Assembly: GCA_937928045.1 (NCBI GenBank)
Contig: CALFWO010000062.1
Location: forward strand, 62,001-126,000
Direction: 5' to 3'
DNA: 64,000 nt
From: an uncultured Saprospiraceae bacterium
GTDB taxonomy: Bacteria; Bacteroidota; Bacteroidia; Chitinophagales; Saprospiraceae
Part shown: in pieces, positions 1 to 64,000 of the stretch
Numbering within the stretch: the stretch's first letter is position 1
How the letters are laid out: every line of letters starts with the position of its first letter
Made by a program: the position numbers and the translations under genes
The notes under the pieces: generated by a model
What the model was told of the DNA's origin: nothing
Seen by the model: only the letters and a program-made list of their open reading frames with translations
Databases searched by the model: none

Positions 1-221
1 GGCATTCCGCCGAAAATGGAGTTGGTCCACCAACTTCGCTCACCCGTCGTTTTCCTCAAATTGTTGATCTCCTCTCCATAAGCGTGAGATGAAACAATGT
101 CATGAGCTTCCAACACTTTGCCTTGTGTTTGAGGAATAAAGTACATAACTGGAACTAGAAGAAAAATAATTCCGGCTACAACATGGGGCATAATCTTAGA
201 AACCAAAGTGCTATTAGACAT
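1..221 (-). CDS. N-terminus of a YfhO-like multi-pass membrane protein (cut by window edge)
   Basis: Only the first 73 codons are present; the gene continues past base 1. The translation starts MSNSTLVSKIMPHVVAG, has one strong hydrophobic segment at about residues 12-30, and then a stretch containing LEAHDI, a conserved Glu-rich portion and WTNSIFGGM. The order hydrophobic helix, then a Q/H-D-I motif, then TGE..W.N.IFGGMP is what I know from the start of large Bacteroidota YfhO-family membrane proteins, which are related to lipid-linked glycosyltransferases. The start ATG (219-221) is the first Met, and the region between it and the divergent gene at 452 has no other gene. Function beyond the family is unknown. 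The family call rests on memory of the N-terminal motif only. Confidence 0.7.
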   Translation of the reverse strand, partial: MSNSTLVSKIMPHVVAGIIFLLVPVMYFIPQTQGKVLEAHDIVSSHAYGEEINNLRKTTGERSWWTNSIFGGM

Positions 222-391
222 AGTGTACTGTTTAATGAAGTCTTTCCACAAAAATAATCTTTTCAGGCCGCAATTAGCCTTTAATTCAGATTGTATTCTG
301 TCTTTTTTCTAAAGATATTATAGCCTTTTCATACAAAATAGATTGGCTGCGATTTTTTATTTCGTTTCAACATTTATTTAGTGGCTCAACA

Positions 392-423
392 TTGTTGATT
401 CAGTAATTCTCTATTTAAATTTG
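392..423 (+). promoter_or_regulatory. Bacteroidota-type promoter for the GDPD/Dabb lipoprotein operon
   Basis: A TAAATTTG element at 416-423 matches the Bacteroidota -7 consensus TAnnTTTG. TTGTTG lies at 392-397, giving TTG-to-TAnnTTTG spacers of 18 or 21 bases, which fits the known -33/-7 layout. The first ATG follows 28 bases later at 452. The rest of the 222-451 intergenic stretch shows no gene. Confidence 0.5.
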
Positions 424-451
424 GGCGCAGAGATAACAAACAATTGGAATT

Positions 452-1384
452 ATGAATATTACGCAGTTGATAGGTTCACTGTTGCTTAGTGCTACACTAT
501 ACTCTTGTTCGCTAATTCCAGAAACTCAACCAAACGCAAAAATGAACACTAAAATTGACTTTCAAGGCCATCGGGGTGCACGAGGATTACTTCCAGAGAA
601 TACTATTCCTGCTTTTTTATTGGCTCTATCATTCCCGGAGATACAAACTTTGGAATTAGATGTTGCCGTTTCTGCGGATAAAAAAGTCATTGTTACTCAT
701 GAACCCTATTTTTCTCATCATATCAGTAGTCATCCTGATGGCAGGCCAGTAACTGAGGCGGAGGAAAAGGGGCTGAATATCTATAAAATGACTGTTGAAG
801 AACTTGGGACTTTTGATGTAGGAAAAAGAGGTAACACCAGATTTCCCGATCAGCAACCTTTGGCTGTTGCCAAACCCACTTTATCAGCTATGGTCAAAGC
901 CATTAAGGAGTTTTGCAAGAAAAACGATCGACATTTTCCTTATTTGGATTTAGAAATAAAAAGTAGGCCAGATTACTACGACATCTATTTTCCGCAGCCA
1001 GAAAAATTCGTACAATTGGTTATCAATGAACTTTCTGAGCTGGAAATATTGAATAAAACGAATCTGCAGAGTTTTGATGTTAATATTCTTGAATCCATTC
1101 ATCTGCAAGCGCCAGAGGTATCTACTTCACTCCTTGTGGAACATCCAAAAAGTTTAGAAGAACATCTTTCCACCATTTCATTTAAACCAAACAATTTTTC
1201 TCCATATTTTGAATTTGTAACGGAAGATCTAATCAGGAAATGCAGAGCTCTGAACATCAAAGTAGTTCCTTGGACAGTAAATGAATTAAAAGATTTACAG
1301 AGAATGGTTGATCTCGAGGTTGATGGAATAATTACCGATTATCCTAACCGAATTCAATTGATTAATTTTACTAAAAACAACTAA
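452..1384 (+). CDS. Glycerophosphodiester phosphodiesterase, lipoprotein
   Basis: This 310-residue protein hydrolyses glycerophosphodiesters to an alcohol and glycerol-3-phosphate, by family. A short signal ends in the lipobox LYSC (Cys19), so it should be lipid-anchored in the envelope. The GDPD core begins at HRGARG (His40, Arg41), continues with PENT (Glu49), ELDV (Glu68, Asp70) and THEP (His83, Glu84), the expected metal-binding and catalytic residues. The C-terminus has the VDGIITDYP motif typical of the end of the TIM barrel. The next gene starts 4 bases after the stop, so the two are probably one operon. A TAnnTTTG promoter lies just upstream. Whether the substrate is phospholipid-derived or teichoic-like cannot be told. 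Confidence 0.88.
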   Translation: MNITQLIGSLLLSATLYSCSLIPETQPNAKMNTKIDFQGHRGARGLLPENTIPAFLLALSFPEIQTLELDVAVSADKKVIVTHEPYFSHHISSHPDGRPVTEAEEKGLNIYKMTVEELGTFDVGKRGNTRFPDQQPLAVAKPTLSAMVKAIKEFCKKNDRHFPYLDLEIKSRPDYYDIYFPQPEKFVQLVINELSELEILNKTNLQSFDVNILESIHLQAPEVSTSLLVEHPKSLEEHLSTISFKPNNFSPYFEFVTEDLIRKCRALNIKVVPWTVNELKDLQRMVDLEVDGIITDYPNRIQLINFTKNN

Positions 1385-1388
1385 TCCA

Positions 1389-1811
1389 ATGAAATTATAT
1401 AGTCTTATTTTCACTGCATTATGCTTCATATTCATTCAATCCTGTAATACTCCTGAAGTAAAACCCAATTTACCGGTAGCGGAAAATTTTGTAGCGCAAA
1501 AACCTGGATTCATTCATACCGTTTTCTTTTGGATGAAAGAGGACATTTCAGTCGCCGACCATGAAAAATTCAAAAAAGAACTTGCGAAACTGGAAAAATG
1601 TTCTTCAATTCAATCAGTTTACTGGGGACCGCCTGCTATTTCTGAAAGAGATGTTGTAGATAGCAGTTTCGATTATGCTTGGGTGGTTCATTTTAAAAAT
1701 TCAGCGGATCAAGATGCCTATCAAGTAGATCCCATTCACTTGGCTTTTGTAGAATCTTGTAAAAATTTGTGGGAAAAAGTTCAGGTGTTTGACAATTTCG
1801 TTTCTAACTAA
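1389..1811 (+). CDS. Dabb-domain (stress-responsive A/B barrel) lipoprotein
   Basis: The 140-residue product has a lipoprotein signal ending FIQSC (Cys19). Residues about 40-137 form a single Dabb domain: the start HTVFFWMK and the later WVVHFKNSADQDAYQVDPIH are the family hallmarks, the latter being the strand-helix that ends in D-P-x-H. Dabb proteins are dimeric alpha/beta barrels, some enzymatic, many of unknown role. The gene follows the phosphodiesterase by 4 bases and is probably co-transcribed with it. A secreted lipidated Dabb protein is common in Bacteroidota, but its substrate is unknown. I infer an envelope location and make no functional claim. Confidence 0.8.
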   Translation: MKLYSLIFTALCFIFIQSCNTPEVKPNLPVAENFVAQKPGFIHTVFFWMKEDISVADHEKFKKELAKLEKCSSIQSVYWGPPAISERDVVDSSFDYAWVVHFKNSADQDAYQVDPIHLAFVESCKNLWEKVQVFDNFVSN

Positions 1812-1974
1812 CAAGTGATTCTTAACATAAAACCTAAGTAAATCCAAGATTAGTGTAGGATTCACCTTAACATTTAAGGGAATTAGGACTACTTTTTTAC
1901 CAAATCCTTAACTCAGTTCCATGCTACTTTTCTAAGTCTCTGTAGTCTTTTAAGTAACCAAACAGTTATTTGTT

Positions 1975-2550
1975 ATGAAAAAGACAATCTTTTTATTTGC
2001 GCTTATTCTAGGAGTGAGTGGATTAGCAGTGGCTCAGACATGTGGAACCGGAAACGGATATAATAATTACGGATACAGTTCTAATGCAGGATATGGTAAT
2101 GATTATTACTACAATTCTAACAGCCAATTTTTAGGAACAATTACTTCTCGTTGGAGAGGAAACTTTGATCGACACCGTGTTGTGGATGCTCGATTAGCGA
2201 AAAATGGACGCAACAAAGTTACAATTGAATATTTCTTTGCCAATGGAGATGTGCTTGAAGTACAGGCGCGAAGAAGAACAGGAAATGCATACGGTCATCA
2301 CCGAGGAAACGGCGCTCAGCGTGGAAATGGACAGCGCTTCGGAAATAATTACCATTTCAATTCAAACGGAAATCTTCCAAGAGGAGAATTCGAAATCCAT
2401 TGTGCTTCCATTAATGGAAGAGCCATTCCTATCAATTGTGGAACGTTAACAGTAGATCGTACTAACGGCAGAAAGTTAAACACACATTTGGATATGGAAG
2501 TTAGCCGAAGAGAAAGTTTTAAAGGTACAGTAAGAGTTTTCGATTTTTAA
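1975..2550 (+). CDS. Secreted Gly/Asn/Tyr/Arg-rich protein of unknown function
   Basis: The 191-residue protein opens with a clean Sec signal (MKKTIFLFALILGVSGLAVAQ, cleaved near residue 21). Residues about 22-50 are a low-complexity Gly-Asn-Tyr-Ser stretch. The middle holds charged segments resembling a beta sandwich (RWRGNFDRHRVVDARLAK) and a His/Gly/Arg/Asn-rich linker around residues 100-125. Two to four Cys residues sit in the C-terminal half (EIHCAS, INCGTL). No catalytic motif is visible. The mature protein looks basic. The gene stands alone between a 160-base gap and a strong terminator. I do not recognise the family. Confidence 0.7.
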   Translation: MKKTIFLFALILGVSGLAVAQTCGTGNGYNNYGYSSNAGYGNDYYYNSNSQFLGTITSRWRGNFDRHRVVDARLAKNGRNKVTIEYFFANGDVLEVQARRRTGNAYGHHRGNGAQRGNGQRFGNNYHFNSNGNLPRGEFEIHCASINGRAIPINCGTLTVDRTNGRKLNTHLDMEVSRRESFKGTVRVFDF

Positions 2551-2609
2551 ATTGCAAATCGTTGTCTTACGACAACTCACCCGATAAATTAGATATAGTT
2601 TCTATGTTC

Positions 2610-2645
2610 TGTCCCGGTCTAGGTCAACTAGGTCGGGACATTTTT
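2610..2645 (+). terminator. Rho-independent terminator after the secreted basic protein
   Basis: TGTCCCG at 2610-2616 pairs with CGGGACA at 2634-2640, extended inward by CTAG/CTAG, and is followed by TTTTT at 2641-2645. It lies between two convergent genes; the T tract serves only the plus strand. Confidence 0.85.
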
Positions 2646-2648
2646 CTA

Positions 2649-5510
2649 TCAATATTTAATATTAACTTTTAATTCAATGTTATCTTCCTTTTTCTTTTTT
2701 AGAATAGAACGGTAAACAGCATCCTGCATTTTTCTACGCAGTTGTTTCTTGTTTAAAATTTTATTATTGACTTTAGGATGTACTCGATTGGTATTAAAAA
2801 TAAAAACCAAATCATACTTCGGATCTACCCAAAACAATGCTCCTGTAAAACCTTTATGCCCGTAACTACTAGAAGATATTTTTCTTGACAAATTACTTTT
2901 CTTAGAATTACTTCTTTTGTCAAAAGCCAAACCTCGATGATTACCATAACTCGCTCGAGTAAAAATATCTAAAGTTTTTTCTTCGAGGAATCGAGTTCCG
3001 CCATATACTCCTTTATTTAACATTAGTTGTCCTAAAATGGATAAATCCCTTGCGTTTGCGAACAAACCAGCACTGCCTCCAACTCCTCCTTCTAAAGCTG
3101 CAGATTCGTCATGGACATATCCGCGCAATTCTTGTAACCGCCAAAATCGATCATGCGCTGTTGGTGCAATTTCAGAGACATCAAATTTGCGAAGGGGTTT
3201 ATACGCTGTTCTTCTTAAATTTAGTTTTTGATAATAATGTTTATCTAAATATTGGTCTAACGAAAGCTGCGTTTTCTTTTCAAATATGCGCTGTAACAAC
3301 ATAAAATTTACATCACTATATCTAAATTTTTTTCGCTTGGCTGTCAAGTTTTCGACGCGTTGCCAAATACTATCCTTCGAATGAATATTAAAGTAAAAAT
3401 CCTTTGCGACCTCAATCTGATAGGGGCCAGTTTTTTTATTACTCGTATACGCATTTACATCCGGTCGAATATTCTTAGGATATACAATTGGTACAATTGG
3501 CATAGCAGGCTGAATACCAGACCGATGGGTCAGTAAATCCTTAATCGTGACGCGTTTGATTCGACTTTTAGATGAAAGATCCAAGTGTTTGCTAATTCGA
3601 TCACTGATTTTATAAGTTTTAAGCTCATATTCTCTCATGGCAACTAATGCCGTCCCTGCGACCTTTGAAACAGAAGCAACATCGTAAAGATTATTCCATT
3701 TCACAGTCTCTAACTTGGCCGAGTCAAGATGTCCAAAACTTTTTTCGTAAACTAATTTCCCTTCTTTAAGTATGGCGATTTGACACCCCGGAAAAGCACC
3801 ATCTTTGATTCCTTTCTTCGCAAGTAAATCTAATCGATACAAAATTGTTGGATCCATTCCAACTTCTTTTGCAGTTCCTGTTCTTATTCGCGTAACTTCA
3901 GTTTGTAATCCTGATCCAGATATAAAAGTGGAATCAAGCGTCAATGGAAATATTCCTTTAAAAGCCCTTCCTCCAAAGATAAACTCTCCAAGGTAATTTT
4001 GAGTTTCCATAGAATTGTCAAAAGCCTGAATTATACTATTTGCCACAGTATCTATTAGGGCTAAATTCCCAGGATTTCCAATATTAATTAATACAGAATT
4101 ATTAGCTGAAAGAACGTTTTTAATCTTAACTAAAAGTGCGCTATCCCGATCAACATCCAATTCGACATTATTTAAATAAAATAAAACTGGTCGACCTACG
4201 AATGCTGCATCATTAAATTCAGTCAATATTTTTTCTCTATCCCACTCAAAAAACTTGGTTCCTGCGTCTGCATAAAATTCAATGCTCTTACCAAATTCAG
4301 TCGAAACTGATGCTCCAAATTCAATAATTCTAAATCTTCGTGTTGAATTTTTGATTGGTAGAAAATCATTTCTATTATAAATTAAACTTGGTGCCTCTTC
4401 CAATAATTTTTTCTTAATTTGAATAAAATTTTCTGAATTCAAATTGGATATAGCTGTGCTACTTTTCTCAATATCATAACCGTCTGTATCAGTCAACCAA
4501 ATACGAGCCTTCAATATTTTACGAACCTTATTATCAAGCATACTGCTGGCTACCAAACTGGAATTTATTAATTCTGAAATCGCTCTTTTAGCAACTCTGG
4601 GATCAAGACTGGTAATCATTAAATCAACTCCTGTAAGATATGCTCGGGCCAAAGTATTTTCTGAAGACATTTGAGATATTTTTAACCCTTCAAATTCAAT
4701 CTGCTCACTAAGAAAATTTGAAATAAAATCTGGCTTAATAATATCGGAAGGCTTACCATCAAACAAACTTGTATCAATCACAATTCCATCCAACCCACTT
4801 TGAACCAAACTATATAAAGTTCTCCAAGGGTAATTGCGATGAATTAAAGTATCATTCGGATTATATATCTGATCATTGAGAACAGAAAAAGTTAAAGCTT
4901 GGTTTTGTTGCCAAGCATTCATCTCGCCAATAGTATTCCTCAATATAGATTCCTCATTATCACTTATAATGCGACCATACGCTGCACTTCCCTTTTTTGC
5001 CAAATGAGCAATAGGGCTAATTTTAACCATATTGATCCCCATCTGATGCGCACTACTTGAAGAAAAATCCCAGAAACTTCCAAACCCATTAAAATCTCGA
5101 TTGGCTAAAAAATTTACTGGATCAGGCAAAGATTCTACATCTGAAAAAGCATTTTGGATAAAAACCGGTTCTTGGATGAAAACAAAAGGAGCAAACATGC
5201 CGAATTGAGAAAGGCTGTCTTGCATTTGTATAAAAGCCGAAGAATTGATTTGGTCAACAGCAAAACCAGATATCTTTTTTTTATCTAATAAATCTGGAAG
5301 GCGTTCAAAGTTTGAATTTTGCTCATTTCCTTGCCAAATAAATAACTGTCCAATTTTTTCTTCTTGACTCAAATCATTGAGCAATGAATCCACTAAGTCA
5401 TCATTCACGTCTAAATAAGCAGCGGCCAGCCCATCATGGTCCACACTAACGCGTTCGCAGGAAGAGAAAAGGGTAAAAAACGAAAGAATTAGAATCCAAT
5501 TTTTAGGCAT
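2649..5510 (-). CDS. Lipoprotein fusing a degenerate GH3 domain to a serine beta-lactamase-like domain
   Basis: I choose the Met at 5510 (MPKNWILILSF) because it gives a lipobox ending FSSC; an ATG 42 bases upstream is less likely. The 953-residue protein has a GH3 N-terminal-like region (about 35-330) with the family framework (EEKIGQLF, MGINMVKISPIAHL, GVDLMI). The KHFPGHGDT motif is absent, and the nucleophile segment FxGLxxTDAL reads FEGLKISQMS, so Gln280 stands where the catalytic Asp should be. After a linker, residues about 560-940 form a class C beta-lactamase/DD-peptidase fold with SVSK (Ser613, Lys616), YSDVN and HKGFTG. GH3/beta-lactamase fusions are known in Bacteroidota and are usually linked to peptidoglycan turnover. 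Here only the serine hydrolase half appears catalytic. Confidence 0.85.
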   Translation of the reverse strand: MPKNWILILSFFTLFSSCERVSVDHDGLAAAYLDVNDDLVDSLLNDLSQEEKIGQLFIWQGNEQNSNFERLPDLLDKKKISGFAVDQINSSAFIQMQDSLSQFGMFAPFVFIQEPVFIQNAFSDVESLPDPVNFLANRDFNGFGSFWDFSSSSAHQMGINMVKISPIAHLAKKGSAAYGRIISDNEESILRNTIGEMNAWQQNQALTFSVLNDQIYNPNDTLIHRNYPWRTLYSLVQSGLDGIVIDTSLFDGKPSDIIKPDFISNFLSEQIEFEGLKISQMSSENTLARAYLTGVDLMITSLDPRVAKRAISELINSSLVASSMLDNKVRKILKARIWLTDTDGYDIEKSSTAISNLNSENFIQIKKKLLEEAPSLIYNRNDFLPIKNSTRRFRIIEFGASVSTEFGKSIEFYADAGTKFFEWDREKILTEFNDAAFVGRPVLFYLNNVELDVDRDSALLVKIKNVLSANNSVLINIGNPGNLALIDTVANSIIQAFDNSMETQNYLGEFIFGGRAFKGIFPLTLDSTFISGSGLQTEVTRIRTGTAKEVGMDPTILYRLDLLAKKGIKDGAFPGCQIAILKEGKLVYEKSFGHLDSAKLETVKWNNLYDVASVSKVAGTALVAMREYELKTYKISDRISKHLDLSSKSRIKRVTIKDLLTHRSGIQPAMPIVPIVYPKNIRPDVNAYTSNKKTGPYQIEVAKDFYFNIHSKDSIWQRVENLTAKRKKFRYSDVNFMLLQRIFEKKTQLSLDQYLDKHYYQKLNLRRTAYKPLRKFDVSEIAPTAHDRFWRLQELRGYVHDESAALEGGVGGSAGLFANARDLSILGQLMLNKGVYGGTRFLEEKTLDIFTRASYGNHRGLAFDKRSNSKKSNLSRKISSSSYGHKGFTGALFWVDPKYDLVFIFNTNRVHPKVNNKILNKKQLRRKMQDAVYRSILKKKKEDNIELKVNIKY

Positions 5511-5643
5511 CAACACATTGTTTTGCAACGATAAGACCAGATTGCATTTCACTCAGGCGCGAACATATTACAATTATTATAAAGATTTAGAGGTTTTGTT
5601 AGAAAAGCAAATAGTTAAATGGAAGATGTTTGCAAAGAGCGAT

Positions 5644-6753
5644 TTAAAAAGACTCTCCGAAGGTCAAATAAAGTCCTGAAACTTCTCTTCCAAAAGCATA
5701 ATCCAACCTCAAATTTATCCCAGCATCCTTCACTAATGGGAATCTGATTCCTGCGCCGTAACTCGGCCAATATCTTTGCTGTGTAAGCTCACTAAAATTT
5801 GGACTAACTGTTCCAATTCCCGCGAATACTGCATATGAAAATTTCCAGAATAGAGGCCCTCTAAATTCAGTTTGGGCCATAATCAACACATTATCCCTAA
5901 GATATCCTTGATAATAGCTTCTCAATAACTTTGACCCTCCAATAATTGGGTATTCAAAAAACGGAACTTCTCCCCAAATGCTATTTTCAAAGAATTGAAA
6001 GCCCAATACATTATGCTCACCAATAGGTATAAACCTTCGGTAATCAACTGATTGTCTCACAAATTTGTATTCAGAGCCCGTTATTTTAGCAGAAAATCTG
6101 ATACCAACTTCAAGGTAATCACCTTTTTTGGTCCAATAGACTCCATCTCGCCTATCTAAAAGAAAAGTAGGACCAATACTTGAAACCCTTCCTCCTTCAA
6201 GTCCAAAAGTATTTTCAGTAAAACTACTTTCTGCGAAAATATCTACGTCAAAGAACCGATAGCTATCAAAAAACCATGAAGCACCCACAAAAATATCATT
6301 TTTCAATGCCTTTAGGCCTAAAAGCTGCATCCGTGGGAATTTTGCAGTATAAAAAGATTGATTTCCAGGAATATCTCCAATTCCAAAATATTCATAGATA
6401 AAGTCATAATAGCCTAATTCCCCTCGAAGCCTATTACCATTCTTGAAAAATAGGTTAAAGGGTAGGTATGAAAGCAATTGCTTTCTAAAGGTATAGACAG
6501 CTCCTATTTGCAAGGATGAAATCTCTTTTGAATCTGGTAGTTTGAAGGCTATAGAGGACCCAGCGCCTAAAGCCAGTTTGGTTTCGGGAGTGTAATAGAC
6601 TATCGGCAAAATAGAAAATTTGACCTTTTTATCTAAAAAATCAACATCTGTAGTGTCCTGAGCTACAATATTTTGAGAAAAAATAAAAAATATTGGAAAA
6701 AAAATCAATACATAGTATCGTCCAAAAACCATTGAAAACAAAGGGTTTTTCAT
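5644..6753 (-). CDS. BamA/TamA-type outer membrane beta-barrel protein without POTRA domains
   Basis: Starting at the Met at 6753, the product has 369 residues with a signal peptide (MKNPLFSMVFGRYYVLIFF, cleaved after IVAQ). The remainder is a barrel of the bacterial surface antigen (Omp85 C-terminal) type: alternating aromatic strands, GGSKLLRSYYQGYLRDN resembling the conserved G-G-x-x-x-R-G-Y/F turn, GAGIRFPLVKDAGINLRLDYAFG near the end, and a terminal Phe. No POTRA-like region precedes it. Proteins of this size in Bacteroidota are annotated as BamA/TamA-family outer membrane proteins; a role in lipid or protein insertion is plausible but unproven. It lies downstream of the sigma factor gene but on the opposite strand. 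Confidence 0.78.
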   Translation of the reverse strand: MKNPLFSMVFGRYYVLIFFPIFFIFSQNIVAQDTTDVDFLDKKVKFSILPIVYYTPETKLALGAGSSIAFKLPDSKEISSLQIGAVYTFRKQLLSYLPFNLFFKNGNRLRGELGYYDFIYEYFGIGDIPGNQSFYTAKFPRMQLLGLKALKNDIFVGASWFFDSYRFFDVDIFAESSFTENTFGLEGGRVSSIGPTFLLDRRDGVYWTKKGDYLEVGIRFSAKITGSEYKFVRQSVDYRRFIPIGEHNVLGFQFFENSIWGEVPFFEYPIIGGSKLLRSYYQGYLRDNVLIMAQTEFRGPLFWKFSYAVFAGIGTVSPNFSELTQQRYWPSYGAGIRFPLVKDAGINLRLDYAFGREVSGLYLTFGESF

Positions 6754-6988
6754 ATTTACACAAGGTAATAAAGCTGGTAACAAAAAAAAATATTAATAAA
6801 GTTGATGTCCGCCTGTATCTTTTTGAGGTATCTGCATTATGTATATGAAACGGTCTTTATGGCGATTAGCTGATAGGCTTATCTCCACAGCCAATTTGGC
6901 TGTGGAGTAAAGCCTTTTTAAGTTGGGGCGCCGAATAGAAAAATTTTTCCTATTTGTCGAATTATCGTAGCCTTGCAAAAAAAGAAGG

Positions 6989-7570
6989 ATGCCTGAGTCC
7001 CCTGAGCAAAATCGTTCTAAAGTGTTAAGTAGTAGTGAACTGTTAGAGGAGTGGAAGATTGTTCAAGCAGCTCAAAAAGACGCTAGTGCATTTGGGAAGC
7101 TTTATTCCAAGTATTTTCCACAAATTTTCAAGTTTATTTATCGGAGGACTGACAATGAACAACTGACTGGTGATCTCACCGCTCAAGTTTTTTTAAAAGC
7201 CCTTCAAAAAATCCACTCCTACTCATATAAAGGTGTTCCGTTTTCAGCTTGGTTGTTTCGAATAGCTTCTAACGAGGTGGTTCAGCACTACAGAGACATC
7301 GGCAAAAACAGGATTGTCGCTTTGGAAAACTACCAAGTTAAAGAATTAATTTCTGAGGAAAAGAGCGAATCAAATGAGGAAGACCTCAAACTTATGATTC
7401 AGTATCTCGGAGAATTAAAGGAAGAAGAGATCCAACTGATTGAGTTGCGATTTTTTGAGCAAAGACCTTTCAAGGAAATAGCTCAAATTATGGATCTCAC
7501 TGAAAATAACACTAAAGTAAAAACCTATCGTATTCTGGAAAGACTGCGAAAGAAAATTATTAGTAATTAA
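6989..7570 (+). CDS. ECF-type RNA polymerase sigma factor
   Basis: The 193-residue protein has sigma region 2 at about residues 32-100 (DASAFGKLYSKYFPQIFKFIYRR, then FSAWLFRIASNEVVQHYRD) and sigma region 4 at about residues 130-190 (LKEEEIQLIELRFFEQRPFKEIAQIMDL then a helix-turn-helix ending RILERLRKKI). This is an ECF subfamily factor that should redirect RNA polymerase to a small regulon. The next gene starts 41 bases downstream and codes for a protein with a short cytosolic N-terminus and one membrane span, the arrangement expected of an anti-sigma factor. A weak -7-like TAGCCTTG is at 6968-6975, close to the start codon. The target promoters are unknown. Confidence 0.88.
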   Translation: MPESPEQNRSKVLSSSELLEEWKIVQAAQKDASAFGKLYSKYFPQIFKFIYRRTDNEQLTGDLTAQVFLKALQKIHSYSYKGVPFSAWLFRIASNEVVQHYRDIGKNRIVALENYQVKELISEEKSESNEEDLKLMIQYLGELKEEEIQLIELRFFEQRPFKEIAQIMDLTENNTKVKTYRILERLRKKIISN

Positions 7571-7611
7571 AATCAACATAAGTTAACTAATACAAAAAGA
7601 ACTTCAAGCTT

Positions 7612-9312
7612 ATGGAAAGAAACCGATACAAATTTATTTTTAACCAAACTCCTCCGACTGATAAGCAGATCGCTAATCATATGGATTTTGATGCGCTATT
7701 GTCGCAGCATCAGAAATCTAAAACAAAAGGTGGTGTGGTAAAAGTATTGTATTGGTTGGCTCCAATTGCTGCCGCAGCAGCCGTTCTAGGTTGGTTCTTT
7801 TTTGGAAACTTAGTGGATGCTTCTTCTCAATATCAAAAAGCAGAACAAGCATATTTCGATCAAAAGCCATTCGTGAATCCACCTATGCCTGAACTGCAGG
7901 CCAAATTTGTCTCTCAAAAATTCGATGCTTTTGAAGGTGGTTCTTTTACATACGAAAACGGCTCAACGGTAATCGTTCCAAAATCTGCTTTTGTCAATGA
8001 GGATGGAGAAGTTATTGGCGGCGAAGTTGAAATTCTTTACAGAGAATATCATGATTATGTAGATTTCTTCCTTTCGGGAATTCCAATGCATTATGATTCT
8101 TCTGGTGTAAGATATCAATTAGAATCCGCTGGAATGATGGAACTTTATGCGGAGCAAAACGGAAAACGCCTAAATGTCGCACCAGGAAAAGAAATTCAAG
8201 TAGAGTTAAAGGGTGATGTTCTTGTGGATGCAAATCAGCCAAATAAACTTCCCAATTTTAATATTTATAGATTAAATGTTGAAGATCGCAATTGGGATTA
8301 CAAAGGAAAAGATAAAATACAATGGGCGGATCAGTTGCCAAAAGTGAAATCAGTTGCTGCAAGTGCTAAAAAAGTATTTGAAATAGAGAAGAAATCTATA
8401 GCTTCCGAAAGAACTTCTGCTTTAGAAAGTGTCGAAAAAAACATTCCAAAGCCAAAAATTCCAAGAAGACCATCTCAAACTCGTCCTGATGATTTTACAA
8501 TTGATTTAGCATTCAATGAATTTGATGATCCTTCACTTGCTGGATTAAAAGAAAAATATGAAGGCTCATTATGGAAGGTTGTAGAAAATGAGCAGACTTT
8601 TAGCGCAGAATTGGCAAAGGGAGTTGAATGGGAAGATATGGATTTGAAAAAAATCAATGAGCTTGATTTCGAACTTACTCTTTTCTCTAGTAATAACTCC
8701 ATCAAAGTTATTGTAAATCCAGTTCTCACTGGTGAAAAATTCATTGAAGCAGAAAACAACTTTAAAATCTCACAGGTTGCTTTTGAGTACCAAATGATTT
8801 CTTGGGAAAAAGAAGTAGCATTGGAAAAAGAATCATTGAATCGCAAATATGATGCAATGCTGTTGGCGGCTAATAATGATTATGAAGATACCATTAACGG
8901 AGCTAAGAAGAATATGAATACTTCTCTTAAGAGAAAAGTAATCAATCGCTTTACAGCTAACAAATTAGGTATCTGGAATTGCGACTTCCCTACCGAGCCA
9001 TATAATGCTGAAATTAATGGTCAGTTTGTTGATGATGAGCAGAAAGTTTTAAATGAAAATACAGGATATTTAGTTGATCAAAACAGAAATAGTCTAGCGA
9101 AGTTTTACACTACTGATGACACCCCTGTATCTTATGATAGCAAGTCAGCAAACCTGATGTGGATTGTAGCCGAAGATGGAAACATCGCAGTTTTTAAGCC
9201 TGAGAATTTTAATAAAATAAAAAATAGTCAAGACTCTTATACATTTAAAATGAATAGAGTTGATAAAAAAATAAATTCAGAAGCGGATTTACGCCGCGTA
9301 CTTGAATTTTAG
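7612..9312 (+). CDS. Single-span membrane protein with large periplasmic region, candidate anti-sigma partner
   Basis: The 566-residue protein has about 42 cytosolic residues, one transmembrane helix at about 43-66 (VLYWLAPIAAAAAVLGWFFF), and a periplasmic part of about 500 residues. The first periplasmic domain (about 100-230) contains GSTVIVPKSAFV and GGEVEILYREYHDYVDFFLSGIPM-like segments, a module seen in many Bacteroidota envelope proteins but unnamed to my knowledge. A central Pro/Lys-rich linker (about 270-300) and a Trp/Glu-rich C-terminal domain follow. There is no zinc-binding anti-sigma motif. Position directly after an ECF sigma gene suggests it holds the sigma factor at the membrane and senses an envelope signal; this is inference. 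A strong terminator follows, closing a two-gene unit. Confidence 0.72.
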   Translation: MERNRYKFIFNQTPPTDKQIANHMDFDALLSQHQKSKTKGGVVKVLYWLAPIAAAAAVLGWFFFGNLVDASSQYQKAEQAYFDQKPFVNPPMPELQAKFVSQKFDAFEGGSFTYENGSTVIVPKSAFVNEDGEVIGGEVEILYREYHDYVDFFLSGIPMHYDSSGVRYQLESAGMMELYAEQNGKRLNVAPGKEIQVELKGDVLVDANQPNKLPNFNIYRLNVEDRNWDYKGKDKIQWADQLPKVKSVAASAKKVFEIEKKSIASERTSALESVEKNIPKPKIPRRPSQTRPDDFTIDLAFNEFDDPSLAGLKEKYEGSLWKVVENEQTFSAELAKGVEWEDMDLKKINELDFELTLFSSNNSIKVIVNPVLTGEKFIEAENNFKISQVAFEYQMISWEKEVALEKESLNRKYDAMLLAANNDYEDTINGAKKNMNTSLKRKVINRFTANKLGIWNCDFPTEPYNAEINGQFVDDEQKVLNENTGYLVDQNRNSLAKFYTTDDTPVSYDSKSANLMWIVAEDGNIAVFKPENFNKIKNSQDSYTFKMNRVDKKINSEADLRRVLEF

Positions 9313-9349
9313 GAATAGTGTAAGTCCTATTTTAACTATCCTTTCTTAG

Positions 9350-9382
9350 ATTCCCATCTTTCATAGATGGGAATTTTTTTTT
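9350..9382 (+). terminator. Rho-independent terminator of the sigma/anti-sigma unit
   Basis: ATTCCCATCT at 9350-9359 pairs perfectly with AGATGGGAAT at 9365-9374 around a five-base loop, followed by a run of T to 9382. Confidence 0.92.
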
Positions 9383-9386
9383 GCCA

Positions 9387-9444
9387 TTGATTAAGATCAA
9401 CGGATTTATTGATCGAAATCAATTTCTAAATTGATAACCGTCAA
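9387..9444 (+). promoter_or_regulatory. Three phased FNR/CRP-type boxes upstream of the CBS-domain gene
   Basis: Three dyads lie at 9387-9400 (TTGAT-TAAG-ATCAA), 9409-9422 (TTGAT-CGAA-ATCAA) and 9431-9444 (TTGAT-AACC-GTCAA). The first two match the FNR consensus TTGAT-N4-ATCAA exactly and the third has one mismatch. Their starts are exactly 22 bases apart, so all face the same side of the helix. The last centre (9437.5) is about 41 bases before the start site expected from the -7 element at 9467-9474, the class II activator position. The only gene downstream is the CBS-pair protein at 9511. Confidence 0.7.
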
Positions 9445-9466
9445 TGTATTATCACCTTTACATCTG

Positions 9467-9474
9467 CATCTTTG
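9467..9474 (+). promoter_or_regulatory. -7 promoter element for the CBS-domain gene
   Basis: CATCTTTG differs from TAnnTTTG only at its first base. No -33 TTG occurs at the usual spacing, which fits an activator-dependent promoter served by the boxes at 9387-9444. The start ATG is at 9511. Confidence 0.45.
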
Positions 9475-9510
9475 AATTGTAAATATTCAATAACCATAAA
9501 ATTATTTATA

Positions 9511-9960
9511 ATGAACAAGATCAGACCTGTAGCAGAAATCATGGTAACCAACCCCATTACTGTTAGCCCAAACGATCAACTAAAGGTGATTTATGAAATT
9601 TTTCAAACGGAGAATATTCATCACTTGCCAGTAGTTGTAGGAGATACTTTAGTCGGAATGATAAGTAAGTCAGATCTACTTTTTTTCCTAGATGGAAAGA
9701 TCTATCAAGATAAGTCTCTATATGCAAACACAATTGAAAAAATTCGTCTGAATAGTTTTAAGGCAAAAGATATTATGACAAAGAATTTAGCCACAATGGA
9801 ATCTACGGAGCCCATTCGAACGGCAATTAACTTATTTACAATAAATAAATTTCATGCTTTACCAATATTAGAAAATGAGAAGTTAGTGGGCATTGTTACC
9901 ACATTAGATTTGATTTTCGAATTAGATAAGGAGCCAGTTAGTTTGGCAGATTACAACTAA
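9511..9960 (+). CDS. CBS-pair domain protein
   Basis: The Met at 9511 is chosen over an upstream TTG because it begins directly at the first CBS motif. The 149-residue cytosolic protein consists of two CBS domains: the first (about 5-65) with MVTNPITVSPND and HHLPVVVGDTLVGMISKSDLL, the second (about 85-145) with IMTKNLATMESTEPI and FHALPILENEKLVGIVTTLDL. CBS pairs bind adenine nucleotides such as AMP, ATP or SAM and sense energy or redox state. No catalytic domain is attached. The upstream FNR-like array suggests expression under low oxygen or nitrosative conditions. Two hairpins follow the stop. Confidence 0.9.
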   Translation: MNKIRPVAEIMVTNPITVSPNDQLKVIYEIFQTENIHHLPVVVGDTLVGMISKSDLLFFLDGKIYQDKSLYANTIEKIRLNSFKAKDIMTKNLATMESTEPIRTAINLFTINKFHALPILENEKLVGIVTTLDLIFELDKEPVSLADYN

Positions 9961-9996
9961 TTAGCGAATAGAATTACTAGGGATTTAGGTTTTCAT

Positions 9997-10034
9997 ATAG
10001 GTGCTAGATTGATTTCTTGCACCTATTTTATTTA
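9997..10034 (+). terminator. Hairpin terminator after the CBS gene
   Basis: ATAGGTGC at 9997-10004 pairs with GCACCTAT at 10019-10026 and is followed by TTTATTT. It precedes a second, bidirectional hairpin. Confidence 0.65.
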
Positions 10035-10075
10035 AAAAAGGGAAAGAATACAGGCTATTTAATCTTTCCCTTTTT
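10034..10075. terminator. Bidirectional terminator between the CBS gene and the giant M43 gene
   Basis: AAAAAGGGAAAGA at 10035-10047 pairs with TCTTTCCCTTTTT at 10063-10075. The A and T tracts make it functional in both directions, ending the plus-strand CBS transcript and the minus-strand transcript of the gene stopping at 10082. Confidence 0.85.
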
Positions 10076-10081
10076 AAACTT

Positions 10082-13000
10082 TTATCGAAGTACAATCAAC
10101 TTTTCAATAGCAGAATTTCCTTGATCATCACTCAACCTCAAGAAGTAAGTTCCAGGAGCAATATTATTCAATTCCATTTGTTCTTGAACATTCATTCCAT
10201 TAGTTACAATTGATTTGATAAATACACCCCTAATATCATAGAGTCCCAAGTTCAATTCTTTGAATTCCTGAAGTTGTATGTTTACTAAAACATAGTCAGA
10301 TGTCGGATTAGGAAATACTTTCCAACTATTCAATCCTTCAATGTCAAAGGCTGAAGTCAAATCCAATACAAACGTTTCCGAATAAGTACAACCGTTCGCA
10401 TCAGTAACATTAACCGTATATGTTCCCAATCCTATGTCATCAATCACGGGGCCTACTTGACCTGTTGACCAATTGTAAGTATATGGAGCTTCCCCTCCAA
10501 TGACACTGGCCTGAAGCATTCCATCATTTTCGTTACTACTTGGATAAGTAATCCCAAAATTCACATCCATTGTACCAGGACTTTGAATATCGAATTGACT
10601 AATGTAGTTGCAACCTGCAGCATCAATAATTTGAACGATGTAACTACCTTCTTCTAGATTTTGCTGATTCAACAAAGTTGATCCATTGCTCCAACTAATT
10701 TGATATGGTGGTGTTCCTTCTTGTATTTCAATGTTTATGGAACCATCAGCCATACCTTCACAAGAAACATGTTCAACACTTCCACTGGCTTGAAAAACAT
10801 TATCACTATTTTCTACAGTAACCGAATTCATCGCAGTACAACCGTTATCATCTGTACTGGTCACCATATAAGTACCAGCTTGCAAGCTGGTAATGCTAGA
10901 ATTCAATCCCCCATTACTCCATTCGTAACTAATTTGGCCAGTTCCGCCAAATCCTTGGGCAGTGGCCGAAGCCAATCCTCCACAACCTCCATCATTTCCA
11001 GTAACATCAACTACAAGTAATTCAGGCTCAGAAATAGTAACATCAATTACGTTTCCACATCCCTGTCCGTCTGAAATTGTTACAGTATAACTTCCTGCTC
11101 CAGATGTGATGTTAGATACAACTGAAGGAATTGACCAATTGTAAGTATAGTTCCCTGAACCTCCTATAGGAAGTATTTCTGCAAATCCATCTTGCAAGCC
11201 GTTACAAGAGGCCGATGAAGTATTAATATTGTAATCAAGCAAACAACCAGCTCCCTCCATCACGGTAAATGTTTCTTCATAACTACAACCTTGGCCATCT
11301 GAAATTGTCACTGTATAATCACCTGCCGCAAGACCACTAATGCTGGCTCCTGACATTGCATTGTCCCAAACAATATTAAGATTACCAACACCACCATTTA
11401 CTCCATTCAAAGTGATTGTTCCATCATTAATACCCGGTCCGGAAGTTTCTCCTATAGTAAAATTGTTTATTGTAATTCCAGGAACAAAATCTATCATTCC
11501 TGATATTGTTGTTTCGCAACCATTTCCATTTATTACTTGAACGGTGTACGGACCAACAGGAAGGGTTACCGTTGGCAAGTTGGGGGCTCCAGCAACAGAC
11601 CAATTAAAAGTTATTGGCGAAACTGGATTATTTACCAACACCGTGGCTTGTCCTCCCATCATACTACCACAAGGGGCAGCTTGTTCAATATTTGTCGCTG
11701 AAAAATCTGAACAATCAACTGCTCCATCACTAACGATATAAGTATCTTCAAAACTACAACCCAATTCATCAGTAATAGTAACAGTATAAGTACCAGCTAG
11801 TAATCCTGAAATATTTGGACCAACCATAGCATTGTCCCATGATATATTTAAATTTCCATTTCCACCTGTTATATCACTTAAATCGATGGAACCATCATTC
11901 GCTCCAGCGGCAGATGTTGGTGTGATCGTAGAGTTGCCAACATCGATTGCCGGCGTAAATTCTATCTCACCAAAAACAGTTATTTCACAACCATTCCCAT
12001 TTATTACTTGAACACTATATGGTCCAGTTGGTAGTATTACTTCTGGTGCGTTTGGGGTTCCGGGAAATGACCAATTGTATATTACTGGTTGAATTGGATT
12101 TGGAACTTCAACAAAAGCTGTGCCCTCACTCTGTATTCCACAAGGCGCAGGAAGACTAGTTGTACTAGCTGTGAATGTTGAACAATCAACTGCTCCCTCT
12201 CCAACTATAAAAGTCTCTTCAAAACTGCAATCTAATTCATCAGTGATTGTAACCGTATACACCCCAGCCAGCAATCCAGAAATATTTGGACCAACCATGG
12301 AATTGTCCCATGTTATATTTAGGTTTCCGTTTCCTCCAGTAATATTACTTAATACGATGGAACCGTCACTAGTTCCGGTTGCAGATGTTGGTGTGATCGT
12401 TGAATTTCCAACATCGATTGCCGGCGTAAATTCTATCTCACCAAAAACAGTTATTTCACAACCATTCCCATTTATAACTTGAACACTATATGGTCCAGTT
12501 GGTAGCATTACTTCTGGTGCGTTTGGGGTTCCGAGAAATGACCAATTGTATATTACTGGTTGAATTGGATTTGGAACTTCAACAAAAGCTGTGCCTTCAC
12601 TCTGTATTCCACAAGGCGCAGGAGTACTAAAAGTACTGGCTGCAAATGTGGAACAATCGATTGGATCGGCCACAATTTCCACAGAATCTACAAAGCTACA
12701 TTGATTTATATCTGTGATTGTTACGGTATAAATACCTGCAGTTAATCCAGAAATATCGGGTCCAGAATTTATCGGTTCCCAAGCATAGCTTAGGGTACCT
12801 GTTCCTCCAATACCTGTGGCAGAAATAGACCCATCACTCGCTCCTATTACTGATTCATTTACAATAGTGAAAGTTACATCTATTGGATCTGGTTCTAAGA
12901 TTTCAACTGTTCGAATTAGCTCACAATTATTAGCATCTGTCAGCGTAACCGTGATTGGACCAGTTGGTAATCCTAATACACTTGGGCCATCAGCATTATT

Positions 13001-16000
13001 TGACCAATTGAAAATATAATTGGGCGTTCCTCCTAAACCGATTGCATTGACCATTCCATCATTAAATCCAGGACAACTTAATGGTGTTGTTTCAATTAAA
13101 ATATCTAACAATGAACAATCAACTCCATCTGATAGAACTGATACGGAAGTAGAAACTTTACAACCAGTTTCATCTGTAATATCTACATCATACACTCCAG
13201 CAGCCAAGTTTGAAATTGAGTTTGTGATTCCATAAGGAACTCCCCAATTAAATGAAAGTATCCCAACACCACCAACCCCGGAAGCTGAAATTGCCCCATC
13301 ATTTGCTCCTACAACACTTTCATTAGTTACTACAAAACTTGGAATAATTTCAGCTGGTTCGGTTAATTCCACACTATCTTCAAGCGTACACCCGTTTTCA
13401 TCTTCCAAAGATATCGTATAAACATCGGCAACTAAATTAGAAATTGTTAATCCTGATTGAGCAATATTCCAAGTATGTGAAAGTGCTCCAGCACCCCCAG
13501 TAGGTAATGCCGTTATTGAACCGTTTTCATTTCCAAAACAATTGGGAGTAGTCATCTCAAAAGTTACGCCAATTGCGGGTGGTTCATCTACTAAAACATC
13601 AAAGAAAGTTTCACAGCCAGCACTGTCAATAATATTTGCGCAATAAGATCCAGGAACTACATTGGTAAGTACAGATCCAGATGGACCATGACACCAATTA
13701 ACCACATAAGGTTCGGTACCTCCTTGAATGCTAGCTTCAACAACAGCATTGTCATCACCATTACAAAGAATTTTTTCAACAACAACCCCTGCTGCTACAA
13801 GTTCGGCAGGTTCTTCAATTTCTTGAGTCAATACAGTGGAACAATCAGCGCCATCAGTTACAGTTACAGAAACATCTCCGGCTGGTAAGGTCAAATGAAC
13901 ATTTCCAAATGCTCCTGGAACCGACCAATTATAAGTGATCGGATTTACACCATTTGCAGTGACTATAGCTGTTCCATTTGATTCACCAAAACAACTAACA
14001 TCAGTTCCAGCTATTGAACTAATAAAATTGTTACAGTTAAATTCATTGATCGTTACAGAACTAACGAATTCACAACCTTGAGCATCGGTTGCGGTTACCG
14101 TGTAAAGACCTGGAGCAAGGTTAGTCAACATTGGGCCAGTTCCATGAATTCCCCAATCATAAGTGAACCCGCCATTTCCTCCTGAAGCAGTTGCAGTTGC
14201 AGTACCATCATTTAATCCAATTCCAGTCTCATCAGTCGAACTAATATTTATTGTAATAGCATCCGGCTGAATGATATCAAAATTAAGAATCTGTTCACAA
14301 CCAGTATTATCAGAAACCGTTACGGTGTAAGGACCTGCAAAAAGATTGGTAGGATTAGATCCTGTTGGAGTTCCTTCCCAACTATAAGTAACAGGATCAA
14401 TGGCGCCGGTTACTTGTATATCAATTTCTCCAGAAGCAGTTCCTGGACAAATAATATCTGTCTGAGAACCTTGGACGACCAAAGCACTGCAATCGAATGG
14501 TTCGACTTCTATATTAATTGTTTCTTGGCAATTATTGGCATCCGTTACTGTCAGACCATAAATTGCTGGTGATAAACCGTTAGCAATATTCGAATTATTG
14601 GTAAGATCATGAGGCCAGTCATACAACCAGCCTCCAACTCCTCCTATTGGATTGGCTGTAATTATTCCATCGTTATTACCAGCACCGGTAATCGGTGTTA
14701 CTGTAAATGGAATAGTGATAACATCAGGTTCGGATATCGTGAAATTTTCAATTATTTCACATCCGCCATCTTCTTTTACCGTTACGGAATAATCTCCGGC
14801 ACATAAATTTGAAACCGAAACATCATTAAGTCCTCCGATTCCATCACTCCATTCATAAGTGAAATTTCCTGACCCACCATTGATAGAGACAGATGCTGTA
14901 CCATTACATTGAGCGTTGCAAACCACTGGAGTTAGCGTCACATCCGTTGAAAAAGTACAAGGCCCAGTAATATTTATATTATCGATGTATAGATTATTTC
15001 CATAACCAGATTTATTGATAAATGCTACAGTAATATTATCAGGATTACCGAGTACAGAAAGATCAATTGTTACGCTACTCCATTCATTTGGAAATGGATT
15101 AAACGGACTTGAATAACTTTGTGTTGTAGACAATGACAATCCGCCATCCCGCAAAACTATTTGATCAAAATTATTTCCGCAGTCTACGCTTACTGCAACA
15201 ATTAAAGAATCATAATTATTAGTACTGCCTTGTGCATAATAAGCGTAGGCATAATCAAATGTCAAAGTTGTTTCGGTAGGTGAATCAAATTCATAAATTG
15301 GGGAAATCAAATAATCCAATTTGCCAACTCCATCGGCTGAGTTATAATTATTAAACCAAACACAAGCATTCGACATTCCATAACCACTGGAATTTGTAGT
15401 TCTTTCCCAAACATTCCCGTCGGCATCTGGGTTCCTTGTAATCATTCCATTAGCAGTAGGATTAAAATCAATATCTTCGAATCCTTCTTCCAAGGGTAAA
15501 GCTACTGGAGATAAAATAGATGACAAAATGGTCAACGAATCATTTATTAAATTTTCATCAACATTTCCATTTGGAGAATCTATCCAAGTTTGAAAAGTAT
15601 AGTTCCCTAGAGGTGGAACAAATCCAGTCAACATTACATCTTGTGTTTCACCAGATATAATTGAGCCCGTCCAATTCAAAACTTCAGGAGTATTTGCATC
15701 AACTTGATAAGTAATATTCAAAGTTGTAACGGTCTCCAATCCAAAATTTGTTATCGAAATGTTTGGTGTAACTTGAGCATTATCACAGGCCAATTGTCCT
15801 GGCGATTTTATTTCAACAGCAGCAACGTCGTAGTCAAAAAACGAACAAACAGCTGTCGCATTATTTGCCAAAAGAATTCTCTCATTTGCCATTGTCGTTC
15901 TCATTTCGGCAATTTGATCATTGGTAAATGAATTAACACATTGATCAGGAGAAGCATAATCCATAAAATTTATATACATCGCTTCATTACCACAACTTAT

Positions 16001-16855
16001 ATCCCCCGTTGGCCATCCATTAGAACAATTTCCCATCCAGCCCGAAGGGGTATCAATATTAGGAGTATCTGCAAAACCATCATCAGCTGCGCAAGACTCA
16101 TCATCGAATGGGTGAGGTAATCCTAAGTAATGGCCGGTCTCATGGGTTAAGGTTCCTGATCCCGATTGACCATGACCTGGTCCACCAAACCATCTGTAAT
16201 CGACTATAGAACCATCTCTAACTTGACCAGCTGAACTTGGGTAATAGGCATAGCCAGTTGTTCCTCCTCCAGCCGTTGTTCCTGGAATAGGTAAAGTCCA
16301 AATATTGTAATATTGAAAGGATGGCCATGCAGTAGGAGGCTTAATTTCCGTTTCGATATTGTCATCATTTAAGTCTGATCCTGTCACCTCTAAATTATGC
16401 CTTGTAATTCCGTTGGTAGGATTTCCATTCGGATCGATTGAAGCCAAACAAAATTGGATTTCAGCATTGCCAATGAATTCTTGCCAACGTGTTGGGGCCG
16501 AAGCAAATGTTGGATTCTCTGCATTAAAGTCTTGATTCAACACATCGATCTGCGCTTGGATTCTTGCCTCAGACAAATTTTCACCAGTTCCAATGACTTC
16601 CCCACTATGAATAACATGGACCACGACGGGCACCCGAATAATTGGTGGCAACAGTGATTTTGAATCCATCTTAGCTCTATCAGGCATACTTTTCATAAAA
16701 TCCTCAAAGTCCTTCTTCATTCTTGGATTCTCATCTAAAAGTTGTTTGACCTTTTGATCAGAATGACATCCTAATCTATGGTTCTTCTGTTGAGCAAAAG
16801 TAAAAACGCTGCAAAGTATAGACAGCAATAAGAAAATAGGTTTGGCTAATTTCAT
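10082..16855 (-). CDS. Giant secreted M43-type metalloprotease with SprB-like repeats and T9SS sorting domain
   Basis: The 2257-residue product starts with a Sec signal (residues 1-21). Residues about 70-330 form a pappalysin-like (M43) metzincin domain with the zinc motif HETGHYLGLPH (His238, Glu239, His242, His248) and a Met-turn-like INFMDYAS. Residues about 345-620 look like adhesion and jelly-roll modules. From about 625 to 2160 there are roughly twenty SprB-like repeats, each with a Cys near the start, a Y.W core, G.YTVTITD and a second Cys. Three of these lie in 157-residue tandem units. The last 80 residues are a T9SS type A sorting domain (VFPNPTSDYV, ending KLIVLR). It should be exported and anchored or released at the surface. 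The combination suggests a protease held on a long adhesive stalk; substrate unknown. Confidence 0.87.
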   Translation of the reverse strand: MKLAKPIFLLLSILCSVFTFAQQKNHRLGCHSDQKVKQLLDENPRMKKDFEDFMKSMPDRAKMDSKSLLPPIIRVPVVVHVIHSGEVIGTGENLSEARIQAQIDVLNQDFNAENPTFASAPTRWQEFIGNAEIQFCLASIDPNGNPTNGITRHNLEVTGSDLNDDNIETEIKPPTAWPSFQYYNIWTLPIPGTTAGGGTTGYAYYPSSAGQVRDGSIVDYRWFGGPGHGQSGSGTLTHETGHYLGLPHPFDDESCAADDGFADTPNIDTPSGWMGNCSNGWPTGDISCGNEAMYINFMDYASPDQCVNSFTNDQIAEMRTTMANERILLANNATAVCSFFDYDVAAVEIKSPGQLACDNAQVTPNISITNFGLETVTTLNITYQVDANTPEVLNWTGSIISGETQDVMLTGFVPPLGNYTFQTWIDSPNGNVDENLINDSLTILSSILSPVALPLEEGFEDIDFNPTANGMITRNPDADGNVWERTTNSSGYGMSNACVWFNNYNSADGVGKLDYLISPIYEFDSPTETTLTFDYAYAYYAQGSTNNYDSLIVAVSVDCGNNFDQIVLRDGGLSLSTTQSYSSPFNPFPNEWSSVTIDLSVLGNPDNITVAFINKSGYGNNLYIDNINITGPCTFSTDVTLTPVVCNAQCNGTASVSINGGSGNFTYEWSDGIGGLNDVSVSNLCAGDYSVTVKEDGGCEIIENFTISEPDVITIPFTVTPITGAGNNDGIITANPIGGVGGWLYDWPHDLTNNSNIANGLSPAIYGLTVTDANNCQETINIEVEPFDCSALVVQGSQTDIICPGTASGEIDIQVTGAIDPVTYSWEGTPTGSNPTNLFAGPYTVTVSDNTGCEQILNFDIIQPDAITINISSTDETGIGLNDGTATATASGGNGGFTYDWGIHGTGPMLTNLAPGLYTVTATDAQGCEFVSSVTINEFNCNNFISSIAGTDVSCFGESNGTAIVTANGVNPITYNWSVPGAFGNVHLTLPAGDVSVTVTDGADCSTVLTQEIEEPAELVAAGVVVEKILCNGDDNAVVEASIQGGTEPYVVNWCHGPSGSVLTNVVPGSYCANIIDSAGCETFFDVLVDEPPAIGVTFEMTTPNCFGNENGSITALPTGGAGALSHTWNIAQSGLTISNLVADVYTISLEDENGCTLEDSVELTEPAEIIPSFVVTNESVVGANDGAISASGVGGVGILSFNWGVPYGITNSISNLAAGVYDVDITDETGCKVSTSVSVLSDGVDCSLLDILIETTPLSCPGFNDGMVNAIGLGGTPNYIFNWSNNADGPSVLGLPTGPITVTLTDANNCELIRTVEILEPDPIDVTFTIVNESVIGASDGSISATGIGGTGTLSYAWEPINSGPDISGLTAGIYTVTITDINQCSFVDSVEIVADPIDCSTFAASTFSTPAPCGIQSEGTAFVEVPNPIQPVIYNWSFLGTPNAPEVMLPTGPYSVQVINGNGCEITVFGEIEFTPAIDVGNSTITPTSATGTSDGSIVLSNITGGNGNLNITWDNSMVGPNISGLLAGVYTVTITDELDCSFEETFIVGEGAVDCSTFTASTTSLPAPCGIQSEGTAFVEVPNPIQPVIYNWSFPGTPNAPEVILPTGPYSVQVINGNGCEITVFGEIEFTPAIDVGNSTITPTSAAGANDGSIDLSDITGGNGNLNISWDNAMVGPNISGLLAGTYTVTITDELGCSFEDTYIVSDGAVDCSDFSATNIEQAAPCGSMMGGQATVLVNNPVSPITFNWSVAGAPNLPTVTLPVGPYTVQVINGNGCETTISGMIDFVPGITINNFTIGETSGPGINDGTITLNGVNGGVGNLNIVWDNAMSGASISGLAAGDYTVTISDGQGCSYEETFTVMEGAGCLLDYNINTSSASCNGLQDGFAEILPIGGSGNYTYNWSIPSVVSNITSGAGSYTVTISDGQGCGNVIDVTISEPELLVVDVTGNDGGCGGLASATAQGFGGTGQISYEWSNGGLNSSITSLQAGTYMVTSTDDNGCTAMNSVTVENSDNVFQASGSVEHVSCEGMADGSINIEIQEGTPPYQISWSNGSTLLNQQNLEEGSYIVQIIDAAGCNYISQFDIQSPGTMDVNFGITYPSSNENDGMLQASVIGGEAPYTYNWSTGQVGPVIDDIGLGTYTVNVTDANGCTYSETFVLDLTSAFDIEGLNSWKVFPNPTSDYVLVNIQLQEFKELNLGLYDIRGVFIKSIVTNGMNVQEQMELNNIAPGTYFLRLSDDQGNSAIEKLIVLR
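11243..12655 (-). repeat. Three tandem 471-bp units inside the M43/SprB gene
   Basis: Equivalent Cys codons fall at 12653, 12182, 11711 and 11243, giving spacings of 471, 471 and 468 bases (157, 157 and 156 residues). The first two units are nearly identical at DNA level: 11910-12165 matches 12381-12636 with only a handful of substitutions. The third is clearly diverged. Each unit codes for two SprB-like domains (one starting APCG, one NDGS/SDGS). This points to a recent internal duplication. Confidence 0.85.
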
Positions 16856-16983
16856 TGTTGGTAAATTAATTCTGCTTATAAGACTAGAAAATCGAATGAT
16901 AGGATGTATGTCGAATTGCCTAAAAATAGCACATATTGCTAGAAAAGTCGCACAAAAAGATCAATAAATAGGTCGGATTGACA

Positions 16984-19533
16984 TTAAAAGTCAAATCTTA
17001 ATCGCAAATTAATTCGACGAGATGTTAAGTAGTTAGGAATCGCGTATTGACTGTTAAAAACAGTTTTTATCCAAGTCTGAGAAGCTTGGTTTTGTACTTG
17101 GAGCAAATTGAACACTTCTAGACTTAGCCAAGACGCACGGGTAAATCTAAGTGGATGGTTGGGCTTTTTAGAAAGCCATGCTTTTTCCCATAAAGCCAAA
17201 GAGAAGCCGATATCCACTCTATGATAAGGAGAAAATCGGTAAGTATTTCTAAAAATCTGGTTCGCATCTTTCAAACCAAAAGGCAATCCTGTTCCCACAT
17301 TTAGGTTCACATGTACTTTGAAATTTTCATTTTTGGGTAAATGATCTTGAAAAACAATACTCACGTTTACCAAACGATCAGTTGGTCTGGCAACATCATT
17401 AACTTCCGTTGCTGTAGTGTCCCCGATTTCTCTAGTTAAATGTTGGACGCCATTCAATTTTTCTCTAGCTCGAAGTAATGAAATATTTATCCAACTTTCA
17501 GATCCAGGAACAAATTCTCCATTCAATCTAAAGTCCAAGCCAGTAACATATCCAGTAGCATCATTCAGTCCGGAATATCGGATTCGTACATTATCTATTT
17601 CATAGGAAACCAAATCCCAAAGGTGCTTATAGTAAGCCTCCATAATCATCCTAAACTTTTTAGGATATCTTTTACCTAAGAAAAAATCACGGGTAAATCC
17701 ACCTACTAAATGAAGGGACTTTTGCGACTGTAGGTCATTATTTGTTGTTCCGTCAAGACCTCTAAGTTCTCTATAGAAAGGTGGCTGATAATAAAGGCCT
17801 CCAGCAAATTTGAAGCTATAGTCCTTTTTCCAACTCAACGGCTTCCAAAGTACTTGTGCCCTAGGGCTGAAAGTAAATTCCTTGTTTAAATCCCAATAAG
17901 AAGCCCGCAGTCCGGCGGTGATTCTTGTCTCATATTTTCCTTCCTTCTTCAAGGTATAACTATTCTGAACAAAAGCATTTAACCGATTAGAGGTCAAACT
18001 GTTAGCCCTTTTCAGAACTGTTTTTAAAAGTACTTGAGTCGTATCGTAATTCAAAGAGAAACCTGCTGAATCAAGTCGTTCCCATTCCTTGATTTCATCA
18101 TCGATGGACTCCGATTGGTACTTCAATCCCCATTGTAAAAAATGGGCATTTGAGGCCTCACCTAACTTTGCTTCGCCAGCTTGAAATTCGATTCCTCCTT
18201 TATGTTCAACGTTCGTAACATTTGCATCTAATGAATTTCTGACAAACTGATGCTGGGTCCCTGTTCCTAAGACGTTGATAATTTCACCAAAATTTGATGC
18301 TCCTAAATTAGTTTGTACTTGGCCGAGTAAATAATCTCCAATAATGTCAATACCTTCGTTTTCTTGAGAGAAATAGGTCGAACCCAGGAACTTCAAGTAC
18401 AACGGATTTTTTTCTCTATCCGGAAGATAAGTCAAAGAAACCCCGCCCATCGAAGTGGTAAAATCATCAATTTCTTGACCTTCAAAAACAGAAACCAAAT
18501 TCAGTCCATTTGTAATCAATCCAAACCCAGTAGTCCTACTTTGCGGGACAAAATTGTAGCTTGAAAAGTTATAGTTGCCCATCAAACCTAATTGCCAATT
18601 TCTATTGATATCATAAGTGATATAACTCTGAATATCAGCAAAATTTGGAGTATATTCTCCTTGTATATCTAAGGTGCCTAAGAGGTATTTGGTCGTTTTG
18701 TATCTTGCTCCAACTAAATATCTAAGCTTTCTATATTTATCTTGGCCAACTCCAAAAGAGCCTTCAATATGAGCTGAACCACCCAGGGCACTCAAGCCAA
18801 CAGAAGCTCGCAGAGAATCCGGCCTTTTATATTTTATGTCCAAAACCGAGCTTAACTTATCACCATACTTCGCCTCAAATCCTCCAGAAGAAAAACTCAA
18901 ATCTCGAATTAAATCAATATTTGGGAAGGTCAATCCTTCTTGTTGCCCAGATCTTATCAATTGAGGTCGATAAATCTCAAAATCGTTCACATAAACCAAA
19001 TTTTCATCATAATTACCTCCCCGAACTTGATATTGAGAAGATAGCTCTCCTCCTGATCCACTGTTGGTTCCTAATGCAATAGAAGGTAAAATAGATTCAA
19101 AGTTCCCCGAGGCTGTTGGCAAAAGTTTAAGTTCTTTAACACCCTCTACAACCATTCCGCCCTCATCCAATCTGGTTTCAGTTACAACAACCTCGACATC
19201 AGATTCCAAAGGAGCCATGCTTACATCAATTCGCTTTTGAGATCCCATAGCTTGAGGTGTGACTTTAGCTGAAGCCTCCTTATAACCTATTCTGGAATAA
19301 ATTATCGTAACTTCTGTGTCTGCTGGAATTTCAATTCTATAATTTCCATTGAAAGTAGATTCGACCGCTTTATTGGTACCATCAATATAAACAGTTACAA
19401 AATCAATGGGCTCATCACTTAGCCCATCTTTGATGTTTCCAACAACTGAAGTCGAATTCTGAGCAATACAGCATTGCGCAAATAATAGAAAAACGAATAT
19501 TCTTAAGAAAACGAGTTGTGATTGTTGGATCAT
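16984..19533 (-). CDS. TonB-dependent outer membrane receptor with CarboxypepD_reg domain
   Basis: The start at 19533 gives a clear signal peptide (MIQQSQLVFLRIFVFLLFAQ). Residues about 25-105 are a carboxypeptidase-regulatory-like beta domain (VVGNIKDGLSDEPIDFVTVYIDGTN, YRIEIPADTEVTIIYSRIGY). A plug domain follows (YQVRGGNYDENLVYVNDFEIYRP, FSSGGFEAKYGDKLSSVLDIKY), then a 22-stranded barrel ending RINLRLRFDF. It is 849 residues, normal for the family. These receptors import large nutrients such as siderophores, peptides or glycans using TonB energy. No SusD neighbour is present, so glycan import through a Sus pair is not indicated. It lies 33 bases after rpe and probably shares its promoter at 20257-20287. 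Substrate unknown. Confidence 0.92.
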   Translation of the reverse strand: MIQQSQLVFLRIFVFLLFAQCCIAQNSTSVVGNIKDGLSDEPIDFVTVYIDGTNKAVESTFNGNYRIEIPADTEVTIIYSRIGYKEASAKVTPQAMGSQKRIDVSMAPLESDVEVVVTETRLDEGGMVVEGVKELKLLPTASGNFESILPSIALGTNSGSGGELSSQYQVRGGNYDENLVYVNDFEIYRPQLIRSGQQEGLTFPNIDLIRDLSFSSGGFEAKYGDKLSSVLDIKYKRPDSLRASVGLSALGGSAHIEGSFGVGQDKYRKLRYLVGARYKTTKYLLGTLDIQGEYTPNFADIQSYITYDINRNWQLGLMGNYNFSSYNFVPQSRTTGFGLITNGLNLVSVFEGQEIDDFTTSMGGVSLTYLPDREKNPLYLKFLGSTYFSQENEGIDIIGDYLLGQVQTNLGASNFGEIINVLGTGTQHQFVRNSLDANVTNVEHKGGIEFQAGEAKLGEASNAHFLQWGLKYQSESIDDEIKEWERLDSAGFSLNYDTTQVLLKTVLKRANSLTSNRLNAFVQNSYTLKKEGKYETRITAGLRASYWDLNKEFTFSPRAQVLWKPLSWKKDYSFKFAGGLYYQPPFYRELRGLDGTTNNDLQSQKSLHLVGGFTRDFFLGKRYPKKFRMIMEAYYKHLWDLVSYEIDNVRIRYSGLNDATGYVTGLDFRLNGEFVPGSESWINISLLRAREKLNGVQHLTREIGDTTATEVNDVARPTDRLVNVSIVFQDHLPKNENFKVHVNLNVGTGLPFGLKDANQIFRNTYRFSPYHRVDIGFSLALWEKAWLSKKPNHPLRFTRASWLSLEVFNLLQVQNQASQTWIKTVFNSQYAIPNYLTSRRINLRLRFDF

Positions 19534-19566
19534 AAAGATTGTATAGCTACCCTTAATTAACGGCAA

Positions 19567-20238
19567 TTATGCGATTAGGGTGTCTTTTCCGATGGATTTC
19601 ATCCGCGAAATGACATCTAGCGGTTGTTCTGCCTTAAAAACAGCCGATCCGGCGACCAAAACTCTTGCACCAGCCTTCAATAACTCTTCTGCATTCTGCA
19701 GTCCCACTCCTCCATCGATCTCGATAAGACACTTGCTGTTTTTCTCGTCAATCATCGCTTTCAATTCACGAACTTTCGGCAAGGTTTGATAAATAAATTT
19801 TTGACCACCATATCCTGGATTTACTGACATCAAACAAATCAGATCAAGATCTTCCAAAAGATCTTTAACTACGTTTACAGGTGTTCCCGGATTTAAAGCA
19901 ACTCCAGCTTTTGCTCCAGTAGCTTGTATTTGTTGAATGGTTCTGTGAATATGTGGACAGGCCTCATAATGAACAGTTATTACATCGGCTCCTGCAGCTC
20001 TAAATTGTTCGATATATTTTTCTGGTTCTACAATCATTAAATGAACATCAAGTGGCTTTTCGCACAATTCATTCATTCTTTTACAAATATCCATTCCAAA
20101 AGAAATATTTGGAACAAATCGGCCATCCATAATGTCCACATGAAGCCAATCTGCCTCACTCAAATTTATCATTGATAAATCCTCCTTGAGGTTTCCAAAA
20201 TCAGCAGCAAGTACAGAAGGAGCAATTAGATGAGCCAT
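19567..20238 (-). CDS. rpe: Ribulose-phosphate 3-epimerase
   Basis: The 223-residue enzyme interconverts D-ribulose 5-phosphate and D-xylulose 5-phosphate in the pentose phosphate pathway. The TIM-barrel signature segments are all present: IAPSVLAADFGNL near the N-terminus, WLHVDIMDGRFVPNISFG (metal-binding His and catalytic Asp), DVHLMIVEPEKYI, LMSVNPGYGGQKF and IEIDGGV. Length is standard. A good TTG-N20-TACTTTTG promoter lies just upstream, inside the end of the preceding exonuclease gene. The TonB receptor follows 33 bases downstream, an unusual neighbour for this enzyme. Confidence 0.97.
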   Translation of the reverse strand: MAHLIAPSVLAADFGNLKEDLSMINLSEADWLHVDIMDGRFVPNISFGMDICKRMNELCEKPLDVHLMIVEPEKYIEQFRAAGADVITVHYEACPHIHRTIQQIQATGAKAGVALNPGTPVNVVKDLLEDLDLICLMSVNPGYGGQKFIYQTLPKVRELKAMIDEKNSKCLIEIDGGVGLQNAEELLKAGARVLVAGSAVFKAEQPLDVISRMKSIGKDTLIA

Positions 20239-20256
20239 TTATTGATTGTTTTTTCG

Positions 20257-20287
20257 CAAAAGTAGTCTTTCAATTATACATGAACAA
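20257..20287 (-). promoter_or_regulatory. Promoter of rpe
   Basis: On the minus strand TTG (20285-20287) is separated by 20 bases from TACTTTTG (20257-20264), a full match to TTG-N(19-21)-TAnnTTTG. The -33 element overlaps the last codons of the upstream exonuclease gene. The rpe ATG is 18 bases downstream of the -7. Confidence 0.7.
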
Positions 20288-21023
20288 TATTCATGCTGTC
20301 TAATAATGGTAAGTTTCTATAGCGCATCATCAATTGTATTACGGCAAGGACATCTTTTTCGCAATAAGTCGCAATTCTATCAACATTTCCTTCTTTCCAA
20401 TAGACTCCTCCTACCTCTGACCCATCTATGTCATCTTTAGGAGAAGGAACATTGAGCAACTTTGTAAGAATTTTGAGTGAAGTATAATTTTTATAATCAC
20501 CGAATCTCCAGAGTTCCAAAGTATCCAATATGAATTTGGTCTCCCAAGGTTTTTTCCCAGAAATCTTCAAAATCTCCGGAAAAGTTAATCCATGAACTAC
20601 CATCCTTCGACAAATAAATGGGATGTCAAATTCTCGAAGGTTATGACCGCACATGAAATAAATGTTAGGATCTGGATAATATTGATTCAACATTTTTCCA
20701 AATGCAATCAAAAGCTCTTTTTCATCGGCCTGTTTGAATGAAGTCAGCCTTACGTTTAAAGATTTGGTGTCAGAATCTCTTAAAAGAATACCAACTGAAA
20801 TACAAGCAATTTTTCCAAACTCGCTGAAAATTCCAGCACGATCTTCATAGGTCTTGGAAAGCAATTCATCGTCTAGTATGGGCTCCGATGATCTTGTAAT
20901 TTGCTTTGTTTTAGTTGCCCAAAGTGCCTTCCAATCGCTGTCGAGTTCATTGTAAGTGGCATGATTAGAAACGGTTTCAATATCTAGAAACAGGACTCTT
21001 GTTAACTCAATGGCGTCTAGCAT
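20274..21023 (-). CDS. DEDD-type 3'-5' exonuclease (PolB exonuclease-like)
   Basis: The 249-residue protein has the three exonuclease motifs of the RNase H-like DnaQ fold: LFLDIETVS (Asp, Glu) near residue 11, GHNLREFDIPF (Asp) near residue 127, and YCEKDV (Tyr...Asp) near residue 223. The arrangement, with a long insertion carrying GKKPWETKFILDTLELWRFGDYKNYTSLKILTKLL, matches the predicted PolB-like 3'-5' exonuclease family (DNA_pol_B_exo2), which stands alone without a polymerase. It probably trims single-stranded DNA or RNA in the cytosol. No operon partner is evident upstream. Confidence 0.88.
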   Translation of the reverse strand: MLDAIELTRVLFLDIETVSNHATYNELDSDWKALWATKTKQITRSSEPILDDELLSKTYEDRAGIFSEFGKIACISVGILLRDSDTKSLNVRLTSFKQADEKELLIAFGKMLNQYYPDPNIYFMCGHNLREFDIPFICRRMVVHGLTFPEILKISGKKPWETKFILDTLELWRFGDYKNYTSLKILTKLLNVPSPKDDIDGSEVGGVYWKEGNVDRIATYCEKDVLAVIQLMMRYRNLPLLDSMNIVHV

Positions 21024-21235
21024 AAGACTCTTTCTTAAATGTTCGAATAGTTCAATCTTTCAAATCGATGGTTAAATATGCAACGAATTGCTCATTTTTT
21101 GCATCTATGACAAGGATAATCAGCCATCCTCAAGATTTGAGATATATAAAGATTATATCTAATTTGTCGATCAAACTTTATTGCCCGAACCGATTTTCAA
21201 AACGAAACCTTACATAACTAGCTAAAAAGTAAAGA

Positions 21236-22228
21236 ATGAGCTCCAATAGTGATTCCCGACAACGTTTGAGTGCCATAGCCGCCATCGTATTTATCGCCCT
21301 CCTGGGCATCATCGCATTTCTTCTTTGGAACAAGTCTCAGTTAGATACTGCCCTTTCCGCTCAAAACGGAGAAATACTTGATAATGAAAGAGTTCAAGTT
21401 GAATTAGAAAAACAATACTACGAAGCACTTTCCGAACTAGAATCAATGAAAACAGGCAATGAAGAATTGAATTCCTTGATTGATACCCAAAAAGACGAAT
21501 TAACAGATCAACGTAATCGAATCAAAAAATTGATTAAAGAAGGTAAATCTGGAAAGTTTCAAATGGATAATGCCCGGCAAGAAATTGCACAATTGAAAAG
21601 CCAACTTCAAGTCTATGTTGCCGATGTCAATCAACTCAAAATAGAAAATGAAAGTTTGGTTCAGCAAAATGCACAACTCTCTTCAACCAATCAAAGCCTA
21701 TCGCAAGATTTGACAAGTTCGAAATCTCAAAATGAATCTTTGGCCGCTGATAAAGAGGTATTGCTTACTGAAAAACAAGGATTGGAAGTTGTTCGGCAAG
21801 AACTTTCAGCGGTGGTAACTAAAGCTTCCGTGATACAAGTCATTGACGTTAGCGCTTCTGCTTGGAAAGTTAGAAAAAGTGGGAAACCTGCGAAAACAAA
21901 AGTTGCTTCGAAGACTGACCGCTTAAAGGTTTGTTTTACCACGACCTCAAATGCTGTTGCGCCTTCGGGAATTGAAGATTTCTATGTGCGATTGATTAAT
22001 CCTCTTGGGGAAACTATGGCTATAGAAAATCTGGGATCTGGCGTTCTCAAAACAGCTGAGAAATTGGACCTAAGATATACTCAAATAAAGGATCTCCCTT
22101 ATGAAAACAATGCCGTAGTCGGATGCTTTCTTTGGGAACCAAACACTCCTTTTAAATCAGGAAGCTACGATATTGAGGTTTTCAACAAGGGATATTTGGC
22201 TGGAAAAGGAGAATTTGACCTTAAATAA
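21236..22228 (+). CDS. Single-span coiled-coil membrane protein
   Basis: The 330-residue protein has a short basic N-terminus, one transmembrane helix at about residues 11-31 (LSAIAAIVFIALLGIIAFLLW), a long coiled coil at about 35-195 rich in Glu, Gln, Leu and Ser, and a C-terminal beta domain at about 200-330 (VIQVIDVSASAWKVRKSGKPAKTKVASKTDRLKVCFTT, then EDFYVRLINPLGETM). The domain after the coil resembles a conserved Bacteroidota module of unknown function. It should sit in the inner membrane with the coil in the periplasm, or reach toward the outer membrane. Two genes of unknown function follow closely, suggesting an operon. Confidence 0.75.
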   Translation: MSSNSDSRQRLSAIAAIVFIALLGIIAFLLWNKSQLDTALSAQNGEILDNERVQVELEKQYYEALSELESMKTGNEELNSLIDTQKDELTDQRNRIKKLIKEGKSGKFQMDNARQEIAQLKSQLQVYVADVNQLKIENESLVQQNAQLSSTNQSLSQDLTSSKSQNESLAADKEVLLTEKQGLEVVRQELSAVVTKASVIQVIDVSASAWKVRKSGKPAKTKVASKTDRLKVCFTTTSNAVAPSGIEDFYVRLINPLGETMAIENLGSGVLKTAEKLDLRYTQIKDLPYENNAVVGCFLWEPNTPFKSGSYDIEVFNKGYLAGKGEFDLK

Positions 22229-22254
22229 TATACCATTTGAATGAACATTTCTCC

Positions 22255-22743
22255 ATGCTCAATCATTTTAATGCTATGCAAAAGGAGAACGATCAAAATA
22301 AAAAAGTGTTAAAGGTCAATCCAATCGATAAAGACAAAATTGCTGAAAACCCTCACTTGTTGCCTTATGCACATACGGTCGGAGGAGCTGTAATAAAACC
22401 GATCGATAGAGGAAGGGTCAAAGGTCTGGCGCTAAAAGCAATGTACAAGCAAACCGATCTTCAACTTGATCAAATCAAGGAACAAATTAATCTTCTAGCA
22501 CAACAAGCCAATAGAATTCAAGATCGGGTAATTATTTCTGAAATGATTTACACTGCACAATGTGGATTCAAACCGAATATTGGCGAAACTTACTATCTGT
22601 ATACTAAATCCACTGGTGATTATGTTCTTTCAATGGTAGGCCCTAAAGAATGGGGATCAAAAAGTCCTTATGAATATCAAGCCACCGTCAACTTGCTTGC
22701 CGATCACACCTGGGATATTCTGGAAAAGAATGGTGAGTTGTAG
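22255..22743 (+). CDS. DUF2452 (C1orf50-like) protein
   Basis: The reading frame is open from a TTG at 22237, but the ATG at 22255 or 22276 is more likely; 22276 would begin nearest the conserved core. The core reads NPIDKDKIAENPHLLPYAHTVGGAVIKP, then a helix (LKAMYKQTDLQLDQIKEQINLLAQQANRIQDRV), then CGFKPNIGETYYLYTKSTGDYVLSMVGPKEWG, which matches the DUF2452 family, also found in animals as C1orf50. No signal peptide is present. Biochemical role unknown. The gene lies 26 bases after the coiled-coil gene and 11 before a DUF1573 gene. Confidence 0.82.
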   Translation: MLNHFNAMQKENDQNKKVLKVNPIDKDKIAENPHLLPYAHTVGGAVIKPIDRGRVKGLALKAMYKQTDLQLDQIKEQINLLAQQANRIQDRVIISEMIYTAQCGFKPNIGETYYLYTKSTGDYVLSMVGPKEWGSKSPYEYQATVNLLADHTWDILEKNGEL

Positions 22744-22754
22744 ACTGGACATCA

Positions 22755-23126
22755 ATGAAATATCATTTTTTTACAACACTCTTTTTATTGGGCACTTTGA
22801 CACTTAATGCTCAGAATGAATCAATTGTGAGTTGGGAAATCGATCAAACTTATGATTTCGGTCTTCTTAAACATCATGAAGCATCATCAATAAAGTTTCC
22901 ATTCATTAATGTTTCTGATGAGCCTATTACTTTTGACAATGTGCGGGTAAGTTGCGGTTGTACCGCTCCTAGTTATGATTTCGAGCCAATCATGCCAGAT
23001 TCCACTGGGTACTTAGAAATCGAATTTGATGCCGCCAAATTGGGCTATTTCTACAAAAAAATAAAAGTGTATTTCAGCCATCAAAGAAAAGCAGAGATTC
23101 TTTGGATTGAAGGTGAAGTAGAATAA
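22755..23126 (+). CDS. Secreted DUF1573 protein
   Basis: The 123-residue product has a signal peptide (MKYHFFTTLFLLGTLTLNAQ). The rest is one DUF1573 immunoglobulin-like domain: YDFGLLKHHEASSIKFPFINVSDEPITF, the hallmark SCGCT, and a closing strand pair ending EGEVE. Such proteins are abundant and mostly uncharacterised in Bacteroidota; they are thought to be periplasmic. Its position directly after DUF2452 suggests co-transcription. Confidence 0.88.
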   Translation: MKYHFFTTLFLLGTLTLNAQNESIVSWEIDQTYDFGLLKHHEASSIKFPFINVSDEPITFDNVRVSCGCTAPSYDFEPIMPDSTGYLEIEFDAAKLGYFYKKIKVYFSHQRKAEILWIEGEVE

Positions 23127-23252
23127 TTACCTTCTATCTGTCGATGTTAGTCGTAATTCTATCTAATTCCTAGTCAAAAATCACGATAAGACTGAATATT
23201 TGCCAATAATCAACGAACAGCAAAGAAATGAAGAGGAAATCGACCATTAGAT

Positions 23253-23260
23253 TATCTTTG
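23253..23260 (+). promoter_or_regulatory. -7 promoter element of the signal peptidase gene
   Basis: TATCTTTG is an exact match to TAnnTTTG, 26 bases before the GTG start at 23287. No TTG at the ideal -33 distance is visible. Confidence 0.5.
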
Positions 23261-23286
23261 CAACGTTTTTCACAAAAAATTTAGCA

Positions 23287-24870
23287 GTGAGTATATTGAT
23301 ATTTCTTATTATCTATTATATCCTTTGGTGCGTTACCGCTAAAGGAGTATTCGAAAAAGCAGGAGAGCAAGGAAGCAAAGCCTATATACCTGGTATAAAT
23401 TTCGCCACTGCTGCAAAGATTGTCGGAAGATCACCGATGTATGCTTTGTGGTTACTTTTTCCAATTGTCAACATCTTTATTCTTGCCGGTCTTAACGTAG
23501 ATTTGGTTCGATCATTTAGAAGATTGGAACTTGGAGATTCTGCACTTGCAGTAATTTTTGCCCCAATCATTTTTTGGCAAATAGGAAAAAACGAAAATGA
23601 CAAATATGTTGGTCAAACAGTTGTCTTGGAAAAGGAGTATGCAGATAAAATAAAAACTGCTATCACAGAAGGAGACAAAAGAGCTTACCAAAAATTATCA
23701 GCAACCAATCCATATGCGAAATCACAACCAAGAGAATGGGTTGAAGCAATTGTTTTTGCTGTTTTTGCCGCAGCTTTCATCAGAATGTTTTTGATCGAAG
23801 CCTATGTGATCCCTACTCCATCCATGGAAGGAAGTTTGCTAGTTGGTGATTTCTTATTCGTTTCTAAAGTGCATTACGGTGTTCGAACTCCAGAGACTGT
23901 TTTACAAATCCCATTGTTACACAATCAAATCCCTGTACTTGGTGGAGAATCTTACTTGAAAAAGCCAAAACTGAAATCCAAAAGATTGCCGGCCATTACG
24001 CCAGTAAAAAGAAATGATCCTGTGGTCTTTAATTTCCCTGATGGAGATTCTGTTTATGTGACACCTGGAAGAAATTATTCAATCAATGATATTCGATATA
24101 ATCCTTATGCTAGACGTGCGGTCGGAAATACAAAACTTCGCGTTCGTCCGATGGATAAAAAAGATCATTATATCAAGCGCTGTGTTGGAATTGCCGGAGA
24201 TGAAATTGAAATAAAAGATCGGCAATTGTTTGTAAATGGAGCTAAAGCTGAAAACCCTACGAAGCTTCAATACAATTATGTTGTAAATACAACAAAGGTT
24301 GGATTGAAGGCCAAGTTGATTGATCTAGATATTTTCAAAGGAGACTTAGACTATCATTTGCAAAAAGATAAAGTCTTTGCTTTGAATAATCAGCAAGTCG
24401 AATCACTGAAAACTTGGGATCCAAATATTATTATCGAGCGCGATCCTAACCAAACGATCACAGATGGAATGAGATACTATCCTCATGACCCTAAAAATTT
24501 CGGAACTTGGAGTAATGATAATTTTGGTCCCGTGAAAATTCCGGCAGCCGGAGAATCAATTGTACTTACGCCAAAGAACATTGCGCTATATGACCGAGCT
24601 ATTCGAGTCTATGAAGGAAATGAATTGTCAGTAAAAGATGGAAGAGTTTTCATCAATGGCCAACAAACCACTTCTTATACCTTCAAACAAGATTACTATT
24701 GGATGATGGGTGACAATCGTCACAACTCTGAAGACAGTAGAATCTGGGGATTTGTACCAGCCGACCATATCGTAGGAAAACCGTTATTTATTTGGTTTTC
24801 AACCCAAGATGGTAGTATCTTCAATGGTATTAGATGGCGCCGTCTTTTCAAAGGAGCCAATCAGTTTTAA
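23287..24870 (+). CDS. lepB: Signal peptidase I with extended N-terminal membrane region
   Basis: The start is GTG at 23287, the first possible start after the -7 element. The 527-residue enzyme removes signal peptides from exported proteins at the inner membrane. Residues 1-100 hold three hydrophobic segments (DUF5684-like region with IPGINFATAAKIVGR), then one more helix (EAIVFAVFAAAFIRMFLI) before the catalytic domain. The nucleophile is Ser179 in PTPSMEGSLLVGDF, the general base Lys297 in YIKRCVGIAGDE, and the MGDNRHNSEDSR box lies near residue 475. The Ser-Lys distance (118 residues) is about twice that of E. coli LepB, so there is an inserted beta subdomain, as in other Bacteroidota. 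A strong terminator follows. Confidence 0.95.
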   Translation: MSILIFLIIYYILWCVTAKGVFEKAGEQGSKAYIPGINFATAAKIVGRSPMYALWLLFPIVNIFILAGLNVDLVRSFRRLELGDSALAVIFAPIIFWQIGKNENDKYVGQTVVLEKEYADKIKTAITEGDKRAYQKLSATNPYAKSQPREWVEAIVFAVFAAAFIRMFLIEAYVIPTPSMEGSLLVGDFLFVSKVHYGVRTPETVLQIPLLHNQIPVLGGESYLKKPKLKSKRLPAITPVKRNDPVVFNFPDGDSVYVTPGRNYSINDIRYNPYARRAVGNTKLRVRPMDKKDHYIKRCVGIAGDEIEIKDRQLFVNGAKAENPTKLQYNYVVNTTKVGLKAKLIDLDIFKGDLDYHLQKDKVFALNNQQVESLKTWDPNIIIERDPNQTITDGMRYYPHDPKNFGTWSNDNFGPVKIPAAGESIVLTPKNIALYDRAIRVYEGNELSVKDGRVFINGQQTTSYTFKQDYYWMMGDNRHNSEDSRIWGFVPADHIVGKPLFIWFSTQDGSIFNGIRWRRLFKGANQF

Positions 24871-24903
24871 CAATAAAAAGCATTTGACATTCCCAAAAAT
24901 CGT

Positions 24904-24944
24904 CCCTAAGCCCAACTAAAAATTGAGCTTAGGGTTTTGTTTTT
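24904..24944 (+). terminator. Rho-independent terminator of lepB
   Basis: CCCTAAGC at 24904-24911 pairs with GCTTAGGG at 24927-24934, followed by TTTTGTTTTT. Only 21 bases separate it from the next ATG, leaving little room for a separate promoter. Confidence 0.88.
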
Positions 24945-24965
24945 ATTATTAAACGACAAATTTCC

Positions 24966-26822
24966 ATGAGATACCTAATTCTTGCCTTGCTCATGATACC
25001 CACCTCATCACTTTTTAGTCAGGTGGAATTTACTGCTAATGATTCAGTTGGTACCTATAGTTATCCTTTTGCCTACGGCACGAATATGGGCTATTACCCC
25101 GGGTGGAGAGATAAAAATCTAGCAGATCTTGCTGCAGGCAATCCTGAATTTGGAGTAAAGGGAGTTGGTGTAAACGGAATGCGCCCTGCCCTTTTTGAAC
25201 ACTTTCTAGAATATTACGGCTACGATGTCAGAATTGAAGAATTCGAACATTATCGAAACTTAGGCATTAATTACAACACCGTTTTTGTAGGATATCCTTC
25301 TGACGAACATCGGGATCAAACCCAACATTGTGCTTCCCATCCATCAGAAGTTTTTGCAAATTTATATACTCCTATTTGGGACAACGGGGAAAATGGAACT
25401 CCCGTTAACGATACCAACTACTATGCCTTGTATCTTTACAAAATGGTAAATCGCTACAAAGATTTTGTGAAGGTCTGGGAAATTTGGAATGAACCGGATT
25501 ATGATTTTTCTGCAAATGCTTGGAAGCCAGAATCTTTTCCAGAAAGCTGGTGGAATGAAGATCCCGATCCTTGTGATTACGCCCTTTACGCCCCTCCCTC
25601 GCATTATATTCGAATGTTGAGAATAAGCTGGGAAGTGATTAAAACCTTTGCTCCTGAAAGCTATGTTGCAGTTGGTGGATTAGGGTATCCCGCGTTTCTT
25701 AATATAATATTAAAGAATACAGACAACCCAGAGGACGGATCAGCGAATTCAGAATTTCCTCATTACGGTGGAGCCTATTTTGATATGTTGAGCTATCATT
25801 CTTACCCACATATTGATGGTAGCTTACGTGATTGGAACAATGATATAGGAGACTTTGATTACTTCAGACATTCTGATGCCGCTATTGAAGGAATGCTTAC
25901 TCAAAAAGCAGAATTTGAAGAAGTACTAACTAAGTATGGATACACTGGAACCAATCTCCCTGAAAAACAATGGATCATAACGGAGTGTAATATCCCAAGA
26001 AAAGAAATTGACAACTACATAGGCTCAGAAGTTGCACAGATTAATTTTTTAATGAAAGCATTGACAATTAGCCAGAAAGAAGCCATACATCAATTTCATG
26101 TTTTCAATCTTGGAGAAAAGAAAACTTATGATGAAGCGGAAAGTGAATACCACACGATGGGCTTGTATCAAAAATTGGAAGGAACGGAGCCTTATCAACA
26201 AATAACTAACAAAGCTGGAATTGCATACAAAACCATGAGTGACTTAATTGGTGAATATCGTTTTGATTTTGACAGAACTGCTACGCTCAATTTATCAGAC
26301 CAAATAGACGGTGCTGCATTTAAAACTCCTGATGGAAAATATCGATATGTCCTTTGGGCGAAAACAACAAAAGATCGTTCTGAAGAAGCTTTAGAAAATT
26401 TTGTTTTCCCAACCGAATGGGAAGTCAAAGGAATAAATATCTACAATTGGGATTTTAGTGAAACTGAGCAGTCTCAATTTAAAATTGGCTCAAATATTTT
26501 ACTGACTGGTGAGCCGGTCATCATTGAAACTTTGGCCGATTTAGGAAATCGAGGCAGCCAATTGTACTTTGAAGTTTACCCCAACCCTTTTCAAGAGGAC
26601 TTTTTCGTAAATCTATATGTTCCCAAGGATCAACGCGTCAGATTATACGTGGCTGATCAAAAGGGATCTATGATCAATAGATTTTTTGATGGAGAAGAAA
26701 TTGAAGGCGGACTTTATGAGTTTAAAATTGAAGGAGCCACATCTCCCGGAATGTATTATTGCTTTTTAGAATCCAATTCTTTGATAGAAACCAAGAAGAT
26801 CGTTAAGCTTTCGTCAAATTGA
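24966..26822 (+). CDS. Secreted clan GH-A hydrolase-like protein with T9SS sorting domain
   Basis: The 618-residue protein has a signal peptide (MRYLILALLMIPTSSLFSQ). Residues about 25-430 resemble a TIM-barrel glycoside hydrolase of clan GH-A: WEIWNEPD places a candidate acid/base Glu176 after Asn, and WIITECN places a candidate nucleophile Glu340. These are at strand ends 4 and 7 as expected for GH39/GH5-like enzymes. A small beta domain follows (about 440-520), and the last 80 residues are a T9SS type A sorting domain (VYPNPFQEDFF, ending KKIVKLSS). I cannot assign a GH family; substrate unknown. It opens a run of five uncharacterised or exported genes. Confidence 0.78.
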   Translation: MRYLILALLMIPTSSLFSQVEFTANDSVGTYSYPFAYGTNMGYYPGWRDKNLADLAAGNPEFGVKGVGVNGMRPALFEHFLEYYGYDVRIEEFEHYRNLGINYNTVFVGYPSDEHRDQTQHCASHPSEVFANLYTPIWDNGENGTPVNDTNYYALYLYKMVNRYKDFVKVWEIWNEPDYDFSANAWKPESFPESWWNEDPDPCDYALYAPPSHYIRMLRISWEVIKTFAPESYVAVGGLGYPAFLNIILKNTDNPEDGSANSEFPHYGGAYFDMLSYHSYPHIDGSLRDWNNDIGDFDYFRHSDAAIEGMLTQKAEFEEVLTKYGYTGTNLPEKQWIITECNIPRKEIDNYIGSEVAQINFLMKALTISQKEAIHQFHVFNLGEKKTYDEAESEYHTMGLYQKLEGTEPYQQITNKAGIAYKTMSDLIGEYRFDFDRTATLNLSDQIDGAAFKTPDGKYRYVLWAKTTKDRSEEALENFVFPTEWEVKGINIYNWDFSETEQSQFKIGSNILLTGEPVIIETLADLGNRGSQLYFEVYPNPFQEDFFVNLYVPKDQRVRLYVADQKGSMINRFFDGEEIEGGLYEFKIEGATSPGMYYCFLESNSLIETKKIVKLSSN

Positions 26823-26917
26823 AATTTGCCTAGTCTGTTCAATTGTTAATTTCTCAACAGAACGCTGCTTTAATCCAAGCAATGCGGTCAATACAAAGTA
26901 TTTTTTTAGCTTTGATC

Positions 26918-27823
26918 ATGATCAAAAAACTAAGTATAAATTCATTAATTATAGGATGTCTTCTTGCTTTGCTCCCAAGCCTGATTTTTGGGCAGACAAT
27001 GCCCAAAAATCAGGTCTATGTTTTTCATTTAAACAAAGCGGCTTCCGGAAAATTATTTCTCGAAGATGCTCGTTGGGTTACTAGTTTTAATCCTGATGGT
27101 TACAACAATCAACCAGCTTTCATAAATGGTATGTGGCACTTATCTGTTCGTTTGCCGGAATCTGACCAAAATGAAATTGTCGCCTTAGATCTTCCCACTA
27201 GAAAATTAACTTGGGTGACCAATACCCCTGAAAGTGAATATAGCCCATCAAAAATTCCTGAAACAACAGGTGAACAATTTTCTGTGGTCAGAGTTGAAGC
27301 TGATTCTTCTCAATTGCTTTGGAAATATGATCTGAGTTCCGAATATTCCATGACAAATTTTATTTCGAAAGAAAAAATGGTTGGATATACCCGTTGGCTT
27401 AATAATTCCAAAGTAGCATTGTTCCTAGTTGGCGATCCGATCTCGTTAGTAGTAGGTGATTTGGAGACAGAAAAAACGGATTTTATTACCAGCCGAATTG
27501 GAAGATCATTGCATAGCAACGAGCAAGAGGAATTATTTTTTACACAAAGAATTACTGAAGGCGCCCCATGGCAATTAAAGAAAATTTCATACGGAGGATT
27601 TCGTCCAGAATTAATAACTGTCGCGCCAGGAGAAAATCAAGATTTCTGTCTTTTGGATGATGGAAGTATTCTAATGGGAGCAGGCTCAGTACTTTTTAGA
27701 TACATGCCCGGAGAATCCACAACTTGGGAATTTATTGCCGACCTTGGTTTATATGGTGCAAAATCGATTTCAAGAATCGCAATTAATAAATACCAAGAAA
27801 TCGCAATCGTCTTTGACTATTAA
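26918..27823 (+). CDS. Secreted beta-propeller-like (PD40/TolB-like) protein
   Basis: The ATG at 26918 gives a proper signal peptide (MIKKLSINSLIIGCLLALLPS, cleaved after IFGQ); the upstream frame open from a TTG at 26843 lacks one. The 301-residue protein contains repeated segments of the TolB/PD40 kind: WVTSFNPDGYNNQPAFINGMW, LPTRKLTWVTNTPESEYSPSKIP and LLDDGSILMGAGSVLFRYMP. This suggests a 5- or 6-bladed propeller. It has no lipobox and no sorting domain, so it is probably periplasmic. Such proteins often act as ligand-binding scaffolds. It is followed 12 bases later by a DUF1684 gene. Confidence 0.7.
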   Translation: MIKKLSINSLIIGCLLALLPSLIFGQTMPKNQVYVFHLNKAASGKLFLEDARWVTSFNPDGYNNQPAFINGMWHLSVRLPESDQNEIVALDLPTRKLTWVTNTPESEYSPSKIPETTGEQFSVVRVEADSSQLLWKYDLSSEYSMTNFISKEKMVGYTRWLNNSKVALFLVGDPISLVVGDLETEKTDFITSRIGRSLHSNEQEELFFTQRITEGAPWQLKKISYGGFRPELITVAPGENQDFCLLDDGSILMGAGSVLFRYMPGESTTWEFIADLGLYGAKSISRIAINKYQEIAIVFDY

Positions 27824-27835
27824 AAAAATCAACTT

Positions 27836-28459
27836 ATGCGTTTTGGAATAATCATACTTTTATCTTTTTGCGTAACTGTCTTGTTTGCACAAACGAGTAT
27901 TAAAAGTGAAATAAATGAATTTAGAGTTGATTATTTAGAAAATTTTAAAACCCATGATTACAGTCCCTTTTATGAATCTCCCGAACAACTAAATGAACTT
28001 CGATTTTTTAAAGCAAAATCTAAATTTAAAGTAGTTGCAAAAATCGAATTGACAGAAAAAATTGCCCCAATTCAAATCAAGACTTATTCTGGGAAAGAAA
28101 AAACTTTTAAACAATATGCTTGGGCATACTTCGAAATCCAAGGAAAGCAACACAAACTAGCGCTGTATGAAATGTTTGGACAAGGGAAGATTCCTCAGAT
28201 GAATGATGATCTTTTTGTCCCTTTTAAAGATTTTACAAGCGGCGGCAAGACCTATGGAGGTGGAAGATATATTGATATAAAAAAGTCGTCAATTGATAAC
28301 GGATTATTAACGATTGATTTTAACAGATGCTACAATCCTTATTGCGCCTATTCCTCTGGATATAATTGTCCAGTTCCTCCAGTGGTAAATCACATACAAA
28401 GCAAAATTACCGCAGGTGAAAAAATGTATAATGGTCCTAAAATGAAGCGCCCCAAATAA
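27836..28459 (+). CDS. Secreted DUF1684 protein
   Basis: The 207-residue protein has a signal peptide ending LFAQ (about residue 19). The rest matches DUF1684: EFRVDYLENF, SPFYESPEQLNELRFF, AWAYFEIQGKQHKLALYEM, LFVPFKDFTSGGKTYGGGRYID, and the Cys-containing end DFNRCYNPYCAYSSGYNCPVPP. Function unknown; the conserved Cys and Gly-rich motif hint at a binding site. The stop overlaps the start of the next gene by one base, indicating translational coupling with the BtuF-like protein. Confidence 0.88.
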   Translation: MRFGIIILLSFCVTVLFAQTSIKSEINEFRVDYLENFKTHDYSPFYESPEQLNELRFFKAKSKFKVVAKIELTEKIAPIQIKTYSGKEKTFKQYAWAYFEIQGKQHKLALYEMFGQGKIPQMNDDLFVPFKDFTSGGKTYGGGRYIDIKKSSIDNGLLTIDFNRCYNPYCAYSSGYNCPVPPVVNHIQSKITAGEKMYNGPKMKRPK

Positions 28460-29244
28460 TGCCGATTTATATTGATCAAATAAAAAGAGGTGTTGAAATT
28501 ACAGAAAACCCGAATCGAATTATTTCTATAGTTCCTTCTATCACAGAATTATTAGATTACCTTCAACTAGAAAATGAAGTGATTGGTGTCACAAAATTTT
28601 GCGAACATCCTCCAACTTGGAGAAAATCAAAAACAATTGTTGGAGGAACAAAAATGCTCAAATTCGAAGTGATTGAATCTTGTAATCCAGATCTCATAAT
28701 CGCCAATAAAGAAGAAAACAATAAAGCGGATATTGAACATTTAGAAAATAAATTTCCAGTTTGGGTAAGTGAAGTAAAAAACTTCAATGACGGCATCAAC
28801 CTTATAAAAAATCTGGGTACAATAACTGGAAGAATAGACCGAGCAGAAAAATTAATTCAATCAATTAATGTAGCTAAAACTGAACTCAATCAAAAGTTAA
28901 AAGATAAACCGAAATACAAGGTCGCTTATTTGATTTGGGAAAAACCAATGATGGCTGCTGGGGGTGATACTTTTATCAACGAAATGATTGAACAAGCCGG
29001 TGGCGTAAATGTCTTCAAAAATAGGAAGCGTTATCCTACAATAAGTCCAAATGAGCTGGAATCAGCTAACCCTGATTATGTTTTTTTATCCTCAGAACCT
29101 TTTCCCTTTAAAGAAAAACATGTTCAGAGCTACAAAGAAATTTGTCCAACCGCTGTCATTCAACTAGTTGATGGAACTTATTTCTCATGGTATGGCAGCC
29201 GAATGTTGCCTGCCATGGAGTATTTTCATAAATTTCAGGATTGA
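28459..29244 (+). CDS. BtuF/TroA-like helical-backbone metal receptor without signal peptide
   Basis: The 261-residue protein matches the helical-backbone substrate-binding fold: RIISIVPSITELLDYLQLENEVIGVTKFCEHP at the N-terminus is the cobalamin-binding (BtuF-like) opening, followed by NPDLIIANKEENNK, a long linking helix, and a C-terminal lobe with MAAGGDTFINEMIEQAGGVNVF and SWYGSRMLPAMEYF. Periplasmic members normally have a signal peptide or lipobox; none is visible here, so this copy seems cytosolic. No ABC permease or ATPase lies nearby. It overlaps the DUF1684 stop and precedes a subtilase by 10 bases. A metal or cobalamin ligand is possible. Confidence 0.85.
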   Translation: MPIYIDQIKRGVEITENPNRIISIVPSITELLDYLQLENEVIGVTKFCEHPPTWRKSKTIVGGTKMLKFEVIESCNPDLIIANKEENNKADIEHLENKFPVWVSEVKNFNDGINLIKNLGTITGRIDRAEKLIQSINVAKTELNQKLKDKPKYKVAYLIWEKPMMAAGGDTFINEMIEQAGGVNVFKNRKRYPTISPNELESANPDYVFLSSEPFPFKEKHVQSYKEICPTAVIQLVDGTYFSWYGSRMLPAMEYFHKFQD

Positions 29245-29254
29245 ATCTGCTCCC

Positions 29255-30841
29255 ATGCTAAGAATTCTTCTTTTTTCCATTTTAAGCCTTAACACTCAAT
29301 TTGGGTTTTCACAGTATGTAGACAACTGTAGTGTTGATCAGTTCCTTGTTCAATTGGCTCCAAATACAAATGCAAGGTCCATTGGAATTCCTGCATTAAA
29401 AAACTACCGATTGATCCACAAGGGAGCTGAAGTATACTTGATGGAATTCGATGTAAGCCAAACCTCTTTAGAATCTATAAAAGAAGAGCTGGATAAAAAT
29501 CGACTGGTTATTCATTCTATGAAAAATTGTCGAATGGAAATTCGAAAGACGCCTAACGACTCATTGTTTTTTGATCAATGGTCTTTAGAACGGACAAAGG
29601 CTACTCAATTTTGGGATATAGCCCAAGGAATAGTAACTCCCAGTGATGATTCTATTGTAGTAGCCATAATTGATAATGGATATGATCTTGAGCACAAAGA
29701 TCTAATAGGCAATTATTGGAAAAACAAAGGCGAAATTCCCAATGATGAAATGGACAATGACGGAAATGGATATGCCGATGATTACTTAGGGTTAAATGTT
29801 GGAAAGCAAAACGATGATCATAACAAATGGGCTCATGGTACCAATGTTGCAGGCATCATTGGCGCTTCTGGTGACAATGAAATTGGTGTTTCCGGAATGA
29901 CTTGGGGTGCAAAATTGATGTTGCTTTCGAATGCTATGACCATGGACAGAGCCATAGAGGCGTTTTATTACGTTTATGAACATCGTAAGCTGTACAATGA
30001 AACCCAAGGTGAAAAAGGAGCCTTCGTCGTTGCAGTTAGCTATTCCCAAGGGTTTGACTTTAACAAATGTGAAGAATTCCCTCTTTGGGATCAGGCCTTT
30101 GATTCTTTAGGAATGGTTGGAGTACTTTCCGTTGGTGCAACTGTAAATGACAATCGAGATATAGATATCGTCGGAGATATTCCTAGTTCATGTGGTTCAG
30201 ACTATTTATTGACTGTGACACACACCACAAGAACCGACAGATTGGATTCGAAAGCCGGATTTGGAAAAAATACCATTGATCTTGGAGCTCCTGGGTCTAA
30301 CAATTTGACGAGTTTTCCGGATGACAAATATGACTACTTCACTGGAACTTCAAGTTCAACTCCCCATGTATCAGGGGCGATTGCACTGCTGTATAGCGCT
30401 CCATGTATGAATTTCCAATCCACTATAAAGTCCGATCCTAGAGCAGCGGCCTTAGCTGTCAAGCGAAGCATCCTAGATGGAACTGACCCTCAAGCTTCTT
30501 TGGCCGGTAAAACCGTCTCTGGCGGAAGGCTTAATGTTTGGGGAGCCTATGAAGAATTGTCTCGAACTTATGGAGAAAATTCAGGATCATTAAGTCTAGC
30601 TAATCTTTTTCCAAATCCTTCAAATGGTAAATTTGAACTCGAATTATTGGTTCCAGAACAAGGATTTTATGACTTGGAGATATTTGATAGTGCTGGAAGA
30701 GTTATTTTGATAGATCAAATAGATGGATTTTGTTTAGAAGAAAACTACAAACTGGACCTAAGTGATTACATATCAGGATATTATGTTTTAAGAATTTCTT
30801 ACGGAGAGGAAACTATTATACGTCCAATAATTATTTTCTGA
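29255..30841 (+). CDS. Secreted subtilisin-like serine protease (S8) with T9SS sorting domain
   Basis: The ATG at 29255 is chosen because it begins a signal peptide (MLRILLFSILSLNTQFGFSQ); the longer frame upstream overlaps the previous gene. The 528-residue protein has a propeptide region (about 30-110), then the S8 catalytic domain with Asp140 in AIIDNGYD, His194 in AHGTNVAGI and Ser366 in GTSSSTPHVSG. The oxyanion Asn region reads VGATVNDN. The final 80 residues are a T9SS type A sorting domain (LFPNPSNGKF, ending RPIIIF). It should be an extracellular or surface protease. It is the last gene of the run beginning at 24966. Confidence 0.92.
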   Translation: MLRILLFSILSLNTQFGFSQYVDNCSVDQFLVQLAPNTNARSIGIPALKNYRLIHKGAEVYLMEFDVSQTSLESIKEELDKNRLVIHSMKNCRMEIRKTPNDSLFFDQWSLERTKATQFWDIAQGIVTPSDDSIVVAIIDNGYDLEHKDLIGNYWKNKGEIPNDEMDNDGNGYADDYLGLNVGKQNDDHNKWAHGTNVAGIIGASGDNEIGVSGMTWGAKLMLLSNAMTMDRAIEAFYYVYEHRKLYNETQGEKGAFVVAVSYSQGFDFNKCEEFPLWDQAFDSLGMVGVLSVGATVNDNRDIDIVGDIPSSCGSDYLLTVTHTTRTDRLDSKAGFGKNTIDLGAPGSNNLTSFPDDKYDYFTGTSSSTPHVSGAIALLYSAPCMNFQSTIKSDPRAAALAVKRSILDGTDPQASLAGKTVSGGRLNVWGAYEELSRTYGENSGSLSLANLFPNPSNGKFELELLVPEQGFYDLEIFDSAGRVILIDQIDGFCLEENYKLDLSDYISGYYVLRISYGEETIIRPIIIF

Positions 30842-30857
30842 TTTATGTAAAAAAGTC

Positions 30858-30888
30858 TTGGCAAAGAAGCTAAATACCTGTATCTTTG
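30858..30888 (+). promoter_or_regulatory. Promoter of the tRNA-Arg/rpmB/rpmG operon
   Basis: TTG at 30858-30860 is separated by 20 bases from TATCTTTG at 30881-30888, an exact Bacteroidota -33/-7 pair. Transcription should start near 30892, just before a stable hairpin. Confidence 0.75.
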
Positions 30889-30892
30889 CACC

Positions 30893-30922
30893 CCGAAAGC
30901 CCTCAAAACGTTGAGGATTCGG
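30893..30922 (+). other. Stable hairpin in the 5' leader of the tRNA-Arg/ribosomal protein transcript
   Basis: CCGAA (30893-30897) pairs with TTCGG (30918-30922), and CCTCAA pairs with TTGAGG inside. It begins at the predicted transcription start. A further GC-rich stretch with weaker pairing follows to about 30955. It may protect the 5' end or guide processing of the tRNA precursor. Confidence 0.5.
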
Positions 30923-31007
30923 AAAAAGGTCTCCCCAGACTGTTCTGATGGAGCCTTAAAACTTAAAATTACTGCTTTAGAATATTTGATGAAGTAGGAT
31001 TTAAAAT

Positions 31008-31081
31008 GGCTTCGTAGCTCAACTGGATAGAGTACTTGACTACGAATCAAGCGGTTGAAGGTTCGAATCCTTCCGAGGTCA
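31008..31081 (+). tRNA. tRNA-Arg (anticodon ACG)
   Basis: The 74-base sequence folds as a full cloverleaf: acceptor GGCTTCG with CGAGGTC (two G-U pairs), D arm GCTC...GAGT, anticodon arm CTTGA-CTACGAA-TCAAG with anticodon ACG at 31042-31044, a five-base variable loop and T arm GAAGG-TTCGAAT-CCTTC. The discriminator is A and CCA is not encoded. A34 would be edited to inosine by TadA to read CGU, CGC and CGA. It lies 24 bases before rpmB and appears to share the rpmB transcript. Confidence 0.97.
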
Positions 31082-31105
31082 CTAGAAATTAAAAGAAAGA
31101 ACGAC

Positions 31106-31354
31106 ATGTCAAAAGTCTGTCAACTAACTGGAAAACGTCCGATTACTGGGAACCATGTTTCTCACTCTAATCGTAAGACGAAAAGAAGATTTGAGCCGAA
31201 TTTGCAGAAGAAGCGCTTCTTCATTCCTGAAACAGGAAAGTGGGTAACAATGAAAGTATCTACAAAAGCAATTCGTATCATTAACAAACTAGGCGTTTTT
31301 GCCTATTTGAAGAAATTAGAGCGCGCTGGTGTTGATACTGGTGTGAAACTATAA
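31106..31354 (+). CDS. rpmB: 50S ribosomal protein L28
   Basis: The 82-residue protein starts at the ATG 31106; the longer open frame would run into the tRNA gene. [21 protein letters not shown] and [18 protein letters not shown] are diagnostic for bacterial L28, a component of the large ribosomal subunit. Position before rpmG is the normal Bacteroidota arrangement. Confidence 0.98.
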
Positions 31355-31374
31355 TATTTTAAGCTTAAGCAATT

Positions 31375-31563
31375 ATGGCTAAGAAAAGTAAAGGTAATAG
31401 ACAGCAAATCATTCTTGAATGCACTGAGCATAAAGCTACTGGGCAAGCAGGAACAAGCCGCTACGTTACAGAAAAGAACAAAAAGAACACTCCTGGAAGA
31501 TTGGAATTGAAGAAATACAATCCTATCTTAAGAAAGTACACACTTCACAGAGAGATTAAATAA
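31375..31563 (+). CDS. rpmG: 50S ribosomal protein L33
   Basis: The 62-residue protein matches L33 throughout ([44 protein letters not shown]). It has a single Cys and lacks the CxxC pairs of zinc-binding L33, so it is the zinc-independent form. It lies 20 bases after rpmB in the same operon. Confidence 0.98.
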
Positions 31564-31582
31564 TTTTTAAAAGTCTACTATC

Positions 31583-31756
31583 ATGGCTAAAGTATCGAAA
31601 AACGCAAGGGTTGGACAAAGAGCAGCAAATGCTGGATCTGGTCGAGACTTTGTAAAAGTTGTTAAAAGTATTAAAGACCCTAAGACTGGAAAGTACACTT
31701 ACAAAGAAGTGATGATTCACAAAGATGGGGTTAAAGAATTTTTCGCTAAGAAATAA
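31583..31756 (+). CDS. DUF4295 small basic protein
   Basis: This 57-residue protein (MAKVSKNARVGQRAANAG, then DFVKVVKSIKDPKTGKYTYKEVM, ending FFAKK) matches DUF4295, a family found with rpmB-rpmG in Bacteroidota. The fixed gene position and basic composition suggest a ribosome-associated role, though I know of no settled function. It lies 19 bases after rpmG and before a terminator. Confidence 0.9.
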   Translation: MAKVSKNARVGQRAANAGSGRDFVKVVKSIKDPKTGKYTYKEVMIHKDGVKEFFAKK

Positions 31757-31779
31757 TTCTCCTTATTTATGAGGTACAC

Positions 31780-31814
31780 AAGGCTTTCCATTCAATTGGA
31801 AGGCCTTTTGTAAT
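31780..31814 (+). terminator. Terminator of the rpmB-rpmG-DUF4295 operon
   Basis: AAGGCTTTCCA (31780-31790) pairs with TGGAAGGCCTT (31797-31807) with one wobble, followed by TT and more T-rich sequence. ftsY starts 126 bases later, so some read-through or a separate promoter serves it. Confidence 0.82.
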
Positions 31815-31940
31815 TTTAGGTGAGAGATCATTCCAATAGTCAACCCTTCCCCACTCTACATTTCCAGATTTATCATAATTATTACCAGTTTAGAAACTAT
31901 CTTTACTTTTCGTTGTTCAACACCAATAACACAGATAAGA

Positions 31941-32897
31941 ATGAGTTTTTTCAAGAAATTATTCACAAGAGAAAAAAAAGAAGAATTAGACCAGGGCTTA
32001 GAGAAAACCAAAACAGGGATTTTTTCTAAAATCTCTCGTGCAATTGCCGGTAAGGACAAAATTGATGTTGAGGTATTAGATGAGTTGGAAAACATATTAA
32101 TCAGCTCAGATGTAGGGTTAGACACAACTGTAAAGATCATTGAAAGAATAGAAGCAAGAGTAGCCAAGGACAAATATGTAGGTACATCAGAACTTAACAG
32201 CATTCTCAGAAATGAGATTGTAATGATGTTAGCTGAAAATGAAAAGGAAGAACTGGAAGATTGGTTGCCGCCTTCAGCAAAAATGCCCTACATCCTTTTA
32301 GTGGTCGGAGTAAACGGTGTAGGAAAAACAACCACCATAGGTAAACTTGCGCATCAACTAACCAAACAGGGTAAAAAAGTAGTACTCGGAGCTGGTGATA
32401 CTTTCCGAGCTGCTGCAGTAGATCAACTAAAAATTTGGTCTGAACGTGTTGGCTGTGATTTCTTTGATAAAGGAATGAATACAGACCCGGCGGCGGTGGC
32501 TTATGAGACTGTTCAATATGCAATTAACAACAACTGTGACGTTGCGATTATAGATACAGCAGGTAGACTGCACAACAAGATTGGTTTGATGAAAGAGCTT
32601 ACCAAGATTCGAAACAGTGCCGACAAAAAATTGGAAGGAGCGCCGCATGATGTTATGCTCGTTTTGGATGCGACCACTGGACAAAATGCAATCGAACAAG
32701 CCAAAGCTTTTACGGCAGCTACAGAAGTTACCACTTTAGCCTTGACCAAGTTAGATGGAACTGCCAAGGGTGGTGTTTGTATCGGAATCAGTGATCAATT
32801 CAAAATTCCGATTAGATACATTGGCGTTGGAGAAGGAATTGATCAACTTCAAATTTTCAATAAGAAGGTATTTGTCGAGCGATTATTTGAAAAGTAA
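31941..32897 (+). CDS. ftsY: Signal recognition particle receptor FtsY
   Basis: The 318-residue GTPase docks SRP-ribosome complexes at the inner membrane. It has a short acidic/basic A region (about 1-35), the N domain helix bundle (about 36-100), and the G domain with GVNGVGKTTTIGKLA (P loop), DTFRAAA, DTAGR and TKLDGTAKGG. The short N-terminus without a large acidic domain is usual in this phylum. It follows the ribosomal protein cluster, the common Bacteroidota order. A shared terminator separates it from lepA. Confidence 0.97.
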   Translation: MSFFKKLFTREKKEELDQGLEKTKTGIFSKISRAIAGKDKIDVEVLDELENILISSDVGLDTTVKIIERIEARVAKDKYVGTSELNSILRNEIVMMLAENEKEELEDWLPPSAKMPYILLVVGVNGVGKTTTIGKLAHQLTKQGKKVVLGAGDTFRAAAVDQLKIWSERVGCDFFDKGMNTDPAAVAYETVQYAINNNCDVAIIDTAGRLHNKIGLMKELTKIRNSADKKLEGAPHDVMLVLDATTGQNAIEQAKAFTAATEVTTLALTKLDGTAKGGVCIGISDQFKIPIRYIGVGEGIDQLQIFNKKVFVERLFEK

Positions 32898-32916
32898 ATG
32901 CGCTCTTTCTTGAAAT

Positions 32917-32954
32917 AAAAAAGCGGTGATTGAAATTCAATCACCGCTTTTTTA
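32917..32954. terminator. Bidirectional terminator between ftsY and lepA
   Basis: AAAAAGCGGTGATTGAA and TTCAATCACCGCTTTTT form a long, perfect stem flanked by A and T tracts, serving both convergent genes. Confidence 0.93.
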
Positions 32955-32971
32955 TTATCCCAACTATTTAA

Positions 32972-34768
32972 TTAATCCAACTTTAGGACTTCTAAGAAAG
33001 CTCTTTGTGGGACCTCTACATTACCAATCTGACGCATCTTCTTTTTACCCTTTTTCTGTTTCTCCAAAAGTTTACGCTTACGTGTAATATCACCACCATA
33101 ACATTTGGCCGTAACATCTTTTCTCAATGCAGATATTGTTTCTCGGGCTACTACCTTTGCTCCAATCGAAGCTTGGATTGCAATTTTAAACTGCTGCCGA
33201 GGTAATAACTCTTTTAGTTTTTTACAAATCTTTCTACCGAAAGCTTCAGCCTTCTGTCGGTGTACCAAAGCAGAAAGTGCATCCACGGGATCTCCATTCA
33301 ATAAAATATCAGATTTAACCAAGTCCGATTGACGATAATCCAACGGAGTATAATCAAAAGAAGCATATCCTCTCGAGATAGATTTCAACCTGTCATAGAA
33401 ATCGAAAACAATCTCAGCCAAAGGAAGTATGAATGTCATTTCGATCCGAGTAGGGGTCAAATAAGTTTGCTTAGTCATCTCTCCCCTCTTATCCAAACAC
33501 AAAGTCATAATCGACCCAACGTATTCTGGCTTGGAAATGATCTGAGCTTCAATATATGGTTCTTCAACAAATTCTAACTGAGACGGATCTGGCAAATCTG
33601 CCGGAGTTTTTACAATAAACTTTTCACTTCCTTTTTTCTTTGATTTTGCGAAGTACGTAACGTTTGGTACAGTCGTAATAACGTTTTGATTATACTCTCT
33701 ATCCAATCGCTCTTGAATAATTTCCAAATGTAGCATTCCTAAAAATCCACATCTAAATCCAAAACCTAAAGCAACTGAACTTTCAGGTTCGAAAGTTAAA
33801 GAAGCATCATTCAATTGTAGTTTCTCTAATGAATCTCTTAGATCTTCAAAATCATCATTATCTACAGGAAAAATTCCTGCAAAAACCATTGGTTTTACAT
33901 CTTCAAATCCTTGAATAGCTTCGCTACATGGATTTTCAATTGTTGTAATCGTATCACCAACTTTAATCTCTTTGGATTCTTTGATTCCAGTAATAATATA
34001 CCCCACATCGCCGCATCCAACTACTTTTTTCTTAACCTGATCCAATTGCAATATTCCTATTTCATCAGCACCATACTCTTTTCCCGTATTAACAAAGCGA
34101 ACCTTATCCCCTTTTTTCAAAACGCCATTAATTATCTTGAAATAAGCAATTACTCCTCTGAATGAATTGAAAACGGAATCAAAAATTAACGCCTGTAAGG
34201 GTGCTTTAGGATCTCCTTTAGGCGCAGGAACTCGATCAACAATAGCATTCATAATTTCTTGAACACCTTCCCCTGTCTTACCACTTGCAAGAATAATTTC
34301 TGACGGATCACAACCAATCAAATCTACGACTTGATCAGTAACTTCTTCTATCATGGCAGAATCCATATCGATTTTATTCAATACGGGGATGATCTCCAGA
34401 TCATGTTCAATCGCCAAATAAAGATTTGAAATTGTTTGCGCTTGAATACCTTGGGTAGCATCAACAATCAGTAGCGCTCCCTCACAAGCAGCAATAGATC
34501 TAGATACTTCGTAAGAGAAGTCCACATGACCAGGAGTGTCAATAAGATTAAAAGTATATTTTACTCCATCCGAATGGTCATAATAAAGCTGAATCGCGTG
34601 ACTTTTGATGGTAATACCGCGCTCTCGCTCGATATCCATATCATCTAATGCCTGATTCTGCATATCCCGTTCTGATATCGTTTTTGTAAATTCTAAAAGA
34701 CGATCTGAAAGGGTACTTTTCCCATGATCAATATGTGCAATAACACAAAAATTCCTAAACTTCTCCAT
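32972..34768 (-). CDS. lepA: Elongation factor 4 (LepA) GTPase
   Basis: The 598-residue protein is a full-length EF4, a ribosome-associated translational GTPase that acts on stalled or mis-translocated ribosomes. It has G1 [11 protein letters not shown]3 DTPGHVDF, G4 NKID, the EF-G-like domains 2, 3 and 5, and the LepA-specific C-terminal domain ending with [23 protein letters not shown] minus-strand TATATTTG at 34775-34782 lies only a few bases before the start codon, which would give a very short leader. Confidence 0.97.
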
Positions 34769-35109
34769 ACTTCACAAATATACGACAAACCCTAGCCAGT
34801 TGTTCTTGTAATAATGAGTTTCGGTATTAAAAAATGGCCAGCAGCACTGAATCGTACGCTGACCATAATTGTGTATGAAACTTAATAAAAGAAAACTAGT
34901 ATTAAGTGATATCAACCCGAAATCAATATCATACCCCTAAGTTACAAGCATAATCAGATTTAATCAAGTCCAGTCCTACCGTCAATTAGTCAAATTCTTG
35001 CAAAAAGCGCTAGTTTTTAAAGAAAAACTCAATATTTTCTGCTTTTTGGCAGCAAAAGTAGAATCTTTGCGTTCCATTCTAAGTATCACCAGCAGTTAGA
35101 AAGATCTGA
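34769..35109. other. Gene-free intergenic stretch between lepA and the lipoprotein gene
   Basis: This 341-base region separates divergent genes. It holds TATATTTG on the minus strand (34775-34782), a possible lepA -7 element, and AATCTTTG on the plus strand (35062-35069), one base from the -7 consensus, 40 bases before the ATG at 35110. No RNA or protein gene is visible. Confidence 0.55.
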
Positions 35110-35925
35110 ATGAATAAATATATATTTCTCTTTTTCGCCATTGTTTTACTCCTTTTCACAAGTTCGTGTCAAAGAGATTCCAGTGAAATTGTAATTGCTG
35201 AAATATTGCTATCAGAGGAGCTTAACTTGGCATTCAGAGAACAATTCAAAAACGATGGTTCTGCCGACATCATAGCAAAGATCACTACGACTTCCGAATA
35301 TGAATGTGACAAGGGCAAACTCAGAACCACGCTTGTCAAAACCAATAGCCGTGAGATCATACTTAACGTAATTGGATTAGACTTTTCAGATCCAGCTGGA
35401 TGTGAGGGCGAAGATGTTGCTAAGTCGGAAATTAACCTAGGTGATCTTCCGATTGGCGTTGAATTCAATTTACAAATCTTGTTACTAGGGGAATTAAAGA
35501 CTTCTGGAAGTATTACAAACAACGATAACACAATAAACATTGATCTACCAGAATCAGGTGATAACTCTGTAACTGTTGATCATTTAGAAATCAACAAAGT
35601 TCCGCTAGGAAGCGCTTGGGGATTCATAAGCAATGAACAAGAAGTATCTGATACCGCTGCTACCCTATTCATTAATGCAATGGAGAGCTTCGGTAGCCCA
35701 TTAGAGAACACTGGCATCTATGGAAGTTTCGAAATTGATTTTAGTGGAAATGCTTTGATTCGCGACTTTGAATTACAAGGGAGAACTTCAATTCAAAAAG
35801 GATTCGCAATTGCCTTAGAACAAGAATTTAGTGATTTGCAAGAACATGCTGATGACAACTATTGTCCAGAAAATTTTCGCATCCGAATATGGGATACCTT
35901 CGGCAATTACTATTACTGCAATTAA
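35110..35925 (+). CDS. Lipoprotein of unknown function
   Basis: The 271-residue protein starts with a lipoprotein signal ending FTSSC (Cys20). The rest is acidic and strand-rich with four Cys (YECDKGK, AGCEGED, YCPENF, YYCN) that could pair. The second half contains EVSDTAATLFINAMESFGSP and ends RIRIWDTFGNYYYCN. No known domain is recognised and no catalytic motif seen. It is likely attached to the outer or inner membrane. It converges on the Nudix-like regulator with 3 bases between the stop codons. Confidence 0.65.
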   Translation: MNKYIFLFFAIVLLLFTSSCQRDSSEIVIAEILLSEELNLAFREQFKNDGSADIIAKITTTSEYECDKGKLRTTLVKTNSREIILNVIGLDFSDPAGCEGEDVAKSEINLGDLPIGVEFNLQILLLGELKTSGSITNNDNTINIDLPESGDNSVTVDHLEINKVPLGSAWGFISNEQEVSDTAATLFINAMESFGSPLENTGIYGSFEIDFSGNALIRDFELQGRTSIQKGFAIALEQEFSDLQEHADDNYCPENFRIRIWDTFGNYYYCN

Positions 35926-35928
35926 AAT

Positions 35929-36621
35929 CTAAAGTTCGAAATTAAATCCTTCTGCTGTAAAAGCTTCGTATTTTTCTTTGTCAAACTTGTATAATCTTGC
36001 AGGCCGATGAGCCACTCCCTCCTGAGACTCTTTTAAATCAACGATTAGATTCATTGATAAAATCTTTTTCCTAAAATTCCGCTTGTCTAGATTAACCTCT
36101 AAAATAGCTTCATACAAATGCTGTAACTCAGTCAATGTAAACTTGGGAGGCAACAATTCAAACCCAACTGGGTATGAGCGAACGCGACGTTTCAATCGAT
36201 TAAAACAAGCTTGAAGGATCTCATTGTGATCAAAAGCCAACTCATTTAATTTAGAAACCGAATGCCATTTGATCTCTTCGGCAATAGACGCCGGTTGAAA
36301 CTGATTATAATCGCCAATTTTGATTAAAGAAAAATAAGCGACTGTAATAACCCTCCCTGATGGGTGACGATCAACTTTTCCAAAAGTATTGACCTGCTCC
36401 AAATAAACATTCTTCAAACCAGTAATCTCAAGCAAAACTCTATAAGCCGCATCATCCAAGTCTTCGTCTTGGTATACAAAGTAACCAGGAAGGCCCCATA
36501 AGTTGTAAAATGGCTCCTCATTTCTCTTAATAAGCAAGACCTTCAGGTCTCCATCGTCAAATCCAAAGATTACATTATCAACGGTAAACGCAGATTTAAA
36601 AAAATTGTCAAGTACTGGCAT
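35929..36621 (-). CDS. NrtR/AraR-like Nudix-domain transcription regulator
   Basis: The start at 36621 (MPVLDNFFKSAFTVDNVIFG) gives 230 residues, the usual size for this family. Residues about 10-145 form a Nudix fold (LLIKRNEEPFYNLWGLPGYF), and residues about 150-225 a winged helix (LLPPKFTLTELQHLYEAIL, NFRKKILSMNLI) that binds DNA. The Nudix box is degenerate: the REUxEE core reads RVLLEI, losing two of three catalytic Glu, so hydrolysis is unlikely and the domain probably senses a ligand. Bacteroidota regulators of this type control pentose use (AraR) or NAD metabolism (NrtR). Targets are not evident from neighbours. Confidence 0.85.
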   Translation of the reverse strand: MPVLDNFFKSAFTVDNVIFGFDDGDLKVLLIKRNEEPFYNLWGLPGYFVYQDEDLDDAAYRVLLEITGLKNVYLEQVNTFGKVDRHPSGRVITVAYFSLIKIGDYNQFQPASIAEEIKWHSVSKLNELAFDHNEILQACFNRLKRRVRSYPVGFELLPPKFTLTELQHLYEAILEVNLDKRNFRKKILSMNLIVDLKESQEGVAHRPARLYKFDKEKYEAFTAEGFNFEL

Positions 36622-36746
36622 TGATTTTCGTTTCCAATTAAGTCGAAAATTAGGAATATATGATGGCCTATGCAAGTTCCAAAGCCTACACAACGTCAAA
36701 ATTGGAAATAAGTAAAAAAACTAGTCCATTTAATGCCACATAACCT

Positions 36747-36754
36747 TATTTTTG
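36747..36754 (+). promoter_or_regulatory. -7 element of the lamin-tail protein gene
   Basis: TATTTTTG matches TAnnTTTG exactly and lies 43 bases before the ATG at 36798. No TTG at -33 is visible. Confidence 0.4.
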
Positions 36755-36797
36755 CCTAAAATAAATACGTCTCTACATATCAATCTTAAAACTTATT

Positions 36798-37553
36798 TTG
36801 ATGAAAAAAATAATTCTACCTACACTATTGCTGCTTTTGGCAATTTCCGTAAATGCCCAAGTTGTAATCAATGAATTAATGGCTTCCAGTGACTCCTTAA
36901 GTAATTTGCCGGATGAATATGGTGAATACGATGATTGGGTTGAGCTATACAATAGTTCTTCTTCAGATTTCGCTTTAGGAGGATACCATATATCTGATGA
37001 TTCAACAGAACCTTTAAAATGGGAAATTCCTGCGGGAACTACTGTTCCGGGAAATGGATATTTGATCATTTGGACTGACAAGGATGAAAACAATGGCCAA
37101 GTTCCATTGCATACTAATTTCAAACTTTCAAGTGGAGGAGAAACCGTTTTGCTTTCCAATAGTACTGGCGCATATGTGGACTCAATTGCTTTTGGACCAC
37201 AAGTCACCAATCGTACTTTTGCTAGGATTCCAAATGGAACCGGAAATTTTACGGATTGGAATCCTTCATTTGGATTTTCTAATGATGATGTCAGTAGCAC
37301 AAATAATTTGAACTTAGGTAAATTTTTACTCTACCCTAATCCTTCTACAGATATCATCAACATTCAATTCGATGAATTGCCTGAACCAGAATTACAATTG
37401 GAAATAATAAATCTTTCTGGTCAAGTATTTCACACTGAAAGTATAAAAGATTACAAGGCATTAATCAATATTAACCAATTAGGAAAAGGAACTTATTTTC
37501 TGAAATTAACTGCTGGGAAAAATACTTTGTTAAGACCTTTCCACAAGTTATAG
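36798..37553 (+). CDS. Secreted lamin-tail-domain protein with T9SS sorting domain
   Basis: The 251-residue protein has a signal peptide (MMKKIILPTLLLLLAISVNAQ). Residues about 22-150 form a lamin tail domain (VVINELMASSDS, YDDWVELYNSSSSDFALGGYHISDD, PGNGYLIIWTDKDEN, SSGGETVLLSN), an Ig-like fold often appended to secreted proteins. The last 80 residues are a T9SS type A sorting domain (LYPNPSTDIINIQF). It is small for such cargo, with no enzyme attached. It lies 6 bases before the threonine aldolase gene, but a functional link is doubtful. Confidence 0.87.
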   Translation: MMKKIILPTLLLLLAISVNAQVVINELMASSDSLSNLPDEYGEYDDWVELYNSSSSDFALGGYHISDDSTEPLKWEIPAGTTVPGNGYLIIWTDKDENNGQVPLHTNFKLSSGGETVLLSNSTGAYVDSIAFGPQVTNRTFARIPNGTGNFTDWNPSFGFSNDDVSSTNNLNLGKFLLYPNPSTDIINIQFDELPEPELQLEIINLSGQVFHTESIKDYKALININQLGKGTYFLKLTAGKNTLLRPFHKL

Positions 37554-37559
37554 CAATAT

Positions 37560-38585
37560 ATGATTAACTTAATCAGCGACACAGTCACCAAGCCTTCTAA
37601 AGAAATGTTACAAGCCATGATGGCCGCAGAAGTTGGTGATGATGTTTTTGGCGAAGATCCAACTATCAATTTACTGCAAGAGAAGGCAGCTGATATGTTT
37701 GGAAAAGAGGCAGCTCTTTTTTGCCCATCTGGCACGATGACCAATCAAATCGCGATTAAGACGCACACGCAACCGCTAGATGAAATGATTTGCGACCACT
37801 ACTCTCATGTGTATCAATATGAGACTGGTGGTTTCGCATTCAATTCTGGAATTTCAGTAGCTTTGATTAAAGGTACGAATGGAAAAATAACCGCGGATCA
37901 AGTGGAAGCCGCTATCAAACAAGACTATGACTGGCTACCAAAGTCTAGTCTTGTTGTTTTAGAAAATACTTGCAACAAAGGTGGTGGAAGCTATTATACA
38001 TTAGACGAAATAGCTCCAATAAAAAAACTCTGTAAGGAAAAAGAACTAAAGTTGCACTTGGATGGTGCCAGACTTTTCAATGCTTTGGTCGAAACCAAAG
38101 AATCTACTCAAGAAGTAGGCAATATGTTCGATACCATCAGTATTTGTCTCTCCAAAGGCCTAGGTGCCCCAGTTGGTTCATTGCTTATTGGTTCTGCTTC
38201 ATTTATAAAACAAGCCCGTCGATTTAGAAAAGTTATGGGAGGAGGAATGAGACAGGCGGGATATTTAGCGGCCGCTGGACTTTATGCATTAAAAAATAAT
38301 GTTGAAAGATTAAAGATTGATAACAACCGTGCAAAAAGAATTGGAGCACTGCTAGAAGGTCTAAAATTTGTAAAATCCGTTGAGCCTGTAAAATCAAATA
38401 TTGTAATATTCAATTTAGCTGACGGACTTACAGCGGAAGGTGTTTTAGAATTATTAAAATCAGAAGGAATCATTGCGTCGGCTTTTGGACCTACGACAAT
38501 ACGATTTGTTTTTCATCTGGATATCAGTGAAAAAATGATGGAGGACCTAGTGATAAATTTGGAAAAATTAAATCCTGTAGTTTAA
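37560..38585 (+). CDS. ltaE: Low-specificity L-threonine aldolase
   Basis: The 341-residue PLP enzyme cleaves L-threonine and L-allo-threonine to glycine and acetaldehyde. It shows SDTVTKPSKEMLQAMMAAEVGDDVFGEDPT at the N-terminus, LFCPSGTMTNQIA, LHLDGARLFNA (PLP-binding Asp) and the Schiff-base Lys199 in LSKGLGAPVG, all characteristic. Length is normal. The gene begins 6 bases after the lamin-tail gene. Confidence 0.95.
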   Translation: MINLISDTVTKPSKEMLQAMMAAEVGDDVFGEDPTINLLQEKAADMFGKEAALFCPSGTMTNQIAIKTHTQPLDEMICDHYSHVYQYETGGFAFNSGISVALIKGTNGKITADQVEAAIKQDYDWLPKSSLVVLENTCNKGGGSYYTLDEIAPIKKLCKEKELKLHLDGARLFNALVETKESTQEVGNMFDTISICLSKGLGAPVGSLLIGSASFIKQARRFRKVMGGGMRQAGYLAAAGLYALKNNVERLKIDNNRAKRIGALLEGLKFVKSVEPVKSNIVIFNLADGLTAEGVLELLKSEGIIASAFGPTTIRFVFHLDISEKMMEDLVINLEKLNPVV

Positions 38586-38591
38586 ATTCAA

Positions 38592-39197
38592 TTACCCTTC
38601 TTCTCTTCGTTTGATTTCATCTCGAATTTCTGCCGCTCTTTCATAATCTTCATCGGCCAAAACTTCATCTAGCATTTTGTTCAAGTCGGTATCAGAGAAA
38701 CTTGTCAAGGTTGTTTCTTCTTTAGACTTCGGCTTTCGTTTTCTCTTCACCTTTTTAGGAGCATCATCCATTCCCGGTTGGTCCGAATCTTCTAAAATAA
38801 CTCCTGCGGCATCAAGAATGAATTCGTAAGTATAAATTGGACAATTGAATCTTACTGCCATAGCCAATGCGTCAGAAGTTCTAGAGTCGATTTCTATAAG
38901 TTCTCCACCCTTCATACATATCAATCGAGCATAGAAAATTCCATCAAGAAGATTGTTGATGACTACTTCTTGCAATTCAACTTCGAAAGTATCCATTGCA
39001 TTTTTGAAAAGATCATGAGTTAAAGGGCGATTTGGAGTCATACGTTCCATAGCTACTGCTATAGCCTGAGCCTCAAATCCACCAATTACGATAGGAAGTC
39101 TTCTTGAGCCATTTTCCTCTCCTAAAACCACAGCATAATTATGCGACTGCGTAACACTATGAGAAAGTGCGACTATTCCAAGTTCGATTTTTTTCAT
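38592..39197 (-). CDS. Bifunctional nuclease (DUF151) family protein with UvrB/UvrC motif
   Basis: The 201-residue protein has a BFN/DUF151 domain at about residues 5-135 (YAVVLGEENGSRRLPIVIGGFEAQAIAVAME, IDSRTSDALAMAVRFNCPIY). Residues about 165-200 form a UVR motif (LNKMLDEVLADEDYERAAEIRDEI), the coiled hairpin that mediates UvrB-UvrC contacts. A basic linker rich in Lys lies between them. Both DNase and RNase activity have been reported for plant members; the bacterial role is uncertain. A role in DNA repair is inferred from the UVR motif. It converges on ltaE. Confidence 0.9.
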   Translation of the reverse strand: MKKIELGIVALSHSVTQSHNYAVVLGEENGSRRLPIVIGGFEAQAIAVAMERMTPNRPLTHDLFKNAMDTFEVELQEVVINNLLDGIFYARLICMKGGELIEIDSRTSDALAMAVRFNCPIYTYEFILDAAGVILEDSDQPGMDDAPKKVKRKRKPKSKEETTLTSFSDTDLNKMLDEVLADEDYERAAEIRDEIKRREEG

Positions 39198-39406
39198 GTT
39201 CTTCTTCTGTTCTTGCTAATATCTCAACGAAATCCGTACCACAACAGTGAAATTTCAATATACTTTTCCTTTTTACTAGGCAGAAACCTGAAAAAACGGA
39301 GCATCTCTCTATTTAACGCCAATATCCCATTTATGATACAGCTTATAAAGGTAATATTTTCATATGTACATTAAAGAAATTCGGCATTCTTAATTGTCTA
39401 ATATGA

Positions 39407-39442
39407 AAAAAGATTCAGGGCTAAAACAACCCTGAATCTTTT
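39407..39442. terminator. Terminator after etfA
   Basis: AAGATTCAGGG pairs with CCCTGAATCTT across a ten-base loop, flanked by A on the left and T on the right. On the minus strand it ends the etfBA transcript 22 bases after the etfA stop. The rest of 39198-39464 holds no gene. Confidence 0.88.
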
Positions 39443-39464
39443 AAATAGCCTTGATATCTTTAGA

Positions 39465-40421
39465 TTACTCCGCCTTGTATGCATTTATTGCGGCAGTCAG
39501 CTTAGGAACAACCTCAAAAAGATCTCCAACTACTCCATAGTCAGCTGCCTTGAAAAATGGAGCCTCAGGATCTTTGTTGATAACAACTATAACCTTTGAT
39601 CGATTGACTCCTGCTAAATGTTGGATCGCTCCACTAATTCCAGCGGCAATGTAAAGATTCGGTCGAATCGCTACTCCTGTCTGACCAACATGCTCATGAT
39701 GAGGTCTCCAACCTGCGTCTGCTACAGGTCTTGAACAAGCTGTGGTCGCTCCAAGACTTTTCGCCAAATCTTCGATAATTCCCCAGTTTCCAGGTTCTTT
39801 CATGCCTCTTCCGGCAGAAACTACCAATTCTGCTTCTGGAAGTGGTACCTCTCCATCAACAGTTTTAGCCTCTAATACCTTTACTCTTGAGGCAGGCACA
39901 TCAACTGACAATTCTTCTGGAGCAACTGCAGCACCCATTTCTTCAGGAGCTAAACTATTTCCCATTAATGAAAGCACTTTCACTTCTGAAGATAATTCGT
40001 AAGTGGCAATGGCCTTTCCAGAGAATACATTTTTATTGACTTTAAAACCTCCTTCTACAGAAGGCAATTGATTAACACCAGCCACAGAGCCAGCTTCTAA
40101 TCTGATTGCCACTCTTCCTAACAGTGATTTACCAGTTGAAGAATGTCCCATGATGATCACCTTCGCTCCTAATTCCTTGGCGGCATTAGCAATAGCCGCA
40201 GCATAAGACTGTGAATCAAAATCATTAAGACCTTCAGCATTAATTTGATAAATCTTTGTTGCGCCATAAACACCTAAGTTATCAACGCCTTCAGCATTGC
40301 CAATAACCAATGCAGCACAGGTTGTATTTAATAATTGAGCAGTTTTAGCACCATATGTTATGGCTTCTAAAGTAGCTTTTTTGAATTTTCCTTTTTGTTG
40401 TTCCGCAAATACTAATACCAT
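39465..40421 (-). CDS. etfA: Electron transfer flavoprotein alpha subunit
   Basis: The 318-residue subunit binds FAD and with EtfB carries electrons from acyl-CoA dehydrogenases to the quinone pool. The C-terminal FAD domain is typical: VVSAGRGMKEPGNWGIIEDLAKSLGA, CSRPVADAGWRPHHEHVGQTG, LYIAAGISGAIQHLAGVNRS and INKDPEAPFFKAADYGVVGD. It is 30 bases after etfB in a two-gene operon. Confidence 0.97.
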   Translation of the reverse strand: MVLVFAEQQKGKFKKATLEAITYGAKTAQLLNTTCAALVIGNAEGVDNLGVYGATKIYQINAEGLNDFDSQSYAAAIANAAKELGAKVIIMGHSSTGKSLLGRVAIRLEAGSVAGVNQLPSVEGGFKVNKNVFSGKAIATYELSSEVKVLSLMGNSLAPEEMGAAVAPEELSVDVPASRVKVLEAKTVDGEVPLPEAELVVSAGRGMKEPGNWGIIEDLAKSLGATTACSRPVADAGWRPHHEHVGQTGVAIRPNLYIAAGISGAIQHLAGVNRSKVIVVINKDPEAPFFKAADYGVVGDLFEVVPKLTAAINAYKAE

Positions 40422-40451
40422 TATGTTTGATTGTAGCTTTTTAAAATTGGA

Positions 40452-41192
40452 TTAAATAACCTTTGCTTCTTCATGCAACAGACGAACCAATTCCGTCATG
40501 TTTTCTGGATCCACAAGTTTGACAGATTCCTTAGCATCCGGTAAGGTGTACCCTACTACCTTCGAAGGATCTGAAATTTCAACAGGCGCAACCACATTAA
40601 GCGGCTTTCTCTTAGACATCATAATTCCTTTCATGTTTGGAATTCTCTGCTCGGCCAATCCTTTTGAAGCGCTAAGTGTAAACGGAGTAGATACTTCTGC
40701 TACTTCGGCTCCGCCCTCTATGTCTCGCGTAATTTTAGCTACATTTCCATCCATTTCAAGATGAGTAGCATAAGAAATAAATGGCATATCCAAAGCTTCA
40801 GCAATCATTCCACCAACCTCAGATCCATTGAAATCAATGGTTTCTTTTCCAGTAAGTACCACATCAAATTCTTTATCAGCAGCATACGCAGCAATCTGTT
40901 TTGCTACAAAATATGAGGATTTTGGATCCGCATCAATTCGAACTGCATCATCTGCTCCAATTGCAAGACCTTTTCTGATAACAGCATCATTAGCTGAAGT
41001 TCCAACATTGATAATGGTAACTGATCCACCAGCGGCTTCTTTCAATTCTAAGGCGCGTACTAAAGCATACCATTCGTCATAAGGATTCATGATAAATTGA
41101 ACACCTTCTTCGTTGAATTCGGTATCTCCATTAGTGAAAGCTATCTTCGCGGTAGTATCAGGAGTTTTACTGATACAAACAAGTAATTTCAT
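40452..41192 (-). CDS. etfB: Electron transfer flavoprotein beta subunit
   Basis: The 246-residue subunit has the EtfB pattern: LLVCISKTPDTTAKIAF, NPYDEWYALVRALELKEA, GADDAVRID, VLTGKETIDFNGSEVGGMIAEAL and the AMP-binding region near the C-terminus. It is first in the operon with etfA. A full -33/-7 promoter and an adjacent 22-bp palindrome lie upstream. Confidence 0.97.
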   Translation of the reverse strand: MKLLVCISKTPDTTAKIAFTNGDTEFNEEGVQFIMNPYDEWYALVRALELKEAAGGSVTIINVGTSANDAVIRKGLAIGADDAVRIDADPKSSYFVAKQIAAYAADKEFDVVLTGKETIDFNGSEVGGMIAEALDMPFISYATHLEMDGNVAKITRDIEGGAEVAEVSTPFTLSASKGLAEQRIPNMKGIMMSKRKPLNVVAPVEISDPSKVVGYTLPDAKESVKLVDPENMTELVRLLHEEAKVI

Positions 41193-41230
41193 TTAAGTAA
41201 AGTTTAGTGATTACGAGGCTTTAAGCAGCC

Positions 41231-41262
41231 CAAAGATAGCCCTAAACTGAGGGAAAAAGCAA
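41231..41262 (-). promoter_or_regulatory. Promoter of etfBA
   Basis: On the minus strand TTG (41260-41262) is separated by 21 bases from TATCTTTG (41231-41238), an exact match to the Bacteroidota promoter. The etfB ATG is 38 bases downstream of the -7. Confidence 0.75.
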
Positions 41263-41263
41263 G

Positions 41264-41285
41264 TTTTAGCGAAAATTCGCTAAAA
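41264..41285. promoter_or_regulatory. 22-bp palindrome abutting the etfBA -33 element, candidate operator
   Basis: The left arm TTTTAGCGAA (41264-41273) and the right arm TTCGCTAAAA (41276-41285) are perfect 10-base inverted repeats separated by AA. The site begins one base upstream of the -33 TTG. Such a perfect dyad, with no T tract, looks like a binding site for a dimeric regulator of fatty-acid or energy metabolism. No similar dyad was noticed upstream of the acyl-CoA carboxylase gene. Confidence 0.65.
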
Positions 41286-41384
41286 ATGCAACACACTGAA
41301 TATCAACGATTTTGATTAATTCGAATAACTTTTCTTTAAAAATGGCGCATTTTTTACATCTTTCATCTTATTTAAAAAATAGGT

Positions 41385-41696
41385 ATGTCGAGACTTAAAC
41401 AATTATTAAATTTTCTATCAGAGGATCCAAAAAATTCTTTTGTTCGCTTTGCCCTAGCTAAGGAATATGAAGGTATGGGAAAAAAGAAAGATGCATTAGC
41501 TGCTTATGAATCATTGAGATCTGAAGATCCAGCCTACGTAGGTTTGTACTATCACTATGCTAAACTTTTAGAAACCGAGGAAAGAATTGAAGAGGCTATT
41601 GGGATTTATAAAGAAGGAATGGCCCAAGCAAAAAGTCAAGGTGATCAACATGCGCATGGTGAAATGGCTACGGCTTTGTGGGAAATTGAAGATTAA
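41385..41696 (+). CDS. Short TPR-like protein
   Basis: The 103-residue protein contains about two to three tetratricopeptide-type helices: SFVRFALAKEYEGMGKKKDALAAYESL, PAYVGLYYHYAKLLETEERIEEAIGIYKEGM. No signal peptide or membrane segment is present, so it is cytosolic, likely a protein-binding scaffold. The partner is unknown. Confidence 0.82.
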   Translation: MSRLKQLLNFLSEDPKNSFVRFALAKEYEGMGKKKDALAAYESLRSEDPAYVGLYYHYAKLLETEERIEEAIGIYKEGMAQAKSQGDQHAHGEMATALWEIED

Positions 41697-41764
41697 CTTC
41701 TGACCCGGTATAACCCTCTTTATTTTTTCATGAGATTCACCTATCTTGTACAAAACGCTCCAGA

Positions 41765-43435
41765 ATGAAAACCATTTATTTAATCTTTACATTTTCGATT
41801 TTATCAACTTTTGCTTTCGGACAGCATGAATTTCATCCTTCGCAATTGATCGCAGAAATTCAGTCCGATACTCAATTTGAAATAGACAATGGGAATATTG
41901 AAATTCGAAATGAAAAGTTCTTTGCACTCAATTCAAAATGGAATTTAAGATCCATTAAACCGCTTGTTAATCCGGGCAATGAAAATAAGAAATCAAGGAA
42001 AAGAACTGAGCGATTAGTATTGCTTTCTTTCAACAATCCAATTGATATACTACAAGCCATTTCTGAATACAATGCTTCGGGGATATTTCGACTATTGGAG
42101 CCAAACTTCAAAGGGTATGGGGCTGGAATGGCAGGACTGGTTCCAAATGACTGGGGGTATGCCGGCAGACAATGGGGATTATCAAATGATGGCACCTTTA
42201 ATAATATTTCAGAAGCTGGCGCTGACATTTCCATGGAAAATGCGTGGGAAACATCTACTGGTAACAATTCAACAATAATTTCAATTCTTGATTCTGGTTT
42301 GAAATTAGATCATCCAGAATTTGAAAACAGGCTTTGGAACAATTCGGGCGAGACCGACAATAACAACAGTGATGATGACAACAACGGTTATGCTGACGAT
42401 ATCAATGGTTGGGATTTTGTAAACAACGACAATACCCCTGTGGATGACCATGGGCATGGTACCAATGTGACCGGAATAATGGCAGCCACAGGAAATAACA
42501 GTATTGGTTATGCCGGGGTTGATTGGAAGGCCAAAATAATGACTGGAAAAATTCTTAATGCCAACAATTCTGGATTTTATTCTAATTGGATTTCAGCAAT
42601 ATACTATTCCGTAGACAACGGCGCGGAAGTGATTAATATGTCTGTAGGAGGACCTGGTTTTTCTGCTTTTATGAAAGATGCTTGTGACTTTGCAGCTGAA
42701 AATGATGTTGCAATATTTGTAAGCATGATGAATGTAAATAACAATGATCCTTACTATCCCGCTGCTTATAGTTCAACAATTGCCGTTGGTGCCACCGATA
42801 CGAATGACGAAAGAGTAAATCCATTTTTTTGGAGTACCACTAGTGGAAGTAATTATGGTAATCACATTGATATTTGTGCTCCCGGAAATTTCATGTACGG
42901 CTTATCAAATTCTTCAAATACGAACTATGGTTCTTATTGGGGAGGTACTTCACAAGCTGCTCCCTTGGCTGCAGGTGTCGCATCTATCATGAAAGGTCTT
43001 GACCCTTCGCTAACTGTTGAAGAAATTAGAACCATATTAAGAAATACTGCTGATGATCAAGTTGGGAAAACATCTGAAGACACCCCAGGCTGGGATCAAT
43101 TCCATGGCTCAGGAAGGTTAAACGCGTCTGCTGCTTTAGAATTATTAAATATTCAAGTAAGTACTGATAATCCTAATGCCCAGCAAAATTTCAATATCAA
43201 TCCAAACCCAATTAATAAAAATGGTTTGATTTCAATTCAATCGAATGATTTTCTTAGCAATGCGAATATTGAAATATTCAACGCTGCAGGAGAATTGATT
43301 TCAATTCATCAACATAACTTCTCTTTAGGGAAATTTGAAATCAATGCGCCTAGTATTTTTGGACTATATTTTATTCGAATTTCAACCGAAAACAATAATA
43401 CTATTACAAAGAAAATATTAGTAACTTCTGAGTGA
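41765..43435 (+). CDS. Secreted subtilisin-like serine protease (S8) with T9SS sorting domain
   Basis: The 556-residue protein has a signal peptide (MKTIYLIFTFSILSTFAFGQ), a propeptide of about 100 residues, and an S8 domain with Asp176 in SILDSGLKLDHPEF, His231 in GHGTNVTG and Ser396 in GGTSQAAPLAAG. The final 80 residues are a T9SS type A sorting domain (INPNPINKNG, ending KKILVTS). It is related in plan to the subtilase at 29255 but not closely similar in sequence. It is probably a surface or secreted protease. It converges on dapF with 2 bases between the stops. Confidence 0.93.
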   Translation: MKTIYLIFTFSILSTFAFGQHEFHPSQLIAEIQSDTQFEIDNGNIEIRNEKFFALNSKWNLRSIKPLVNPGNENKKSRKRTERLVLLSFNNPIDILQAISEYNASGIFRLLEPNFKGYGAGMAGLVPNDWGYAGRQWGLSNDGTFNNISEAGADISMENAWETSTGNNSTIISILDSGLKLDHPEFENRLWNNSGETDNNNSDDDNNGYADDINGWDFVNNDNTPVDDHGHGTNVTGIMAATGNNSIGYAGVDWKAKIMTGKILNANNSGFYSNWISAIYYSVDNGAEVINMSVGGPGFSAFMKDACDFAAENDVAIFVSMMNVNNNDPYYPAAYSSTIAVGATDTNDERVNPFFWSTTSGSNYGNHIDICAPGNFMYGLSNSSNTNYGSYWGGTSQAAPLAAGVASIMKGLDPSLTVEEIRTILRNTADDQVGKTSEDTPGWDQFHGSGRLNASAALELLNIQVSTDNPNAQQNFNINPNPINKNGLISIQSNDFLSNANIEIFNAAGELISIHQHNFSLGKFEINAPSIFGLYFIRISTENNNTITKKILVTSE

Positions 43436-43437
43436 AA

Positions 43438-44265
43438 TTAGCCCGTAATTCGAGCATTTAAATTTGGATAAACAGTAGCCGCAGTTGTTTGTAATTCACC
43501 TTCAAATACCAAAGTTGCTGATCCACTTAACCAAATGTTTTTATAACCTTGATCGGATTTTTCGAAGCGAACATTGAGCATTCCTCCTCTTGTTTGGATG
43601 TGAACGGAATTTTTTTCCATATTCTCATCAATACGACTTGCAATAGCAGCCGCTGTTACCCCAGTTCCACAAGAAAAGGTCTCCCCTTCTACTCCTCGCT
43701 CGTAAGTTAATACAACAATTTTGTCTTCCTTTTTTTCTACAAAATTCACATTGATGCCTTCTGCTCGGTAAGGCTTTGAATACCGAATAGCCTGTCCATT
43801 TTCAACTACATTGATATCATCAACATCTTCCACAAAAGTTACATAATGAGGTGATCCGGTGTTTAGTTCAAAATGCTCATCACCAACTTTTACGGCTGAA
43901 ACATCAATCATTTCCAATGAGACAATTTCATTTTCATTGATCGTTGCTTTGTGTGGTCCATCAATCGCCAAAAAGGAATATTCTTTAGCAATGATTCCCA
44001 TTTTTTTCGCAAATGCAACTATACATCTTCCGCCATTTCCGCACATCGAACTTTGATGTCCATCTGAATTATAATAGATCATTTCAAAATCATAATCAGC
44101 ATGGTTTTTTAAAATAATTAGTCCATCACCTCCGATTCCAAATCTACGATCACAGATAAATTGGATTAACTCGTGTTGATCCAATTTTAGATAGGTAGTC
44201 TCTCGCTGATCTATCAAAATGAAATCATTACCGGTGCCATGATATTTGCAGAAAGGTATTGTCAT
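43438..44265 (-). CDS. dapF: Diaminopimelate epimerase
   Basis: The 275-residue enzyme converts LL- to meso-diaminopimelate for lysine and peptidoglycan. The two catalytic Cys are Cys75 in SMCGNGGRC and Cys199 in FSCGTGVTA, and the N-terminal FCKYHGTGNDFILID is diagnostic. Length is normal. A 65-residue membrane protein gene lies 10 bases upstream and is probably co-transcribed. Confidence 0.97.
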   Translation of the reverse strand: MTIPFCKYHGTGNDFILIDQRETTYLKLDQHELIQFICDRRFGIGGDGLIILKNHADYDFEMIYYNSDGHQSSMCGNGGRCIVAFAKKMGIIAKEYSFLAIDGPHKATINENEIVSLEMIDVSAVKVGDEHFELNTGSPHYVTFVEDVDDINVVENGQAIRYSKPYRAEGINVNFVEKKEDKIVVLTYERGVEGETFSCGTGVTAAAIASRIDENMEKNSVHIQTRGGMLNVRFEKSDQGYKNIWLSGSATLVFEGELQTTAATVYPNLNARITG

Positions 44266-44275
44266 ACTTTATTTA

Positions 44276-44473
44276 TCATTTTTCAAAAACTTTGTCAATT
44301 GGCATATCTTGTTTGTCAAAACCTGGTGCTGTATTGGTCGTATGATGACGATACCACATTGCTAGTACTAAGGCCAAAATCAATATCGCCCCAAATGTTG
44401 AAAATTTCCAACCCCACACGTTACCTACGTATTCAGAGTCAAATTCTTCATCGCGATTCGGTTTATTTTCCAT
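44276..44473 (-). CDS. Small single-span membrane protein
   Basis: The 65-residue protein begins with a charged cytosolic-type segment (MENKPNRDEEFDSEYVGN), then one transmembrane helix at about residues 24-42 (FSTFGAILILALVLAMWY), then a charged tail (DKQDMPIDKVFEK). The gene ends 10 bases before dapF. I do not recognise a family. Composition and position support a real gene. Confidence 0.65.
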   Translation of the reverse strand: MENKPNRDEEFDSEYVGNVWGWKFSTFGAILILALVLAMWYRHHTTNTAPGFDKQDMPIDKVFEK

Positions 44474-44620
44474 TTAAATGTAGATTTTACAATGATTCTA
44501 TCCCAAAAAGAAAGAATTCGAACAAATTTGGCGTTAAATATGCGTGACAAAACTATATAAATCTATGATTTGTTAGGCTTCTAACGGCTTTTGATATAAA
44601 AACTCACAGAACATTGGTAT

Positions 44621-44636
44621 TTTAACCGTTGTTAAA
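44621..44636. promoter_or_regulatory. Inverted repeat upstream of the HtrA gene, possible operator
   Basis: TTTAAC-CGTT-GTTAAA is a perfect dyad with a four-base centre, 71 bases before the HtrA start. A second dyad, GTTAG-GCTT-CTAAC, lies at 44572-44585. Neither has a T tract. They lie in the divergent region between the small membrane protein gene and the protease gene. Confidence 0.35.
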
Positions 44637-44707
44637 GGAATAATCAATCAAATCTGAAAGTTGATGCTAAAATAGAAATCCTCAGATTCACAAAAACCTC
44701 AGCGTAT

Positions 44708-46153
44708 ATGAAAAACATTGGTTTACTTATCGGTTCTTCCCTTTTGAGCGCATTTTTGGCGGTATTTGTCTATCGACATTTCGAGGAACCAACCCAAGTG
44801 GTTATAAGAGAAGAAGTAAAACCAATTTACGCCAATTATAAATCGAATGGTATTGAATCTGTTCCTGGGACGACTACACAACCAATTCAATTTTCTTCTT
44901 CTGCACCTACAGACTTTATTTCTGCTGCAGAATCAGTAACACCGGCTGTTGTAAACATTAAAGCCTCTTCTTCCGGAGAATATGACATTTGGGGAGGATA
45001 TGGAGGATCTTCAGGCTCAGGTGTTATCATCAGTAAAGATGGACTGGTGGTAACCAACAATCACGTTATTGAAGACAGTGACGATTTAGAAATTACATTA
45101 AGTGACAAAAGAAAATTTAAGGCCGAATTAATAGGGGCCGATGAAAATACGGACTTGGCGCTTTTAAGAATAAAGGGTGAAAATTTACCATGGCTTCCAT
45201 TGGGGAACTCTGATTCTATTAGAACGGGCGAATGGGTGCTAGCTGTTGGAAATCCATTCAATTTAGAATCTACAGTTACCGCCGGAATCGTTAGCGCAAA
45301 AGGACGAAGTATTGATATTCTAGAAGGTGAGTATAAAATTGAGTCTTTTATTCAAACCGATGCTGCAGTGAATCCAGGTAACTCAGGAGGTGCATTAGTC
45401 AATACTGTTGGACAACTCATTGGAATCAATACCGCGATCATTACTCGATCAGGAAGATATGAAGGATATTCATTCGCAATTCCAATCAATTTAGCTAACA
45501 AAATCATCAATGATCTGCACGACTTTGGTGTTGTGCAAAGAGGAATACTTGGCGTTGGCATTGATGAAATTACGGATAAGAAAGCAAAAGAATTAGGCCT
45601 ATCTACCGTCGAAGGAGTTGTTATTTCTAGAATTACTCCAAAGAGTGGCGCTGATGATGCAGGACTAAAAAGAGGAGATGTCATCCTTTCAATCAATGAA
45701 GTCAAAACTTCTACAATTCCAGCATTGCAAGAGCAAGTTGCCAGATTCCGTCCGGGGAACAAAGTAAATGTTCAATATTTTAGATCTGGAAAAACTTATT
45801 CAACGAATGTAGTTTTAAAAAATAAAAGCAACACTACTGATTTAGTTGGTGCAGGACCAGATCATAGTTTGTTAAAGGACTTAGGTTTTGAAATTCGCAA
45901 CTTGACAGATTCAGAGCAAAGTAAATTAAATACTAAAGGGGTTATGGTCGTTTCAGTATATAGAGGTTCTACTATTGAACGTACCAATATGGATCCAAAC
46001 TTCGTGATTACAAAAATAAATGACATTGCTGTCGGAAATATTGATGATGTAGTTGGTGCGCTAAAAAATGCAACAGGTAAGGTTATGCTCGAAGGCGTTT
46101 ATGAAGAATACAATGGAGAATATTACTATGCTTTTAAGGTCGATGATAAATAA
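44708..46153 (+). CDS. DegP/HtrA-family periplasmic serine protease
   Basis: The 481-residue protein has an N-terminal signal anchor (about 5-22), a short linker, and a trypsin-like domain with His119 in TNNHVIED, Asp149 in DENTDLALLRI and Ser226 in NPGNSGGAL. Two PDZ regions follow (about 280-375 and 395-480), the first with GILGVGIDEI and AGLKRGDVILSINE. It degrades or refolds damaged envelope proteins. An upstream dyad may regulate it. A strong terminator follows. Confidence 0.95.
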   Translation: MKNIGLLIGSSLLSAFLAVFVYRHFEEPTQVVIREEVKPIYANYKSNGIESVPGTTTQPIQFSSSAPTDFISAAESVTPAVVNIKASSSGEYDIWGGYGGSSGSGVIISKDGLVVTNNHVIEDSDDLEITLSDKRKFKAELIGADENTDLALLRIKGENLPWLPLGNSDSIRTGEWVLAVGNPFNLESTVTAGIVSAKGRSIDILEGEYKIESFIQTDAAVNPGNSGGALVNTVGQLIGINTAIITRSGRYEGYSFAIPINLANKIINDLHDFGVVQRGILGVGIDEITDKKAKELGLSTVEGVVISRITPKSGADDAGLKRGDVILSINEVKTSTIPALQEQVARFRPGNKVNVQYFRSGKTYSTNVVLKNKSNTTDLVGAGPDHSLLKDLGFEIRNLTDSEQSKLNTKGVMVVSVYRGSTIERTNMDPNFVITKINDIAVGNIDDVVGALKNATGKVMLEGVYEEYNGEYYYAFKVDDK

Positions 46154-46176
46154 TTTTTCGTTTTGAACTTAAGACT

Positions 46177-46212
46177 AAAAATGAGATTTTCCACTGGAGA
46201 ATCTCATTTTTT
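46177..46212 (+). terminator. Terminator of the HtrA gene
   Basis: AAAAATGAGAT (46177-46187) pairs with ATCTCATTTTT (46201-46211) around an inner TCC/GGA pair, followed by T. Confidence 0.88.
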
Positions 46213-46291
46213 ATTTAACCAAATTTCCGGCATTTCAAAAAAGGCTTTTGTATTTTGTGGACAGTTGCAAGTCGTAAAACTTAACAGATAA

Positions 46292-47926
46292 ATGACCAAA
46301 GAAGAATTAGAATTAAATCAGAATGAAGATGCAATGAAGCTTTTAATCTCCAAACATAGAAGAATGTTTGAGAAAGTAGCTTTAGGAGGCGGACAAAAAA
46401 AGATAGAGAAACACAAGAGCAAAGGGAAAATGACGGCGCGGGAACGCATCAATTTTTTGATTGATGAAAATAGTTATTTCCTTGAGTTAGGTGGATTTGC
46501 AGGTCATGAAATGTATCTGGAATATGGCGGATGTCCTTCGGGAGGTGTAGTCATGGGCATTGGATATGTCAGTGGTAGACAATGCATGATAGTCGCAAAT
46601 GATGCAACTGTAAAAGCAGGAGCTTGGTTTCCAATAACCGGCAAGAAAAATCTAAGGGCCCAAGAAATTGCAATGGAAAATAGACTACCGATTATTTACT
46701 TGGTAGACTCGGCCGGTGTTTTTCTTCCAATGCAAGATGAAATCTTTCCTGACAAAGAACACTTTGGTAGAATCTTTAGAAACAATGCTAGAATGTCGTC
46801 TATGGGAATTCCGCAAATAGCTGCTATCATGGGTTCTTGTGTTGCTGGTGGTGCTTACCTGCCTATTATGAGCGATGAAGCCTTAATCGTTGAAGGAACA
46901 GGTTCAATCTTTTTAGCAGGACCTTACTTAGTAAAAGCCGCGATTGGTGAGACCGTTGATAAGGAAACTCTTGGAGGAGCAACTACACAATGTGAAATCT
47001 CTGGAGTGACTGACTACAAAATGAAAGACGATCCTACTTGTCTACAAACCATTCGTGAATTGGTTGATAAAATGGGACACTTTCCAAAGGCAGGATTTGA
47101 TAGAAAAAAAGTGGTAGAACCTAAATTTCCCGCAGAGAAAATATATCAGATATTTCCTGAACTCAGAACCAAGCCATATAAGACAAAAGAATTGTTGGAA
47201 TGTTTAGTAGACGATTCTGAAATAATTGAATATAAAGAAGGTTATGGGAAAACAATGATCTGTGCCTATGCAAGAATCGATGGTTGGTCCGTGGGCATTG
47301 TTGCGAATAATAGAGAAGTCGTTAAAACCAAAACTGGCGAAATGCAATTCGGCGGTGTGATCTATTCTGATGCTGCGGACAAAGCCACTCGGTTCATCAT
47401 GAACTGTAATCAGAAAAAAATCCCATTGGTATTCCTTCATGATGTTACCGGATTTATGGTTGGGAAAAGATCTGAGCATGGAGGCATAATTAAGGATGGT
47501 GCAAAGATGGTGAATGCAGTTTCAAATTCTACAGTACCAAAATTTAGTATTGTTCTTGGCAACTCTTACGGCGCAGGAAATTATGCCATGTGCGGAAAAG
47601 CTTATGACCCTAGACTGATCGTTGCTTGGCCAACTGCCAAAATTGCTGTGATGGGAGGAGCTCAAGCTGCTAAGGTCTTGACCCAAATTCAAGTTTCTTC
47701 TTTGAAGGCAAAAGGAGAACTCGCTGATGAAAAAGCAGAGACTGAGTTGTATGAAAAAATAAAAAACCGCTACGATAATCAAACGACTCCCTACTATGCT
47801 GCAGCAAGACTTTGGGTAGATGAGATCATCGATCCAGCGGATACCAGAAAAGTGATTTCAATGGGAATTGAGGCTGCAAATAACGCTGAGGTGGAAAAGT
47901 TCAACCCAGGAGTATTACAGACTTAA
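46292..47926 (+). CDS. Acyl-CoA carboxylase beta (carboxyltransferase) subunit, methylcrotonyl-type
   Basis: The 544-residue protein transfers the carboxyl group from biotin to an acyl-CoA. Both crotonase-like halves are present: LVDSAGVFLPMQDEIFPDKEHFGRIFRNNARMSSMGIPQIAAIMGSCVAGGAYLP in the N half and LHDVTGFMVGKRSEHGGIIKDGAKMVNAVSNS in the C half, closing with YGAGNYAMCGKAYDPRLIVAWP. The VFPD/IFPDKEHFGRIF motif is like methylcrotonyl-CoA carboxylase beta rather than propionyl-CoA carboxylase. The biotin-carboxylase alpha subunit is not in the window. With etfAB it suggests leucine or branched-chain catabolism. Confidence 0.93.
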   Translation: MTKEELELNQNEDAMKLLISKHRRMFEKVALGGGQKKIEKHKSKGKMTARERINFLIDENSYFLELGGFAGHEMYLEYGGCPSGGVVMGIGYVSGRQCMIVANDATVKAGAWFPITGKKNLRAQEIAMENRLPIIYLVDSAGVFLPMQDEIFPDKEHFGRIFRNNARMSSMGIPQIAAIMGSCVAGGAYLPIMSDEALIVEGTGSIFLAGPYLVKAAIGETVDKETLGGATTQCEISGVTDYKMKDDPTCLQTIRELVDKMGHFPKAGFDRKKVVEPKFPAEKIYQIFPELRTKPYKTKELLECLVDDSEIIEYKEGYGKTMICAYARIDGWSVGIVANNREVVKTKTGEMQFGGVIYSDAADKATRFIMNCNQKKIPLVFLHDVTGFMVGKRSEHGGIIKDGAKMVNAVSNSTVPKFSIVLGNSYGAGNYAMCGKAYDPRLIVAWPTAKIAVMGGAQAAKVLTQIQVSSLKAKGELADEKAETELYEKIKNRYDNQTTPYYAAARLWVDEIIDPADTRKVISMGIEAANNAEVEKFNPGVLQT

Positions 47927-47956
47927 TATTTACTAATTCAGATCTAAAACTTATCC

Positions 47957-48241
47957 ATGTTCGAAAAATTGAAAGCAAAATGGGGAGTTAGCGCTTTGCA
48001 GTTGGTACTCGTTCTTTGCACATTCGCAATTGGAGGTAGTCTGTCTGGATTTGGGGCAAAAAAAGTAATGACACTACTCTCTTGGGAAAAAAACATATTG
48101 TGGTGGATCGTTTACATTGTTGTAGTCACCTTTTTGTGGCCTTTATGTGTTTTAACGGTCTCCATCTTTTTTGGTCAATTTAATTTTTTCCAAAGCTATT
48201 TGAAAAAATTAGGCCGAAAAATTGGGATTATCTCCAAGTAG
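47957..48241 (+). CDS. Small two-span membrane protein (DUF6787-like)
   Basis: The 94-residue protein starts MFEKLKAKWGVSALQLVLVL and has two hydrophobic segments at about residues 14-35 and 45-72, separated by a GAKKVMTLL loop, with a basic C-terminus. The WGV opening, FAIGGSLSG and the second helix WWIVYIVVVTFLWPLCVL resemble a small Bacteroidota membrane protein family I recall as DUF6787. Function unknown. It lies 30 bases after the carboxylase gene. Confidence 0.75.
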   Translation: MFEKLKAKWGVSALQLVLVLCTFAIGGSLSGFGAKKVMTLLSWEKNILWWIVYIVVVTFLWPLCVLTVSIFFGQFNFFQSYLKKLGRKIGIISK

Positions 48242-48332
48242 TTTCAACTATTTTGATCGACAACTTTCAATATTTACAATTACTTTTTCCAAACATTAAT
48301 ACAGTACCCTTAACCAATAACAACACTCTTTT

Positions 48333-48488
48333 TTGACTTTTCAAACGACTCAATTTCCGTGGAGAAAATTTGAAATATTAATACTAACAGTGTTCGCTTT
48401 CTTTTTCGCCACATTCATATTCTTTTTATCTGTTATTAGCCTGCTAGGGTTCCCTATTGAATTACATTTATTGCTGAATAGAAAATGA
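48333..48488 (+). CDS. Possible small membrane protein with TTG start
   Basis: In the 347-base gap between 48241 and 48589 a frame runs from TTG at 48333 to a TGA at 48486-48488. The 51 codons give LTFQTTQFPWRKFEILIL, then a continuous hydrophobic helix of about 25 residues, ending ELHLLLNRK. Amphipathic termini around a single clean helix look like a real small membrane protein. There is no ATG start and no strong ribosome site, and no homolog is recalled. It could be a decayed remnant. Confidence 0.35.
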   Translation: MTFQTTQFPWRKFEILILTVFAFFFATFIFFLSVISLLGFPIELHLLLNRK

Positions 48489-48545
48489 GCATCAATTTCT
48501 ATCCAAGAACAACAGGAAGATTAATTCTACGACCACAATACCCTA

Positions 48546-48573
48546 TTGAATATCACTAATTATTCTACTTTTG
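48546..48573 (+). promoter_or_regulatory. Promoter of the RlmL-like methyltransferase gene
   Basis: TTG at 48546-48548 is followed 17 bases later by TACTTTTG at 48566-48573, an exact TAnnTTTG -7. The ATG is at 48589, giving a short leader. Confidence 0.55.
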
Positions 48574-48588
48574 CAAAAAAAATAAGTA

Positions 48589-49740
48589 ATGCGGTTATTG
48601 GCGAAAACATTAGAAGGTCTTGAGGAAATATTGGGGGATGAATTAGCTGCTGTAGGCGCTCAAAAGATTTTTATTGGAAAAAGAGCTGTCGAATTTGAAG
48701 GCGACATGATGTGCGTTTACAAAGCCAATTTACAGTGTCGGTGCGCAATTCGTATTTTAATTTCAATTGGCAGATTTACCATTCACAATGAAAATGATTT
48801 GTACCGAGCTGTACAATCTATAAGTTGGGATCAATACTTAGGAAAAGATGAAACTTTGGCAGTTGACGCAACAGTCAATTCAGATTACTTTAATCATTCG
48901 AAATTCGTAGCCTATAAAACTAAAGACGCTATAGTGGATCAATTTAGAGATAAATTCGGTTCTCGTCCAGATGTAGATCTTGATGATCCAAAACTTCGCG
49001 TCAATATTCACATTAGAGATAGATATTTAAGCGTAAGCTTGGATAGTTCTGGAGATTCACTGCATAGACGTGGATATCGTGCGCGAGCTGGAGAGGCACC
49101 AATTTCTGAGGTGCTAGCTGCCGGGATTGTAAAACTAAGTGGCTGGGATAAAAACACGACCCTACTCGATCCAATGTGTGGATCTGGAACAATATTGATT
49201 GAAGCCGCTAAAATAGCATTGGGTGTTCCCTCATTCACAGCAGATAGAAAGTTTGGTTTTGAGCAATGGAATAATTTTAAGCCATCATTGTGGGGTAAAA
49301 TTAAAGAGTATGCCTATAAAACTGACGTAACAGAATTGCCATTGATTCAAGGTGTGGATATGGATCGAAGGACTTTGGAAATCGCTAAAGAAAATGTTGA
49401 CATTGCCAATCTAACTGGCAAAATAAAATTCCATGAAGAAAATTTTGAAACTTACGAACCACCAGCTGCACCTGGATTTATAATTAGCAATCCACCATAT
49501 GAACTAAGATTACGGACCGGAGATATTGGAGCCTTGTATAAAATGATGGGTGATCAATACAAGCAAAAATATGGTGGATGGCAGGCATGGATTATCTCAA
49601 GTAATCGAGATGCCTTAAAGCAAGTAGGACTTCGGACTTCTCGAAAAATTATTTTATTCAATGGACCATTAGAATGTCGACTCCAGAAATACGAAATGTA
49701 TGCAGGTACTCGAAAAAAGGCTAAGCTGAATAAAGACTAG
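48589..49740 (+). CDS. rlmL: RlmL-like THUMP-domain rRNA methyltransferase
   Basis: The 383-residue protein has an N-terminal ferredoxin-like and THUMP region (MRLLAKTLEGLEEILGDELAAVGAQ, RCAIRILISIGRF, AVDATVNSDYFNHSKFVAYKTKDAIVDQFRD) and a class I methyltransferase domain with LLDPMCGSGTILIEAAKIALG (SAM site) and ISNPPYELRLR (NPPY catalytic motif). This matches the RlmL half that makes m2G2445 in 23S rRNA. The RlmK half found fused in E. coli is absent, as in many bacteria. The symbol is by family only. Confidence 0.9.
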   Translation: MRLLAKTLEGLEEILGDELAAVGAQKIFIGKRAVEFEGDMMCVYKANLQCRCAIRILISIGRFTIHNENDLYRAVQSISWDQYLGKDETLAVDATVNSDYFNHSKFVAYKTKDAIVDQFRDKFGSRPDVDLDDPKLRVNIHIRDRYLSVSLDSSGDSLHRRGYRARAGEAPISEVLAAGIVKLSGWDKNTTLLDPMCGSGTILIEAAKIALGVPSFTADRKFGFEQWNNFKPSLWGKIKEYAYKTDVTELPLIQGVDMDRRTLEIAKENVDIANLTGKIKFHEENFETYEPPAAPGFIISNPPYELRLRTGDIGALYKMMGDQYKQKYGGWQAWIISSNRDALKQVGLRTSRKIILFNGPLECRLQKYEMYAGTRKKAKLNKD

Positions 49741-49788
49741 TCTTTCCTATATTAATTGGCTTACTTTTATTTTAAATTTTCAAGCATG

Positions 49789-49812
49789 GATGAAAACAAT
49801 TTTTCATCTTTG
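49789..49812 (+). promoter_or_regulatory. Dyad overlapping the -7 element of the marC-like gene
   Basis: GATGAAAA (49789-49796) and TTTTCATC (49801-49808) are perfect inverted arms around CAAT. The right arm overlaps the -7-like CATCTTTG at 49805-49812. A protein bound here would block the promoter. The start codon is only 15 bases on. Confidence 0.45.
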
Positions 49813-49827
49813 CAAAAAAATTGAGCC

Positions 49828-50460
49828 TTGGAATTTTTCATAATGATTTTTGCCTCTCTGTTTACCGTAGTGAATCCACTTGGAGCAGTACCAGTTTGGT
49901 TAGCGATGACACCTGACTATACTAGAATCGAAAGAAATCGAGCGGCTTTAATGACCAGTCTGTATTTTTTCCTTATTCTCATTAGCTTTTTTTTAGCTGG
50001 GACTTTTATTCTTAATTTTTTTGGAATCAGTCTTAACGCCATGAGAATTGCTGGAGGTCTAATTATCCTCAGTTCAGGTTATGCTTTATTAAGTGGAAAA
50101 TTTGCAGAATCAAGGACTGTAGGTAAAAAGGTTAAGAAAGAAGCTTTAGAAAAAACGGATATCACTTTCTCGCCTATGGCAATGCCCATGCTAAGTGGTC
50201 CCGGCTCTATCTCTCTATTGATTTCACTGTATGCAGAACATACTGGCTGGGATATAAGAGCAATAATTGCTTTGGCGATATTAGCCACCGCTGTACTAGT
50301 ATTAGTAATTCTAAGATCAGCACCATTTCTATTTAAGTTATTAGGAGTTGGAGGGATAAGAGCCATGTCTCGAATAATGGGATTCTTAGTAATGGCCATT
50401 GGTATTGAGTACATCATTGCCGGAGTTGTCGGTTTAGTTGATTCCTTAACTAAGCAATAA
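49828..50460 (+). CDS. MarC-family multi-pass membrane protein
   Basis: The start is TTG at 49828; an in-frame ATG at 49843 would trim the first helix. The 210-residue protein has six hydrophobic segments and the MarC signatures: FTVVNPLGAVPVWLAMTPDYTR, FGISLNAMRIAGGLIILSSGYALL, SPMAMPMLSGPGSISLLISLYAE and GGIRAMSRIMGFLVMAIGIEYIIAGV. The family is broadly distributed, once linked to multiple antibiotic resistance, but its transport substrate is unsettled. It stands between a methyltransferase gene and a giant surface protein gene on the other strand. Confidence 0.9.
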   Translation: MEFFIMIFASLFTVVNPLGAVPVWLAMTPDYTRIERNRAALMTSLYFFLILISFFLAGTFILNFFGISLNAMRIAGGLIILSSGYALLSGKFAESRTVGKKVKKEALEKTDITFSPMAMPMLSGPGSISLLISLYAEHTGWDIRAIIALAILATAVLVLVILRSAPFLFKLLGVGGIRAMSRIMGFLVMAIGIEYIIAGVVGLVDSLTKQ

Positions 50461-50548
50461 GTAATTTTCAATAAAATTTATTCAATGTAAGAAATTGCCT
50501 TTGCTCCAAAGTCTCTAGTGCTGAATCACCATCAATGTTTTTCCCTAC

Positions 50549-50581
50549 AAAAAAAGGATTCGCCCACTACAGCGAATCCTT
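50549..50581 (-). terminator. Terminator of the first giant SprB gene
   Basis: AAGGATTCGC (50554-50563) pairs with GCGAATCCTT (50572-50581). On the minus strand the stem is followed by a run of T, ending the transcript 66 bases after the stop codon at 50647. Confidence 0.9.
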
Positions 50582-50586
50582 AAACA

Positions 50587-50606
50587 TATGGTTAACTAAA
50601 ACTATT
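50587..50606 (-). repeat. 3' UTR element copy 1, shared by both giant genes
   Basis: A 20-base segment here is identical to 59829-59848. Both lie between the stop codon of a giant SprB gene and its terminator, and both contain GTTAAC. It supports common descent of the two genes including their 3' ends. Confidence 0.8.
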
Positions 50607-50646
50607 ACAAACCAACCTGTTGGTATTGGTTGCTGAACTTATTACA

Positions 50647-53600
50647 CTATTTCAGAAGTGTAACATCTCCAGCATACTCCAATACTTCATCATCCAAGAA
50701 CCTGACTTTTGCATAATAAACATATACGCCAGGATTCATGTCCTTTCCGTTTAAGTCACCTTTCCATCCCCATTCATTTACACCAACATTAGGATCAAAT
50801 GCTTCAGGAATTCGGAAAACTATTTCACCCCATCTATCAACAACCATGAAATCTTCAATCATAGTTACTCCTGGACCAGTGAATATTTGGAAAGTACTGT
50901 TATCAAAATCTGCACTATTTGGATTAAATGCATTTGGTATATAAACATTTCTATCTTTTCGAACTCGAACTTGAATCATGTCTTCATGTTCACATCCATT
51001 TTCATCAACAACAATGACTCTATAATTCGTCGTAACTTCTGGTTGGACATTCAAGTTTATACAATTGCCATCTGGACATAGTATCGATTCATTTCCCCAA
51101 GTCAAAGAAGCTAGAACAGCACCACCTAAATCCACACTTGGTGTAAGCGTAACTGAATCTCCGTAAGGTATTTCGATATCGTCTCCCAAACTGACAGTCA
51201 ATGAATCTGGTTCTTCAATATCAAATATTTCTTCTTTCTGACATCCATTGACATCTTCTGCCATTAAGCTGTAAGAACCTGGTGCTAAATTGTTGAATAC
51301 TCCTCCACTTGACAATGGTCCGTTGTCAATACCATACATAAATGGTGAAGCGCCACCTTGAGTTTCAGTGACCACAAGAACTCCATTGGCATCACCATTA
51401 CATCTAACGTCAACAGCCTCGAGGTCAACCTGAATTTCTTCCGGAGCATTAAGGGTCTCAAAAAATTCTGTTGTACAGCCATTGGCATCAGTCACAGTGA
51501 CATTAAATGTTCCTTGACCAATTTCAGAAACTGTTGATGAGGTCGTTCCTGCCGGATCATCCCATAAATACGTTATATTTCCTGTTCCTCCAGTCGTATT
51601 TAGAGAAATGTATCCATCTTCAGAATTGTAGCAAGTAACGTTGAATCCATCAAAATTAGAAACATCTGCCGTTGTAACTTCCATGCCGACTGGATCATCA
51701 ATAACTACGGTTATTTCATCTGTACAATTTTCAATGTCTGAAGCAGTTACAGAATAGGTTCCCGCTGATAAACCCGAAGCCATATCCAAACCATCGAATT
51801 GATTGTCACTCCAATCATAATTTATGGCTGAACCAACATTACCACCAGTTATACTCAGTTGGATAGCAGCATCAGATCCACCATTACAAAGAAGCTCAGA
51901 CGGATCACCATCCAGAATCAACTCATCAGGTTGTCCAAGTACCAAAGCCGGAGATTCATAAGTACATCCATTGTCATCGGTAATCGTGGCAACATATTCT
52001 ATATCTGCACTTAGGTTGAATATTTCTTGTTGATTTCCTGCATTGTTGTTCCAGTTATAAGTATATGGCGCTGTACCTCCAACCGGTTGTGCTACTGCCG
52101 CACCATCGCTAAAGCCAAAGCAACTAATGTTCAGAGATGATTGAGACAATGAAGTAAGAACAGCCGGCTCATCAATATTGAAATTTAAAGTTGTTGTACA
52201 TCCATTTCCATCAGTTACAACAGCGGCATAAGCACCGGCCACTAAATTTTCTGCAATCGTTCCATCAGGAATATTTGGCATGACTGGACTTGACCAGCTA
52301 ACTGTAATCGGCGCAATTCCAGATTGAATATCAACTATCGCTGAACCATTGTTTCCTCCATTACAAAGAATATCAACTTGACTTGGTTGCAATTGAACAC
52401 CAGAAGGATCAATTACAGAATACGTATCTGTAAATGTACATCCCACATTATCTGTAATTGTTACAATATAAGTTCCATTAGAAAGCTGATCTGGATCAGG
52501 TGTATCTCCAATATTTGGATCTCCCCAATCATAAGAGTAAGGCATACTTCCACCATTAACTGTTAAGGAAATCGAACCATCATCCGCTCCACAAAGAGCC
52601 GGTGTGATATCTGAAGTCGATGTTATTTCTGTACCTTCTACGATTTCTATTCCTGCAATTGGTGTATCACAACCATCCAAATCCGAGACGACAACGGAGT
52701 AAGTTCCCGCCGGTAAATTTGTTGGATCTTCAACATTCTGATTGGTTCCTGTCCAAGTAAATTGATATGGTCCGTTTGTTCCAACTACCGTCAAATCAAT
52801 ACTACCCGTAGTTCCATTGTAACAAGGAACATTGGTTGTAGCAAAAGTGACATCTGCCGCTTGAGGAACATCTACGGGCACCGTAACAATTGCAGGACAA
52901 TCATTTCCATCATAAACAGTAACGGTATATAAACCTGCTCCTACTGCCAATTGATCTTGTGTATCTGGAAGGTCTTCCCAATCAAAAGTATAATTTCCTA
53001 CTCCTCCTGTTGGCAATAAATCAATGGTACCATTGTCAACATCACAGTCCGAATCGGTTGTTACAAATTGAACATCGACAGGTGTGGGTTGGTCAATATT
53101 TATGTTTAATACTTCTGCAGTACAATCCAGCGGATCAGTCACAGTTACATTATAAATACCCATTGGAAGGTTTTCGGCCAAATTGGTATTTCCAATATTC
53201 GGATCTGACCAAGTGTAACTTAGCATCCCATTTGGTGAAGATCCAGTTGCAGTAATAATTCCACTAGCATCATTAAAACACAATGCATCTGTCGGTGTCG
53301 CATTTAAAGTTGGATCAGCTGGCATATTAATATTGAATGTCTCTGATTGTGGACATCCATTACCATCAGTAACATTTAATATATACTGACCTTCTTCAAG
53401 GTTTGTTAAATCCTCAGTGATCTCACTTGTATTGGGTCCAGTCCAAGTATAATTTATATTTCCTGTCCCACCCAAAACTGTTGCGTTGATGGCACCATTA
53501 TTATTCAAACAAGTAGGATCAGTAGGGACACCAGTAATTGCAATTGCATCTGGCTCTTCTACTTCGACTGAGAAAATAGTATTCTCGCATCCTGTTTGAT

Positions 53601-56600
53601 TATCTACAATTGTTACCTCATAAAACCCTGGAGTCAAATTATTTGCTATTGGTGTGTCACCAATAGTTGGATCAGACCAATTAAAAGTAAAGTCGCCACT
53701 TCCAGCTGTTGTTGAAACATCAATTGAACCATTTGCTAAACTATTACAAGTAATATCAGTCGTGGTTTGCGCTGCCGTGAAAGATCCCGGAGCTTGAATT
53801 GAAAATGAAGCTTCGGCTGGACAATTATTATCATCCATTACTGTCACTGCATAAGTACCAGATCCAAGATTAGAAATATCTTGAGTAAAATAAGTACCGA
53901 GATTCCAGTCGTAGGTGTAATCTCCAGATGCAGATGTACCTCCAGAAACAGAAATATCAATTGTTCCATCAGGAACTGCACAAGATGGATCAGTTGATCC
54001 AGATAGAGTTATTACCACTGGTGAAGGTTGATCTACAACAGCAACGGCATTAATGATACATCCATCTTCATCTGTTACCTCAACTGGGTAGGTTCCAATT
54101 GGTAAACCATCAATCATTGGCAAATCTGGATATCCGCTTCCCCAATTATAGGTGTAAGTACCAACTCCAGTTCCTCCCATAATTTGAACAGAGGCTGTTC
54201 CATTGTTATCGCCATTACAACTAAGCATTGATCCAGTTTCAGCAACAACTTCTAAAGGGTTGGGTTCATATACTTCAATCGTTTGAGTTGATTCACATCC
54301 ATTCTCATCAATAATTTCTAGTTCATAAGTACCTGAATTCAATGCTTGAATATGATCAGGTTGGTTTGGTAACGACGGCGTCCAGTTATAGTCAATATTC
54401 CCAGTGCCTCCAGTCACTTCGACATCGATTGTTCCATTTGGTAAATTACAAGAAGCGTCATCGGTGGTGAATGTAAATGCCAGCAGATCAGGTTGAGTAA
54501 TTTCAATATTTGTTACTGCAGTAGTACAACCATCATCATCTGATACAATTACTGAATATATTCCGGCACCTAGGCCTACAGGGTCTTCAACTATTTGAGG
54601 AGTTCCAGTCCAATTAAAATAATATGGAGCATTTGTTCCAACGACATCTAAATCAATACTTCCATTTAAATCATTAAAACAATTAGCCGGAACTGTCGCA
54701 GATGTTACAACTGCCGGCAATGGTTGATCTATAACTACAGAAGTTTCTGCAGGGCAATCGTTATCATCGAATACGGTCACGTAGTAGGTACCTTGCCCTA
54801 AACCTGATGGATCTTCTACATCGGCAATATCTAACCAATCGTAGGTATAATTTCCTACTCCCCCTGTTACTGTCAAATCAATTGAGCCATTGTCAACATC
54901 ACAATCAGTTTCAAGACCAATGCTTTGAACATCAATCGCTGTTGGTTCATCGATTACAATGTTTACTAATTCTGCGGTACAATTCAAAGCATCAGTTACT
55001 GTAGCAGTATAAACACCTGGTGCTAAACCAGTAGCAAGATCAGTATCACCTTGAAGTGGATCTGACCACGCATAACTTACTGCTCCGTTTGGATTATCTG
55101 TAGTCGCTTGAATAGTTCCATCTGTTCCTCCATTACAAAGCACTGCTGTAGGTACTCCAGAAATGGTTGGTGGAGTCGGAATCCCAATAGTTACCATTAA
55201 TGTTGAAGGGCAATTATTTTGATCTAAAATATCCAGAACATAATCTCCACTTTCAAGATTTGATAAGTCTTGTGAAGGATCATTTATAACTCCCGGTCCA
55301 TTCCAGCTATATTGAAATCCTCCAAATCCACCTGTTACAGTGGCATCAATTGATCCATCATTATTCAAACAGGTAGCATCAACAGTGGCATCAACAGTGG
55401 CATTAATTGCCGCTGGCTGGGTAATTTCAATTAGCTGTATTTCTTCAATACAACCACTTACATTGTCAGTTATCGTTACATCATAAAATCCAGGAGCTAA
55501 TCCGGAAGCGTTTGGTGTATCTCCAATAACGGGATCAGACCAAGCGTAACTAAAATCTCCACTTCCATTTGTGTTGGTAACGTCAATAATACCATCGTCA
55601 AATGTATTACAAGTAACATCAACATTCGTTTCTGCTGGTTCAAATGTTTCAGGTGCAGCTAAAGTATAACTAGCTTCTGTCGAACAGTTATTTTCATCAG
55701 TAACAACAAGGTCATAAACTCCTTCCGGTAGTGGGGAAATATTCTGAGTACTATATGCTCCAGTATTCCAATCAAAGTTATAATCACTTGAAATTGTTCC
55801 TCCCGAAACATTTATTTCAATAGAACCGTCAGGATTTTCACAAGAAGGATTATTAGCCACTACTAAATCTATATTTAATATTTGTGGTTGTGTTACTTCA
55901 GCTGTGGCGTCGATTGTACATCCATCATCATCCGTGACAACGACATCATAAGTTCCGGCCACAAGATTGTCCAGATTGTCTACATCGGGATAAGTACCAC
56001 CCCAATCAAATTCATAAGTTCCTATTCCAGAACCTCCATTGATTTCAACAGAGACCGTTCCATTATTATCTCCAAAACATAAAAGCGCTGAACCTTCAGA
56101 ATCAACTACCTCCAACGCTGGTGGAGTATCTACAAAATAACTTGCAGTTTCTTGACACCCGTTTTCATCAGTAATTACTAAATCGTATGAACCTGTAGCA
56201 AGTGTCTGATTATGATCTGGTGCATTTGGTAAAGTTGGCGTCCACACATAATCAATATTTCCAGTTCCACCAGTCAATTCAGTATCAATTGAACCGTTAG
56301 AAAAACCACAAGTGGCATCATCAGTTGTACCTGATATTAATAACGGTGCTGCTTGATCTACAACGATGTTTAAAATTTCAGTTGAACAATTATTTTGATC
56401 GGTTACTACTACCTCGTAAATACCAGCATCGAGTCCACTAGGATCTTCGGTCGTGTTTGGAATTGTAGCTCCAGTCCAATCGAATTCCAAAGTTCCAGTA
56501 CCACCATTTATTTGAATATCTATTGCTCCCTGTCCATTTTCAAAGCATGGCAAATCTGTTACACTAATGAGCGTTGATTCAAAAAGTGGTGCCTCGGGAA

Positions 56601-59598
56601 TATTGGTATCAAAAGACTCCGAACATCCAGTCTCATCAGTAACAACAACGGTACATGGTCCGGAAGACAATGCAATGGCTTGAGCAGTACTTTCACTATT
56701 ACACCAATTGTAGTCATAATCAGTTCCAACTCCACCACTTGGAGTTACCAAGGCTGAACCTGTTGGATCACCGTAGCATAGCGTTGAAGATGGATCAATA
56801 GTAGCCGTTATTTCAGTAGGTTGAACTACTTCTTCAGTAAAGCTAACTGAACAGTTGGCAGCATCAGTAACCACTACGTTATATGTTCCCGGAGCAAGGT
56901 TTCCGTTACTAGCATTATCATTCAAAAGCGGATCACCCCAATCATATTGATATCCTCCACTTCCAGATGTAATATTGATACTTACTGATCCATTATCATC
57001 TCCAAAGCAACTGACATCGGCATGTGTGGATGTTCCCAAGGGTGCATCGGGTTCAGTAATCGTTCCCATTGCAGATACTTGGCATCCATTTACATCAGTT
57101 ACAAGAACTGTATAGGTGTTAGCTTCCAGTCCAGTAGGATCTTCAACATCTGGCGCCAAATCCCAATCGTAAGTACTAATTGCAACTCCTCCTGTAACAG
57201 TTAATTGTAATGAACCTGTTGCTTGATCACAATTCGATTGAGTTGCATTCACAGTTGCTGCTAAAACATCGGGTTGATTAATCGTTGCTGTTCCAGTAAC
57301 ATTACAGTTATTTTGATCTGTAACCAAGACGTTGTAAACACCGGCCGCAAGACTTCCGGGATTTTCTACATCATCTGCAGCGTCCCAATCAATAATGTAT
57401 GGCATTGCACCTCCACTGATTACTAGCTCTAGTTCACCAGTTGAATTTCCGAAACAATCAACATCCGTAACATTGATAGAGTCTATAGATGGTCCATCCG
57501 CATTCGGAATGCTTGAATTCAGTACTATCGAACAACCAAGGTCATCTGTCACGGTTACTTCATATGCTGCAGCAGCCGCATTTGTTAAATCTTGATCAAT
57601 AGAAGTATCACTCCATAAATAATTATAGGGAGCAGTTCCACCTGAAGGCGTAATGTCAATACTACCTGTAGCTTGACCACAAGCCGAAGCTGATACCGCA
57701 TCTACTACTCCAGCAATAGCTGTAGCAGGTTGCGTAATTGTTACAGTCAGCACGTCTTGACAGCCGAGTGGATCACTAGCCGTAACTGAATAAGTACCAG
57801 CCGCCAATCCTGTGGCTACAGGTCCTGACTGAGCACCTGCATTGATATCCCATGTATAATCTATGGTACCTGTTCCTCCGGAAGCAACTACAGTTGCTGA
57901 TCCAGTTAATTCATTAATACAATTAACATTTACAATAGTTGGATTTTGATCCAGTGATACAACAGGAGTTGCAAAAACTTCTACCGTGGTAATATTATCA
58001 CAAAGATTTGCATCCGTTACAGTTACAGAATATACCCCTGGAGCCAATCCAGTGGCAGTATTTGTAGCTTGATTATTGGCTGCGGCATCCCACAATATTG
58101 TATATGGACTTGCTCCACCAACCGGATTTACTGTTGCTGTTCCATTATTACCTGTACCACATGAGGCCGGTGTTTGATCGGTATCGGAGACATCAGGTCC
58201 ACTTGTATTGGCTGTAATTTCGATAAATGATTGAGTGGCTTCACAGACAACTAGCCCTCGATCATCAAAAGCTTCCATTGTTATGTCTACCGTATATATT
58301 CCGGGCTGATTAACAACAGCAATTTCATTTGATGTACTTACAAAAAATCCATCGTCGGTATTCCATTCATAATAATAAGTTACCTCAGGATTAAAGTTAT
58401 TAATCACTGCAGTCAACAAAATGTTAGGATTATCACAATCAAGTACAGTACCTGGACTAGCAACGATTGTATTAACCGTATCTATAACTGAAAGGGTTAA
58501 ATTAAGTGTTCTTTGACAGAAATTATCATCAACTCCGAAAGGCACTGCTAAACCAGCAATTGGAGGAAAATATGGTGTTCCATTTACAACATAAGCTTCA
58601 CCTGGGCAAAGAAATAATGAAGAATCTAGGTCTACAGGAATAAATTCATTCACAGTAAGCTCGTATATTATATCACAACCTAAGCCAGCTGCAGGATCCG
58701 GAACTGTTACTGGCCAGACACCAGCTGAGTAACTTTGGCCATTTGGAGGGAAAATATAACCTCCTTCTTCTTGGCAATAGTCACCGTTGGCCAATTGCAT
58801 TTGATCAGGATTAACTTGGACAGTAATACAGGTAGGGTTTATTCCTGTTGGATTAAGATAACAGTCGTTTAGACCTTGCACACAAATAGTTGCCGATCCA
58901 CCAACTGCAGAACCCCAATCTGTAACAGTAATAGAACCTCCATTGTCATTGAAAGTCACATCTCCTGGAGTAATTTCCCAGTAGTTTAAACTTGAATTAG
59001 CACCTAAAGGAGCTGAATAAGTTTGAGGCGGAGCCCCTTCACAAACTGAAAGCGCACCTCCTGTTATTGAGACAGGATTTGAAGGCTCAGGAGCAAAAGT
59101 ACTTCCCGAAGTTACGGTAAAGGCATAATCACAAACAGATCCAGAAAAACCATCAATAAACATGTGATACACTTCACCAATTACCAAATTATTTAAATTA
59201 ACTGGAGTTACACCTATATTTTGTCCCCCATTACAAAAGATACTATTCGCAAAGTCGCAATCTGAGTAAATACCTACTTGTACTCCATTACCACCGGAAC
59301 CAGCAACACAGTTGTCAATTAATAATTCTAGGGTAACTGAAGTTGATCCTGCAGCAAATGAAACCCATTCAATATTATTAGCAACGGTACTTGTCCCTGG
59401 ACATAATGGAGTGGGACCATTTACATTTGGACCTACTGGTAAAGTTCCTGAAAGTCCATCCACTTCACCACAGCATAAAAAGGGAGCATCTTGGCAACTT
59501 GGTCCTGGTTGAGGGTTAGGGTCTGGAACACAACCTTGTGAATAGGCCGTTTGGAATAGGGCTATTTGTAATAGCAAGAGGGTAACGATCTTGTACAT
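50647..59598 (-). CDS. Giant SprB-repeat surface protein with gliding-motility-type (T9SS type B) C-terminal domain
   Basis: The 2983-residue protein has a signal peptide (MYKIVTLLLLQIALFQTAYSQ), a Cys-rich N-terminal region of about 450 residues (PGPSCQDAPFLCCGEVDGLSG-like start), and about thirty SprB-like repeats of roughly 75-80 residues, each with a Cys near the start, NGSI/DGSI, GG.G.Y.Y.W, L..GTY.VTVTD and a second Cys. Two tandem eight-repeat blocks of about 620 residues are present. The last 90 residues match the gliding-motility-associated C-terminal domain (VYIPNAFNPNS, VVDRWGEIVFRIPEAF, NPGVYVYYAKVRF, ending GDVTLLK), a T9SS type B sorting signal. The protein should be a long cell-surface adhesin; binding target unknown. 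A paralog lies just upstream. Confidence 0.93.
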   Translation of the reverse strand: MYKIVTLLLLQIALFQTAYSQGCVPDPNPQPGPSCQDAPFLCCGEVDGLSGTLPVGPNVNGPTPLCPGTSTVANNIEWVSFAAGSTSVTLELLIDNCVAGSGGNGVQVGIYSDCDFANSIFCNGGQNIGVTPVNLNNLVIGEVYHMFIDGFSGSVCDYAFTVTSGSTFAPEPSNPVSITGGALSVCEGAPPQTYSAPLGANSSLNYWEITPGDVTFNDNGGSITVTDWGSAVGGSATICVQGLNDCYLNPTGINPTCITVQVNPDQMQLANGDYCQEEGGYIFPPNGQSYSAGVWPVTVPDPAAGLGCDIIYELTVNEFIPVDLDSSLFLCPGEAYVVNGTPYFPPIAGLAVPFGVDDNFCQRTLNLTLSVIDTVNTIVASPGTVLDCDNPNILLTAVINNFNPEVTYYYEWNTDDGFFVSTSNEIAVVNQPGIYTVDITMEAFDDRGLVVCEATQSFIEITANTSGPDVSDTDQTPASCGTGNNGTATVNPVGGASPYTILWDAAANNQATNTATGLAPGVYSVTVTDANLCDNITTVEVFATPVVSLDQNPTIVNVNCINELTGSATVVASGGTGTIDYTWDINAGAQSGPVATGLAAGTYSVTASDPLGCQDVLTVTITQPATAIAGVVDAVSASACGQATGSIDITPSGGTAPYNYLWSDTSIDQDLTNAAAAAYEVTVTDDLGCSIVLNSSIPNADGPSIDSINVTDVDCFGNSTGELELVISGGAMPYIIDWDAADDVENPGSLAAGVYNVLVTDQNNCNVTGTATINQPDVLAATVNATQSNCDQATGSLQLTVTGGVAISTYDWDLAPDVEDPTGLEANTYTVLVTDVNGCQVSAMGTITEPDAPLGTSTHADVSCFGDDNGSVSINITSGSGGYQYDWGDPLLNDNASNGNLAPGTYNVVVTDAANCSVSFTEEVVQPTEITATIDPSSTLCYGDPTGSALVTPSGGVGTDYDYNWCNSESTAQAIALSSGPCTVVVTDETGCSESFDTNIPEAPLFESTLISVTDLPCFENGQGAIDIQINGGTGTLEFDWTGATIPNTTEDPSGLDAGIYEVVVTDQNNCSTEILNIVVDQAAPLLISGTTDDATCGFSNGSIDTELTGGTGNIDYVWTPTLPNAPDHNQTLATGSYDLVITDENGCQETASYFVDTPPALEVVDSEGSALLCFGDNNGTVSVEINGGSGIGTYEFDWGGTYPDVDNLDNLVAGTYDVVVTDDDGCTIDATAEVTQPQILNIDLVVANNPSCENPDGSIEINVSGGTISSDYNFDWNTGAYSTQNISPLPEGVYDLVVTDENNCSTEASYTLAAPETFEPAETNVDVTCNTFDDGIIDVTNTNGSGDFSYAWSDPVIGDTPNASGLAPGFYDVTITDNVSGCIEEIQLIEITQPAAINATVDATVDATCLNNDGSIDATVTGGFGGFQYSWNGPGVINDPSQDLSNLESGDYVLDILDQNNCPSTLMVTIGIPTPPTISGVPTAVLCNGGTDGTIQATTDNPNGAVSYAWSDPLQGDTDLATGLAPGVYTATVTDALNCTAELVNIVIDEPTAIDVQSIGLETDCDVDNGSIDLTVTGGVGNYTYDWLDIADVEDPSGLGQGTYYVTVFDDNDCPAETSVVIDQPLPAVVTSATVPANCFNDLNGSIDLDVVGTNAPYYFNWTGTPQIVEDPVGLGAGIYSVIVSDDDGCTTAVTNIEITQPDLLAFTFTTDDASCNLPNGTIDVEVTGGTGNIDYNWTPSLPNQPDHIQALNSGTYELEIIDENGCESTQTIEVYEPNPLEVVAETGSMLSCNGDNNGTASVQIMGGTGVGTYTYNWGSGYPDLPMIDGLPIGTYPVEVTDEDGCIINAVAVVDQPSPVVITLSGSTDPSCAVPDGTIDISVSGGTSASGDYTYDWNLGTYFTQDISNLGSGTYAVTVMDDNNCPAEASFSIQAPGSFTAAQTTTDITCNSLANGSIDVSTTAGSGDFTFNWSDPTIGDTPIANNLTPGFYEVTIVDNQTGCENTIFSVEVEEPDAIAITGVPTDPTCLNNNGAINATVLGGTGNINYTWTGPNTSEITEDLTNLEEGQYILNVTDGNGCPQSETFNINMPADPTLNATPTDALCFNDASGIITATGSSPNGMLSYTWSDPNIGNTNLAENLPMGIYNVTVTDPLDCTAEVLNINIDQPTPVDVQFVTTDSDCDVDNGTIDLLPTGGVGNYTFDWEDLPDTQDQLAVGAGLYTVTVYDGNDCPAIVTVPVDVPQAADVTFATTNVPCYNGTTGSIDLTVVGTNGPYQFTWTGTNQNVEDPTNLPAGTYSVVVSDLDGCDTPIAGIEIVEGTEITSTSDITPALCGADDGSISLTVNGGSMPYSYDWGDPNIGDTPDPDQLSNGTYIVTITDNVGCTFTDTYSVIDPSGVQLQPSQVDILCNGGNNGSAIVDIQSGIAPITVSWSSPVMPNIPDGTIAENLVAGAYAAVVTDGNGCTTTLNFNIDEPAVLTSLSQSSLNISCFGFSDGAAVAQPVGGTAPYTYNWNNNAGNQQEIFNLSADIEYVATITDDNGCTYESPALVLGQPDELILDGDPSELLCNGGSDAAIQLSITGGNVGSAINYDWSDNQFDGLDMASGLSAGTYSVTASDIENCTDEITVVIDDPVGMEVTTADVSNFDGFNVTCYNSEDGYISLNTTGGTGNITYLWDDPAGTTSSTVSEIGQGTFNVTVTDANGCTTEFFETLNAPEEIQVDLEAVDVRCNGDANGVLVVTETQGGASPFMYGIDNGPLSSGGVFNNLAPGSYSLMAEDVNGCQKEEIFDIEEPDSLTVSLGDDIEIPYGDSVTLTPSVDLGGAVLASLTWGNESILCPDGNCINLNVQPEVTTNYRVIVVDENGCEHEDMIQVRVRKDRNVYIPNAFNPNSADFDNSTFQIFTGPGVTMIEDFMVVDRWGEIVFRIPEAFDPNVGVNEWGWKGDLNGKDMNPGVYVYYAKVRFLDDEVLEYAGDVTLLK
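52594..54450 (-). repeat. Eight-domain super-repeat, copy 2 (in the first giant gene)
   Basis: This 1857-base block codes for eight SprB-like domains in the same order as copy 1 (54451-56310) and copy 3 (61821-63677), from DDASC to the Cys of PALCGADDGS. Marker motifs recur at matching places, for example DCDVDNG and SCxLNNG/CLNNNG. Confidence 0.85.
54451..56310 (-). repeat. Eight-domain super-repeat, copy 1 (in the first giant gene)
   Basis: The 1860-base block runs from the Cys of DDATCGFSNGS to that of DDASCNLPNGT. The domain order is DDATC, LLCFGDNNG, PSCENPDGS, VTCNTFDDG, ATCLNNDGS, LCNGGTDG, DCDVDNGS, NCFNDLNGS. It is directly followed by copy 2, so the pair is a tandem duplication of a multi-domain unit. 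Confidence 0.85.
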
Positions 59599-59715
59599 TA
59601 TCTAAAACGGTTTATGGCATCATAACCCTTTAGTGAGAAGGCATATGACACTCAAAATTTAATTCGGGAAAATAACTTGCAGATGGTGATATAAAAGGCG
59701 CGTAATATTATATGC

Positions 59716-59747
59716 CAAATATAACGAAAGACTTTAGAAATTTACAA
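59716..59747 (-). promoter_or_regulatory. Promoter of the first giant SprB gene
   Basis: On the minus strand TTG (59745-59747) is separated by 21 bases from TATATTTG (59716-59723), an exact -33/-7 pair. The leader to the ATG at 59598 is about 110 bases. The rest of the gap 59599-59858 holds only this and the upstream gene's terminator. Confidence 0.55.
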
Positions 59748-59789
59748 TATGGTTTTGCAAATATTCTGAATTAGATGGTTTTACATATT

Positions 59790-59825
59790 AAAAAAGGGGT
59801 TCGTTTAATGAAAAACGAACCCCAT
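59790..59825 (-). terminator. Terminator of the second giant SprB gene
   Basis: GGGGTTCGTTT (59796-59806) pairs with AAACGAACCCC (59813-59823). The minus-strand T run (A at 59790-59795 in the plus strand) follows the stem. Confidence 0.9.
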
Positions 59826-59828
59826 ACC

Positions 59829-59848
59829 TATGGTTAACTAAAACTATT
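59829..59848 (-). repeat. 3' UTR element copy 2, shared by both giant genes
   Basis: This is identical over 20 bases to 50587-50606 and lies in the same place relative to stop codon and terminator. Confidence 0.8.
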
Positions 59849-59858
59849 TACCAAATTA

Positions 59859-62800
59859 TCATTTCAGTAAAGTAACATCACCTGCATACTCAATTACCTC
59901 GTTATCTAAAAACCTTACCTTAGCGTAGTATACATAAACTCCTGGATTCATATTCTTTTTATTTAGAGTACCATCCCATCCCCAATTCGTAGCTCCTAAT
60001 GACGGATCAAATGCTTCAGGAATCCTGAAAACTATTTCTCCCCAACGATCAACAACTATAAATTCTTCTACCATGGTCACCCCTCTACCTGTATATAATT
60101 GGAATACATTGTTCCCAACATCAGAATTCGGATTGAAGACATTTGGAATGTATACATTTCTATCCTTTCTAACTCTTACAACGATGTTATCTTCCGCCAA
60201 ACAACCATTTTCGTCAATTACTGTAACTCTATAAGTTGTAGTGTTTTCAGGTTTTACATTTAGCGTTAGACAATTTCCATCAGGACATAGAACATCTTGG
60301 TTGCCCCATTCTAAACTTGATAAACTTGCTCCACCTAAAGCGATATCCGGAATAAGTGTGATTGAATCTCCAAATTCTAATTCGATTTCATCTCCAAGAT
60401 CAACTTCTAAAGGATCAGGTTCTTCAATTGTTAAAGTAGATTCCGTAGGACATCCATTCGCATCCTCACCTTGTAGAACATATTCTCCAGCAGGTAAACC
60501 GTTGAAAACTCCAGTCCCTAATGGACCTTCATCGATACCGAACATATATGGACCAGCTCCGCCTGAAGTATTGGTAACAATAACAGCTCCGTTGGCATCG
60601 CCTGCACATCTAACATCAATTGCTTCAAATTCAATTTCTATTTCTGATGGCCCATCTAGTGGCACCATTATTTCTTCTGTACATCCATTTTCATCGGTTA
60701 CAAGCAAAGTATATTCCCCTGCTCCAATACCATTTAAATCTTGCGTTGTAGATGCATTTGCATCATTCCATAAATATTCTAGATTATTGGTTCCACCAGT
60801 AGCAGAGATATCAATAGATCCATCTTCAAAACCGAAACAGCTTACATTAAATGCTTCATATTGAGAAACACCAACAACATCAAGTTCAATTCCAGCAGGC
60901 TCGATGATATCTATTGTTTTTTCATCTGAACATCCTTCACTGTCAGTCACAGTTACAATATATGTTCCTGCTCCAAGACCAGTAAGATCTGAAAGGTTAT
61001 CATATTGGTTTTGATTCCAATCGTAAGAAATTGTTCCAGAGTTTCCTCCTGCTGTTGTAATTGATATAGTTGCATTAACATCATTTTTACAATCTAAACC
61101 TGTGAAAGATTCCGTAGCCACAAACAATTCTGGTTCATCAATTGAGATATCTGCCTCTTCCGTACAACCATTATCATCAGTAATTATAACATTATAAGTT
61201 TGATCACCTCCTAACCCAAATACTTCTGCAGTATTTGAATTATTACCGTCATTCCAAAGAAAACTATAAGGAGCCGTTCCCCCAGAAGGTTGAGCAATAG
61301 CCGATCCATCCATATCTCCAAAACAAGAAACTGAAGCTTGAGACGCAACGGCTACAGCAACCAACTCAGTTGGTTCTTCTATTATAAATTGTCTAATGTC
61401 CGGACACCCATTGGCATCTAAAATTTCAACAGTATATGTACCTGCAGCTAGGCCTGTAATTTGATCCGGACCATTTGCGTTCAAAGTAGTAGTTGAAATA
61501 ACTGTACCTGTATCATCTGTCCAAGTAATATCATAAGGTGCCGATCCAGCAAGAATTTCGATCGACGCTTGACCATCTGTATCTTGAAAGCAATCGTTAT
61601 TATCTTGATTAGTTATGGTCTGCGTTGCAGCAGGATCTGATAGAATGTAGGTATCTGTAAATGAACAATTGTTAGCATCATATACTGTAACTTCATATTG
61701 GCCATTTGTCAAACCTGTTGGGTTTGCAATGTCAGCAACTGCAGGATCAGCCCAATCAAAAGTGAATGGCCCTGTTCCAGAATCTATTGTTAACGCAATT
61801 GAACCATTTGGATCAGAACAAAGCGCAGGGCTTGGAACAGCTGAAACAATAATTTCTGTTCCTTCAAGAATATCATAAGTTCCGAAAGTCTCACAACCAT
61901 CATTATCTGATACTGTAACTGAATAAGTTCCAGCTCCTAAGTTGGTAGGATTTGCGACCATTTGATTGGTGTTATCCCAGAGGAAATTATATGGACCATT
62001 GGTTCCATTTACCATCAGTGAAATACTTCCTGAATTTTCATTAAAACAAGTGGCGTCAGTAATCGTTGGCATCAAAGAAGCTGCATTTGGAGTACTTACT
62101 GTACTCAATACTTGCGCTTCACATCCATTTCCATCGAATACAGTCGCTGTGTAGTTACCAGGCCCAACATTCATTTGACTTTGAGTTGCTGGGAAAGTTG
62201 GATCAGACCATGCATAAGTATACATGCCTACTCCGCCACCAGGTGTCAAATTAATAGACCCATTGTCAACATCACAATCGGAAAGCGTTTCTATTGAAGA
62301 CAGTGTCACTAAAGGAGGTTCAGTAATAGAAATATTTAGTACTTCAGCTGTACAACTTTCATCATCTGTTATTGTCACATTGTAAACTCCCGTTGATAAT
62401 CCTGTTGCGATTTGAGGATTTCCTGTAATTGCAGGGTCAGACCAATTGTAAATTAAACTTCCGTTAACAGTAGTTCCTAAAGCTTGAATGCTTCCAGTGT
62501 TTTCTCCAAAACAAACTACATTAGAAGGTATTACTGATAGCATTGGCAATTCAGGTAATTCTAAAGTAACCAGCAGATTAGCCGGACAATTATTCGAGTC
62601 TAAAACTTCCAAAACATAATCACCCGCCTCCAAATTTGAAATAGATGCTGTTGAAGCAGAGAACGAATTCGGTCCGGTCCAATTCAATCCAAGCATCCCT
62701 GTTCCACCCGAAATACTGGCTGAAATACTACCGTTATTATTCAAACAACTTGGATCAACTTCTTGTCCAGATAAAGCAATTGCCAAAGGCTCGACAATAT

Positions 62801-64000
62801 CAACACTTTCAGAATTGATGCAGCCAGTTACATTATCAGTAATGGTAACGGTATACAAATTTGGAGTAAGATTTGTCGCGTTTGGGGTATTCCCGATTGC
62901 CGGGCTACTCCATGCGTAAGTAAAATCACCAGACCCATCAGGAATTGCAATTGAGATACTTCCATTGCCCTGACCATTACAAGTTACATCAACTCCAGTT
63001 GGTTCTGGAGAAAAAGAATTTGGTGCTTGAATTCCGAAGGATTCCTGAGCAGTACATCCATTGTCATCTGTTACTTCAATTATATAGTTACCTGTTAGAA
63101 GTGAGCTAATATCTTCAGTTGAAAAAGTTCCTCCATTCCATTCGTAGGAATAATCTCCCGCAACGGTACCTCCCGAGGCTGTGATGTCAATACTACCAGT
63201 TGCTGCATCACAAGCTGGATCAACTGAAGCAACCAATGTAATGGCAACAGCACTTGGTTGTGCTACTGTAGCAGATGCATTAATAATACAACCATCGAAA
63301 TCTGTTACTTCTACATTATAAGTTCCCTCTGATAAACCAGAAATCGATGGGCTATCATCTGGCGATGCAGCTCCCCAATCGTATGTATAAGGAGCAGATC
63401 CTCCATTAATAACTACTGAAGCAGTTCCATCACTATCTCCAAAACAAGAAAGCATAGAACCTACTTCAGATGCAACTGCCAAAGCATTAGGTTCTAAGAC
63501 TTCTACAGTATCCAATAATAAACATCCATTGTCATCTTCGATTTCCAAGAAATAAGTTCCGGAAGCAACTGTTCCAAGATGTGAACCAGAATTTGGTAAT
63601 GTAGGCGTCCAATTATAATCAATAGTTCCAGTACCACCACTGACATTTACTTCTATAGTTCCATTTGACAAATTACAAGATGCATCGTCTGTTGATGAAG
63701 TTATCTGTAATGCTGCTGGTTCATTCACTTGTATATTAGTTACTTGGACTGTACAACCATTATCATCTTCGATTTCTACTGTGTAAATTCCAGCTTCAAG
63801 ATTCGTTGGATCTTGAATAGAAGTCCCAATTGTTCCTCCTGTCCAATTATATTCAAGATTTCCTGTTCCTCCTTGGACATTTAAATCAATAGCACCAAGA
63901 CCATCATTATTACAAGCCAAATCTACTACAGCAGCCACATTTGCATCGAGTACTGGCGCATCATCTATATTAAATGGGAATACTACTTCACATCCAGTAT
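59859..64000 (-). CDS. Second giant SprB-repeat surface protein (N-terminal part beyond the window)
   Basis: The frame is open to base 64000 on the minus strand, so the start lies outside; about 1380 codons are seen. At least sixteen SprB-like repeats are present, in the same order as in the neighbouring giant protein, including one eight-domain block (61821-63677). The end is a gliding-motility-type C-terminal domain nearly identical to that of the neighbour (NVYIPNVFNPNS, VVDRWGEIVFRIPEAFDPS, NPGVYVYYAKVRFLD, GDVTLLK). It should be exported by T9SS and displayed on the surface. The gene and its neighbour are tandem duplicates. Confidence 0.92.
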   Translation of the reverse strand, partial: TGCEVVFPFNIDDAPVLDANVAAVVDLACNNDGLGAIDLNVQGGTGNLEYNWTGGTIGTSIQDPTNLEAGIYTVEIEDDNGCTVQVTNIQVNEPAALQITSSTDDASCNLSNGTIEVNVSGGTGTIDYNWTPTLPNSGSHLGTVASGTYFLEIEDDNGCLLLDTVEVLEPNALAVASEVGSMLSCFGDSDGTASVVINGGSAPYTYDWGAASPDDSPSISGLSEGTYNVEVTDFDGCIINASATVAQPSAVAITLVASVDPACDAATGSIDITASGGTVAGDYSYEWNGGTFSTEDISSLLTGNYIIEVTDDNGCTAQESFGIQAPNSFSPEPTGVDVTCNGQGNGSISIAIPDGSGDFTYAWSSPAIGNTPNATNLTPNLYTVTITDNVTGCINSESVDIVEPLAIALSGQEVDPSCLNNNGSISASISGGTGMLGLNWTGPNSFSASTASISNLEAGDYVLEVLDSNNCPANLLVTLELPELPMLSVIPSNVVCFGENTGSIQALGTTVNGSLIYNWSDPAITGNPQIATGLSTGVYNVTITDDESCTAEVLNISITEPPLVTLSSIETLSDCDVDNGSINLTPGGGVGMYTYAWSDPTFPATQSQMNVGPGNYTATVFDGNGCEAQVLSTVSTPNAASLMPTITDATCFNENSGSISLMVNGTNGPYNFLWDNTNQMVANPTNLGAGTYSVTVSDNDGCETFGTYDILEGTEIIVSAVPSPALCSDPNGSIALTIDSGTGPFTFDWADPAVADIANPTGLTNGQYEVTVYDANNCSFTDTYILSDPAATQTITNQDNNDCFQDTDGQASIEILAGSAPYDITWTDDTGTVISTTTLNANGPDQITGLAAGTYTVEILDANGCPDIRQFIIEEPTELVAVAVASQASVSCFGDMDGSAIAQPSGGTAPYSFLWNDGNNSNTAEVFGLGGDQTYNVIITDDNGCTEEADISIDEPELFVATESFTGLDCKNDVNATISITTAGGNSGTISYDWNQNQYDNLSDLTGLGAGTYIVTVTDSEGCSDEKTIDIIEPAGIELDVVGVSQYEAFNVSCFGFEDGSIDISATGGTNNLEYLWNDANASTTQDLNGIGAGEYTLLVTDENGCTEEIMVPLDGPSEIEIEFEAIDVRCAGDANGAVIVTNTSGGAGPYMFGIDEGPLGTGVFNGLPAGEYVLQGEDANGCPTESTLTIEEPDPLEVDLGDEIELEFGDSITLIPDIALGGASLSSLEWGNQDVLCPDGNCLTLNVKPENTTTYRVTVIDENGCLAEDNIVVRVRKDRNVYIPNVFNPNSDVGNNVFQLYTGRGVTMVEEFIVVDRWGEIVFRIPEAFDPSLGATNWGWDGTLNKKNMNPGVYVYYAKVRFLDNEVIEYAGDVTLLK
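61821..63677 (-). repeat. Eight-domain super-repeat, copy 3 (in the second giant gene)
   Basis: From the Cys of DDASCNLSNGT to that of PALCSDPNGS is exactly 1857 bases, the same length as copy 2 in the neighbouring gene. The eight domains appear in the same order with the same markers (SCFGDSDG, CLNNNGS, DCDVDNGS). Confidence 0.85.

Follow-up and report, generated by a model that had tools for sequence, protein, structure and literature searches.

The CBS gene and its surroundings

The window, that is, the whole 64,000-nucleotide stretch of DNA that was analysed, contains a short gene whose product matches the CBS family PF00571 over two stretches (E 2.9e-27, first Met left off). The nearest named relative of this protein is 75% identical and belongs to an uncultured Saprospiraceae bacterium; a scan of genome contigs with it gave a single close named locus, the other five being distant. 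Both CBS motifs, read by eye, carry the pattern G-h-h-[ST]-x-x-D. An intrinsic terminator isolates the CBS promoter from the upstream gene (Table 1), and a similar stem with a T run is present in one relative (L013). On the other side of the CBS gene, the minus strand of positions 10082 to 16855 encodes a repeat-rich protein of 2257 amino acids that has an HETGH motif close to its start; judged by eye, it may be a secreted, M43-like metalloprotease carrying adhesin-type repeats.

Table 1. Features of the CBS promoter region (window coordinates) and copies of a small membrane-like protein (locus coordinates)
Feature	Position	Strand	Description
Intrinsic terminator of the upstream gene	9348-9376	+	12-pair stem, then T run
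Dyad 1, distal	9387-9400	.	TTGATTAAGATCAA; perfect; core TGATN4ATCA 9388-9399; extra site of the CBS promoter
Dyad 2	9409-9422	.	TTGATCGAAATCAA; perfect; core 9410-9421; corresponds to the distal member of the conserved pair
Dyad 3, proximal	9431-9444	.	TTGATAACCGTCAA; one mismatch to TTGATN4ATCAA; core 9432-9443; centre 9437.5, about -41
-7-like element	9467-9474	+	CATCTTTG; 5/6 match to TAnnTTTG
Putative transcription start	9479	+	inferred from the -7-like element
CBS-pair gene	9511-9960	+	ATG 9511; 149 aa; sole gene served by the promoter
Small membrane-like protein	L129:2094-2339, L136:2323-2568, L139:1230-1454, L154:14151-14378, L157:6421-6636, L158:10517-10735

An evenly spaced dyad array

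A sequence-only reading of this DNA had reported three FNR-type dyads ahead of the CBS gene, and a pattern search confirmed them: with zero, zero and one mismatch from the distal to the proximal, their starts lie exactly 22 bases apart. Measured against the degenerate core TGAYN4RTCA, the core of the proximal dyad has no mismatch at all. The whole window holds 12 sites at up to one mismatch against a shuffle mean of 8.9, and 17 of 100 shuffles reach 12. In other words, single sites are ordinary in this AT-rich window, but the cluster is not. When the 198-base intergenic region was dinucleotide-shuffled 20,000 times, no site arose in 18,731 of the shuffles, one in 1,233, two in 36 and three in none. 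The three dyads are a real, evenly spaced array. Given the phasing, cooperative binding, as proposed earlier, is plausible.

Conservation upstream of related CBS genes

The CBS protein was searched against 248 genomes of the family, 179 of which gave a match at E 1e-15. We assembled 90 loci, one per genome, consisting of the best 30 (the present gene included) and 60 from further down the list; where a genome had a second match, this was left out, as were some others, including G101 and also G135 with its internal stop. One locus with only 13 bases upstream (L035) was dropped, leaving 89 upstream regions. The present gene aside, the CBS relatives are 38 to 75% identical, and some may be paralogues. 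The scan covered 250 bases, and two cores, with one mismatch allowed in one of them, were counted as a pair.

A perfect TGAYN4RTCA core occurred in 79 of the 89 upstream regions, against a mean of 2.0 and a maximum of 8 in 200 shuffles. As controls, other stretches of these loci were scanned, and a perfect core was seen in 11 of 89 inside the gene, 4 of 89 downstream and 6 of 89 between -600 and -350, the last of these also holding one 22-bp and one 23-bp pair. The 22-bp phasing, for which conservation among orthologs had been suggested as a check, was retained as a pair at 22 or 23 bp (66 of 89 upstream regions, 50 at 22 and 16 at 23) but not as a triple, which was present in 3 of 89: the present genome, L088 and L092, the latter two with a mismatched site. 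Shuffles gave on average 0.015 pairs at a spacing of 22 and 0.005 at 23, and at most one at any spacing; 23 of the 89 upstream regions had no 22/23-bp pair. Two sites 22 bases apart precede the CBS gene of G159, a genome of the same genus. The conserved unit is the pair, and the third site is particular to the present promoter. Relatives do not retain the outer T of the half site.

These data also bear on the view that the repeats are a product of chance or a repeat of no regulatory role. Single sites are indeed ordinary in AT-rich DNA and most of those that we could place lie inside genes, but no shuffle out of 20,000 produced three sites, and both place and spacing are conserved in relatives, so that we give this view practically no weight.

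Beyond the CBS gene, the perfect 22-bp pair was found in 166 of 248 family genomes, with up to 19 copies per genome, and the reversed pattern in 3. In a sample of the phylum, 51 of 395 genomes had the pair and 1 had the control pattern. By taxonomic distance, the pair was present in 6 of 6 genomes of the same family, 12 of 13 from a second family within the order, 26 of 79 from other orders of the class and 7 of 297 elsewhere.

Predicted class II geometry of the promoter

Downstream of the array lies a -7-like element resembling TAnnTTTG, which we take to be the Bacteroidetes -7 consensus. With a start near 9479, the centre of the proximal dyad would fall at about -41. When the 66 relatives with a pair were aligned on the proximal dyad, the most conserved downstream bases were an A at +30.5 and TT at +33.5/+34.5 from its centre. 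At a spacing of 22, the A was present in 43 of 50, the first T in 45 of 50 and the second in 49 of 50; at a spacing of 23, the counts were 15, 15 and 16 of 16. Since the offset of the -7-like element is equal for both spacings, it is the proximal dyad that is tied to the promoter, while the distal dyad shifts by one base. The class II position claimed for the proximal dyad is thus borne out by 66 relatives in which its distance to the -7-like element is fixed, the value of -41 itself resting on the putative start. The lack of a TTG at -33 was likewise correct for this promoter, with none between 9432 and 9467.

REC-Crp fusions as candidate regulators

The presence of Crp/Fnr-family regulators in the genome, expected if the dyads are operators of this kind, was confirmed: five proteins score above the HTH cut-off, two of them receiver-Crp/Fnr (REC-Crp) fusions and the other three plain Crp proteins. 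One of the fusions, P0004 (contig C8, 352 aa), has a receiver (PF00072), a cNMP_binding domain (PF00027) and HTH_Crp_2 (PF13545) in one chain, and its operon is on another contig than the CBS gene. In its helix KETCIR, phmmer aligns the E and the R with those of CRP and FNR. The recognition helix of FNR reads E-x-x-S-R, a pattern that P0004, with E-T-C-I-R, does not have. E-[TS]-x-I-R was found in 16 of 18 aligned rows, the exceptions being the second fusion of the genome, L115 (E-S-L-V-R), and G159_L202 (E-S-V-T-R). In a tree of the 18 rows, P0004 pairs with L204 of G159 (support 100/100, 68% identical). L115 forms a long branch, the place of which is unsure; it is 46% identical to the FixL-linked G091_L208 and 37% to P0004. 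The genus relative G159 has at least three REC-Crp genes (L202:3572-5182, L203 and L204); that in L204 is the syntenic partner of P0004, and that in L202, the one with the E-S-V-T-R helix, is convergent with a second CBS gene.

The earlier proposal of an FNR/CRP-type activator holds in one respect, the array being of the Crp/Fnr operator type, but the best candidate is a receiver-Crp fusion and not an Fe-S FNR. An Fe-S FNR of the E. coli type, binding the array directly and sensing oxygen, would suit the two sites that are perfect FNR consensus. However, an FNR-like N-terminal cysteine cluster was found in none of the five Crp-type proteins over the cut-off (L008, L010 and L011 inspected by eye). 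P0004 has cysteines at 52 and 319 and L115 at 51 only, with none in the first 40 residues. Moreover, the loss of the outer half-site T in relatives fits the I or V at the position of the FNR serine. We regard a direct role of such an FNR as highly improbable.

Possibly, a one-component Crp/Fnr protein of the L008, L010 or L011 type is the real activator, with the link to REC-Crp being indirect. Three HTH_Crp_2 proteins of this kind are over the cut-off, and L011 carries S-R in its recognition helix like FNR, but it has V in place of the conserved E, and L008 and L010 lack both the E and the S-R of FNR, reading Q with T-T and Q with T-S, respectively (all by eye). Furthermore, the dyad pairs co-occur with REC-Crp and precede REC-Crp and FixL-like genes. 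A plain Crp protein as the activator seems to us unlikely. With a REC-Crp hit defined at E 1e-40, 153 of the 248 family genomes had both pair and REC-Crp, 13 the pair only, 22 REC-Crp only (that is, without a perfect 22-bp pair) and 60 neither. The resulting odds ratio of 32 is uncorrected for relatedness, and with 8 candidates scored per genome some misses may be false. In the 13 pair-only genomes (G027, G078, G151, G236 and nine others), either REC-Crp was missed or another regulator reads the pairs.

FixL-like kinases beside the CBS genes

In many relatives, the REC-Crp gene adjoins a gene for a FixL-like kinase, and a FixL heme-PAS signature was also found upstream in 41 of the 90 CBS loci, divergent from the CBS gene in all 41. 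None of 40 control stretches of the present genome had a FixL or REC-Crp signature. The motifs HD.Y and G[IT]GR, which we take to hold the heme histidine and the FG-loop arginine, respectively, were present in all nine aligned FixL-like relatives. For the kinase of one relative, FixL chains were the top PDB matches, with its PAS domain matching FixL 1d06 at 9e-29. The kinases of the relatives carry the signature of the FixL oxygen-sensor PAS domain and are predicted to bind heme.

At the 33 paired loci with a divergent fixL, a -7-like element lies on both sides, about 30 bases from the respective dyad centre, with a mean match of 0.70 on the CBS side; on the fixL side, two adjacent offsets score 0.49 and 0.45. 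The other 33 paired loci have the element on the CBS side alone (0.62), the opposite side scoring no more than 0.36, and this at a different offset. With a divergent fixL, the pair thus resembles a bidirectional class II module in which each dyad serves one promoter.

In 41 of 90 loci, the CBS gene and a FixL-like kinase gene have one upstream region in common, which might be taken to mean that the pair autoregulates the neighbouring regulator, the CBS gene being incidental, or that the dyads are repressor operators. Against this, the proximal dyad lies upstream of the -7-like element at a fixed distance, also at loci without fixL, and in the present genome the region serves the CBS gene alone. 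Repression or autoregulation accordingly appears quite improbable to us.

In the window, a sigma-70-type gene, ECF-like by its size and regions, and a gene for a 566-aa protein without a Pfam match lie 5' of the CBS gene (6989 to 9312). The same order of sigma-70-type, 566-aa and CBS genes is found in G159 (L206), which fits a CBS gene that has moved away from fixL in this genus or, alternatively, a different paralogue.

The PAS kinase P0005, operon-mate of P0004, shares about 41% identity with the FixL-like kinase of L158. It lacks the His and the Arg where FixL-like proteins read SEHDGYL and IGIGREV, and so does not have the FixL heme-PAS signature. The syntenic kinase of G159 (L204) also lacks the heme residues, as seen by eye. 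The other 33 matches in the present genome (E 1e-10) begin no earlier than query residue 103, past the places of the heme signature.

Genes preceded by dyad pairs in the family

The genes behind the pairs were surveyed in 30 first-place loci and in 20 regions chosen around listed pairs, many of them with several pairs. This gave 92 perfect 22/23-bp pairs, some counted twice where loci overlap, of which 5 lie inside ORFs. For 72 of the 92, a gene start is 40 to 130 bases away, which yielded 75 distinct protein sequences; at least two of these are shortened copies of others, in the Na/Pi and beta-lactamase groups below. Among the 25 of 39 matched Pfam families that were listed, we count 16 Usp, 6 CBS and 5 PAS-histidine kinase proteins, 3 each of radical SAM, Na/Pi cotransporter and beta-lactamase fold, and 2 each of P-type ATPase, REC-Crp, Hsp20, Thioredoxin_3 and DUF3471. 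The one radical SAM target that was tested scored above the cut-off for hemN, and pairs also lie 216 to 278 bases before three cbb3 oxidase I/II genes. By its gene content, the target set of the family would be of a microaerobic and dormancy type.

A small membrane-like protein (by eye) of 72 to 82 amino acids recurs in these regions, with a dyad pair 52 to 80 bases before it; the L129 copy had no NCBIfam match, and several copies adjoin a REC-Crp gene.

Sites elsewhere in the genome

A genome scan for single TTGATN4ATCAA sites proved uninformative as a check on a regulon. It returned 84 sites versus 8 for the reversed pattern, a control that is misleading because the reversed pattern carries TAG, which is likely depleted in genes. 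Of the 84 sites, 42 were placed, and 9 of these (21%) are intergenic, compared with 15% of that DNA being non-coding; a clear single-site regulon did not emerge among them. Searches at 22 bases, with one mismatch, and at 23 bases found no second pair in a promoter position in this genome. Two candidates had no usable promoter position: a 23-bp pair at C42:3727 lies inside a long ORF, and a 22-base pair with one mismatch at C17:74575 stops roughly 9 nt short of a small ORF. In the P0004 operon, two perfect cores precede the kinase start by 83 and 204 nt; they are 121 nt from each other, and a 22/23-bp pair is absent.

Model for control of the CBS gene

In the mechanism that we favour, a receiver-Crp/Fnr fusion would be the activator of a class II, activator-dependent CBS promoter. 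The kinase P0005 would activate its operon-mate P0004 by phosphorylation, REC-Crp dimers would bind the TGAYN4RTCA dyads on one helix face, and the proximal dimer, at about -41, would touch RNA polymerase and thereby switch on the CBS-pair gene. We consider it probable that the array serves as operator for a class II promoter with a REC-Crp fusion as its activator, binding and phosphorylation control being predicted steps. With somewhat less assurance, we believe that P0004 itself is this activator; the remainder of our confidence falls on L115, which is a real alternative and leaves the overall estimate as it is, because L115 is also a REC-Crp fusion.

As to the signal, the sequence-only reading had suggested a low-oxygen or nitrosative switch. 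Low oxygen is probably the signal for the family, judging by its gene content and FixL-like kinases, but in the present genome it is only a candidate signal: P0005 is without the heme signature, and a search for ccoN did not find it, the best score being 27.7 bits versus a cut-off of 583. A nitrosative switch found no support.

A broader reading joins these observations, and we offer it as a tentative and, taken as a whole, rather doubtful one. The 22/23-bp pair would be the signature operator of REC-Crp, on which two bound dimers come into contact through their receivers and are thereby locked into a tetramer. Originally, the pair would have stood between fixL and its CBS partner as a bidirectional class II module, with one dyad for each of the two promoters, and the circuit from FixL to REC-Crp would extend across the Saprospiraceae and probably their order. 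In the present genome, heme sensing would have been lost, a single promoter left and a third site gained.

The arrangement amounts to a candidate promoter code for a large and poorly studied family, two dyads 22 to 23 bp apart whose proximal member lies about -41 from the start, and this code would predict a low-oxygen or dormancy-type regulon and its regulator from sequence alone. The present locus appears to be a case in which sensory input was lost while the operator remained.

Relation to known systems

The targets of the FixL-FixJ-FixK system of Alphaproteobacteria include cbb3 and hemN, and both are also among the pair targets of the relatives. Further likenesses are the FixL-type heme-PAS kinase of the relatives and a Crp/Fnr-type output on TTGA-type boxes, as in the FnrN/FixK consensus given in PMC4999443. 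In contrast to that system, receiver and Crp/Fnr output are here combined in one protein, the sites come as phased pairs, and the kinase of the present genome lacks the heme residues. The parts are of known kinds. The open-licence literature searched yielded no example of their combination, a FixL-linked REC-Crp with a conserved 22/23-base dyad pair that often lies between divergent genes, nor a description of such a system in Bacteroidetes, absence from that literature being weak evidence.

Class II promoters of E. coli FNR have TTGATN4ATCAA dyads with the proximal centre near -41. The CBS promoter shares these dyads and has its proximal centre near a predicted -41, but its candidate regulator is without Fe-S cysteines, its -7-like element is of the Bacteroidetes type, and dyad pairs are found in most relatives.

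The mycobacterial DosR regulon is under heme-kinase control and includes universal stress proteins, Hsp20 and the lone CBS-pair protein Hrp1. The gene set described here is similar in its predicted heme-kinase-type control and in containing the first two of these together with a lone CBS-pair protein of its own, whereas the output domain is unrelated. Among 43 PDB sequence matches of the CBS protein (E 0.001), no chain is named as Hrp1, and a weaker relation is possible. Judging by the loci of the relatives, a lone CBS-pair protein may have its place next to a FixL-type kinase.
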